DNA of 39,957 nucleotides from an uncultured Clostridia bacterium. Lineage in GTDB: Bacteria; Bacillota; Clostridia; Christensenellales; Borkfalkiaceae. The stretch lies in the NCBI GenBank assembly GCA_944336975.1, contig CALVLH010000014.1, positions 1 to 39,957 of the forward strand, given 5' to 3'. Shown piece by piece: positions 1 to 39,957 of the stretch. Numbering within the stretch: position 1 is the first letter of the stretch; each line of letters starts with the position of its first letter. The notes beneath the pieces were generated by a model. It saw only the letters and a list, made by a program, of their open reading frames with translations, did no database searches and was not told where the DNA came from. The translations under genes and the position numbers were made by a program.

Positions 1-201
1 TTCCCGATCGTCGGGTTGATCCTGTTTCTTATCTGGAGAGATGAGCGTCCGAAATCGGCAAAAGCGGCAGGGATCGGGGCGCTGATCTTCGTCATTCTCT
101 ATGCGGTCTTGATCGTGATTGAAATTATTATTGTTGTCATCGCGGCAATGAGTTCGGGATACGGAACGATCGCTTTGCTTCCCGCGCTGATCGCCGCCTG
201 A
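1..201 (+). CDS. Zinc-ribbon membrane protein, paralogue 1 (3' part only)
   Basis: The gene is cut by the window start: the frame is open from base 1, and the first possible start codon inside the window (TTG at 16) falls within a transmembrane segment, so the true start lies to the left. What remains is the membrane half: a hydrophobic FPIVGLILFLIW segment, a short basic stretch (RDERPKSAKA) and a second long hydrophobic helix. Its first 92 bases are identical to 374-465 in the next gene except for one base, so it is the 3' end of a paralogue of the gene at 230. By analogy the missing N-terminus should carry a four-cysteine zinc ribbon. Function unknown. Confidence 0.8.
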   Translation, partial: FPIVGLILFLIWRDERPKSAKAAGIGALIFVILYAVLIVIEIIIVVIAAMSSGYGTIALLPALIAA

Positions 202-229
202 CGATCAAAAAAACAGAGAGGAGTCAACG

Positions 230-580
230 ATGTTTTGCAGAAATTGCGGAAAAGAAATCGACGAGAAGGCGTATGTCTGTCCTCATTGCGGGGTACTGAC
301 ATCCAATGCGGAAGCGCAGAAGAAGACCGTCAACGACAGCGGCTCGGCAGGATGGGGCGTTCTGGGATTCTTTTTCCCGATCGTCGGGTTGATCCTGTTT
401 CTTATCTGGAGAGATGAGCGTCCGAAATCGGCAAAAGCGGCAGGGATCGGCGCGCTGATCTTCGTTATTGTTTACGTCATCATTTTCGTCATCATTTTCG
501 TCATCATTTTCGTCATCATCATCTCGATCGGCACCCAGGGCGGGACGGTGTTTGTGCCTGCGCTCTTCTCGGTCCTGTGA
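230..580 (+). CDS. Zinc-ribbon membrane protein, paralogue 2
   Basis: A 116-residue protein with an N-terminal zinc ribbon (CxxC at residues 3 and 6, CxxC at 17 and 20), a polar linker of about 25 residues and two hydrophobic segments separated by the basic loop RDERPKSAKA. The second segment contains the four-residue unit VIIF repeated, encoded by a 12-bp tandem repeat. A strong Shine-Dalgarno (AGAGAGGAG) precedes the ATG. It is the second of four tandem paralogues with the same layout. Small zinc-ribbon proteins with membrane segments are common in Firmicutes and mostly unassigned; the ribbon probably faces the cytoplasm. Function unknown. Confidence 0.8.
   Translation: MFCRNCGKEIDEKAYVCPHCGVLTSNAEAQKKTVNDSGSAGWGVLGFFFPIVGLILFLIWRDERPKSAKAAGIGALIFVIVYVIIFVIIFVIIFVIIISIGTQGGTVFVPALFSVL
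475..522 (+). repeat. 12-bp in-frame minisatellite inside a membrane segment
   Basis: The unit CGTCATCATTTT occurs three times head to tail (475-486, 487-498, 499-510), followed by a partial fourth copy from 511. The unit length is a multiple of three, so copy-number change alters the second transmembrane helix by four residues without a frameshift. Confidence 0.85.
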
Positions 581-593
581 TTGTTTTGCGGGG

Positions 594-616
594 CAGGTCA
601 TGACCTGTCGGCTTTT
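594..616 (+). terminator. Possible hairpin terminator between paralogues 2 and 3
   Basis: CAGGT (594-598) and ACCTG (603-607) flank a CATG loop, making a 14-bp palindrome, with a T6 run a few bases downstream. The stem is short and the T run is separated from it, so this is a weak candidate terminator or operator. Confidence 0.3.
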
Positions 617-673
617 TTGAAAACTGACGTTTGTTATCCGTGATTTTATTGACGACAAACAAGGAGAGATGAG

Positions 674-1018
674 ATGTATTGCTCACATTGCGGAAAAGAA
701 CTGACAGACGGGGCATATCTGTGTCCCAATTGCGGTGCATTGACTCAAAACAACGTCCCGTCGAACCGTGCCGAAAAGGATAGCGGTTCACCCGTTCTGA
801 TATTATTAGGTCTGTTTTTTCCGGTCATCGGGTTGATTTTATTGCTCATTTGGAAGACCGCGCTCCCGAAATCCGCAAAATCAGTAGGGATCGGGGCATG
901 GATCGGGTTGGTCATGCAGGTCATTCTCATTGCGCTATATCTGGTTTTTATTATCGGTATCATCAGAGACGCGTATCAAACGGCTATGCTGTTCGCTTCG
1001 GCGATATCGATGGCATGA
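674..1018 (+). CDS. Zinc-ribbon membrane protein, paralogue 3
   Basis: A 114-residue protein with the same layout as its neighbours: zinc ribbon with cysteines at residues 3, 6, 17 and 20, a polar linker (about residues 25-37), a hydrophobic segment ending in LLLIWKT, a basic loop (ALPKSAKS) and a long second hydrophobic helix. ACAAGGAGAG precedes the ATG. It is more diverged from paralogues 1 and 2 than those are from each other. The four genes probably form one transcription unit or a string of small units. Function unknown. Confidence 0.8.
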   Translation: MYCSHCGKELTDGAYLCPNCGALTQNNVPSNRAEKDSGSPVLILLGLFFPVIGLILLLIWKTALPKSAKSVGIGAWIGLVMQVILIALYLVFIIGIIRDAYQTAMLFASAISMA

Positions 1019-1076
1019 CGCTTATTTCAATGAAATGCCTGTGGAGACATTCGCTTCACAAAGGAGAGTATAAGCA

Positions 1077-1403
1077 ATGAGTTATTGCCCGAAATGCGGA
1101 AAAGAATTAGCGGAAGGCAGCGTTATTTGCTCCGACTGCGGGAATGCCGTGAGCGCGGAAACTGCGCCCGACAAAGCCGCGGAATACAAAAATATACCCG
1201 GATGGACGATCCTGTGCTTTTTGTTTCCGATCATCGGATTGATTCTCTATCTGATATGGAAAGACAAGTATCCGGCCAGAGCGCAGTCATGCAGTTCCGG
1301 CGCGATCATCGCTGTGGTATTTTTGTTTGTGCTTCTGGTGGCGGCTGCCGTGCTTTTGACCTTGTTCGGCGCTCTTGTCGGTGGGCTCAGAATGTGGAGA
1401 TAA
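1077..1403 (+). CDS. Zinc-ribbon membrane protein, paralogue 4
   Basis: A 108-residue protein with zinc-ribbon cysteines at residues 4, 7, 18 and 21, a linker with GWTILCFLFPIIGLILYLIW as first membrane segment, a basic loop (KDKYPARAQS) and a second membrane helix. AAAGGAGAG lies upstream of the ATG. It is the last of the tandem set; a terminator-like hairpin follows at 1481-1515. It shares the IIGLIL-x-LIW core with the other copies but is the most diverged. Function unknown. Confidence 0.8.
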   Translation: MSYCPKCGKELAEGSVICSDCGNAVSAETAPDKAAEYKNIPGWTILCFLFPIIGLILYLIWKDKYPARAQSCSSGAIIAVVFLFVLLVAAAVLLTLFGALVGGLRMWR

Positions 1404-1480
1404 AAGCGGGCATTGAGAGGCGTGATGCGTTTTCTGTATCATACTCAACTCAGCCTGACAGAATACGGATAATTTTTTTC

Positions 1481-1515
1481 AGTTCGCTCATATTACGGAT
1501 ATGGGCGAACTTTTT
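1481..1515 (+). terminator. Terminator-like hairpin overlapping the next start codon
   Basis: AGTTCGCTCAT (1481-1491) pairs with ATGGGCGAACT (1501-1511) through 11 pairs including one G-T, with a 9-base loop and a following T run. It fits a terminator for the zinc-ribbon genes, but its 3' arm contains the only plausible start codon of the next gene, so it may instead control initiation there. Confidence 0.5.
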
Positions 1516-2082
1516 GTTTATCTTCTCCTGTTTTCCGTCGCGGGACTGATTTTCCCCGTCTACGTCCATGCGGACGTCTATGCGGACGCGGAACAGAACA
1601 AATGCTGGTTCGCCCTCGGGCTGTATTCGAGGATCAAACTCTTCGGCGGATACCTCAAGATCCGGCGGGACGGGATCGCTTTTCATCTTTCCGTAAAAAA
1701 AGCCGTTCTGCTACCGTATTCCGAGATGTCGGATACGCGAAAACGCTTTGAGATCACAAAGGGATTCCAGGTATACCGCTATCATCAGATCGTCGAAGTG
1801 GGAACGGACGGCGGAGGAAGGGGGATCTTGTTCGCGGCGCTGGTACAATCGCTCGCCGCGCAGATCTATTCCGTCTTGCAGACGGCGCATCCCTTTCTTT
1901 CTTTGAAAAACAGCACTTTGCTGTCGGAAGGACGAACGTTGAAAATTACGCTCCGCGCCGTTCTGGTGTTCAACGGACTTGTCCTTGCGGTCGCGATGAG
2001 CAAGAAAATATTGGAGGCATTACTCAATTGGATCAGAAAAAGAAAATCGAAGGCATTATGGAAAAAACGGCACAGCGCATGA
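1501..2082 (+). CDS. DUF2953 (YtfI-like) protein, spore-associated locus
   Basis: A 193-residue protein with a hydrophobic N-terminus (about residues 5-23), a central soluble region and a C-terminal hydrophobic segment before a basic tail. I assign it to the DUF2953/YtfI type mainly from context: it overlaps a YtfJ/GerW gene, as in the ytfI-ytfJ pair of Bacillus. ATG 1501 is the only usual start codon before the N-terminal helix. It has no good Shine-Dalgarno and sits in the 3' arm of a hairpin. Precise role unknown; membrane location is likely. Confidence 0.6.
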   Translation: MGELFVYLLLFSVAGLIFPVYVHADVYADAEQNKCWFALGLYSRIKLFGGYLKIRRDGIAFHLSVKKAVLLPYSEMSDTRKRFEITKGFQVYRYHQIVEVGTDGGGRGILFAALVQSLAAQIYSVLQTAHPFLSLKNSTLLSEGRTLKITLRAVLVFNGLVLAVAMSKKILEALLNWIRKRKSKALWKKRHSA

Positions 2083-2405
2083 ATTCGTTAGTGGATGTGG
2101 ATACGGTCATCGGAAAGCCCATTTTCACGGCGAGCGGGGCGCAGATCATACCCTTCACGAAAGTGACGATGGGGTATCTTTCGGGCGGGGGAGAATACGG
2201 CGAAGTCAAAGCGATCAAAGCGGATGAATGTTTCCCTTTTGCGGGCGCGTCGGGGACCGTCGTCAATATACGACCGACGGGATTTCTCATCGACGACGGG
2301 ACGTGCTGCCGCCTCGTCAAAGTCAGCGACGATCCGCTCGAAGGGTTAATGGAAAAGACGAGCGAACTGATCACGCGCTTCACTTCGGGGGGAAACAATG
2401 CGTAA
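2028..2405 (+). CDS. ytfJ: YtfJ/GerW-family sporulation protein
   Basis: A 125-residue protein recognised as the YtfJ/GerW family by the pattern DVDTVIGKPI, GAQIIPFTKVTMGY, a glycine-rich turn (LSGGGEYG), then GASGTVVNIRPTGFLI. In Bacillus this family is needed for germination-related spore properties. The start is taken as TTG 2028, because GGAGG lies about 11 bases upstream; ATG 2058 is the alternative. The gene overlaps the 3' end of the DUF2953 gene, and its own 3' end overlaps the next gene by 8 bases, so the three are probably translationally coupled. Confidence 0.85.
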   Translation: MDQKKKIEGIMEKTAQRMNSLVDVDTVIGKPIFTASGAQIIPFTKVTMGYLSGGGEYGEVKAIKADECFPFAGASGTVVNIRPTGFLIDDGTCCRLVKVSDDPLEGLMEKTSELITRFTSGGNNA

Positions 2406-3435
2406 ATGGCGCCGTATGGCATGGCTCGCCGCGCTTGCGGCGGGTCTGTTTTCCTGTATCCCGACGGTATGCGCCTCCGCCGCGACCGTCAGCATGGCGG
2501 AATGCGTGCTGGAAGTCTCTTCCCGCCGTTTTCTCTCCGCGCGCAACGCGGACACCTTTCTGCCCATGGCGAGCACGACGAAGGTGCTCACCGCCATTCT
2601 TATCATCGACGATTGCGACGTCGGCGATATCGTCGTCGTCCCGAAAGCCGCGGAAGGGGTGGAAGGTTCGAGCGCATATCTCAAAGCGGGGGAGGAATAT
2701 ACCGTCGAGGAACTGCTTTACGGGCTGATGCTTCGCTCGGGAAATGATTGCGCGGAAGCGCTCGCGCTGTATCACAGCGGCAGTATCCCCGATTTTGCGC
2801 AGGCGATGAACGAAAAAGCGGCGGCGCTGGGCGCGGAACACAGCCATTTCGTCAATCCGCACGGGCTGCCAGACAAACGACACTACACGACCGCGCGCGA
2901 TCTGGCGATCATCTCTGCCTACGCGATGGAAAATCCGACTTTTCGTAATATCGTCTCCTGTCGTTATTACGAGCCGAGGAATTGGGCGAACAAAAACAAA
3001 ATGCTGCGCGAATATGCGGGCGCAAACGGCGTAAAGACTGGGTTCACGCTGGATGCGGGGCGATGTCTCGTCGCCGCGGCGGAGCGAGACGGGATGCAGC
3101 TCGTGTGCGCCGTACTGAACAGCCCGCAGATGTATGAACGGTCGACGGAACTGCTCGACGCCGCCTATCGCGATTATTCGATGGTCTGCCTCTGCGAAGG
3201 AGGCGCGGCGCTGGACGGCGTATTCGCCAAGGAAACGTTCTGTTACCCGCTTACCGAACGCGAACGGGAGCTCGTGCGCGTCGAATTGATGAAGATCTCG
3301 CCGCTTCCCGCCGTTGAAGGGGAATTTGCGGGACAAATGAAGATATATCTCGAAAACAACTTGATTTTTTCGCAGAATTTGTATATGATGGAAGGGAAAA
3401 CCGAAAAGAGGAGTTCCTTTCATGAGGATCAATAA
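2398..3435 (+). CDS. dacF: D-alanyl-D-alanine carboxypeptidase (DacF-type)
   Basis: A 345-residue serine peptidase of the S11 family that trims the terminal D-Ala from peptidoglycan stem peptides outside the membrane. An N-terminal signal peptide (basic RKWRR, hydrophobic core, ending near CASA) is clear. The three penicillin-binding motifs are present in order: STTK (in MASTTKVLT), SGN (in RSGNDCAE) and KTG (in VKTGFT). GGGGGAAAC lies upstream of the ATG, which overlaps the stop region of ytfJ. Placement after ytfI-ytfJ favours the sporulation-associated DacF branch over housekeeping DacA; that is an inference from context. Confidence 0.88.
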   Translation: MRKWRRMAWLAALAAGLFSCIPTVCASAATVSMAECVLEVSSRRFLSARNADTFLPMASTTKVLTAILIIDDCDVGDIVVVPKAAEGVEGSSAYLKAGEEYTVEELLYGLMLRSGNDCAEALALYHSGSIPDFAQAMNEKAAALGAEHSHFVNPHGLPDKRHYTTARDLAIISAYAMENPTFRNIVSCRYYEPRNWANKNKMLREYAGANGVKTGFTLDAGRCLVAAAERDGMQLVCAVLNSPQMYERSTELLDAAYRDYSMVCLCEGGAALDGVFAKETFCYPLTERERELVRVELMKISPLPAVEGEFAGQMKIYLENNLIFSQNLYMMEGKTEKRSSFHEDQ

Positions 3436-4126
3436 ATTTCTTGCGGAACAGGGGATCGCTTCTCGCCGCGCGAGCGACAAACTGATCGAAGAGGGCAGAG
3501 TGACCGTCAACGGCAAACGCGCAAAACCCGGCGACGAGGTCGGTGAGACCGACTGCGTCATCGTCGACGGAAAGATCCTGTCGCATAAGATCGATTACGA
3601 ATACTATATCATGAACAAACCCAAAGGGTGCCTTTGCACGGTATCCGACGACAAGGGGAGAAAGACGGTCATGGATCTCCTGCCCGACGGGGCAGGGCGC
3701 GTCTTTCCCGTCGGCAGGCTGGACTACGATTCGGAGGGACTGCTCATCCTCACCAACGACGGTGCGCTTGCCTTCCGCCTGACGTCTCCCAAAAGCGAGA
3801 TCCCCAAGACCTACCTTGTGCGCGTGGAGGGCACGATCACGCCCGTCCAACTCAACCGCATCCGCGCGGGCGTTGAGATCGAAAAGGGCGTCGTCACCAA
3901 AAAGTGCAAGGTGACCGTCGTCGAGACGAACAAGGATTATACGAAGATGCACGTCGTGCTGACCGAGGGAAAGAACAGAGAGATCAGGAAGATGTTCGAA
4001 GCCGTCGGGAAGAACGTCGATTTTCTCAAACGCATCCGCATCGGCGATCTTACGCTTTCGGGGCTGGATCGCGGCGCGGTGAGAAAGCTCACTCGGGAAG
4101 AAGTGTTTTATCTGAGCAACCTCTGA
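3422..4126 (+). CDS. rluB: rRNA pseudouridine synthase, RluB/RsuA family
   Basis: A 234-residue protein with an N-terminal S4 RNA-binding domain (MRINKFLAEQGIASRRASD, about residues 1-60) and a pseudouridine synthase domain. The catalytic aspartate sits in GRLDYDSEGLLILTND and a second signature is the GKNREIRKMFE segment. It converts a specific uridine of ribosomal RNA to pseudouridine; RluB (23S) is the usual Gram-positive assignment for this context. Start ATG 3422 has AGAGGAG upstream and lies inside the 3' end of dacF (14-base overlap), implying one transcript. Confidence 0.9.
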   Translation: MRINKFLAEQGIASRRASDKLIEEGRVTVNGKRAKPGDEVGETDCVIVDGKILSHKIDYEYYIMNKPKGCLCTVSDDKGRKTVMDLLPDGAGRVFPVGRLDYDSEGLLILTNDGALAFRLTSPKSEIPKTYLVRVEGTITPVQLNRIRAGVEIEKGVVTKKCKVTVVETNKDYTKMHVVLTEGKNREIRKMFEAVGKNVDFLKRIRIGDLTLSGLDRGAVRKLTREEVFYLSNL

Positions 4127-4136
4127 GGCGTTCGAT

Positions 4137-4640
4137 ATGAGTTATTATCCCGATAAAAGCCGCAGCTTTTTCTGCGTCCTGCTCTGCGTTTTGTTCTTTG
4201 CGCTGTCCGCGCTTTCCTCTCTTGCGTACGAAGGGGACGCGTCGGCAAAACTCGCCGCGTTCGGCATTTCCACGGCGGTGTTGCTGGTCGTCTATCTCCC
4301 TGCAGGAATTCTTGCCGTCAAATACCGCAAGCGCGAAATTTACGTCGGCGAAGAGGAGATCCGCCTGCGCTCCGTCCTTCCTGCCCGCGAAGGCGAGATC
4401 GCGTATTCTGAACTCGACCGCATCGTCTTTTCACACCGCAAGAGCCGCGTTTTTACGCCGAAAATGTACTTATATTATCCCGACGGGGGATATATCCGCG
4501 TGGCGATCAACGCGGAGATCGCCTGCGCGGTGGAAAAATGCGCTTCCTGCCGCACAGAGATGTTATCGTCCGCGAAGGAGGAGAACGCTAAATTCGGACA
4601 GTCTGAGTCGGACGGAGGGGACGAGGGCGGGAAAGACTGA
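4137..4640 (+). CDS. Small membrane protein with a PH-like C-terminal region
   Basis: A 167-residue protein with two hydrophobic helices (about residues 11-30 and 37-62), a basic stretch (KYRKREIYV) and a soluble part (about 65-135) with alternating strands such as EEEIRLRSVL, ELDRIVFSH and MYLYYPDGGYIRVAI. That pattern resembles bacterial PH-like domains in two-helix membrane proteins. The C-terminus is acidic. It follows rluB by 10 bases with GAGGCG as ribosome site, so it probably shares the transcript. I do not recognise a specific family; function unknown. Confidence 0.7.
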   Translation: MSYYPDKSRSFFCVLLCVLFFALSALSSLAYEGDASAKLAAFGISTAVLLVVYLPAGILAVKYRKREIYVGEEEIRLRSVLPAREGEIAYSELDRIVFSHRKSRVFTPKMYLYYPDGGYIRVAINAEIACAVEKCASCRTEMLSSAKEENAKFGQSESDGGDEGGKD

Positions 4641-4737
4641 GTAGTCCGCAGTTCGCTTCTTTCGGCGAGACAGGCGTCTCGTCTGAATGCGTGGGCATCG
4701 GTTAACGGCAAAAGACCGACGGCGATATGAATAACAG

Positions 4738-4766
4738 GAAAAAAGCCCGCAGAACGCGGGCTTTTC
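4738..4766. terminator. Bidirectional intrinsic terminator between convergent genes
   Basis: AAGCCCGC (4743-4750) and GCGGGCTT (4756-4763) form a GC-rich stem. A run of A on the left gives a T run for minus-strand transcripts (lexA), and TTTT on the right serves plus-strand transcripts. The rest of 4641-4888 shows no gene. Confidence 0.8.
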
Positions 4767-4888
4767 CGATGTCAGATTCATAAGATGTCGATATTCATAA
4801 AATACGAGCCGAAGCATTCGGGGATAATCAGCGCACTTCGCAAAAAGAACGCGCCGCGAAAACGCCGTCCGCCTGACCGAACACGCGG

Positions 4889-5485
4889 TCAGAAACTGCG
4901 CAGAAGCCCGATGACTTTCCCGAGGATGACGACTTCGTCTAGGACGAAATCGCTCATGGCGTCGTTTTCGGGGTGGAGGATGATCTTCCCGTCGCGGCGG
5001 AAAAAGCGCTTCACCGTCGCGCCGTCTTCCGCGCCCTCGTTGAACATCGCCACGACGATGTCTCCGTTTTCCGCGTTCTGCTGTTTGCGCACGACGATCT
5101 TGTCGCCGTCGTAAATGCCCGCGTTGATCATGCTCTCGCCGTGCACGCGGAGCATAAAGAGATCGTCGCCGCGGAATTCGCTCGCGGGAAGCGTATAATA
5201 GCTGTCAAAATTCTCCACGGCAAAGATCGGCTGACCTGCCGTGACCGTACCGATGAGGGGGACCTTCACCGTATCGCCGCTTTTCAGAACGACGGCGCGT
5301 TTTTTCTTTTCCGCTTTGCTCAAAAGCCCCATTTCGTTGAGACGATTGATGTAGCTGTATGCGGTCGCCGTCGATTTGATGCCGACTTCTCGGCAAATGT
5401 CGCGTACGGTAGGGGGGAAGCCGTTGTCTTCTCCGAATTGATTGATGAAATCAAGAACTTCGTAGAGCTTCTGTTTGTCCAGCAT
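4889..5485 (-). CDS. lexA: LexA repressor, SOS regulator
   Basis: A 198-residue LexA of usual length. The N-terminal winged helix-turn-helix (about residues 1-65) includes the conserved FPPTVRDICREVGIKS. The self-cleavage site is Ala83-Gly84 in TVTAGQP, and the catalytic dyad is Ser118 (HGESM) and Lys159 (ATVKRF). It represses DNA-repair genes and is inactivated by RecA-stimulated self-cleavage. AGAGGTG precedes the ATG. A match to the Gram-positive SOS box lies at 5532-5545 over the -35 region, consistent with autorepression. It is divergent from a cysteine-rich mini-gene. Confidence 0.96.
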   Translation of the reverse strand: MLDKQKLYEVLDFINQFGEDNGFPPTVRDICREVGIKSTATAYSYINRLNEMGLLSKAEKKKRAVVLKSGDTVKVPLIGTVTAGQPIFAVENFDSYYTLPASEFRGDDLFMLRVHGESMINAGIYDGDKIVVRKQQNAENGDIVVAMFNEGAEDGATVKRFFRRDGKIILHPENDAMSDFVLDEVVILGKVIGLLRSF

Positions 5486-5505
5486 ATTATTTCACCTCTA
5501 AACAC

Positions 5506-5545
5506 ATTATAACACATTTCGACAAAATATGCAAACAAATGTTTA
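5506..5545 (-). promoter_or_regulatory. lexA promoter with SOS box
   Basis: On the minus strand TATAAT (plus 5506-5511) is a perfect -10; the -35 at 17 bp (plus 5529-5534) is weak (TTGCAT). Over it lies CAAACAAATGTTTA (plus 5532-5545), which fits the Bacillus/Clostridium LexA box CGAACRNRYGTTYG at 12 of 14 positions. An operator covering the -35 suits a repressor-controlled promoter. Confidence 0.6.
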
Positions 5546-5585
5546 TATAAAAATATAACTTTTTTTCTTTTTTTGCGGGGAATGC

Positions 5586-5614
5586 TTGTCTTTTGTCCCG
5601 CGCCGTACTATAAT
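5586..5614 (+). promoter_or_regulatory. Promoter of the cysteine-rich mini-gene
   Basis: TTGTCT (5586-5591), a 17-bp spacer and TATAAT (5609-5614) form a good sigma-A promoter. The ribosome site GAGGTAAGG follows just before ATG 5646. The SOS box ends about 40 bp upstream of the -35, so LexA control of this gene is possible but not implied. Confidence 0.75.
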
Positions 5615-5645
5615 AGCATAAAATCAAGCGGAGCGAGGTAAGGTT

Positions 5646-5840
5646 ATGAGCCGAAAAATGTGTATTCTGGACGAAAGCAAGGAATGCGACGACTGCATGG
5701 AATGCGAAATGTGCGATCTCGAACCGACCAAGATCTGCGATAACTGCGGAAAATGCCTCGAGATCCGCGACTACGCCGCGATCAAGATCGACAAGGTTTA
5801 TACCGATCCGGAAGAATACGAAAAAACGCTGAAACAATGA
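5646..5840 (+). CDS. Eight-cysteine acidic mini-protein
   Basis: A 64-residue protein with cysteines at 6, 14, 17, 20, 23, 31, 34 and 37. Residues 14-23 form a CxxCxxCxxC cluster and 31-37 a CxxCxxC cluster. The spacing suggests bound metal (zinc or an iron-sulphur cluster). It is rich in Asp and Glu, has no signal peptide or membrane segment, and should be cytoplasmic. It has its own promoter and a good ribosome site and is divergent from lexA. I do not recognise a named family; small size plus clear signals argue for a real gene. Function unknown, perhaps redox or stress related given its neighbour (inference). Confidence 0.75.
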   Translation: MSRKMCILDESKECDDCMECEMCDLEPTKICDNCGKCLEIRDYAAIKIDKVYTDPEEYEKTLKQ

Positions 5841-5921
5841 GCGCTCGGAACGTCAGGTTCCGTTTTGCGCGATCGCCGCACCAACGCGCGACGTTGTTGT
5901 CCGAAAACGGTTTGTCTGTTC

Positions 5922-5972
5922 GCATAAGAAGCGGCGCCCGCATTCGTTGAATGCGGGCGCCGCTTCTTATGC
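5922..5972. terminator. Perfect 23-bp inverted repeat, candidate bidirectional terminator
   Basis: Bases 5922-5944 and 5950-5972 are exact inverted copies around the 5-base loop CGTTG. The stem core is very GC-rich (GGCGCCCGC) and its outer part is T-rich (CTTCTTATG). It lies between the convergent mini-gene and hflX, as a shared terminator would, but it lacks a clean T run. Confidence 0.6.
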
Positions 5973-5979
5973 CGGAAAC

Positions 5980-7200
5980 TCATTTGGGAAGATAAGAGCG
6001 AAATTGTTCGGCGTATTCGGCGGGGATGATGACCGAAATCTTCGCTCCGTCGTCGGTGTATTCGACCGAACGTTCCGTCAGGAGCGCCCGGATCTTTCCG
6101 TATTCCGCCAGCCTGTCATAGGGAACGAACAGCTCTGCCCGTTGATATTCGTCGCGAAGCGCCTCAAAGATGCGGCGTTTCAGGACATCGAGTCCCGTGC
6201 CGTTTTTGGCGGAAATGCACACGGCTTCGCGGGGAAGAACGTCCCGATCGGGCGCGACGTCGCACTTATTCATGACGAGCAGATAGGGGGAGGCGAAGCC
6301 GAGCGAACGAAGGGTGGAAAGAGTGGTCTCCATCTGCGTCCGATATTCGCCCGAGGCGTCGCAGACGATGAGTGCGAGATCGCAATGGAGCGCGCTCTCC
6401 AAAGTGGAATGAAATGCCTCGATGAGCTGATGAGGCAGGCTCTGCAAAAAACCGACGGTATCGACCATGAGGAAGGGAACGCCTTCGATCTCGAAGGCGC
6501 GCGCCGTCGGATCCAGCGTCGCAAAGAGGGCGTCTTTGACGAAGACGTCCGCGCCCGTCATCGCATTGAGGAGGGTGGATTTTCCCGTATTCGTATATCC
6601 GACCAGCGCGATCGTACGGACGCGCTCTTTTTTACGGCGCTCCGTCTGCATGGCGCGCCGCTTCGCCGTCTCGCGCAGCTTTTCTTCCAGAGCGTGGATG
6701 CGCGTGCGGATATGGCGGCGATCCGTTTCCAGTTGCGTTTCGCCCGGACCGCGCGTTCCGATCCCGCCCCCGAGCCGCGAAAGCGCTTCGCCTTTGCCTT
6801 TCAGGCGCGGGTAGAGATATTTGAGTTGCGCAAGTTCGACCTGTATCTTTCCTTCGCTGCTCTGCGCGCGCAGGGCAAAAATATCGAGGATGAGCGTCGT
6901 GCGGTCGATGACCTTCCGATGGTCGAGCGCGGCGGAAATGTTCAGCGTCTGGGAAGGGGAGAGCTCGCCGTTGAAGAGCACGGTCACGTCGTCCAAGCCC
7001 TCCAAGCGCTCTTTCAATTCGCGGAGTTTGCCTTCCCCGATATATGTCGCGGGGTTGATCTCGCGCACGTTCTGAGAGATCGAGCCGGCATAGCCCGCGC
7101 CGGCGCTCTCGATCAGCGCGATCGCTTCCTGTAAAAGTTCTCTGTCATGCTCGCCCGTGAGCGGCTGAATGATATAGATGATCTCTTGTTTTTCCGTCAT
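5980..7200 (-). CDS. hflX: GTPase HflX, ribosome-associated
   Basis: A 406-residue protein with the HflX layout: N-terminal substrate domain (about 1-165), the glycine-rich linker GGGIGTRGPGETQLETDRR, a coiled region, then a G domain with the P-loop GYTNTGKST (G1), the G3 motif DTVGF and the G4 motif NKCD. HflX binds ribosomes, can split stalled 70S particles under stress, and acts in the cytoplasm. The gene follows the recombinase gene by 5 bases and is probably cotranscribed with it. GAGGAAG lies upstream of the ATG. hflX next to a tyrosine recombinase is an arrangement I recall from other clostridia. Confidence 0.95.
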   Translation of the reverse strand: MTEKQEIIYIIQPLTGEHDRELLQEAIALIESAGAGYAGSISQNVREINPATYIGEGKLRELKERLEGLDDVTVLFNGELSPSQTLNISAALDHRKVIDRTTLILDIFALRAQSSEGKIQVELAQLKYLYPRLKGKGEALSRLGGGIGTRGPGETQLETDRRHIRTRIHALEEKLRETAKRRAMQTERRKKERVRTIALVGYTNTGKSTLLNAMTGADVFVKDALFATLDPTARAFEIEGVPFLMVDTVGFLQSLPHQLIEAFHSTLESALHCDLALIVCDASGEYRTQMETTLSTLRSLGFASPYLLVMNKCDVAPDRDVLPREAVCISAKNGTGLDVLKRRIFEALRDEYQRAELFVPYDRLAEYGKIRALLTERSVEYTDDGAKISVIIPAEYAEQFRSYLPK

Positions 7201-7205
7201 AGATT

Positions 7206-8276
7206 TCAGTCTTCCTCGTCGTCGGGAATGTCCGTTTTATGCAGGCGGACTTTGCCTGCCACGGCACGGCGATGATCTTCCGTGATCGCGGCGTAATGCT
7301 TTCTCGTCGTATTGACGTCGCGATGCCCGAGCACGTCCGCGACGATATAGATGTCGCCCGTCTCGCGATAGAGGCTCGTGCCGTAAGTGGAGCGCAATTT
7401 GTGAGGCGTGATCTTTTTGAGCGGAGTGACGATCTTGGCATATTTTTTGACGAGATTTTCCACCGCGCGCACGGTGATCCTCTTATATTGCAGAGAGAGG
7501 AACAACGCGTGTTCTTCGGGCGGTACGCGCGGGTCTTCTTCCTTTTGCGCGAGATATGCCGCCAACGCGTCTCCGACTTCTTCCGAAAAATAGAGGATTG
7601 CCTTATTTCCGCCTTTTCGCGTGACGACAAAGGAGTTATTGCTGAAATCGATGCTCTCGTCGTTGAGTCCGACCAGCTCGGAAATACGGATCCCTGTGCC
7701 GAGAAAGAGGGTAAGGATGGCGCAATCGCGGATCTTCGTCTTGTCGTGATACCCGCCCGCATGGCGCGACAGCCCGCTCCCGAATTCGGCGACGTCGAGC
7801 AGAGAGGAGACCTCATCCGTTTCCAGACGGATGATCTCTTTTTCGTGCAATTTCGGCGTGGCGACCTTTGCGGAATGATTGACTTCGATCAGTCCCTTGT
7901 TGAAGAAATATTTGTACATCGCGCGGACGGTGGAGAGCTTTCTCGCTTTGGCCCGTTCATCGCAGGACAGCCTGCGGCCGCGAAAGCGATAGTTGGAAAG
8001 ATAGCTTAAAAAGATCTCCAGATCGGTATCCGTGACTTGTTCCAATTCCTCCAACGTGATCTCGCGAAGGGGCTTTTCCCGCAATTTCTTGCGCGACAGG
8101 AAATCGAAAAAGATGCGCAGATCGTAGACGTAATTCAGGCGCGTCAACGTACTCGTGCGCTGTTCCACGCCGCGCAGATAATCTTCGCAGAACGGGGGAA
8201 GTTCGGCGAGAAGTTCATCGATCTTGTCAAGATTGCGGAGATTGCGCTCCGCATAGTAATTGTCGTTCTTTGCCAT
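7206..8276 (-). CDS. Tyrosine recombinase, XerS-like (Xer family)
   Basis: A 356-residue tyrosine recombinase. An N-terminal SAM-like DNA-binding domain (about 25-135) is followed by the catalytic domain with Arg197 (GTGIRISEL), Lys221 (VTRKGGNK), His292 and Arg295 (TPHKLRS), His318 (LGHRD) and nucleophile Tyr328 (KHYAAI). Length, N-terminal pattern and ITPHKLRSTYGTSLY recall XerS, the lone dimer-resolution recombinase of streptococci, more than XerC or XerD. The frame extends to 8312, but that stretch carries a perfect sigma-A promoter, so ATG 8276 is chosen. The transcript would begin at this ATG (leaderless). A dif-like site lies about 350 bp upstream. XerC-like is the cautious alternative name. 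Confidence 0.88.
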   Translation of the reverse strand: MAKNDNYYAERNLRNLDKIDELLAELPPFCEDYLRGVEQRTSTLTRLNYVYDLRIFFDFLSRKKLREKPLREITLEELEQVTDTDLEIFLSYLSNYRFRGRRLSCDERAKARKLSTVRAMYKYFFNKGLIEVNHSAKVATPKLHEKEIIRLETDEVSSLLDVAEFGSGLSRHAGGYHDKTKIRDCAILTLFLGTGIRISELVGLNDESIDFSNNSFVVTRKGGNKAILYFSEEVGDALAAYLAQKEEDPRVPPEEHALFLSLQYKRITVRAVENLVKKYAKIVTPLKKITPHKLRSTYGTSLYRETGDIYIVADVLGHRDVNTTRKHYAAITEDHRRAVAGKVRLHKTDIPDDEED

Positions 8277-8283
8277 ACATGAC

Positions 8284-8312
8284 ATTATAGCACGAAGCGA
8301 GAGAAATGTCAA
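8284..8312 (-). promoter_or_regulatory. Consensus promoter of the recombinase-hflX operon (leaderless)
   Basis: On the minus strand TTGACA (plus 8307-8312), a 17-bp spacer and TATAAT (plus 8284-8289) match the sigma-A consensus exactly. Only 7 bases separate the -10 from ATG 8276, so transcription should start at or within a base or two of the start codon and no Shine-Dalgarno can be present. Confidence 0.9.
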
Positions 8313-8326
8313 TTTTACGAATAGTT
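8313..8326 (+). repeat. Lone 14-bp half-site beside the recombinase promoter
   Basis: TTTTACGAATAGTT at 8313-8326 is identical to the right arm of the dif-like site (8642-8655) and abuts the -35 box of the recombinase promoter. No second arm at 6-bp spacing is visible. It could be a binding site for the recombinase itself or for a shared regulator. Confidence 0.7.
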
Positions 8327-8620
8327 TCGCAAAAATATTTTAAGAAGACAGGGGATCCGTCGTGAGAACGCAAAAAAATCAAAAGTAAAAAGGGGAAATG
8401 AGCTGAAAAACGACAAAAAATAAACGAATGAGAGAAGAAATTGCATTAAAACTAAGAGGAATGAGAAAAAATTGACAAAAAAACAAAAGAAAAAAACGGG
8501 GGAAGCAGGATATTTCAGCAAATAATCATTAAAAACTGCCCTCGTTTCGGAGAAAATCAAAGAAATTTATGCCATTCTTCCCTGTTTTTTGATCGTTAAA
8601 TTGTGCAGAGTGGACTAAGA

Positions 8621-8656
8621 TAACTATTCGCAAAACACCGCTTTTACGAATAGTTA
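8621..8656 (+). other. dif: dif-like Xer recombination site (candidate)
   Basis: Left arm TAACTATTCGCAAAA (8621-8635) and right arm TTTTACGAATAGTTA (8642-8656) are inverted copies at 14 of 15 positions. They flank the asymmetric 6-bp spacer CACCGC (8636-8641). Two inverted arms around 6 bp is the core layout of Xer target sites; the 28-bp core would be 8625-8652. The arms do not match the standard XerCD dif consensus, but the A-run/T-run edges of the spacer recall streptococcal difSL. The recombinase gene lies next to it. Confidence 0.6.
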
Positions 8657-9283
8657 AGGTAAAAAAGCAGGGAAATAAGCTCGTAAAACACATTTTTGAC
8701 ATTTGTACGCGAATTTGTAATCGTGTCGTCGGACATTCTTAAACGTTTGGCAATGTTGTTGTCAGCGATTTTGTCAAAAACATTTTTCAACGCTTATAAA
8801 AAATATCATTACGGCGCGATCGCTCGTTTGCGTTTTTTTTTCATGCGTTCCGAAAACGTTTTCTGCGCGATTTCTCAGCCGTTTTTTCTTTTTCGGCATA
8901 CGATTCCCCGTACGACAATTCCAAAATCGCTCTCAGATCGCTTGGCGAGACGTCTTTTTCGTCTGAAAAACACAATTGTCGGGCAAAGCGATCTGAATGC
9001 TTTCAGTTCGCACAGCCGACATCGCGGATAAAACTGCTTGATGACGCAACGCATTGCGATCGTTCCGCCGTGATTTCAGCTAAATTCATCCGAAATGCTC
9101 TTAATTTTCTAAAATTCGCGGCTGAAATCGCCAAATCATAGCAAAAAAACGGTCATATTTACCGAAATCAACCTAAATCAAAGTCTGTTTTATACGGATT
9201 GTTTCGGGTTAAATTCTCGTCAAAATGATCGCGCCGTTTGCCGTAACTCGATGTTTTTACCTTGAAATTCTGCAAAAATTACA

Positions 9284-9310
9284 AATACAGCGGTAAAATT
9301 CCGCTGTATT
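9284..9310 (-). terminator. Terminator of the glycogen operon
   Basis: AATACAGCGG (9284-9293) and CCGCTGTATT (9301-9310) make a 10-bp stem with a 7-base loop. On the minus strand it is followed by a T-rich tail, about 20 bases after the amylase stop codon. Confidence 0.75.
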
Positions 9311-9331
9311 GATAATATTATGTCACGCATA

Positions 9332-11161
9332 CTATTTGATTTTCGCGATAATTCCATAGGAAAAACCGTCAAAATGCAGTTTTTCGTCGAATGTCCTTCC
9401 GCTCAGCAATTCGCGGTATCTCCCCTTGAAGCGAACGGTATATTCATTCGTCGAATTATTGATATAGACATAGACGCTTCCGTTTTCAGAACGTCGCTCA
9501 AAAACCAGACAGAACTGATCCGCAAAGATTTCGCGATACGTTCCGGAACGGAATGCCTCCGCAAATTCACCTTCCCGTACGTTGCCGAGTTTACGATAAT
9601 AGGCGCCGAGGTCTTCGTCGACATTTTTCCAGTCGAAACAGCGACGGCAGAACGGATCGATATAGCCTTCCATACCCGTCTCGTCCCCGTAATAAATACA
9701 GGGAATGCCGGGCAAAGTGAATTGCAACAGAGCCGCCATTTTGACTTTTTCGATCGCGGCGCGTTTCTCTTCCGTGCTCAGACGCGTAACCGCCATTTCG
9801 TCTTTTCCGGAACAAACCTTCCTGCCCATTACGGTCACGATACGCGGCGTGTCGTGCGTGCCGAGAATGTTCATCAAACAGTCGAGAACTTGCTTAGGAT
9901 AATGATCGATCAGCGCAAAGATCGTTTCCCGCAACTGCGTCGTATTCGCAGACGTCACATAACTGATGATCGCGTCTTTGAGCGGGTAGTTCATCACGCT
10001 GTCAAGCTCATATCCCTGAAGATACTTCCTGCGCTGGCTGTATGCGATCTTGTTGGACGCGTCTTCCCAGACTTCGCCGATGATCACCGCGTCGGGATCT
10101 TCTTCCTTGACCGCTTTGCGCAGTTTTTGCAGGAAGAAATCGGGAAGCTCGTCGGCAACGTCCAGACGATAACCGCCGATCCCGTGGCGCAACCAATGCC
10201 TGAGCACGCCGTCCTCTCCGAAAATAAACTCCTGATAGGAAGGCGAACCTTCATTGACCGCAGGAAGCGTGTCGATCCCCCACCAACTTTCATAGCTGTC
10301 GGGGAAGTGATAGAACCGATACCAGTCGGAATACGGCGACAGCGGAGACTGATGCGCCCCGAGCACGCCTTCATAGGTGCCGTATTTGTTGAAATAACGG
10401 CTGTTATCGCCCGTATGATTGAACACGCCGTCCAGCACGATCTTGATCCCACGCGCTTTCGCATCCGCGATGAGGCGGTCAAAATCCTCTTCCGTCCCGA
10501 GGAACGAGTCGATCTTCATATAATCGCCCGTATCGTAGCGGTGGTTGGAATACGCCTCAAAAATGGGATTGAGATAGATGACCGTGACGTTCAATTCTCT
10601 CAGATAGTCCAATTTTTCGCGGATCCCGTTGAGATTGCCGCCGAAAAAGTCGTTATTCAGAACTTTTCCGTATTCGTTCGGCTGATAACGCGGGATCCCG
10701 CCCCAATCCTGACGGAAGACCTTGCCTTCTTTGAGGACGCAGTCCCCCGATTTGCAGAATCTGTCGGGAAAGATCTGATACATCACGCCGCCCTTCATCC
10801 AGTCGGGCGTGGTGAAACGATCGTCATAGACCGTGATCTGGTAATTTTCCGGCGTAGCGGTGAGTTTCCCCTCGCGCAACAGCCCGCGGCCGAGCGCTAT
10901 ATCGTCAAAACGAAAATGATAAAAATACAACCCGATCTGATTGAATTTCAGATTGACAGACCAACCGAATTCGGTACGGTGCATCGGATATGAGACGGGC
11001 GCGCAACCGTCCGGACTCAATACGAACGTACAAGAGTCAGCGGAGAAGTCCACCTCTCCGCTTTTATAACAAAAAATATTAAATGTTACTTCACTCTTGC
11101 GCGGGATCGCCCCTGTCAGGCTCTTGCACGCCTTGTCTAACGGGTTGAAATATACCTTCAT
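9332..11161 (-). CDS. Intracellular alpha-amylase family (GH13) glucanohydrolase
   Basis: A 609-residue GH13 enzyme: N-terminal beta domain (about 1-115), then a catalytic barrel starting near GGVMYQIFPDRF. Conserved regions are visible: DGVFNHTG, the nucleophile Asp in GYRLDVADE, the acid/base Glu in IIGEVWED and the third carboxylate in LGTHDTPR, followed by a C-terminal beta domain. There is no signal peptide, so it should act in the cytoplasm on glycogen or maltodextrins, like neopullulanase or maltogenic amylase types. It is the last gene of the glycogen operon with AAAAGGAATT upstream of its ATG. Exact bond specificity cannot be read from sequence. Confidence 0.92.
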   Translation of the reverse strand: MKVYFNPLDKACKSLTGAIPRKSEVTFNIFCYKSGEVDFSADSCTFVLSPDGCAPVSYPMHRTEFGWSVNLKFNQIGLYFYHFRFDDIALGRGLLREGKLTATPENYQITVYDDRFTTPDWMKGGVMYQIFPDRFCKSGDCVLKEGKVFRQDWGGIPRYQPNEYGKVLNNDFFGGNLNGIREKLDYLRELNVTVIYLNPIFEAYSNHRYDTGDYMKIDSFLGTEEDFDRLIADAKARGIKIVLDGVFNHTGDNSRYFNKYGTYEGVLGAHQSPLSPYSDWYRFYHFPDSYESWWGIDTLPAVNEGSPSYQEFIFGEDGVLRHWLRHGIGGYRLDVADELPDFFLQKLRKAVKEEDPDAVIIGEVWEDASNKIAYSQRRKYLQGYELDSVMNYPLKDAIISYVTSANTTQLRETIFALIDHYPKQVLDCLMNILGTHDTPRIVTVMGRKVCSGKDEMAVTRLSTEEKRAAIEKVKMAALLQFTLPGIPCIYYGDETGMEGYIDPFCRRCFDWKNVDEDLGAYYRKLGNVREGEFAEAFRSGTYREIFADQFCLVFERRSENGSVYVYINNSTNEYTVRFKGRYRELLSGRTFDEKLHFDGFSYGIIAKIK

Positions 11162-11200
11162 GTCTAATTCCTTTTAAGAATTAAATTTGGTAGAACTGAA

Positions 11201-13630
11201 TTATTTTTTTAACGATCTGAGATTCCAGATCTTTTCCGCATATTCGCGGATACTTCTGTCGGAAGAGAAATATCCCGAAGCGGCAATGTTGCGCAGCGAC
11301 ATCCGATTCCACGATTTCTTGTCGTTGCGGTACAGATCGGACATCGTCTTTTGCGTTGCGACATACGACTCAAAGTCCGCCAGACACATATAAGGATCGG
11401 CAACGGGAGAATTACGAAGAAGGTAATTCGCAATATCCGCAAAAGACGTCCCGTTGAAGCCGACGATAAGAGACTCGATCACCTTTCTCATGAAGGGATC
11501 CTGATTGTAGTAAGAGCTCGAATTGTAGCCCTTGCTCCAAATCTCCGAGACCTCGTCCGCCGTCAGTCCGAAAATGAAAATATTCTTTTCGCCGACGTGT
11601 TCTGCCATCTCGACGTTTGCGCCGTCCAGTGTTCCGATCGTGAGCGCGCCGTTGATCATGAACTTCATGTTCCCCGTCCCGCTCGCCTCTTTTCCCGCCA
11701 AGGAGATCTGCTCCGAGATCTCGGACGCGGGCATCAGCCGCTCGGACATACTCACGTTGTAGTTTTCCATATAGACGACGCTGAGCTTTTGCGCGATCTT
11801 CGGGTTTTTCTTGATGTCCTCCGAAAGGAAGCAGATGAGCTTCATGATCTGCTTCGCCATGTAATACCCTGCCGCCGCTTTCGCGCCGAAGATGTACGTC
11901 TTGGGAAGGATGTCGAGGTCGGGATTTTCGCGCAATGCGTTATAATCGGCGATGATGTGCAAGACGTTGAGCAACTGGCGCTTGTATTCGTGCATACGCT
12001 TCGCCTGCACGTCAAACACCGTATCGGGATCGATGATCACGCCCTGCTGCTTCTTTGCGTATTCCGCAAACTGCACTTTCTTGATGCGCTTGATCTCGTC
12101 GAGGCGTTTGAGCACGCTTTCGTCCTTTTCAAACTTCTTGAACTTGGAAAGTTCCGCCGCGTTCTTCGTGTATCCGTCCCCGATGCATTCGTTCAGCAAT
12201 TCGCATAATTCCGGATTGGACTGATTGAGCCAGCGGCGATGCGCGATGCCGTTCGTCACGTTGGTGAATTTCTCGGGCATCACGTCGTAGAAATCGCGGA
12301 AAATGCTCGTCTTGATGATCTCGCTGTGCAACGCGGACACGCCGTTCACGCTGTGGCATCCCATCACGCACAAGTTCGCCATTCTGACCGTGTTGTGCGC
12401 CATGATCGCCATGCGGGAGATCTTGTTCCAATCCCCGGGGAAGCGGTTCCACAAGTCTTCGCAGAATCTGCGGTTGATCTCTTTGAGGATCCCGTAGATA
12501 CGGGGCAAACGGCGGGAGATCAGCTCTTCCGACCACGTTTCCAGCGCCTCCGCAAGCACGGTGTGGTTTGTATAGGCGCACGTCGCCGTCGTGATGTTCC
12601 ACGCCGTTTCCCAGTCATAGTAATTCTCGTCGACGAGAATACGCATGAGTTCGGGAATGGACAGCGCGGGATGCGTATCGTTGATGTGGATCGCCGCCAT
12701 TTTCGGGAGTAGCGAAAGCGAACCGTAACGGCGCTTGTGGTCGTATACGATGCATTGCAGGGACGCGGAAACGAGGAAATACTGCTGCTTTAAACGCAGA
12801 GACTTCCCTTCCGTGTGATTATCGGCGGGATACAGAACCTTGGAGATGAGCTCCGCTTCGTTGTCTGCCTGCATGACCGCGGCATATTCGCCTTGCGAAA
12901 ACAACTTCATGTCGAAATGCTGGCGCGCGCGCGAACGCCACAGGCGCAATACGCTGACCGCCTGAGAATCCGCGCCCGATACCATCATGTCGTACGGGAT
13001 CGCTTCCACTTCTTTCGCGTTATGGTAAATGGTCTCCATCCCGTGGTCCGTCCACTTTTCTTCCAGCTCGCCGTCAAAGCGTACGGTAAACGCCTTGTCA
13101 CTCCGCTGTGTCAGCCAGACTTCGCCGCCGGGAAGCCAGACGTCGGGCAGTTCGATCTGCCAGCCGTCCACGATCTTCTGTTTGAAGAGCCCGTATTCAT
13201 AGCAGATGGAGAATCCCATTGCGGGATAATCCTGCGTGGCAAGACCGTCCAAAAAGCAAGCCGCAAGTCTGCCGAGTCCCCCGTTTCCGAGTCCTGCGTC
13301 GGGTTCCTCTTCATAGAGATCGTCGAGCGAGATCTTATAATCTTTCAGCGCCCCTTCCATCGCTTTCGCGATCCCGAGGTTGTATACGCTGTTTTTTAAT
13401 GATCGTCCTAAAAGGAATTCCATGCAGAGATAATAGACGCGCTTTGCCTTTGCCTCTTTCGTTTTGAGGTGGAATTGCAGGCGCTTTTCCAGCATGATGT
13501 CCTTCACGCTCATGACGACGGCTTTGTAAACTTGTTCTCTGGTCGCTTCCGCGGGAGTTACCCCGAAGTAACGGGATAACTTACCGCGGATCAGCTGACT
13601 TGCTTCTTTTTCGGTCATTGTGCTGCTCAT
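11201..13630 (-). CDS. glgP: Glycogen/maltodextrin phosphorylase
   Basis: An 809-residue GT35 phosphorylase of normal length. It releases glucose 1-phosphate from the non-reducing ends of glycogen using pyridoxal phosphate. Family marks are GLGNGGLGRLAACFLDGLAT near the N-terminus, HINDTHPAL in the middle and the cofactor-lysine region EASGTGNMKFMINGAL. ATG 13630 has AGGAGAG 12 bases upstream; ATG 13618 is an alternative. It lies 43 bases downstream of glgA in the same operon, providing the breakdown arm next to synthesis. Confidence 0.96.
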   Translation of the reverse strand: MSSTMTEKEASQLIRGKLSRYFGVTPAEATREQVYKAVVMSVKDIMLEKRLQFHLKTKEAKAKRVYYLCMEFLLGRSLKNSVYNLGIAKAMEGALKDYKISLDDLYEEEPDAGLGNGGLGRLAACFLDGLATQDYPAMGFSICYEYGLFKQKIVDGWQIELPDVWLPGGEVWLTQRSDKAFTVRFDGELEEKWTDHGMETIYHNAKEVEAIPYDMMVSGADSQAVSVLRLWRSRARQHFDMKLFSQGEYAAVMQADNEAELISKVLYPADNHTEGKSLRLKQQYFLVSASLQCIVYDHKRRYGSLSLLPKMAAIHINDTHPALSIPELMRILVDENYYDWETAWNITTATCAYTNHTVLAEALETWSEELISRRLPRIYGILKEINRRFCEDLWNRFPGDWNKISRMAIMAHNTVRMANLCVMGCHSVNGVSALHSEIIKTSIFRDFYDVMPEKFTNVTNGIAHRRWLNQSNPELCELLNECIGDGYTKNAAELSKFKKFEKDESVLKRLDEIKRIKKVQFAEYAKKQQGVIIDPDTVFDVQAKRMHEYKRQLLNVLHIIADYNALRENPDLDILPKTYIFGAKAAAGYYMAKQIMKLICFLSEDIKKNPKIAQKLSVVYMENYNVSMSERLMPASEISEQISLAGKEASGTGNMKFMINGALTIGTLDGANVEMAEHVGEKNIFIFGLTADEVSEIWSKGYNSSSYYNQDPFMRKVIESLIVGFNGTSFADIANYLLRNSPVADPYMCLADFESYVATQKTMSDLYRNDKKSWNRMSLRNIAASGYFSSDRSIREYAEKIWNLRSLKK

Positions 13631-13673
13631 TGGGTTTTGTTACTCTCCTACAGTAATCTTGTCTTGTTATTTC

Positions 13674-15287
13674 TTATTTCATCATTCCGAGATACAGACC
13701 TTCATAATAGGTCGCGGATTTCGCCCACGTGAAGTCGGTATCCATTGCCTTTTTAATCAATTTTTTCCATTCTTCCTTGTTGTAATACACTCCGATCGCC
13801 TCATTGATGACATAAAGCATATCGTAAGCGTTATAATCGTGGAAGGTAAATCCGTTGCCGCCCGCACCGTAAGGCGTGATGCTGTCTTTCAGTCCGCCCG
13901 TTTCGCGTACGATGGCGATCGTGCCGTAACGGGAAGAGATCATCTGCGACAGCCCGCAAGGTTCGCTCTTGGAAGGCATCAGGAACAGATCCGCGCCCGA
14001 ATAGATCTTGCGGGACAGGTCTGCGTTGAACGAGATGATGGAAACCACCTTTCCGGGATACCTTCTCGCGAGGTCGGAGAAGTAATTCTCATAGACGGAG
14101 TCCCCCGTTCCGAGCAGAACGAACTGAACGTCCTGACGGAGCACTTGCTCGATGACCTCTTTCACGAGATCTAAGCCTTTGTGCGCGACAAGGCGGGTGA
14201 TCATCGCGATGATCGGGGTTTCCGGCTTCACGGGCAGGTTGAGCATACGCTGCAATTCCTCTTTGCAGATCGCCTTTGCCGAGAAATCTTCCGAATCGTA
14301 GTTCGCGAACAGCGATTTGTCCGTCGCCGGGTTGTAGTAGTCGGGATCGATGCCGTTAAGGATGCCGCACAGCTTGAATTCGTTGCGGCGGATGATGGGA
14401 TCGAGTCCGTGCGAATAGTACGGATCTTTGATTTCGCCCGCGTACGTCGGGCTGACCGTCGAGAAACGCTCGCAGCATTCGATCGCGCCCTTCATCAGGT
14501 TGATGCAACGGTCAAATTCGACGAGATATTTGAAGCGGTAAGAGATCCCGAACAGGTCTTCGAGAATATCCATCGAATATTTACCCTGGTATTCTATATT
14601 ATGAATGGTGAAGACCGCCTTGATAAACTGATACTCGGGACGGAAACAGTAGATCGTCTTGAGATACAGTGCCGCCAACGCCGCCTGCCAATCGTGGCAA
14701 TGCAGGATGTCGGGATAGAAATTGATGAAGGACAGGATCTCCATGACGCTGCGCGAGAAGAACGCAAAACGCTCGCCGTCGTCGTAGTAGCCGTAGCATC
14801 CGGGACGTTTAAAATAGTATTCGTTATCGACGAAATAGAAGGTCACGTTGTTCGCTTCATATTGGAAAATTCCGCAATATTGGTTTCTCCAGGAAAGCGG
14901 AACAAAGATGTTTCCGATGAAACGGAAATCCTTTCTGTATTCCTTCTTGATGTCCGAATAAAGCGGAATGATCACGCGGACGTCGTAAGCGTCGCTCTTG
15001 GCGAGCGCTTTGGACAACGAACCGATGACCTCCGCAAGTCCGCCCGTCGCGATGAACGGCGCGGCTTCGGAAGCGACGAACAGGATCTTCTTTTTGGGCG
15101 CAACTTCGATCTCAGCGGGAGCTTCCGCTGCGGGCGCCTCTGCGGGTTTTACCACCTCTTCCACGGGCGTGACCGCGGAAACGGCGGTCTGTTCCTTTAC
15201 CTCTTCCACGGAAGCGGGTGCGGTTTTCTTCGTCGCGGTCTTGCGCGCCGCGGGCTTTTTCGCCGTAGAATTTGTCGTTTTGGGCAT
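13674..15287 (-). CDS. glgA: Glycogen synthase (GT5) with Lys/Ala-rich N-terminal tail
   Basis: A 537-residue GT5 enzyme that transfers glucose from ADP-glucose to the growing glucan. The catalytic part starts only at about residue 67 (KKKILFVASE). Before it is a low-complexity tail, first Lys/Thr/Ala (TAKKPAARKTATKKTAPA), then acidic Pro/Ala. The nucleotide-loop motif reads ATGGL (residues 80-84) where Escherichia coli has KTGGL. Later marks are HCHDWQAAL and the C-terminal KSEPCGLSQM region. The frame extends to 15359, but AAGGAGGGAG before ATG 15287 fixes the start. It has its own promoter in the 142-bp gap after glgD. Confidence 0.94.
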   Translation of the reverse strand: MPKTTNSTAKKPAARKTATKKTAPASVEEVKEQTAVSAVTPVEEVVKPAEAPAAEAPAEIEVAPKKKILFVASEAAPFIATGGLAEVIGSLSKALAKSDAYDVRVIIPLYSDIKKEYRKDFRFIGNIFVPLSWRNQYCGIFQYEANNVTFYFVDNEYYFKRPGCYGYYDDGERFAFFSRSVMEILSFINFYPDILHCHDWQAALAALYLKTIYCFRPEYQFIKAVFTIHNIEYQGKYSMDILEDLFGISYRFKYLVEFDRCINLMKGAIECCERFSTVSPTYAGEIKDPYYSHGLDPIIRRNEFKLCGILNGIDPDYYNPATDKSLFANYDSEDFSAKAICKEELQRMLNLPVKPETPIIAMITRLVAHKGLDLVKEVIEQVLRQDVQFVLLGTGDSVYENYFSDLARRYPGKVVSIISFNADLSRKIYSGADLFLMPSKSEPCGLSQMISSRYGTIAIVRETGGLKDSITPYGAGGNGFTFHDYNAYDMLYVINEAIGVYYNKEEWKKLIKKAMDTDFTWAKSATYYEGLYLGMMK

Positions 15288-15362
15288 TGTTTTCTCCCTC
15301 CTTACCCATTTTGCTCGGGGCGAAACTGCCGCCGCCCCACCATGAATTGCGGTGAACAATTC

Positions 15363-15407
15363 ATTATATCACGCACGGAAAAAAATTGCAATATTTCCGT
15401 GCGTGAT
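15363..15407 (-). promoter_or_regulatory. Internal glgA promoter embedded in a 14-bp hairpin
   Basis: On the minus strand TTGCAA (plus 15386-15391), a 17-bp spacer and TATAAT (plus 15363-15368) form a promoter. The same DNA contains a perfect 14-bp inverted repeat (15368-15381 with 15394-15407). Read-through RNA from glgD would fold this hairpin, while initiation inside it would give a separate glgA message. Confidence 0.65.
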
Positions 15408-15429
15408 CGTGAATTTTGCTCTGAAATTT

Positions 15430-16536
15430 TTACAACATGCTTCCCTTCGGGATAAAGAACGGCATCGCATCGCAACCCGCAAGATGTCTGCGGTCACGGA
15501 TGACGACGTTCTTGTCGGTGATCACGCTGTCGAGCTGCACGCCGGAGCCGATGACCGTATCCTGCATGATGACGGAATTGCGGATGACGCTCCCCTTTCC
15601 GACTTTGACGCCGCGGAAGAGGATGCAATTTTCAACCGTTCCTTCGATCGTGCAACCGTCGGAAATGAGCGAATTTTTGACCTCGGCTCCGTTGATATAC
15701 TTGGACGGAGCGGAGTCACGCACTTTGGTGTAGATGTCGCGCGCGCCGAACAGGGCGTCGCGTACGGTCTTATCCAGAAGTTCCATGCTGTGCTGATAAT
15801 ACTTCTGAAGCGATTTCACGCCGGCGTAATAACCATTAAATCTATAGCCGTACAGTTTGAGGCTGTCCACGTTCTTGCTCAGCACATCTCTTCCGAAACT
15901 GCTCAGCCCGTGCGCGATCGCGCCTTTGATGATGTTGATCAGGAACTCGCGATTGAGCACCATGATGTTGACGTATACGTTCGTGCGGTCGCCGATCGCG
16001 GGATTGATCTGAACGTCTTTGATGCGTCCGGATTCGTCGGGCGTGAGTGCGAGGAAGTAATTGGAGTTGATCTCCTCCTCTTCATGATAGACGAGGGTGA
16101 TGTCCGCATTCTTCTCTTCGTGATAGCGGATGATGTCCGCAATATCCACTCTCGCGACGCCGTCGCAATCGCTCAGGACGACATAGTCCTCTTTTCTGCG
16201 GTTCAAAAAACCCGTGATCCCTTTGAGCGCTTCGAGGCGGTTGGAGTAAGGCGAATCGGTTTCGTCGGAGAAAGGAGGCAGGAGAATGATGCCGCCGTCT
16301 TTTCTCGCGAGATCCCAATCCTTACCGCTGCCGAGGTGGTCGATCAGTGACTGATAATTGTGCTTGGTGACAATCCCGACCGTCGTGATGCCCGAATTGA
16401 CCATGTTGGAAAGCGCGAAATCGATCAGGCGATATCTGCCTCCGAACGGAATGGACGCCATCGTTCTGTGGCGGGACAATTCGGGGATGTTTTCATCGTG
16501 AATATTGGAAAAAATAACGCCTACTGCGGATGCCAT
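15430..16536 (-). CDS. glgD: GlgD, regulatory subunit of ADP-glucose pyrophosphorylase
   Basis: A 368-residue paralogue of GlgC. It has the nucleotidyltransferase fold (SIPFGGRYRLIDFALSN) and a C-terminal left-handed beta helix. The substrate loop LAGGxGxRL is replaced by SNIHDENIPELS, so it should be inactive by itself and act as the partner of GlgC, as GlgD does in Firmicutes. GGGGGGAG precedes the ATG. It begins 5 bases after glgC ends, so equal production of the two subunits is likely. Confidence 0.94.
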   Translation of the reverse strand: MASAVGVIFSNIHDENIPELSRHRTMASIPFGGRYRLIDFALSNMVNSGITTVGIVTKHNYQSLIDHLGSGKDWDLARKDGGIILLPPFSDETDSPYSNRLEALKGITGFLNRRKEDYVVLSDCDGVARVDIADIIRYHEEKNADITLVYHEEEEINSNYFLALTPDESGRIKDVQINPAIGDRTNVYVNIMVLNREFLINIIKGAIAHGLSSFGRDVLSKNVDSLKLYGYRFNGYYAGVKSLQKYYQHSMELLDKTVRDALFGARDIYTKVRDSAPSKYINGAEVKNSLISDGCTIEGTVENCILFRGVKVGKGSVIRNSVIMQDTVIGSGVQLDSVITDKNVVIRDRRHLAGCDAMPFFIPKGSML

Positions 16537-16540
16537 AACT

Positions 16541-17740
16541 TTACTCCCCCCTGTAATCTTTATCCAGGATCTTGCCGCCTTCCACGGTCAGCCCGCTTCC
16601 GATGGTGATCTGTCTGCCGAGAACCGCGATTCCCGCACTCTTGTTATCCTTGCTGTCGCCGACCGTCGCATAATCTTCGACGACCACATCTTCGTCGAGG
16701 ATGGAATAGGAAACGGTCGCGCCCTTACGGATGATCGATCCCGCCATGATGACGCTGTCTTTGACGGTTGCCCCCTCTTCCACGACGACGTTGCTCGCGA
16801 GAATGGAATTTTCGACCGTTCCTTCGATCTCACAGCCGAGCGCGATCATCGAATTGGAGACCTTTGCGTTCTCGCCGATGTATTCGGGAGGTGCGAGCGG
16901 GTTGCGCGAATGGATCTTCCAATCCGCGTCGCCCACGTCGAACGCGGGATCTTCGCCGAGCAGATCCATGTTGGATTCCCACAGCGAGGAGATCGTTCCG
17001 ACGTCCTTCCAATATCCGCTGAAACGGTAAGAGAACATCTTCTCGCCTGCGTTGAGCATGGCGGGAAGCACGTCTTTGCCGAAGTCCTTGCTGGAATCGG
17101 GATTTGCTTCGTCCTCTTCGAGATACTTGAAGAGTTTGCTCGCCGTGAAGATGTAGATCCCCATCGAAGCGAGGTTGGATTTAGGCTGTTTGGGCTTCTC
17201 TTCGAACTGATAGATGGAGCCGTCGGGGTTGGTGTTGAGGATACCGAAACGGGATGCCTCTTTCATGGGGACTTCGATCGCCGCGATCGTGCAATCCGCA
17301 CCCGTCGCCTTATGCGCTTTGAGCATTTCCGCGTAGTCCATCTTGTAGATGTGGTCGCCGGAAAGGATGAGCACATAATCGGGATTGTACTTCTTCATGA
17401 ACTGCATATTTTGGTAGATCGCGTTAGCCGTGCCTTCATACCAGGAGGATTTCTTCTTCCCCTGATACGGCGACAAGATATGTACGCCGCCGAACGCGCG
17501 GTCGAGATCCCAGGGCTGTCCGTTCCCGATGTACTCGTTTAATTCGAGCGGCTGATACTGCGTGAGAACGCCCACGGTATCGATGCCCGAATTGATGCAG
17601 TTGGAGAGCGGGAAATCGATGATGCGATATTTCGCGCCGAATGCAACTGCGGGTTTTGCGATGTTGTTGGTCAGAGCGTACAGTCTGCTTCCCTGTCCGC
17701 CGGCGAGCAACATAGCGACACACTCTTTCTTTCTTTGCAT
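16541..17740 (-). CDS. glgC: Glucose-1-phosphate adenylyltransferase, catalytic subunit
   Basis: A 399-residue enzyme making ADP-glucose from ATP and glucose 1-phosphate, the committed step of glycogen synthesis. It has the intact loop [13 protein letters not shown], then [20 protein letters not shown], the catalytic-site segment [10 protein letters not shown] and FEEKPKQP. The C-terminus is a beta-helix of repeated hexapeptides (about 290-390) with allosteric and assembly roles. Start ATG 17740 has GGGGG upstream. It lies between glgB and glgD in the operon. Confidence 0.96.
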
Positions 17741-17769
17741 ATGATCATGCCCCCTAAGATTTTTCCTTT

Positions 17770-19755
17770 TTATTTTTCAGCCTTTTTCCCCTGTGCGCCC
17801 GCTTTTGCCGTCTTTGCCGACTTTGCGGTCTTTGCAGGAGCGTCCGGCTGTTTGACCATATAGATACAGGTGAGTTTGGGAAGATCCATCGCCAAAGAAA
17901 GCTCTTTTCCGTGGCTGGGACGTTTGACCGTCGTATACGTCTTTTTCTTCAACAACCCTTCGCCGCCGTATTTCACGTCGTCCGTGCTGAAAATAACTTT
18001 ATACTTCCCTTTTGCGTTTACCCCGAGCAGATAATTCTTGGAAGGCGCGCCCGAGAAATTGATCAATGCAATGATTTCGTTCCCCTTCTTGTCCCTGCGG
18101 ATAAACGCGACGGTATTGCGGTCGGCGTCGTCCACGGCGAGCCATTCGAACCCGTCCCACGAATCTTCCACTTCATAGAATGCGGGGTTGTTTTTATAGA
18201 ACGCGTTGAGGTCTTTGACCATCTCGGCGAGTTTTCCGTGCAATTCGTATTGGTCGCGAAGGAAGAAATCGAGCCCTTCGTGATAATCCCACTCCTTGAA
18301 CTGACCGAACTCATATCCCATGAAATTCAGCTTTTTCCCGGGATGCGCCATCATGTAACCGAGGAACGCGCGCACGCCGGCGAACTTTTCCTCGTAAGTG
18401 CCCGGCATCTTGTTGATGAGCGAACACTTGCCGTGCACCACTTCGTCGTGCGAGATGGGAAGCACATAGTTCTCGGAGAAGGCGTACATCATCGAGAAGG
18501 TCAGTTTGGAGTGATTGTTCATACGGAAATAGGGATTGAGCGATACATACGACAGCACGTCGTTCATCCAGCCCATATTCCACTTGAAGTTGAAGCCGAG
18601 ACCTCCCACCGAACCGGGTTTCGTGACCAGTCCCCATGCGGTGGACTCTTCCGCGATCATGAGCGCATAAGGGAAACGGAGGAAAACCGCTTCGTTCAGC
18701 CTGCGCAAAAAGGCGATCGCTTCGAGATTTTTGTTCTCGCCGTAAATGTTCGGCACCCATTCCCCGTCCCGCTTGTCATAGTCGAGATAAAGCATGGAAG
18801 CGACGGCGTCGACGCGAAGCCCGTCCACATGATATTTATCGAAGAAGAAGCAGGCGTCGGAGATAAGGAAGGAAAGCACTTCGTTCCTGCCGTAATCGAA
18901 ACGGCGCGTGCCCCAACTCTTATGCTCCATTCTGTCCCACTGACTGCTCTCGTAAAGCGGCTGTCCGTCAAATTCGTACAGTCCCTGCGCGTCCTTGGGG
19001 AAATGCGCGGGCACCCAGTCGAAAATGACCCCGATCCCCGCCTTGTGGAATTCGTCGATGAGATACATCAGATCTTTCGGCGTTCCCATGCGCGAGGTAA
19101 CGGAGAAATAACCCGTGACCTGATACCCCCACGAACCTTCGAACGGGAATTCGGTGACGGGCATAAATTCCACGTGCGTATAGCCCATCTCCTTCACATA
19201 CGGAACGAGCTCTCTCGCGAGATCGCGATAGGAATAATAATTCCCGTCGTCGTGACGTTTCCAGGACAGGAGATTGACCTCGTAGATATTCATCGCGGAA
19301 GCATAGACGTTCTGCGCGGAAAGCTTTTTGAAGTACTCCTTGTCCCCCCACTCATAGCCGTCGAGATCGTACAGCTTAGACGCGGTCGCGGGCGGCGTCT
19401 CCATATGGAACCCGACGGGATCCGCTTTAAGCAACGTGCGCCCGTCCTGCGTGAGAACGGCGTATTTATAGGTATCGTACTGTTTGAGACCGGGAATGAA
19501 CAGCTCGAAGACCTCGTTGTCCACCATGTGATACATGACGTGTTTCGACGCGTCCCAGCCGTTGAAATCGCCCACGACGGAAACGCTCTTGGCGTGCGGC
19601 GCCCATACGCGGAAAATATATCCGCTCTCCCCTTTTACTTTCGTCTTATGTGCGCCGAGGAAATCGTAAACCCTGTCATTTTTGCCGTGATGGTACAAAT
19701 ATAACGGGAAATCCGTTTCGTTCTGCATTTGTTCCGTTTGTTTCTTCTGAGCCAT
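17770..19755 (-). CDS. glgB: 1,4-alpha-glucan branching enzyme with Lys/Ala-rich C-terminal tail
   Basis: A 661-residue GH13 branching enzyme that introduces alpha-1,6 branches in glycogen. An N-terminal CBM48-like domain ([20 protein letters not shown]) precedes the barrel. The catalytic residues are Asp in [15 protein letters not shown], Glu in [10 protein letters not shown] and Asp in [10 protein letters not shown]. The last 25 residues are a low-complexity tail ([18 protein letters not shown]) absent from typical family members. The frame runs to 19809, but GGAGGGG before ATG 19755 sets the start. It is the first gene of the glycogen operon. Confidence 0.95.
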
Positions 19756-19835
19756 TTTCCCCTCCGTTCTGCGGTACGGCCCTTGCCCCCCCAAGCTGCA
19801 TGGAAGCACTACGGATGCCGTCCGTTACTTCCTTT

Positions 19836-19864
19836 ATTATACTATATATTGCGGCGAGTTTCAA
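19836..19864 (-). promoter_or_regulatory. Promoter of the glycogen operon
   Basis: On the minus strand TTGAAA (plus 19859-19864), a 17-bp spacer and TATAAT (plus 19836-19841). The transcript should start near 19829, giving a leader of about 75 bases before glgB. Confidence 0.8.
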
Positions 19865-19938
19865 TACCCAATTTTAATTTTTTTCGTTTTTTTTACAAAA
19901 AAATTTATTTTATCACGCGGTTTTTTCATTCCTTTATG

Positions 19939-19974
19939 CAAAAAATGCCGTCGGGGTTGCAGACCCGACGGCAT
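19939..19974 (-). terminator. Terminator of ilvC
   Basis: ATGCCGTCGGG (19945-19955) and CCCGACGGCAT (19964-19974) pair perfectly over 11 bp. A T6 run follows on the minus strand, shortly after the ilvC stop codon. Confidence 0.9.
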
Positions 19975-19987
19975 CGCGCGTTTTCCG

Positions 19988-21037
19988 TTATTTGGTTTCG
20001 CTGTACTTGTCTTCCTTGTTCCAGGAATACAGCTCGCGCAGCTCTGCGCCGACCTTTTCCAGCTCGTGCGCCGCTTCGCGCTCGCGGCAGGCGTTGAAAT
20101 GCGCTCTTCCGCCGCTCTTGTTCTCGGAGATCCACTTGGAAGCGAACGTGCCGTCCTGGATCTCGGTGAGGACTTTCTTCATCTCCTTCTTGGTCTCTTC
20201 GGTAATAAGGCGCTTGCCTGTCTCATAATCGCCGAATTCCGCCGTGTCGGAAATGGAATAACGCATCTTCTGGAAGCCGCCGTTGTAAATGAGGTCAACG
20301 ATGAGCTTCATCTCGTGGATGCATTCGAAATATGCGTTTCTGGGATCGTAGCCCGCCTCGACGAGCGTCTCGAAACCAGCCTTCATGAGCGCGGTCACGC
20401 CGCCGCAAAGGACAGCCTGTTCGCCGAAGAGGTCGGTCTCCGTCTCGCACTTGAAGGTCGTTTCCAGAACGCCTGCGCGCGCGCCGCCGATACCGAGCGC
20501 ATAAGCGAGCGCGATGTCCATCGTGTCGCCGGAGGGATCCTGATAGACCGCGACGAGGTCGGGAACACCGTGCCCTTCCACATATTCGCTTCTGACCGTG
20601 TGACCGGGCCCCTTAGGCGCGATCATGAAGACGTTGACGTCCGCAGGAGGAACGATCTGCTTGAAATGGATGTTGAAGCCGTGCGCGAACGCGAGATACT
20701 TGCCCTCCGTCAGGACGGGAGCGACGGATTCCTTATAAATATCCGCCATCTTCTCGTCGGGCGTGAGCATCATGATGATGTCAGCCTTTTCCGCCGCCTC
20801 TTTGACGGGATACACCTTAAATCCCGCTTTTTCCGCGATGGGCCAGGTCCTGCCGCCCTTGTTGAGGCCGATGATGACGTTTACGCCGCTGTCTTTGAGG
20901 TTGAGCGCGTGCGCGTGTCCCTGGCTGCCGAACCCGATGACCGCGACCGTCTTGCCTTTCAGGCGTTTGAGATCGCAATCCGCTTCATGGAAAATTCTCG
21001 CCGATTCCTTTTCGGGATCGTAGATTTTATGTCCCAT
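19988..21037 (-). CDS. ilvC: Ketol-acid reductoisomerase
   Basis: A 349-residue class I KARI, the second common step of valine, leucine and isoleucine synthesis (NADPH- and magnesium-dependent isomeroreduction). The nucleotide-binding loop is [17 protein letters not shown]. Later marks are [10 protein letters not shown] and the metal-binding segment [12 protein letters not shown], with the second cluster near [14 protein letters not shown]. It stands alone with its own promoter and terminator, without other ilv genes nearby. ACGGAGGATT precedes the ATG. The leader is only about 30 bases, too short for a T-box. Confidence 0.96.
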
Positions 21038-21074
21038 AGTAGTAATCCTCCGTTACATTTTTCTGTTCCATAAT

Positions 21075-21103
21075 ATTATAGTCTCACGCGGACATTCCGT
21101 CAA
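21075..21103 (-). promoter_or_regulatory. ilvC promoter
   Basis: On the minus strand TTGACG (plus 21098-21103), a 17-bp spacer and TATAAT (plus 21075-21080). Transcription would start about 30 bases before the ATG. Confidence 0.85.
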
Positions 21104-21142
21104 GCGAACGTTTGACTTTTTTTATTTATTTTTTATAATTAT

Positions 21143-21171
21143 TTGCCTTTTCGTCGCAAATAGACTATAAT
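21143..21171 (+). promoter_or_regulatory. Promoter of the DUF815 ATPase gene
   Basis: TTGCCT (21143-21148), a 17-bp spacer and TATAAT (21166-21171). The -10 ends directly at ATG 21172, so that ATG would not be transcribed and the downstream ATG 21202 is preferred as start. A second weaker candidate is TTGACT (21112) with TATAAT (21134). Confidence 0.65.
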
Positions 21172-21201
21172 ATGGAAAAAACATTCGTATTTGGTGCATA
21201 T

Positions 21202-22368
21202 ATGAATACTTTTTCGAAATTGTCCGTCCTGCGCGGGCTTTTCTCCGATCCGCTCCTCGCCGCTTTCGACCGCTGGCGTGAAAACGAGAGCGATCTCGCC
21301 CGCAAAGCGGAGTTTTTGTCCCAACTCTTCCGCGCAAACGCACAGGACGATTTTACCGCATATGTGACCGAGCGCATTTTGCTCGACGAAAACCCCTTCT
21401 CACGCGCCTGCGCAGCGGAACGCCCCGTTTCGCCCTATCTTTACCGCGCCTTTTTGAGCGATCTGGGCGCCATCCGCGCCGAGCTTTCCGCCTGCCATTC
21501 CGAGGACTTCGCCGTCGGAAAACCCAAAGGGCTGTTCGAAGGCGGACGGGAGGACGTGATCGGAAATCGCCTTGCGGACTTTTATCGCGCGAACGGGTTC
21601 GGTCCTTTTATCAAACACCGCGCTTTCCGCTATGATGAAGCGGACGGACTTATCCCTATCCTCTCTCCGTCCGAGATCACGCTCGATGAACTGAAAGGTT
21701 ACGAACATGAAAAGGAAGAAGTGCGCGACAATCTCGAGAACTTCGTCGCGGGGCTTCCCTTTGCCGATATGCTCCTCTACGGCGACCGCGGCACGGGAAA
21801 ATCCTCCACCGTCCATGCGATGGTGAACGAATTCTCGCCCCGCAAACTGCGCCTGGTGGAGATCGCAAAAGAGGACATCCTCTCGCTTCCCCGCCTGAAA
21901 AACCGCTTGTCCGAGATCCCGCTCCGCTTCGTCGTCTTTATCGACGATTTCTCCCTCGCGGAAAACGACGAACGCTTCTCCACGCTCAAAGCCGCCCTGC
22001 AAGGCAGCATGGAGGGACATTCGGACAACGTGATGATCGTCGCGACGTCCAACCGCCGCCATATCGTCGAAGAGAATTTCGACACCCGCTCCAACAGCGT
22101 TCACGCCAACGACAGCGAGCAGGAACTGCTTTCTCTTTCCGACCGCTTCGGCATCACGGTACTCTTTTCCACGACCAACAAGGCGGAATATCTCTCTATC
22201 GTCCGTGCGCTCGCGGACGACGCGCGGCTGAAGACCTCCCGCGCCGAGCTGGATATGCTCGCGGAACGCTGGGCGCTGCTGAAAGGCGGCAGATCTCCCC
22301 GCAGGGCAAAACAGTTCGTCGATTACGCGATCGCCTGCGAACGCAAAGAAAGAGAGATCCGCGTTTAA
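21202..22368 (+). CDS. AAA-type ATPase of the DUF815 family
   Basis: A 388-residue protein: an alpha-helical N-terminal part (about 1-150) and a DUF815-type ATPase domain. Walker A is GDRGTGKSS, Walker B is VVFIDDFS, and a sensor-like segment is MIVATSNRRHI. Cellular role is unknown for the family; cytoplasmic. The frame could start at 21172, but a promoter -10 ends there, so ATG 21202 (GGTG upstream) is chosen with modest confidence. Its 3' end overlaps that of convergent murC by 4 bases, with no terminator between them. Confidence 0.85.
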   Translation: MNTFSKLSVLRGLFSDPLLAAFDRWRENESDLARKAEFLSQLFRANAQDDFTAYVTERILLDENPFSRACAAERPVSPYLYRAFLSDLGAIRAELSACHSEDFAVGKPKGLFEGGREDVIGNRLADFYRANGFGPFIKHRAFRYDEADGLIPILSPSEITLDELKGYEHEKEEVRDNLENFVAGLPFADMLLYGDRGTGKSSTVHAMVNEFSPRKLRLVEIAKEDILSLPRLKNRLSEIPLRFVVFIDDFSLAENDERFSTLKAALQGSMEGHSDNVMIVATSNRRHIVEENFDTRSNSVHANDSEQELLSLSDRFGITVLFSTTNKAEYLSIVRALADDARLKTSRAELDMLAERWALLKGGRSPRRAKQFVDYAIACERKEREIRV

Positions 22369-23687
22369 TCGAGGATCTCTCTCATCATGCGGTCGATGTC
22401 CCCCGCCCCGAGCGCGAGGATCACATCGTCTTTTTTGGGCGCGTCCGAAAGACGCGCCTTTATTTGTGCGGCGGAGCTCACATAACCCGCCTGCGGCAAT
22501 CTGGCGGCGAGCGCACAGGCGCTTCCGTCCGCGTCGAATTTCTCCCTGGCGGCGTAGGTACGGCAGATGAGCAGGTCCTCGCAGTCGGAAAGCACGGACA
22601 CGAAGTCCTCCATCAGATCTTTCGTCCTCGAATAGGTATGCGGCTGGAACACGACGCGAAGCCGACCGCGGCAAAGGCGTCTCGCCGTAGCGAGCGTTTC
22701 CGCGATCTCGCGCGGATGATGGGCATAATCGCTGATCGCCTGCATCCCGCACACCGTTCCGATCTGCTCGAACCGACGCCCGACGCCCGTAAAGCGTTCC
22801 AGTCCCGCGCGGATCTCCTCCGCGGTGAAGCCGTAACGTCTTGCAGCCGCAAAGGAGGCGAGGGCGTTGAGGACCTGCACTCTTCCCGCGAGCGCAAGGC
22901 GGATGCGGACGAGCGGGATCCCGCGCTCTTCCGCGGTAAAGGAATAGCGCTCCTCCTCTTCCCGCAGGTCGAGCGCACGGTAATCGCCGTTCGACAATCC
23001 GAAAGCCGTCGCGTGCGAAAGCGAACAAGCGCGAGGATCGTCCGCGTTCACGATCGCCGTTTTCGCGGCGGCGGCGAACCGCCCGAACGTCTCGCACAGT
23101 TCCTTCTCGTTACGGTAACAGTCCATATGATCGCGGTCGATATTGAGGATGACGGCGCATTCCGAAGGCAGAGAAAGCAGGCTCTTGCGGTATTCGCACG
23201 CCTCGGTGATGAAATACTCGTCCCCGAAACAGGCGAAATTCCCGAATTCCGCGTCCTCACCGCCGATGTGACAGGTGAATTTGCGGTCGTTTTGCCGAAA
23301 AATATGCGCGAGCATCGCAGTGCAGGACGTCTTTCCGTGACAGCCCGCAACGGAAATCACATGCGGATATTCTTCCGCCGTCATTCCCAGAAACTTCGCG
23401 CGGGAGATGAGGCGTTTTCCCGCCCTCCTCGCTGCCGCGAGCTGCGGATGATCTTTTTCCGCCGCGCCCGTATAGACGACCGCCTGCGCCGCGATCTCTT
23501 CGTCCGTTCCGATCGACACGGGGATCCCTTCGGCAATCAGCGCACGGACGCGCGGCGAATCGGAGGCGTCGCTGCCGCGCACGGGGATCCCCTTTTCATG
23601 CAACCGGCGCGCCAGAGCGCTCATGCTCACGCCGCCGATCCCGACAAAATAATAGTCCCTGTAATCGGATATTTTCTCGGAAAACAT
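22365..23687 (-). CDS. murC: UDP-N-acetylmuramate--L-alanine ligase
   Basis: A 440-residue Mur ligase that adds L-alanine to UDP-MurNAc in peptidoglycan precursor synthesis, in the cytoplasm. The N-terminal Rossmann segment is FVGIGGVSMSALA. The ATP loop reads GCHGKTS, where most MurC have GTHGKTT. The central region has EACEYRKSLL and NIDRDHMD, and the C-terminal domain has SDYAHHPREI and FQPHTYSRT, both typical for MurC. ATG 23687 has no clear Shine-Dalgarno, and a -10-like TAAAAT lies 5 bases upstream, so it may be leaderless. It stands apart from a mur/fts cluster. Confidence 0.94.
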   Translation of the reverse strand: MFSEKISDYRDYYFVGIGGVSMSALARRLHEKGIPVRGSDASDSPRVRALIAEGIPVSIGTDEEIAAQAVVYTGAAEKDHPQLAAARRAGKRLISRAKFLGMTAEEYPHVISVAGCHGKTSCTAMLAHIFRQNDRKFTCHIGGEDAEFGNFACFGDEYFITEACEYRKSLLSLPSECAVILNIDRDHMDCYRNEKELCETFGRFAAAAKTAIVNADDPRACSLSHATAFGLSNGDYRALDLREEEERYSFTAEERGIPLVRIRLALAGRVQVLNALASFAAARRYGFTAEEIRAGLERFTGVGRRFEQIGTVCGMQAISDYAHHPREIAETLATARRLCRGRLRVVFQPHTYSRTKDLMEDFVSVLSDCEDLLICRTYAAREKFDADGSACALAARLPQAGYVSSAAQIKARLSDAPKKDDVILALGAGDIDRMMREILD

Positions 23688-23718
23688 ATTGCATTTTATG
23701 TCGCTTTTTCGATTATTG

Positions 23719-23732
23719 TGAAAATATTTTCA
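23719..23732. promoter_or_regulatory. Perfect palindrome between murC and spoVG, candidate operator
   Basis: TGAAAATATTTTCA reads the same on both strands and lies in the divergent gap. It overlaps the likely murC -35 (TTCACA on the minus strand, 18 bp from TAAAAT) and is about 20 bp upstream of the spoVG -35. This suits a regulator acting on one or both genes. Confidence 0.4.
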
Positions 23733-23751
23733 TTTTCACCCGCTAAAAGAA

Positions 23752-23780
23752 TTGTGTTTATCGGAAAAATATGGTAATAT
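23752..23780 (+). promoter_or_regulatory. spoVG promoter (sigma-A-like)
   Basis: TTGTGT (23752-23757), a 17-bp spacer and TAATAT (23775-23780). In Bacillus spoVG is read by sigma-H; I did not find a convincing sigma-H pattern at the right spacing here. Confidence 0.5.
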
Positions 23781-23813
23781 AGTGAATGCAAAATAATTTA
23801 CAGGTGGTGAACC

Positions 23814-24077
23814 ATGACGATCTCGGACGTACGCATCAGAATGGTGCAGCAGTCGAACGGTAAATTACGTGCAGCGGCTTCGATCACGATCGACGAGTGT
23901 TTCGTTGTCCACGACATCAAGATCATCGAGTTTGATGGCAATTTGTTCGTCGCTATGCCAAGCCGTAAGACGACTGAGGGCGAATACAAGGACATCGCGC
24001 ACCCGATCAATTCGGAAACGAGAGAAATGATCCAGCGCGAGATCCTGGATGCTTATGTGAAATTGCTGGAAAATTGA
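23814..24077 (+). CDS. spoVG: SpoVG regulator
   Basis: An 87-residue protein matching SpoVG over its whole length: [39 protein letters not shown] and [18 protein letters not shown]. SpoVG is a small nucleic-acid-binding regulator that affects septation during sporulation and many genes in Firmicutes. AGGTGGTGA sits before the ATG. It is monocistronic, with a hairpin terminator just after it, and diverges from murC. Confidence 0.96.
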
Positions 24078-24090
24078 AATTATTCGTCCC

Positions 24091-24118
24091 GATCCCGTCC
24101 GCAAAAGCGGACGGGATC
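24091..24118 (+). terminator. spoVG terminator
   Basis: GATCCCGTCCGC (24091-24102) and GCGGACGGGATC (24107-24118) form a perfect 12-bp stem around AAAA, followed by a T-rich stretch. Confidence 0.85.
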
Positions 24119-24162
24119 ATTCTGTTTGTGTCAATTTTCGATTTTATACGATCTTGGCATAT

Positions 24163-24190
24163 AAAAAACGGCGCCGAAGCGCCGTTTTTT
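24163..24190. terminator. Terminator after cspA, works in both directions
   Basis: AAAAAACGGCGC (24163-24174) and GCGCCGTTTTTT (24179-24190) form a 12-bp stem with T6 on either strand. It lies between convergent spoVG and cspA. Confidence 0.9.
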
Positions 24191-24207
24191 GATGATCGAA
24201 TATTCGT

Positions 24208-24420
24208 TCAACCGATCGGGACTACGTTGACCGCGCGCAGTTTCCTGCTGTCTTTGGGATCGGGTTCCGTATCGAACGTCACCTTCTGCCCCTCTTTCAG
24301 AGTGCGGAATCCTTCCGTCTGGATCGCGGAAAAATGAACGAAAATATCGTCCCCGCCCTCATCGTTGGAAATAAATCCGTATCCCTTGCCATCGTTGAAC
24401 CATTTTACCGTACCGCTCAC
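24208..24420 (-). CDS. cspA: Cold-shock domain protein
   Basis: A 70-residue cold-shock protein: [17 protein letters not shown] contains RNP1 (KGYGFI) and DIFVHFSAI contains RNP2. It binds single-stranded RNA and DNA and melts RNA structures. The start is GTG 24420, with ACAGGAGGT 8 bases upstream; the ATG just before it is out of frame and runs into TGA, and the longer frame to 24462 would cross the ribosome site. A perfect promoter and a structured leader of about 95 bases precede it. Which csp paralogue it is cannot be told from sequence. Confidence 0.94.
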
Positions 24421-24444
24421 TGCATATACCTCCTGTAATTCACC

Positions 24445-24495
24445 GAAAAAAGCTCGCAACAATAAGCGCGAAAAAATGACTTACTGTTACGAGCT
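24445..24495 (-). promoter_or_regulatory. Terminator-like hairpin in the cspA leader
   Basis: Within the cspA leader, plus 24480-24495 and 24451-24466 pair over 16 positions with two G-U pairs and a 13-base loop. On the minus strand a T run of five or six follows at once (plus 24446-24451), then the ribosome site. This has the form of a transcription attenuator. Confidence 0.65.
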
Positions 24496-24521
24496 AAATT
24501 ATCTTTCAGTGCTGTATTCAT

Positions 24522-24550
24522 ATTATAACAAGACTTGACGTCAATGTCAA
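24522..24550 (-). promoter_or_regulatory. cspA promoter, full consensus
   Basis: On the minus strand TTGACA (plus 24545-24550), a 17-bp spacer and TATAAT (plus 24522-24527) are an exact sigma-A match. The promoter lies directly after the htpG stop codon. Confidence 0.9.
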
Positions 24551-24569
24551 TATACTGATGAAAAAACTT

Positions 24570-26387
24570 TCAAATTTTCAAATATTTTTCCAACAACAGC
24601 ATGTTATTTTGCGTAAACGCGCTCACTTCCTCGGGAGAAAGTTGCTTATATGCGAGTTTTGCGAGGTAATAGATCTGCGCAACGGCAAATCTTCGCTCCT
24701 CTTCTCCCGCGCCTTTGAGTGCAAGAACGGCAGGATTTGCGGTGTTCACCACGAGCGTGATCTCGTCCGGGATCTCACCCATCTGATAAAAACGATTCAT
24801 CTCCGACATCCTACGCATAAATTCGGAAACGTTCACGACGGCGGGCACGGTCTCGTTTTTGAGTTTTTCCGTCTTTACCTTCGCCTTCACGCCCATTCCT
24901 TCGAGCGCTTTCGAGACGATCTCTTCCAACTCCTTATCCTCTTCTCCAGCCTCTTTAAGCGCCCCGTCGATCTCCGCGTCGATACGCAGAAAACGCACCC
25001 GCGTGGGATTTTTGTATTCGATGTAGCTGATGAAATGAGGATCGATATAGGTATCGCAGACGATCGCGTCCAAACCTTCGTCGCGGAACATCTTGATGTA
25101 CTGCGCCTGCTTCGCTTCGTCGGAAACATAATATGCCGCCTTTGCCTCTTTCCCCGCATTCGCCTCTTCCGCCGTCACTTCTTCGCCGAAATAGGACACT
25201 ACGGGGCGATACTCGCCGGAAATGTTCTTATAGATGATGATGTCTTTGACTCGGTTATAAAAATCGTCGTCTTTGAGACAACCGAATTTGACGAAGGTGG
25301 AAATATCGTTCCAGCACGCTTCGTAACGTGCGCGGTCGTCGCGGAAAAGTTCGCAGAGCTTGTCCGCGACCTTCTTTGTGATGTGTTTGGCGATCTTCTG
25401 CACCTGACGGTCGTTTTGCAGGAAGGAACGGGAGACGTTCAACGGGATGTCGGGACAGTCGATCACGCCGTTCAGCAGCATGAGAAATTCGGGAATGACT
25501 TCCTTGATGTTATCCGCGATAAACACCTGATTGCAATACAGTTTCACCTGCCCGCGCTCCAGCTCCACCTGCTTTTTCACCTTCGGGAAATAGAGAATGC
25601 CTTTGAGACGGAACGGGTAGTCCATGTTGAGATGGATCCAGAACAGCGGCTCGTTGAAATCGGAGAACGTCTCACGATAAAACGTCTTGTATTCCTCGTC
25701 CGTACATTCCTTCGGATCTTTGACATAGAGCGGCGTCGTCGTGTTGAGCGGTTTGTCCTCTTCGCCCTTCGGGTTCAGATAGATGTTGTAAGGCATGAAA
25801 GAGCAGTATTTGCGGATGAGCTCGCGGAGGGTATGTTCCTGCAAAAATTCCTCTTCGCCTTCCGCAAGATGCATAACGATTTTCGTGCCGCGCGACGGCT
25901 TGTCGCATTCGCCGATCGTATAGGTGCTGTTGCCGTCCGATTCCCAATGCACGGCGGGTTCGCCTTCGCGATAGGATTTTGTAAAGATCTCGATGTTTTC
26001 GGAGACCATGTAAGCGGAATAAAATCCCAGACCGAAATGTCCGATGATGCCGTCCCCGCCTGCTTTTTCGTACTTGGAAACGAAATCGGCAGCGCCCGAA
26101 AACGCGATCTGCGTGATGTACTTTTCCACCTCTTCGGCGCTCATGCCGATGCCGTTGTCTTCGACGGTCAACGTCTTTGCCTTATCGTCGGCGGTCACGA
26201 CGATCTTATACTCTTCCTCTTGCGCGGAGGTTTCGCCGAGATCGCACAGCTTTTTGTATTTCGTGATCGCGTCCGCCGCGTTCGCGACGATCTCGCGCAG
26301 GAAGATGTCCTTTTCCGAATACAGCCACTTTTTGATGATCGGCATCATGTTTTCGCTTGAAATGCGGATATTGCCTTGTTTTTCCAT
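24570..26387 (-). CDS. htpG: Chaperone HtpG (Hsp90 family)
   Basis: A 605-residue bacterial Hsp90, an ATP-driven cytoplasmic chaperone dimer. The N-terminal GHKL ATPase region has FLREIVANAADAI, DNGIGMS and GHFGLGFYSAYMVS; the middle domain carries NVSRSFLQNDRQV. AAAGGAGC lies before ATG 26387. No CIRCE element or other heat-shock operator was seen in the 110 bp upstream. It sits between cspA and ispH-S1, with a terminator separating it from the latter. Confidence 0.96.
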   Translation of the reverse strand: MEKQGNIRISSENMMPIIKKWLYSEKDIFLREIVANAADAITKYKKLCDLGETSAQEEEYKIVVTADDKAKTLTVEDNGIGMSAEEVEKYITQIAFSGAADFVSKYEKAGGDGIIGHFGLGFYSAYMVSENIEIFTKSYREGEPAVHWESDGNSTYTIGECDKPSRGTKIVMHLAEGEEEFLQEHTLRELIRKYCSFMPYNIYLNPKGEEDKPLNTTTPLYVKDPKECTDEEYKTFYRETFSDFNEPLFWIHLNMDYPFRLKGILYFPKVKKQVELERGQVKLYCNQVFIADNIKEVIPEFLMLLNGVIDCPDIPLNVSRSFLQNDRQVQKIAKHITKKVADKLCELFRDDRARYEACWNDISTFVKFGCLKDDDFYNRVKDIIIYKNISGEYRPVVSYFGEEVTAEEANAGKEAKAAYYVSDEAKQAQYIKMFRDEGLDAIVCDTYIDPHFISYIEYKNPTRVRFLRIDAEIDGALKEAGEEDKELEEIVSKALEGMGVKAKVKTEKLKNETVPAVVNVSEFMRRMSEMNRFYQMGEIPDEITLVVNTANPAVLALKGAGEEERRFAVAQIYYLAKLAYKQLSPEEVSAFTQNNMLLLEKYLKI

Positions 26388-26453
26388 AACCGAAGCTCCT
26401 TTGTCTTTTCGCGGCGCGTCAAGCCGCCGTATCGTACAAATTATTTATAAACA

Positions 26454-26481
26454 AAAAAATCCGCCGTTAAGCGGATTTTTT
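26454..26481. terminator. Terminator between ispH-S1 and htpG
   Basis: AAAAAATCCGC (26454-26464) and GCGGATTTTTT (26471-26481) form an 11-bp stem. The T run on the minus strand would end the flavoprotein-to-ispH transcript. Confidence 0.85.
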
Positions 26482-26497
26482 GTCTTTTCAAGATAAA

Positions 26498-28588
26498 TTA
26501 TTTGTCGCTGTTTTCGTCGAGCTTGAGCATTTCCGCAATGGACGCGCCTCCGAGGCCGCCTTCGTTCCATTCTCTGTACTCGTCTTCCTCGGAGGGCTTG
26601 GAATCCCTTCTGCCGGAAGCCTTCTTCGCTCTCACGGGCTTGTCGCCTTCCGTCTTGACCTCGACCGTCTCGGGCTTAGGTTCCAGCGCCTTGATGGAGA
26701 GATTGATCTTTCTCTCTTCGGGATTGAATGCGAGGATCTTCGCATCGATCTCCTGACCGATCGTCAGAACGGACGTGGGATTTTCCAGCCATTCGTGCGA
26801 GATCTGGGAAACGTGGACGAGACCGTCGATGCCCTTCTCCAATTCGACGAACGCGCCGAAAGGAACGATACGGACGACTTTGCCGTGCACGACGTCGCCG
26901 ACGGCATATTTTTCCGCCGCGAGATCCCAAGGCTGAGGCTGAAGCTGCTTATAGCCGATGGAGACTTTCTTTGCCTCACGGTCGATCTTGAGGATCTTGA
27001 ATTCATAGCGCTTGCCGATCTCGAGTACGTCGGTAACCGCCTTGACTCCCGTCCAGGAAAGATCGGAAATGTGAGCGAGGCAATCGAATCCGTTGACGGA
27101 AACGAACGCGCCGAAGGAGGTGACTCTCTCCACCTTGCCTTCCACGACGTCGCCGACGCCGATCGCGTTGAAGAATGCTTCTTCCTTTTCCGCCTTCGCC
27201 GCTTCGCGGGCAGCCTTTTCCGCTTCAAGGATCACGCGCTGAGAAGCGATGATCTCCTTTCTGCGCTCTTTTCTGATCTCGATGAGTTTGAGACGGAGCT
27301 TTTTGCCGACATACTTGTCAAGCTCTTTGACGTAGCCCGAACGGATCTCCTTCGCGGGGACGAACACGGGATAAGAACCGAGTTCCGCCGTCAGGCCGCC
27401 TTTATTGAAACCGGTGCAGACGACGGAGAACTCCTCGCCCGCTTCGATCCCTGCAAGGACCGCTTCCTCTTCCTTCATCTTTCTCACTTTCTTTTCGGAA
27501 AGTTCGACGGGATTGAGGGAAACGACCATCACTTCGATCTCTTCGCCGATTTTTGCCGCATACGCTTCTTTATTATATTCTTCGCAGTCGATCTCTTCTT
27601 TTTTGAGCAAGATCTCTTTCTTACCCGATGCGGAAACGAAAATTCCCTCATCCGTCGCGGACACGATCTTCGCCTTGATCAGCTGACCTTTCTTGTACCG
27701 CTCTTCCTTGCCCATCTCCTCAACGACGTCCTGCATTGTCGTTGCCTGAACTTCTGCATTGTTTTCTTCCATCTTGAAAAGAACCTCCTGAGCCTGCCAA
27801 TCCGGGGTGCTCGCCCCTGTAATTATGCCGACTCTTTTAAAAATTTTAATTTTTTCATATTCGAAATCATCCGCCCTTGCAAGCCGATAAACGAACTTGC
27901 CGCCCGCAGACGCTATTTCGCATAACTTGTCGGTGTTGCTGCTGTTCAAGCCGCCGATCACCACGACCGCGTCGCACAACTCCGCAAGTTCCCTCGCTTC
28001 TTTCTGGCGACCAATAGTAGTATAACAAATTGTTCTAAAAATCTCAACTGTTTTTTGACATTCTTTTTTAATATTTTCCGCAATTTTTGAAAATCTTTCT
28101 TCCGAAAAGGTCGTTTGCGCCACCAAAGCGACGTTTTTTTCTCTCAATGCGGAAAAATCTTCGCCTTCCGAAGCGACGACGAGCGTTTCGCCGTGCGCCC
28201 AGCCGACAAGCCCGACGACCTCGGGATGACTGGAATGCCCCGCGATGACTACCGTCTTTCCCGCCGCGCTCTGCTCTTCCACGATCTTTTGCGTATGGCG
28301 GACGAAACCGCAGGTGCAATCGATCACGCGGATGCCGCGCCGTTCGCAGGTAGCGTACACTTCGCGCCCAACGCCGTGCGAGCGAATGATGAGCGTCGCT
28401 CCCTCCGGGACTTCGGAAACGTCCTCCGCCGTCGGGATCCCGCGGTCGGAGATACAGCGGATCACGTCGGGATTGTGTATGATCTCGCCCAACACGAACG
28501 TGTTCTCCGCGGGCACGGAAAGCGCGGTCTCCACGGCATATTTCACGCCGCGGCAAAACCCGCAGTTTTTCGCGAGAATGACCTGCAT
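26498..28588 (-). CDS. ispH: IspH-ribosomal protein S1 fusion
   Basis: A 696-residue two-part protein. Residues 1-285 are 4-hydroxy-3-methylbut-2-enyl diphosphate reductase, the last step of the MEP isoprenoid pathway, with the iron-sulphur cysteines Cys12 (NCGFCRGV), the Cys in DCTCGF and the Cys in RTICYTTIGRQ, plus LNSSNTDKL. Residues about 300-640 hold four S1 RNA-binding repeats, the last two clearest (VTSFGAFVSVNGFDCLAHIS, IVPFGAFVELEKGIDGLVHV). A charged tail ends the protein. Such fusions are known in Clostridia. The start codon directly follows the plsC stop. Confidence 0.95.
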   Translation of the reverse strand: MQVILAKNCGFCRGVKYAVETALSVPAENTFVLGEIIHNPDVIRCISDRGIPTAEDVSEVPEGATLIIRSHGVGREVYATCERRGIRVIDCTCGFVRHTQKIVEEQSAAGKTVVIAGHSSHPEVVGLVGWAHGETLVVASEGEDFSALREKNVALVAQTTFSEERFSKIAENIKKECQKTVEIFRTICYTTIGRQKEARELAELCDAVVVIGGLNSSNTDKLCEIASAGGKFVYRLARADDFEYEKIKIFKRVGIITGASTPDWQAQEVLFKMEENNAEVQATTMQDVVEEMGKEERYKKGQLIKAKIVSATDEGIFVSASGKKEILLKKEEIDCEEYNKEAYAAKIGEEIEVMVVSLNPVELSEKKVRKMKEEEAVLAGIEAGEEFSVVCTGFNKGGLTAELGSYPVFVPAKEIRSGYVKELDKYVGKKLRLKLIEIRKERRKEIIASQRVILEAEKAAREAAKAEKEEAFFNAIGVGDVVEGKVERVTSFGAFVSVNGFDCLAHISDLSWTGVKAVTDVLEIGKRYEFKILKIDREAKKVSIGYKQLQPQPWDLAAEKYAVGDVVHGKVVRIVPFGAFVELEKGIDGLVHVSQISHEWLENPTSVLTIGQEIDAKILAFNPEERKINLSIKALEPKPETVEVKTEGDKPVRAKKASGRRDSKPSEEDEYREWNEGGLGGASIAEMLKLDENSDK

Positions 28589-29461
28589 TTATTTCCTCTT
28601 CTTATTCTTCTTTTCCGCCATTTCGGCACGGTGCTTGTCGCGCAAGGCGTAAAGATGCTCCACGAGTTTGCGGTCCGCCTCGTCGTAATCCGCCTGCGTG
28701 AGTTTTCTGCCGTAATATTCGGAAAACTCGAACGGCTCGCCGAACACGACGTGCGTCATGCGGAACAGCCTCGGACGGTTGCAGATGACGAAGGGAAGCA
28801 CGGGCGTTTTCGTCTTGATCGCCAAAAGCGCCGCGCCGCCGTGGAAAGGCAGAAATTCCTCGTCCGATTTTTTGTTGCGCGTCCCCTCGGGGAAAATGAC
28901 GAGCTTTTCGCCGTTTTTCAGCACTTTCATCGAGTCAACGACGGTACGGACGTCTGCGCCGTCGCGCATCGCGCCGATCACGCCGCAACCGTGCGCAAAC
29001 GGCTTGAGCAGAGCGTTTTCGAGCAACGACTGCTTCGCCATATAATGAAGCACTTCCCAAGTGGTGTGCGCGGGATAAAACGCGTCCCACTGGCAATAGT
29101 GATTGCCGACGTACACATACGCGCCCGCAGGCACCTTTTTGAAGCCGTACATTTTGAACGGGAACAGAAGCCAATGCAGCGGGAAAAACATTACGCGCAG
29201 CAGATTCATCAGATGACAATAGTGCTTCCCTTTTTTGTTCGCGGGGAACAGTTTGATCTTATATTCCTTATTTTTGCGCTTCTGAGCCTTTTTTTCCTCT
29301 TTTTTTACCGCTTTTGCGGCTTTCGCGGCAGATTTGCTCTCTGCCGCTACCGCGTTTGCGGCGGCATTCCCGTCCGTGGTCGCGCCTTCCGCGTTCGGCT
29401 GTGCGGGCGCCTGCGGCGTCCCCGCGGGCGTATTTTTTTCCGTATCCAATGTATCGCTCAT
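28589..29461 (-). CDS. plsC: 1-acyl-glycerol-3-phosphate acyltransferase with Lys/Ala-rich N-terminus
   Basis: A 290-residue acyltransferase of phospholipid synthesis, acting at the cytoplasmic membrane. The HX4D catalytic motif is NHYCQWDAF and the substrate motif is FPEGTRNKK. A hydrophobic segment precedes HX4D. The first 65 or so residues are a low-complexity Ala/Lys-rich region (KSAAKAAKAVKKEEKKAQ) not needed for the fold. Its ATG shares one base with the stop of the kinase fusion (TGATG), so translation is coupled. Confidence 0.92.
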   Translation of the reverse strand: MSDTLDTEKNTPAGTPQAPAQPNAEGATTDGNAAANAVAAESKSAAKAAKAVKKEEKKAQKRKNKEYKIKLFPANKKGKHYCHLMNLLRVMFFPLHWLLFPFKMYGFKKVPAGAYVYVGNHYCQWDAFYPAHTTWEVLHYMAKQSLLENALLKPFAHGCGVIGAMRDGADVRTVVDSMKVLKNGEKLVIFPEGTRNKKSDEEFLPFHGGAALLAIKTKTPVLPFVICNRPRLFRMTHVVFGEPFEFSEYYGRKLTQADYDEADRKLVEHLYALRDKHRAEMAEKKNKKRK

Positions 29462-30468
29462 CAGATCTTCTCCTGCATCGTTTTCTTGATCTCTTTGAGC
29501 ACCTCGTCGATGCTCATCTCCGACGTATCGATCACGACCGCGTCGTCCGCCTTGCGGAGCGGAGAGAACTCGCGCGTGCTATCCTGAAGATCGCGACGTT
29601 CGATCTCGCGTTTGAGCTCCTCGAAATCGACCTCGTACCCCTTCGCGACGAGTTCGTCGTATCTGCGGCGCGCGCGCACCTCGGGCGAGGCGGTAAGAAA
29701 GAACTTGAATTCCGCGTCGGGAAGCACATAAGAACCGATGTCTCTGCCGTCAAGCACGCAGGACATCTTCCCCGCGATCTCGCGCTGTTTTTCCACCATT
29801 TTCATGCGCACGCATGGATATTTGGATACGGTGGAAGCCGCCATAGAAACGCGCGGCGAACGGATCTCCTCCGAAACGTCCTTCCCGTCCAATATAGTAT
29901 GCTGAACGCCGTCCACATACTCGATCGCCAGGGAAAGTTCGCGCATCAGATCGCACAAAGCCGCTTCGTCTTCCACGTCTGCGCCCTCGTTGAGCGCTTT
30001 CAGCGCGCAGGCGCGGTACATCGCGCCCGTATCGAGATAGAGGATCTTATAATCGCGCGAAAGCGCCTTTGCGATCGTGGACTTGCCGCTCCCCGCAGGA
30101 CCGTCGATGGCGACGTTGATCTTCGCCGTCAGATCCTTGCGCAGGACGCGCGCGCCGCGAAGATATACATGATGCGGCTCCACATTTTTTTCGATGAACA
30201 TCATCACGCGGATGCAGAGATTCAGCCCGCCGTCGATCTCCGGCTCCATCGCCGAAAAGAGCGAACAGGACTCAAACCCAGCCTCCCGAGCCGCTTTCGC
30301 GGGATAATAAGAATGGATGTCGGACGTGCTCGAAAAGACGATGCTGACGATCTCCGATTCCTTTATGCCGTTTCTGCTCTCGATCTGTTCTAAAAGCTCA
30401 CGGACTGCCTTTCTGATCTCGTCTTTGTCGTCGTGTTCGATTGTCGTTGCACCGCGAATGACTACCAT
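29461..30468 (-). CDS. cmk: Chorismate mutase (AroH)-cytidylate kinase fusion
   Basis: A 335-residue fusion. Residues 1-113 match monofunctional AroH chorismate mutase: Arg5 (VIRGATT), Glu75 in the SAMEPEIDGG loop, Arg87 (CIRVMM) and Tyr102 (HVYLRGA) fall at the positions of the known Bacillus active-site residues Arg7, Glu78, Arg90 and Tyr108; Cys75 is replaced by Ser72. Residues 117-335 are (d)CMP kinase with P-loop GPAGSGKS, LDTGAMYRA and LDGRDIGSYVLPDA. The frame extends to 30567, but GGAAGGG before ATG 30468 sets the start. First gene of the kinase-plsC-ispH-S1 transcript. Confidence 0.92.
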   Translation of the reverse strand: MVVIRGATTIEHDDKDEIRKAVRELLEQIESRNGIKESEIVSIVFSSTSDIHSYYPAKAAREAGFESCSLFSAMEPEIDGGLNLCIRVMMFIEKNVEPHHVYLRGARVLRKDLTAKINVAIDGPAGSGKSTIAKALSRDYKILYLDTGAMYRACALKALNEGADVEDEAALCDLMRELSLAIEYVDGVQHTILDGKDVSEEIRSPRVSMAASTVSKYPCVRMKMVEKQREIAGKMSCVLDGRDIGSYVLPDAEFKFFLTASPEVRARRRYDELVAKGYEVDFEELKREIERRDLQDSTREFSPLRKADDAVVIDTSEMSIDEVLKEIKKTMQEKI

Positions 30469-30636
30469 TATATTCCCTTCCTGTTTGTGATTAAGACCGT
30501 TCTTCCGTCCGCGTCCGTTTCCCTTGCTCGCTGACAAAATAATGCAGAGCCGAAACGAGAAGATCATCTGTCGACGCGCGTTCAGAAAAATGCATGAAGT
30601 TTTTCTCGCGTAAGTTATTACGATCTATATTTCAAA

Positions 30637-30665
30637 ATTATACACTTTTGCGAGAAAAATGTCAA
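30637..30665 (-). promoter_or_regulatory. Promoter of the aroH-cmk/plsC/ispH-S1 operon
   Basis: On the minus strand TTGACA (plus 30660-30665), a 17-bp spacer and TATAAT (plus 30637-30642) match the consensus fully. The leader is about 160 bases. Nothing else is recognised in the 326-bp gap 30469-30794, which is A+T-rich towards the flavoprotein gene. Confidence 0.9.
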
Positions 30666-30794
30666 TTATATACAAAAAAAAGTAAAATTTGATCGTTTTA
30701 ATAAAGAAAAATTGGATGTAATACTTAAATTATGTCTGACATATTACTATTCAAAACGTTAAAATATGAAAAATGAACCTTTCTTCCCCTGCCG

Positions 30795-32012
30795 TTAAAG
30801 CGAATTCCCCGCCGCAAAGCCCGTAGAAAAGGCGATCTGCAGATTGAACCCTCCCGTATAGGCGTCCGCGTCCAGGACCTCGCCGCAGAAATACAGACCG
30901 CTGACGAGACGGCTCTCCATCGTCTTCGGGTTGATCTGAGAAGTATCCACTCCTCCCGACGTCACTACCGCTTCGGAAAAATCGCGCAGGGAAAGCGGCT
31001 GCATCGGGAAGCGTTTGAGCGCGGAAACCAGCCGCGTCCGCTCCTCTTTCGTCACCGCGTTCGCGCGTTTTTCCGCGGAAATGCCCGCGCACGTAAGCAC
31101 GAGTCGGGCAAGTTTCGCGGGAAGCAAGCCGCAGGCGACGTTTTTCATCTGTTCGTTTTTCCGCTCGGAGAAATCGCGCAGAAGACGGGCGTCGAGCTTT
31201 CCCACATCGAGCGCGGGCTTGAAATCGAGTTCCAAAGCGATCTCTTTCAGCGGAAGGCGGTTGATCTTCGCCGAAAGAGAGAGCACCAGCGGACCGCTGA
31301 TCCCGAAATGTGTGAAGAGCAGTTCGCCCAGCTGAGAAAAGATGACTTTTCCGCCGCGCCGTGCGGAGAGAACGGCGTTTTTCAGGGAGATCCCCTGCGC
31401 CTCCCGCCAATCGCCGCGCAGATTCAGTCCGCACAGCGAGGGAACGGTCGGCACGAGCGAATGTCCCACGCTCTCCGCGAAGCGGTATCCGTCGCCTGTG
31501 GAACCCGTCGAGGGATAAGACAGCCCGCCTGTACAGACGAACGCACAATCGCACGGATATTCCCCTCTGTCGGTCACGACCGCGACGACGGCTCCGTTTT
31601 CCGTCCGCAGAGAAGTGACGGTTTCATTCAGACGGATCTCCGCGCCCGCCGCACGGCAGGCGCGTTCCAGCGTCTTCGTCACGTCGCTCGCGCGATCGCT
31701 CGTCGGAAAAACGCGGTTGCCGCGTTCCACTTTGAGCGGGAGCCCCAACTCTTCCATGAGCCGCATGAGCGATTGCGGAGGAAAAGAATAGACGGCGCCC
31801 GTTAAAAACTTCTCGCCCCGCACGACGTTTTGCAGAAATTCGTCGGGCAACACGTCATTGGTCAGGTTACACCTGCCCTTCCCCGTGATGTAGATCTTTT
31901 TTCCGAGCTTTTCGTTTTTTTCGATGAGCCGCACGCGATGCCCTTTTCTGCCCGCCGCGTATGCGGCCATAAGCCCGGAGGCGCCGCCGCCGATCACGAT
32001 GACTTCTTTCAT
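30795..32012 (-). CDS. FAD-dependent flavoprotein, YhiN/HI0933 family
   Basis: A 405-residue flavoprotein. An N-terminal FAD-binding motif (VIVIGGGASGLMAAYAAGRKG) is followed by the family marks KKIYITGKGRCNLTN and CTGGLSYPSTGSTGDGY. The C-terminal segment VTSGGVDTSQINPKTMESR is also typical, with a second FAD-contact region (LYFCGEVLDADAYTGGFNLQIA). Its substrate is unknown across the family; cytoplasmic. GGAGAAAATAAG precedes ATG 32012; the frame extends to 32108 without support. It lies upstream of the kinase fusion, an order I recall from other clostridia. Confidence 0.92.
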   Translation of the reverse strand: MKEVIVIGGGASGLMAAYAAGRKGHRVRLIEKNEKLGKKIYITGKGRCNLTNDVLPDEFLQNVVRGEKFLTGAVYSFPPQSLMRLMEELGLPLKVERGNRVFPTSDRASDVTKTLERACRAAGAEIRLNETVTSLRTENGAVVAVVTDRGEYPCDCAFVCTGGLSYPSTGSTGDGYRFAESVGHSLVPTVPSLCGLNLRGDWREAQGISLKNAVLSARRGGKVIFSQLGELLFTHFGISGPLVLSLSAKINRLPLKEIALELDFKPALDVGKLDARLLRDFSERKNEQMKNVACGLLPAKLARLVLTCAGISAEKRANAVTKEERTRLVSALKRFPMQPLSLRDFSEAVVTSGGVDTSQINPKTMESRLVSGLYFCGEVLDADAYTGGFNLQIAFSTGFAAGNSL

Positions 32013-32172
32013 CTTATTTTCTCCGTATTTGAGCGAATGTTGTCCCATTTCACAGGCAAACCGTTCCCCGTGCGAAAAATGCGCGATTTCCGCAAGGGAA
32101 CCATGCAATTATGCTCTTTGCGCGTGAAATGCGCGCTTCTGCAAGAAAACGCGACCGCAAATTATGCGGAAA

Positions 32173-32192
32173 CGAGGGCGCTTCCGCCCTCG
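32173..32192 (-). terminator. Hairpin after the decarboxylase operon
   Basis: CGAGGGCG (32173-32180) and CGCCCTCG (32185-32192) form an 8-bp GC stem with loop CTTC, about 30 bases after the last gene. A T run is lacking, so termination may be inefficient or factor-dependent. Confidence 0.5.
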
Positions 32193-32224
32193 TCGAACTT
32201 TCCGTTATTCCGTTTCGCCTGCCA

Positions 32225-33643
32225 TCAGACGGGATATACGCCGCCCTTGGCGAGATCTGCGTCCACGCCTTCGCGCTGTGCTTTTCTCCATTTGAAGAAA
32301 TTCTCCGCGACTTCGGGGAAAGAAGCGTACGAGAGCACGTCTTCTTCCTGCGTGTAATATCCCTTCGCCACGACTTCCGCTTTGAGCTGTTCGTATTCGG
32401 GCTCGAGATCGTCCGCGGGGCGGTATGTGATGCGCTTCTCGTCGCCGAGCACCTTGCTCGCGATCTCCTCGTTGACCGCCATCGGGAGTTGTCCGTATTT
32501 GCCCGCAAAGAGATCTTTCATCTCCTTGGAGACCATCTTATAGCGCTCGCCCATCACGACGTTGAGCACTGCCTGCGTGCCGACGATCTGCGAAGACGGC
32601 GTCACGAGAGGCGGATACCCGCAATCGGCGCGGACGTGAGGTACTTCCGCGAGCACTTCGGGCAATTTGTCCTCTTTACCCGCCTTTTTCAGCTGATTCA
32701 TGAGGTTGGAGAGCATTCCGCCAGGCACCTGATAGATGAGCGTGTTGATGTCCACCTGGCGCACCTTCGGATTGAGCACGCCCTCTTTTTCCAGCTCCGC
32801 CGCGACTTTCTTGAAATGCGCCGCGATGGGAAGCAGTTTGGCGATGTCGATGCCCGTGTCGTATTCCGTGCCTTTCAGCGTGGCGACGAGCGGTTCGGTC
32901 GCAGGCTGCGAGGTCCCGTTGCCGAGCGGCGAAAGCGCCGTATCGACGATGTCCACGCCCGCCTGGATCGCCATCAGGTTGACCATATCGCCCGTACCCG
33001 AGGTGTTGTGCGTGTGCAGGTGCAGTTTGGTCTCGGGACGAAGTTCCTTTTTGAGCGCCTTTACAAGCGTGAAGGCGTCAAACGGGAGCAAGAGGTTCGC
33101 CATATCTTTGATACAGATGTTATCCGCGCCCATGCTCTCATAGGTCTTGGCGAGCTTGACGAAATAATCGAGCGTATGCACGGGGCTGGTCGTATAGGAG
33201 ATCGCCGCCTCGCATACGCCGCCGTATTTCCCGCCGTATTTCTTGATCGCCTTCATAGACGCTTCGATATTTCTCGGATCGTTGAGTGCGTCGAACACGC
33301 GGATGACGCGCACGCCGTTTTCCAGCGACTTTTCCACCACCTTTTCCACGATGTCATCCGCATAATTGCGGTACCCGAGCAGGTTTTGTCCGCGCAGAAG
33401 CATCTGAATGGGCGTCTTTTTCAGGTATTTGCGCAACGTGCGCAACCGTTCCCAGGGATCCTCGTTCAAAAAGCGCATACAGGTATCGAACGTCGCGCCG
33501 CCCCAGCCTTCAAGCGAGTAATACCCCACCTCGTCGAGCTGTTCGAGAACGGGGATCATCTGCTCCGTTCTCATGCGCGTCGCCGCCTGAGATTGGTGCG
33601 CGTCGCGCAGGATCGTATCCATGATCATTACTTTTTTCGCCAT
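32225..33643 (-). CDS. oadA: Oxaloacetate decarboxylase/pyruvate carboxylase-type alpha subunit
   Basis: A 472-residue carboxyltransferase of the OadA/PycB/5S family. The HMGL-like barrel opens with MIMDTILRDAHQSQAATRM; metal ligands are the Asp there and the histidines in LHLHTHNTSGTGD. ICIKDMAN holds the lysine that is carbamylated in this family. A C-terminal conserved carboxylase domain follows, but there is no biotin-carrier domain, which is supplied by the separate small gene upstream. It moves CO2 between oxaloacetate and biotin. Last gene of the five-gene cluster. Confidence 0.92.
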   Translation of the reverse strand: MAKKVMIMDTILRDAHQSQAATRMRTEQMIPVLEQLDEVGYYSLEGWGGATFDTCMRFLNEDPWERLRTLRKYLKKTPIQMLLRGQNLLGYRNYADDIVEKVVEKSLENGVRVIRVFDALNDPRNIEASMKAIKKYGGKYGGVCEAAISYTTSPVHTLDYFVKLAKTYESMGADNICIKDMANLLLPFDAFTLVKALKKELRPETKLHLHTHNTSGTGDMVNLMAIQAGVDIVDTALSPLGNGTSQPATEPLVATLKGTEYDTGIDIAKLLPIAAHFKKVAAELEKEGVLNPKVRQVDINTLIYQVPGGMLSNLMNQLKKAGKEDKLPEVLAEVPHVRADCGYPPLVTPSSQIVGTQAVLNVVMGERYKMVSKEMKDLFAGKYGQLPMAVNEEIASKVLGDEKRITYRPADDLEPEYEQLKAEVVAKGYYTQEEDVLSYASFPEVAENFFKWRKAQREGVDADLAKGGVYPV

Positions 33644-33663
33644 AATGTTGACTCCTTATCCAA

Positions 33664-34848
33664 TTAGAAGCAGGCAAGCAGCACGCCTGCAGCGAGCGCC
33701 GAACCGATGACGCCCGCGACGTTCGGTCCCATTGCGTGCATCAGAAGGTGGTTGCTCGGATCGGTCTCCCGCCCGACGTCTTCGGAAATGCGCGCCGCCA
33801 TGGGAACGGCGGAAACGCCCGCCGAGCCGATGAGCGGATTGATCTTGCCTTTCGAAAGTTTGCACATCAGCTTCGCGACGAGAAGTCCGCCGATCGTGCC
33901 GAGATAGAATGCAAAGATACCGATCGCAAGGATGCCCAGCGTCTGGAAGGAAAGGAAGATCTCGCCTTTCGCTTTGCATCCGACGGAGATCCCGAGGAAG
34001 ATCGTGACCGTATTGATGAGCCCGTTCTGCGCCTGCGAGGAAAGACGTTCGACGACGCCCGATTCGCGGAACAGGTTGCCGAGCATGAGCATACCCAAAA
34101 GCGGAATCGCGTCGGGCAAGAGCAGTCCGACGACGAGCGTGACGGCAACGGGGAAAATGACTTTTTCCAGCTTGGAGACCTGACGGAGCGGCTTCATCTT
34201 GATCGCGCGTTCCTTTTCGGTCGTCAGCAGGCGCATGATCGGCTTCTGAATGGCGGGGATGAGCGCCATATACGAATACGCCGCGATCGCGATCATGGGA
34301 ACGAGATGTTCCGCAAGCATCTTGGCGACATAGATCGCCGTAGGGCCGTCCGCGCCGCCGATGATGGCGATCGCCGCCGCCTCCGCGCCCGTAAAGCCGA
34401 GCAGGAGCGCGCCGAACAGCGCGATGAAGATGCCGAGCTGTGCGCCCGCGCCGATCAGCATACTCTTCGGATTCGCGATCAGCGGTCCGAAATCGGTCAT
34501 TGCGCCGATCCCGAGGAAAATGAGCGGAGGATAAATGACCTTATCCACGCCGAAATAGAGATACCACAACAACCCTCTGTTGACGGTGTTGTCGTACGTC
34601 TCTTCCACCCCTTCGGGATAAGTGCCCCAAAGGATCTTTTCCGCTCCGGGGATGTTGATGAGGAACATACCGAACGCGATGGGAAGCAGGAGCATCGGCT
34701 CATACTTCTTGACGATCGCGAGATACATCAGCAGGAAGGAAATGAGCAGCATCACATAGTTCTGCCACGTCCCCTGCGCGATCCCCATCGAATTCCACAG
34801 ATTGGAGAAGATCTCTCCGAAATCGATGAGTAAATTCGTCTGAATCAT
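33664..34848 (-). CDS. oadB: Sodium-pumping decarboxylase beta subunit
   Basis: A 394-residue integral membrane protein of the OadB/GcdB/MmdB family, with roughly nine to eleven hydrophobic segments. It decarboxylates carboxybiotin and exports sodium ions. Conserved parts are FLGIGAMTDFGPLIANP, GGADGPTAIYVAK (with the key Asp of the family) and GSAGVSAVPMAARISE near the C-terminus. It is 16 bases downstream of the biotin-carrier gene and upstream of oadA. Confidence 0.94.
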   Translation of the reverse strand: MIQTNLLIDFGEIFSNLWNSMGIAQGTWQNYVMLLISFLLMYLAIVKKYEPMLLLPIAFGMFLINIPGAEKILWGTYPEGVEETYDNTVNRGLLWYLYFGVDKVIYPPLIFLGIGAMTDFGPLIANPKSMLIGAGAQLGIFIALFGALLLGFTGAEAAAIAIIGGADGPTAIYVAKMLAEHLVPMIAIAAYSYMALIPAIQKPIMRLLTTEKERAIKMKPLRQVSKLEKVIFPVAVTLVVGLLLPDAIPLLGMLMLGNLFRESGVVERLSSQAQNGLINTVTIFLGISVGCKAKGEIFLSFQTLGILAIGIFAFYLGTIGGLLVAKLMCKLSKGKINPLIGSAGVSAVPMAARISEDVGRETDPSNHLLMHAMGPNVAGVIGSALAAGVLLACF

Positions 34849-34864
34849 GGTTTCCGCTCCCGTC

Positions 34865-35218
34865 TTAACCGATCACCGCAAGGACCGCGTCCGATTCCAC
34901 GTTGGAACCCTTGGTCACGCGGAAGGAAATCACGCCGTCGCAGGGCGCGGTGATGTCGCTGTCCATTTTCATCGCTTCGAGAACGAGGATGGGCTGATCT
35001 TTTTTTACCGCGTCCCCTTCCTTCACGAGGAAATTCTTGACGAGTCCGGGAAAGGGAGAAAGCACTTCCTTTCCGCCTTTGACCGCCGCAGGCGCAGGTG
35101 CGGGAGCCGCCGCAGGAGCCGCCTTGATAACGGGCGCGGGAGCGGCGCTCTCGGCGCCGACCTCTTCCACGCTCACTTCATATCTCTTTCCGTCGACCGT
35201 GATGATAAAATTACGCAT
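34865..35218 (-). CDS. Biotin carrier protein of the decarboxylase
   Basis: A 117-residue biotinyl/lipoyl carrier. Residues 1-20 resemble the N-terminal strand pair of OadA-type carriers (RNFIITVDGKRYEVSVEE). An Ala/Pro-rich flexible linker spans about 25-47, and the biotinyl domain carries the lysine in VLEAMKMDSD. It shuttles CO2 between the carboxyltransferase and the membrane beta subunit. It lies between the gamma and beta subunit genes. Confidence 0.93.
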   Translation of the reverse strand: MRNFIITVDGKRYEVSVEEVGAESAAPAPVIKAAPAAAPAPAPAAVKGGKEVLSPFPGLVKNFLVKEGDAVKKDQPILVLEAMKMDSDITAPCDGVISFRVTKGSNVESDAVLAVIG

Positions 35219-35232
35219 ATTCCGATTTCTCC

Positions 35233-35568
35233 TTATATTTTCCTGATTCTTTTAACGACAAATTCGCATTTGACGCGTTCTTCTTCATAATAAGCGGTAA
35301 GCGCCGCCGTGATCGCCGCAACCACTTCGGGAGAAACGGCATCTCCGTTCTCCTCTGCGGGAACGACCGGAGCTGGGATCTCCGCAGTAGCGGCTTTCTT
35401 CGTTTTCTTTCTGTGGGCGGCGACGTCCATGATCTTTCCTAGCGCCGCAAAGAGCAGGATGAGCAGCGCGATCCCGAAGAACACGAACACGAGCCCGAAC
35501 ACGGCGTAAAACGCGCCCTCGCCGAGATCGTATTTGAACCAGCCGTCCAACAAATTCATGAGCATCAT
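35233..35568 (-). CDS. Decarboxylase gamma subunit, OadG family
   Basis: A 111-residue protein with one membrane helix (about residues 20-45, AVFGLVFVFFGIALLILLFAAL), a basic stretch (RKKTKKA), a Pro/Ala linker and a C-terminal helix with AVSPEVVAAITAAL. This is the OadG layout: it anchors the soluble subunits to the membrane beta subunit. GGTGAGGTGA precedes the ATG, 8 bases after the carboxyltransferase gene ends. Confidence 0.88.
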   Translation of the reverse strand: MMLMNLLDGWFKYDLGEGAFYAVFGLVFVFFGIALLILLFAALGKIMDVAAHRKKTKKAATAEIPAPVVPAEENGDAVSPEVVAAITAALTAYYEEERVKCEFVVKRIRKI

Positions 35569-35576
35569 GTTTCACC

Positions 35577-36932
35577 TCACCCGATCAGCATCTGCAACGA
35601 AGCGACGAGATATTGCTTGACGAATTGCGGCTCGATGATGTTGTCGAGATAGCCGCCCTTCGCCGCGTTGACGGGATCCGCGTTTTCGTCCGCGTACCGC
35701 GCCGCAAGTTTTGCGGGATCGGCGTTTTTCTCCGAGGCAAACTCGATCGCCGCGCCCTGTGCGCTCTCAAAGAGCGCGATCTGCGCGTTTGCGAACGCGT
35801 AGGTGTAATCGAAGCCGACCGATTTCGCCGCAAACAGCGAATAGCCGATGCCGATCGCCTTCCCCGTCACGACGGCGATCTTCGCCGTATCGATGGCGTC
35901 GAGGATGGAAAGATATTCGCCGATCTCTTTGAGCACCGCGCTGTCGTTCACGGAGAGGCTCGCCTCTACGCCCGCGCAATCGACGAAAGTGACGAAAGGA
36001 AGTCCGTAACAGCAGGCAAATTCCGCAAAATCGCGGATCTTCCTGACGTTCGCCGCATTCAGCTTTACGTCGTCGAACACGACCGCGGCGACCGCGATCC
36101 CTCCCACTCTGCCGAGGATGGTCCTGACTTCGGGAGAAGTGTTCGCCCCCAGTTCCACGCCGTCCTCGATGAGCGCCGCGATGGCCTTTGCGTCCGCCTT
36201 CTTATTGAGAGAGACCTGCGGCTCGTTCAGTTCGGCTTCCGTCACGGGAACGCCGATCAGATCGGAGATCTGCGCGATGAACGAGGACGCCTCTTTCACG
36301 TCCTTGACGAGGATCGCGGGGAGCCCCGCCTTCCCGAGCGCCGCATAGCCGCCCACCTCTTCCTTTTTGAGGTTTTTCCCCGCTTTCGCGGAAAGGACGA
36401 GCGGGCTGTTCACGCAAAGCGCGCTCTTCGCGGTGAAGAACACGCAATCGCATACGGCAGCGAGCGCCGCGGCGGAACCGTAGACTTCGCCGTCGACGAT
36501 CGCATACTGCGCGACCGTGCCTTTGAGTTGCGTCGCTTTGAGCAAAAGCTCGGAGATCCCTTCCAGCACCTCGCATCCTTCGCCGATCTGCACCCCGAGC
36601 GTATGCAGCAGGTAGACGACGGGCGTCGAATTCTTTTCGGCGGCGGAAAGCGCGCGCGCGATCTTTTCGCAGTTCGCGGCGGAAAGTCCGCCGCCGAGCA
36701 CTTCGAAGTTCTGCGCGACAATATAAAAAGGATACCCGTCGATCGTCGCAAATCCGGTCACGACGCCTTCTCCGCGGGCATCCTCGTCATAAAATTGATT
36801 TTTTGAAAAGCTGAACGCGGAAAGCTCGACAAAACTCTCCTCATCCACCAGCGCGGCAATATCGGCACGGATCGCGGTCCCTGCTTTGATCTGCGCGGCT
36901 CTTCTGTTTTGTAACAGCTTGATTTTGTCCAT
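35577..36932 (-). CDS. Acyl-CoA carboxyltransferase-like (MmdA-type) subunit, short
   Basis: A 451-residue crotonase-fold carboxyltransferase, shorter than the roughly 510 residues of typical MmdA/PccB. N-terminal half: SFVELSAFSFSKN, EGVVTGFATIDGYPFYIVAQNFEVLGGGLS and a glycine-poor acyl-CoA region. C-terminal half: FVDCAGVEASL and GKAIGIGYSLFAAKSVGFDY. It should transfer CO2 from an organic acid or its CoA ester to biotin. AGAGGTC precedes ATG 36932; the frame extends to 36980. It is first in a cluster that also encodes OadA, so two carboxyltransferases share one pump. Substrate not known. Confidence 0.85.
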   Translation of the reverse strand: MDKIKLLQNRRAAQIKAGTAIRADIAALVDEESFVELSAFSFSKNQFYDEDARGEGVVTGFATIDGYPFYIVAQNFEVLGGGLSAANCEKIARALSAAEKNSTPVVYLLHTLGVQIGEGCEVLEGISELLLKATQLKGTVAQYAIVDGEVYGSAAALAAVCDCVFFTAKSALCVNSPLVLSAKAGKNLKKEEVGGYAALGKAGLPAILVKDVKEASSFIAQISDLIGVPVTEAELNEPQVSLNKKADAKAIAALIEDGVELGANTSPEVRTILGRVGGIAVAAVVFDDVKLNAANVRKIRDFAEFACCYGLPFVTFVDCAGVEASLSVNDSAVLKEIGEYLSILDAIDTAKIAVVTGKAIGIGYSLFAAKSVGFDYTYAFANAQIALFESAQGAAIEFASEKNADPAKLAARYADENADPVNAAKGGYLDNIIEPQFVKQYLVASLQMLIG

Positions 36933-36985
36933 ACCCGACCTCTTGTTGATATTTACGGCAAAAACCACAATTTCTACCAAATATC

Positions 36986-37013
36986 ATTATATCAAAATTC
37001 AAAAAAAAAGCAA
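36986..37013 (-). promoter_or_regulatory. Promoter of the decarboxylase operon
   Basis: On the minus strand TTGCTT (plus 37008-37013), a 16-bp T-rich spacer and TATAAT (plus 36986-36991), giving a leader of about 45 bases. Confidence 0.7.
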
Positions 37014-37095
37014 TAGTCTATCAATATATTTTTGTGCAAAATTTTCTTTTTCCGCGTCAGAATGACGGACAAATTTTTTATTCGCGTCCGCGCAG

Positions 37096-37121
37096 AAAAA
37101 AGCCCCGCACTGAGGCAGGGC
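37096..37121 (-). terminator. Terminator of the VTT-domain gene
   Basis: On the minus strand GCCCTGC and GCGGGGC pair (one G-T) around CTCAGT, followed by T6 (plus 37096-37101). It begins 8 bases after the stop codon. Confidence 0.75.
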
Positions 37122-37129
37122 GCGATCGC

Positions 37130-38164
37130 TCATTTATGCATATTTCCGTCACGGGGCGAAGCGCTTCTTTCCGTCGTCTCTTCCCCCTTGGGCACTCCCT
37201 TTTCCACGATCGAGCCGTCGGGATCCACGACCTGTAACGTAAATTCGTCCTTCTTCGTCTCTCGCTTCACGCGCGTTTCCCGACGGAATTTTTTGATGAT
37301 CCAATCCTGAATGCGATCCGCCTTTTTGTAGAGGAAGACGAACAGCACGATGACCGCCGCAAAGAACGCGATCCAAAGCGCGATCCCCCACCAGGTATTG
37401 AAGGGAATGAGCGTGACCGAATAGCTCGTCGTCACGATGGCGAGCACGCGGGAAATGAGGATGACGACGAGGAAAAATCCCCACGACATGGAAGAGAGCC
37501 CCGCGACGAAGCAAAGCACGTCGTCGGGGAATACGGGCAGGAGAAACATCGCCGAGAGGAGCAGTTTATCCTTCCCTTTGATCTTTTTCAGCCACTTATC
37601 GAGCGTATCCTTGCCGACGATCCAGGCGACGGCGCGGTATCCGACCACCCTGCCGATGAAAAAGGCGGTCAGGGAGCCGAGGACGATCCCGATCAGGCTG
37701 TAGATCGCGCCGCGCAGAGGTCCGAACAGCGCGCTCCCCGCCGCCACCGTGACAAAACTCGGGATAGGTAGGATGACCACTTGCAGAAATTGCAGGGCGA
37801 TGAAGGCAAAGCTCATCCATGAGCCCGCCTTTTCGAGATATTCTTCCAGGCTTTCCGCGTCTCGGACGATCTCGAAGAAACCCGTCTTCTGCAAGACGAG
37901 CAGGACGGCGAGCGCGAACACGAGAAGCACATAGGCGCTGAGGATCGCCTTGTAGACGAGTTGCGAGCCTTTGAGAAAGAACGCCGTTTCCACGGCGAAC
38001 ATCGCCGCGTTCAGCACCGTGCCGAACGTCATCGTAAAGATGAACACGCCTTCCGACCACGAGCCGCGATAAAATTGCAGGCACAGCGTCAGCAGCGCCT
38101 GCAATGCCGCCGCCAACAAAAACACGCCCGCTATGTGAATGATCCGTTTTGCCGATTTTGTCAA
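37130..38164 (-). CDS. TVP38/TMEM64 (VTT-domain, DedA-like) membrane protein
   Basis: A 344-residue membrane protein. Three N-terminal helices (about 8-90) precede the VTT domain (about 115-290), marked by LPIPSFVTVAAGSALFGPLRG, GSLTAFFIGRVVGYR and LLPVFPDDVLCFVAGLSSMS. A last helix is followed by a charged tail. Members act in membrane lipid or polyprenol handling, but the role here is unknown. The start is TTG 38164 (AAGGGAAGGGA upstream), since the next Met lies past the first helix. A TATAAT at plus 38198-38203 with a poor -35 is the likely promoter. Confidence 0.88.
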   Translation of the reverse strand: MTKSAKRIIHIAGVFLLAAALQALLTLCLQFYRGSWSEGVFIFTMTFGTVLNAAMFAVETAFFLKGSQLVYKAILSAYVLLVFALAVLLVLQKTGFFEIVRDAESLEEYLEKAGSWMSFAFIALQFLQVVILPIPSFVTVAAGSALFGPLRGAIYSLIGIVLGSLTAFFIGRVVGYRAVAWIVGKDTLDKWLKKIKGKDKLLLSAMFLLPVFPDDVLCFVAGLSSMSWGFFLVVILISRVLAIVTTSYSVTLIPFNTWWGIALWIAFFAAVIVLFVFLYKKADRIQDWIIKKFRRETRVKRETKKDEFTLQVVDPDGSIVEKGVPKGEETTERSASPRDGNMHK

Positions 38165-38235
38165 GATGTCCCTTCCCTTATCATTCGATCTCTATCTATT
38201 ATATACCGCACGGGCGAAGTTTATAAGCAGATCGG

Positions 38236-38706
38236 CTATTCTTCGAAGCGTTCGCGCCCGCCGAGCGCGGCGATCGCCGAACGCGCGAGTTCGTCGCATC
38301 GGTTGTTGAGTTCGTTGTCCGAATGCCCTTTTACCTTATGAAAGACGACGCGATGCGTGCGGGTGAGCTCGTACAGCCGTTGCCACAGATCGGCGTTCAG
38401 CACCTCTTTCCCGTCCGCCTTTTTCCAACCGCTCTTTTTCCAGGCGTAGATCCAGCCCTGATCGAACGCATTGACGGTATAGGCGGAATCGCTATAAACG
38501 TCGACGTCGCAGGGATATTTCAGCCGTTCGAGTCCCTTGATGACCGCCGTGATCTCCATGCGGTTATTTGTCGTCTGCGCTTCCGCGCCGCGAAGTTCGC
38601 GGCGACGCTCGCCGTAGATCAGGATCGCGCCGTATCCGCCCGCTCCGGGATTGCCGGAACAGGCGCCGTCCGTATAAAGAACGACGTTTTTCCTCCCTAC
38701 GCTCAT
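38236..38706 (-). CDS. rnhA: Ribonuclease HI
   Basis: A 156-residue RNase H that cuts RNA in RNA-DNA hybrids. The acidic active site is complete: Asp in LYTDGACSGNPGAGGYGAI, Glu in NNRMEITAVIKGL, Asp in VYSDSAYTVNA and the C-terminal Asp in NNRCDELAR, with His in VKGHSDNELN. The start overlaps the proC stop (ATGA, counted on the coding strand), fixing ATG 38706 and implying coupled translation. The longer open frame to 39558 is only a shadow of proC. Confidence 0.95.
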   Translation of the reverse strand: MSVGRKNVVLYTDGACSGNPGAGGYGAILIYGERRRELRGAEAQTTNNRMEITAVIKGLERLKYPCDVDVYSDSAYTVNAFDQGWIYAWKKSGWKKADGKEVLNADLWQRLYELTRTHRVVFHKVKGHSDNELNNRCDELARSAIAALGGRERFEE

Positions 38707-39506
38707 TCGGAAAGCTCCGCGGCGCGTCTGACCGCCGCTCCGACCGCGCGGGATACCGCGCCCTTGAAATCGTCGCGGGCAAAACTCTCCAATGCGGCGA
38801 CGGTCGTCCCGCCCTTGGAGGAAACGGCGTCGATCAGTTCCTGCAAGGAACGCTCGGGATTTGCCATGACCATCTCCGCGCCGCCCGTCAGCGTGCGCAA
38901 AGCGAGCATTTTCGCCTGCTCTGCCGAGAGCCCCTGCTCTTCGCCCGCCGACGTGAGCGCTTGCAGGAACAAATAGACGTAAGCGGGACCGCTGCCCGAT
39001 ACTCCCGTGACCGCATTGAGGAGGCGTTCCTCCGTTTCCACGACCGCGCCCGTCGAGGCGAACAGCGCGTGCGCGAATGCGCTTTCCCGTTCGCTCAACG
39101 CCGAGGTGTCGATCGCGATCGCTCCCTTTCCGACGGAGCAGGGAAGATTTGGCATCGCGCGGGCGACTTTCACGCCGCCGCCCAACGCGGAAGAGATCGC
39201 CGAACGCGTTTTCCCCGCCATGATGGAGAGCACGACGGGAAGACGACAGCCCTTCAATTCTTCCGCGACCTGCGGAAAGACCTGCGGCTTGACCGCAAAC
39301 AAGAGATAATCGCAATTTTCCGCGATATAACGGTTGTCGGCACAGGTGAACGCGCCCCAATGCGTAAATTCGAGTGCGCGAGCGTCGTCGGGCTCTCCCA
39401 CGGCGACGTCGGACGGAGAGAGAAATTCGCTTTTCCATGCGCCGTGCAAAATCGCCTTCGCCATAAATCCGCCGCCGATCACGCCCAACCGATACGTTTT
39501 TTCCAT
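38703..39506 (-). CDS. proC: Pyrroline-5-carboxylate reductase
   Basis: A 267-residue NAD(P)H-dependent enzyme for the last step of proline synthesis. The N-terminal Rossmann motif is GVIGGGFMAKAIL; AVKPQVFPQVAEEL and RAMPNLPCSVGKGAIAI follow. The C-terminal dimer domain has the signature AVTGVSGSGPAYVYLFLQAL and PERSLQELIDAVSSKGGTTVAALE. AAAGGAGC precedes ATG 39506; the frame extends to 39527. It is cotranscribed with rnhA. No strong promoter was recognised in the short gap to the divergent tRNA. Confidence 0.95.
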   Translation of the reverse strand: MEKTYRLGVIGGGFMAKAILHGAWKSEFLSPSDVAVGEPDDARALEFTHWGAFTCADNRYIAENCDYLLFAVKPQVFPQVAEELKGCRLPVVLSIMAGKTRSAISSALGGGVKVARAMPNLPCSVGKGAIAIDTSALSERESAFAHALFASTGAVVETEERLLNAVTGVSGSGPAYVYLFLQALTSAGEEQGLSAEQAKMLALRTLTGGAEMVMANPERSLQELIDAVSSKGGTTVAALESFARDDFKGAVSRAVGAAVRRAAELSE

Positions 39507-39544
39507 GACTTTGCTCCTTTTTTGCAATTACCGCCGAAAAATTC

Positions 39545-39573
39545 TTGACGGATCGCATTTTATATTATATAAT
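39545..39573 (+). promoter_or_regulatory. Promoter of tRNA-Trp
   Basis: TTGACG (39545-39550), a 17-bp spacer and TATAAT (39568-39573), ending 13 bases before the tRNA. Confidence 0.85.
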
Positions 39574-39586
39574 GTGTTTTGTTTTT

Positions 39587-39661
39587 AGGGGAGTGGCTCA
39601 ACGGTAGAGTAGCGGTCTCCAAAACCGTAGGTTGCGTGTTCGAATCGCGTCTCCCCTGCCA
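39587..39661 (+). tRNA. tRNA-Trp (anticodon CCA)
   Basis: A full cloverleaf can be drawn. The acceptor stem is AGGGGAG with CTCCCCT; the D arm is GCTC/GAGT; the anticodon arm is GCGGT-CTCCAAA-ACCGT with anticodon CCA. The T arm is GCGTG-TTCGAAT-CGCGT, with discriminator G and an encoded CCA end (39659-39661). It has its own promoter and terminator. Confidence 0.95.
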
Positions 39662-39957
39662 CAATCGTTCCGATTTTACGTCGGAACGATTTTTTTATTT
39701 CCGAAATCCACCCCTGTGCGGAACACGCAAACTTGCTTTCCCGCGTGCGTGTGACGCGATCGCGCCGCCTCCCGCGGCGAACGATGCGCTGTTCCGTCGC
39801 TCCGCTCCTTACGAATCGCGTCTCCCCTGCCACAATCGTTCCGATTTTACGTCGGAACGATTTTTTACTTCCGAAATCCGACCCCTGTGCGGAACACGCA
39901 AACTTGCTTTCCCGCGTGCGTGTGACGCGATCGCGCCGCCTCCCGCGGCGAACGATG
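39641..39957 (+). repeat. Direct repeat of the tRNA-Trp 3' end plus flank (period 171 bp)
   Basis: Bases 39641-39786 recur at 39812-39957, up to the window edge, with one or two substitutions and two single-base indels. The unit holds the last 21 bases of the tRNA with CCA, the terminator hairpin and about 100 bp of GC-rich flank. The second copy lacks the 5' part of the tRNA, so it is not a gene. The repeat may continue beyond the window. Confidence 0.9.
39663..39697 (+). terminator. Terminator of tRNA-Trp
   Basis: AATCGTTCCGA (39663-39673) and TCGGAACGATT (39681-39691) form an 11-bp stem followed by a T run. An identical stem recurs in the second repeat copy at about 39834-39862. Confidence 0.9.

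Follow-up and report, generated by a model that had tools for sequence, protein, structure and literature searches.

A single-recombinase Xer/dif module, probably for chromosome dimer resolution, in most of an order of Clostridia, with a half-site at the recombinase promoter

The classical dif of XerC/XerD has an 11-6-11 layout with unlike arms. In Cre/loxP of phage P1, a single recombinase serves a site whose two 13-bp arms are symmetric and enclose a short spacer, and loxP is used to cyclise P1 DNA. Lone-Xer systems are described from a few groups, namely streptococci and lactococci, some epsilonproteobacteria, Legionellales and archaea (PMC5357621, PMC9765430). XerS of streptococci and lactococci is described as one 356-aa recombinase whose gene lies immediately beside its site, difSL, the arms of which are unequal and flank a central region of 11 bp (PMC5357621). 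XerL/dif of the Legionellales is described as an order-wide lone-Xer system with uninterrupted arms, xerL and dif being >400 kb apart (PMC9765430). Among the matches listed from the open-licence literature (titles and abstract openings), none reported a lone-Xer system in the order treated here or a self-regulating resolvase.

We analysed a window of 39,957 nucleotides (NCBI GenBank assembly GCA_944336975.1, contig CALVLH010000014.1, positions 1 to 39,957 of the forward strand) from the draft genome of an uncultured gut bacterium of the genus Candidatus Gallimonas, which NCBI places in Clostridia incertae sedis and which we take to belong to the Christensenellales of GTDB. Judging from sequence and genome comparison, the site and the recombinase gene listed below very probably (probability about 0.88) form a lone-Xer module for chromosome dimer resolution, with the site as its dif.

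5980..7200, minus strand: hflX, the next gene downstream of the recombinase gene (Pfam; synteny)
7206..8276, minus strand: lone Xer-type tyrosine recombinase, 356 aa (ORF with ATG at 8276; PF00589 and PF02899 by Pfam)
8621..8656, no strand assigned: dif-like site with 15-bp arms, 14/15 matching
8623..8635, no strand assigned: left conserved 13-bp arm, ACTATTCGCAAAA (column counts, 26 genus sites)
8636..8641, no strand assigned: 6-bp spacer CACCGC, different among species, the presumed region of strand exchange
8642..8654, no strand assigned: right conserved 13-bp arm, TTTTACGAATAGT (column counts, genus sites)

The arms of the 36-bp inverted repeat at 8621-8656 are TAACTATTCGCAAAA and TTTTACGAATAGTTA, complementary at 14 of 15 positions, and the ATG of the recombinase gene lies 344 bp downstream. 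A preliminary description of this DNA had reported such an element, with a 6-bp spacer, about 350 bp from a 356-residue recombinase with complete catalytic residues, and all of this is confirmed: an alignment of 18 sequences shows no variation at R197, K221, H292, R295, H318 and Y328, the six residues that form the catalytic set R-K-H-R-H-Y in this family. The predicted fold of the recombinase matches XerA, XerH and XerD (model quality modest). By symmetry alone the palindrome is only mildly unusual and not compelling: dinucleotide shuffling of the intergenic DNA around the site gave a match of 14/15 in 3 of 2000 trials, shuffling of the whole window gave one in 3 of 200, and a second inverted repeat in the window reaches 15/15. 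The site is considered real because of its conservation, not its symmetry.

The 32-bp core occurs once in the 1.72-Mb draft genome (up to three mismatches allowed). With the spacer left free, the site was found in 56 of 61 genus genomes, at one place in 54 and at two in G008 and G074; a backwards control pattern had no match in the same 61 genomes. Of 30 genus loci, 26 have it upstream of the orthologous recombinase gene, and two of the four without it are truncated by contig ends; the genus sites have nearly invariant arms and a variable spacer. Beyond the genus, an orthologue of the recombinase (47-59% identity) is present in 22 of 24 genomes of other families, and 17 of the 20 loci counted among these 22 genomes (G059 and G060 were left out) carry a site built in the same way, which starts 40-1258 bp upstream. 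A degenerate site pattern matched 164 of 200 order genomes (once in 152, and not at all in 36), and the control pattern matched one of the 200. The single genomic copy and the conservation in relatives anticipated by the preliminary description are thus both observed. That description had also spoken of a XerS/difSL-like system in a clostridium; a lone-Xer module is indeed present, but it spans most of an order, not one odd clostridium.

The site also marks a switch in strand composition. The GC skew of the plus strand in the window is +0.062 to the left of the site and -0.053 to its right, and the skew is higher on the left in 30 of the 31 named loci with a site, L067 being the exception (the skew and octamer counts omit L039, L050, L062 and L064, with site scores <20, from the 35 named loci). 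Over 400 kb of G044, the best skew changepoint falls at 194,272, which is 456 bp from the site (193,816). The changepoint of G007, a genome with weak skew, lies 5.5 kb away from its site, and G036, which has dif and xer at separate places, shows no skew flip at the site. Three genomes are single contigs, taken as closed, and each has its change of skew sign at the site, i.e. at 2,270,627 in G091 (5-kb blocks of +0.04 and -0.15), 1,211,333 in G183 and 25,323 in G093; G091 was sampled in 18 stretches and the others in the 20 kb around the site. The arc from dnaA to xer covers 0.94, 0.87 and 0.98 of the half circle in these three genomes, respectively, and, by hand arithmetic, 0.94 in G114. This agrees with the expectation that the site should lie opposite the origin: there is one site per chromosome, at the terminus, roughly opposite dnaA.

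The octamer RGAGGGGA is oriented with respect to the site. In G007, where it was chosen, 131 copies point towards the site and 3 away, and the changepoint bracket of 108,215-110,860 contains the site (109,184); in 31 other loci, 73 copies point towards the site and none away. Polarity, although weaker, is also seen for the reversed octamer AGGGGAGR (78:7 in G007), which suggests that the polarity of RGAGGGGA is partly a general strand bias. The genome also encodes an FtsK gamma domain (67.7 bits over cut-off). RGAGGGGA behaves like an FtsK-guiding sequence and is a candidate for this role in the genus, where FtsK would read it.

The preliminary description had proposed that the recombinase acts alone, and no XerC/XerD pair was found. 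A single PF00589 protein was found in the source genome, a draft that is 93.7% complete, so that a second recombinase might be missing from it; no second chromosomal Xer was found in that draft. Across the genus, exactly one PF00589 protein was found in 11 of 61 genomes and none in 1 of 61, and the rest have extras. None of 121 order genomes reached the XerD cut-off (TIGR02225, 329.6 bits, against 145.9 bits in the source genome), but this cut-off is strict, being met by just 4 of 14 control genomes, and is therefore weak proof of the absence of XerD. An extra XerD-like protein scoring 207-280 bits is present in 8 of the 121 genomes.

The recombinase gene lies in a core chromosomal neighbourhood: hflX is directly downstream in 32 of the 35 named loci (some are cut by contig ends) and glgB is upstream in 26 of 35. 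hflX is a conserved neighbour outside the mechanism. In three genomes where dif and xer sit on different contigs, dif is beside glgB.

An exact copy of the 13-bp arm, absent from the preliminary description, lies between the site and the gene, at the predicted promoter of the latter:

8313..8325, minus strand: promoter half-site, ACTATTCGTAAAA on the gene strand, the presumed operator
8307..8312, minus strand: -35 box TTGACA, abutting the half-site with zero gap, where the spacer would be
8284..8289, minus strand: -10 box TATAAT, 17 bp from the -35 box and ending 7 bp before the ATG

With the -10 box only 7 bp from the ATG, the recombinase transcript is probably leaderless. The arm is 0-1 bp from the -35 box in 23 of 29 genus loci despite differing flanks (L012 and L023, with too little upstream DNA, were omitted). 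Among the six misfits, the arm is 15-16 bp off in L014, L017 and L019 and 61 bp off in L013, and neither arm nor promoter was found in L020 and L029. Outside the genus, an arm lies within -3 to +6 bp of the -35 box in 12 of 45 loci, mostly inside the full dif site, and an arm adjoining the -35 box was not found in the other 33; this set omits L133 and L158 (same genus) as well as L144, L151 and L156 (duplicates), and two same-family loci remain. When the arms were shifted at random, 0 of 5000 trials reached either count (means 4.4 for the genus and 3.8 for the others), in a test that leaves relatedness among the loci in place. The half-site is also present in all four checked loci without a nearby dif (L030, L032, L039 and L050), where dif was probably moved away from xer by rearrangement. 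A half-site that recurs at the promoter and is kept without a dif nearby suggests autoregulation, and from its position and conservation we consider it likely that the recombinase regulates its own gene through this arm. Because the -35 box stands where a dif site has its 6-bp spacer, it would be covered by a bound monomer, and repression is the simplest reading.

Directly outside the half-site, nine further base pairs (8326-8334, TTCGCAAAA) match part of an arm in the reverse direction; such a partial arm was not observed in most of the 30 upstream sequences from the genus. Separately, one genus of family f19 has, in addition to the full site, another palindrome, imperfect and with TATTTG as its spacer, up to ~300 bp upstream of xer (L261, position 3215, with matching places in G128, G164, G205 and G252), which may be another operator form.

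The half-site might instead be a degenerate or relic copy of dif, left by duplication or by movement of the site and with no regulatory role. Half-sites do look like one dif arm, the distance between dif and the gene varies so widely that sites evidently move, and half-site variants in the genus are often unlike the dif-arm variants (e.g. L005, L008 and L018, among L003-L022 compared). A relic would be expected to decay, however, whereas the arm keeps its place at the -35 box between differing flanks and persists where dif is no longer near. Moreover, in two genomes of family f16 the half-site and the dif arms carry a common variant, TCTTTTCGCAAAA, while in a third (L148) the two variants differ. 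We take these comparisons together to reflect recognition of half-site and dif by one protein, though not as proof of it, and consider a relic unlikely.

Autoregulation could also have the opposite sign, with the promoter arm serving activation, for example through DNA bending or contact with RNA polymerase at the -35 box. Seven loci of other lineages have an arm whose outer edge falls at the -35 box, from 1 bp within it to 2 bp upstream, and a position at the upstream edge of the -35 box is also used by activators. In the genus, by contrast, the -35 box itself occupies the spacer position, and tyrosine recombinases embrace the spacer, as Cre and XerH structures illustrate. We therefore regard activation as improbable and repression by the recombinase as the preferred form of autoregulation.

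Sites of the same kind occur in viruses. The exact inner site was found in 17 viral contigs and the backwards pattern in none; a second form of the pattern, run without a control, brought the total to 26. A relative of the recombinase was detected in one of the 26 viral stretches (2.5-15 kb each) and in none of the other 25 at E up to 1e-10. In 15 of the 26 contigs, the site and a gene for the terminase large subunit are no more than ~1 kb apart; mostly one or two neighbouring ORFs were scanned per contig, L238 and L250 apparently represent one and the same phage, and common flanks are found in L237, L248 and L251. These terminase-side sites, which have host-type arms, are in L243, L245, L249, L238, L242, L244, L246, L247, L250, L268, L270, L271, L273, L275 and L276. 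Other viral contigs with a site include L237, L240, L241 and L251 (89-126 kb) and L248 (37 kb); dUTPase genes are near the site in L237, L240, L241 and L248, ParB-like and replication-initiation proteins are encoded near it in L237, and an anaerobic ribonucleotide reductase in L251. Some order genomes contain additional sites: G091, G114 and G153 have a second one beside prophage portal or terminase genes (L254 at 9989, L255 at 10002 and L260 at 9904), G095 and G110 also have second sites, and G169 has two extra sites, two nearby ORFs that were scanned there matching transposases.

We do not favour the view that the viral sites mimic the host dif for integration. Just one (CATGTC) of the 19 viral spacer types is found among the 40 host types (some genomes are counted twice in the host set), which makes multimer resolution or cyclisation likelier than integration at the host dif. 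The terminase-side site is possibly a cyclisation site like P1 lox, or a multimer-resolution site, that uses the host recombinase.

As to the family of the enzyme, the preliminary description had called it XerS-like. A stronger version of this idea is that the recombinase is XerS itself and acts with a variant of difSL, the system having been acquired or inherited from Streptococcaceae. XerS is the best NCBIfam model for the protein (NF003462, 196 bits), the protein length and the arrangement of the module are equal, and the inner AAAA-N6-TTTT core is also present in difSL of L159, a top-scoring XerS locus. The score falls below the equivalog cut-off of 267 bits, however, and no genome among the 200 of the order reaches it. 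In a quick maximum-likelihood tree, built from 72 chosen proteins (SH-aLRT support, no bootstrap; XerH, XerA and XerL left out), the order forms a clade (98) that includes four proteins from other orders of the class and stands apart from the XerS clade (99); the branch that unites these two clades against the XerC/D-like proteins has a support of 91 and is not firm. Membership of XerS is thus rejected by curated cut-off and by tree, and this stronger version seems very unlikely to us. The central reading of the preliminary description, a lone recombinase with its own dif, is supported with its family assignment corrected; the spread over the order, the half-site on the promoter and the viral copies go beyond it.

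L159 also bears on the promoter. TTGAAA lies inside its right difSL arm, followed after 17 bp by TATACT, and the two make a plausible xerS promoter at this one locus. Since the difSL arm overlaps the plausible -35 box, promoter overlap may be common to XerS and may be older, and difSL may also regulate xerS, as far as a single locus can indicate.

That the element is the attachment or resolution site of a mobile element and the recombinase its integrase, as a tyrosine recombinase adjoining an inverted repeat and the similar sites in viral contigs and prophages might suggest, is rejected as highly improbable given the core-gene neighbourhood with hflX, the order-wide clade and a site that is mostly single, lies at the terminus and differs in spacer between species.

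We infer the following sequence of events for the lone-Xer module: (i) one tyrosine recombinase would bind both 13-bp arms of a single dif at the replication terminus; (ii) when a chromosome dimer forms, its two dif copies would pair at the septum, probably under the control of FtsK, which would activate the reaction; (iii) strand exchange by the recombinase across the 6-bp spacer would yield two monomers; and (iv) the same recombinase probably binds the lone arm at 8313-8325, where the bound monomer would cover the -35 box and repress its own gene. Most of the order appears to resolve joined chromosomes in this way, with one recombinase at one terminus site.

More tentatively, and at somewhat less than even odds, these parts may belong to one wider scheme. 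In most of the order, one resolvase would be its own transcription factor through a half-site in which the -35 box stands for the missing spacer, so that dimer resolution would be coupled to the level of the recombinase; the link may be old, given difSL of L159. Phages would have dif sites of their own, often close to terminase and in most cases with spacers not shared with the hosts; they would use the host enzyme for cyclising or resolving their genomes, a task for which P1 has its own Cre.

These results add an order of Clostridia, whose named records among our matches are metagenome assemblies, to the groups with lone-Xer systems. The nearly symmetric site, with its many natural variants, suits the question of how one enzyme keeps strand order, and it offers a terminus marker for assembling and orienting genomes of the order. 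The promoter half-site leads to a testable proposal, i.e. that a chromosome resolvase regulates itself, and the viral copies point to a reliance of phages on the host resolvase.

Compared with known systems, the module resembles XerS/difSL in its lone 356-aa recombinase and in a site adjoining the gene, but has equal and nearly perfect 13-bp arms around a variable 6-bp spacer, whereas the difSL arms are described as unequal (PMC5357621). XerH/difH of Helicobacter and Campylobacter differs in its outer arms and in the consensus spacer of difH, a single CTATAA while the spacer here varies; the sequence match to XerH is weak (E 2e-6). With XerL/dif, compared by its description, the module shares the order-wide lone Xer and the uninterrupted arms, but xerL is >400 kb from dif there (PMC9765430). 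The fold, the catalytic residues and the presence of an FtsK gamma domain are common to XerC/XerD, which employs two recombinases, a pair not found here. Cre/loxP is similar in its symmetric 13-bp arms, short spacer and one recombinase, and the terminase-side viral copies recall loxP, but the enzyme here is a host chromosomal recombinase. In brief, by cut-off and tree the recombinase is not XerS, but the module would work like XerS/difSL and XerH/difH.
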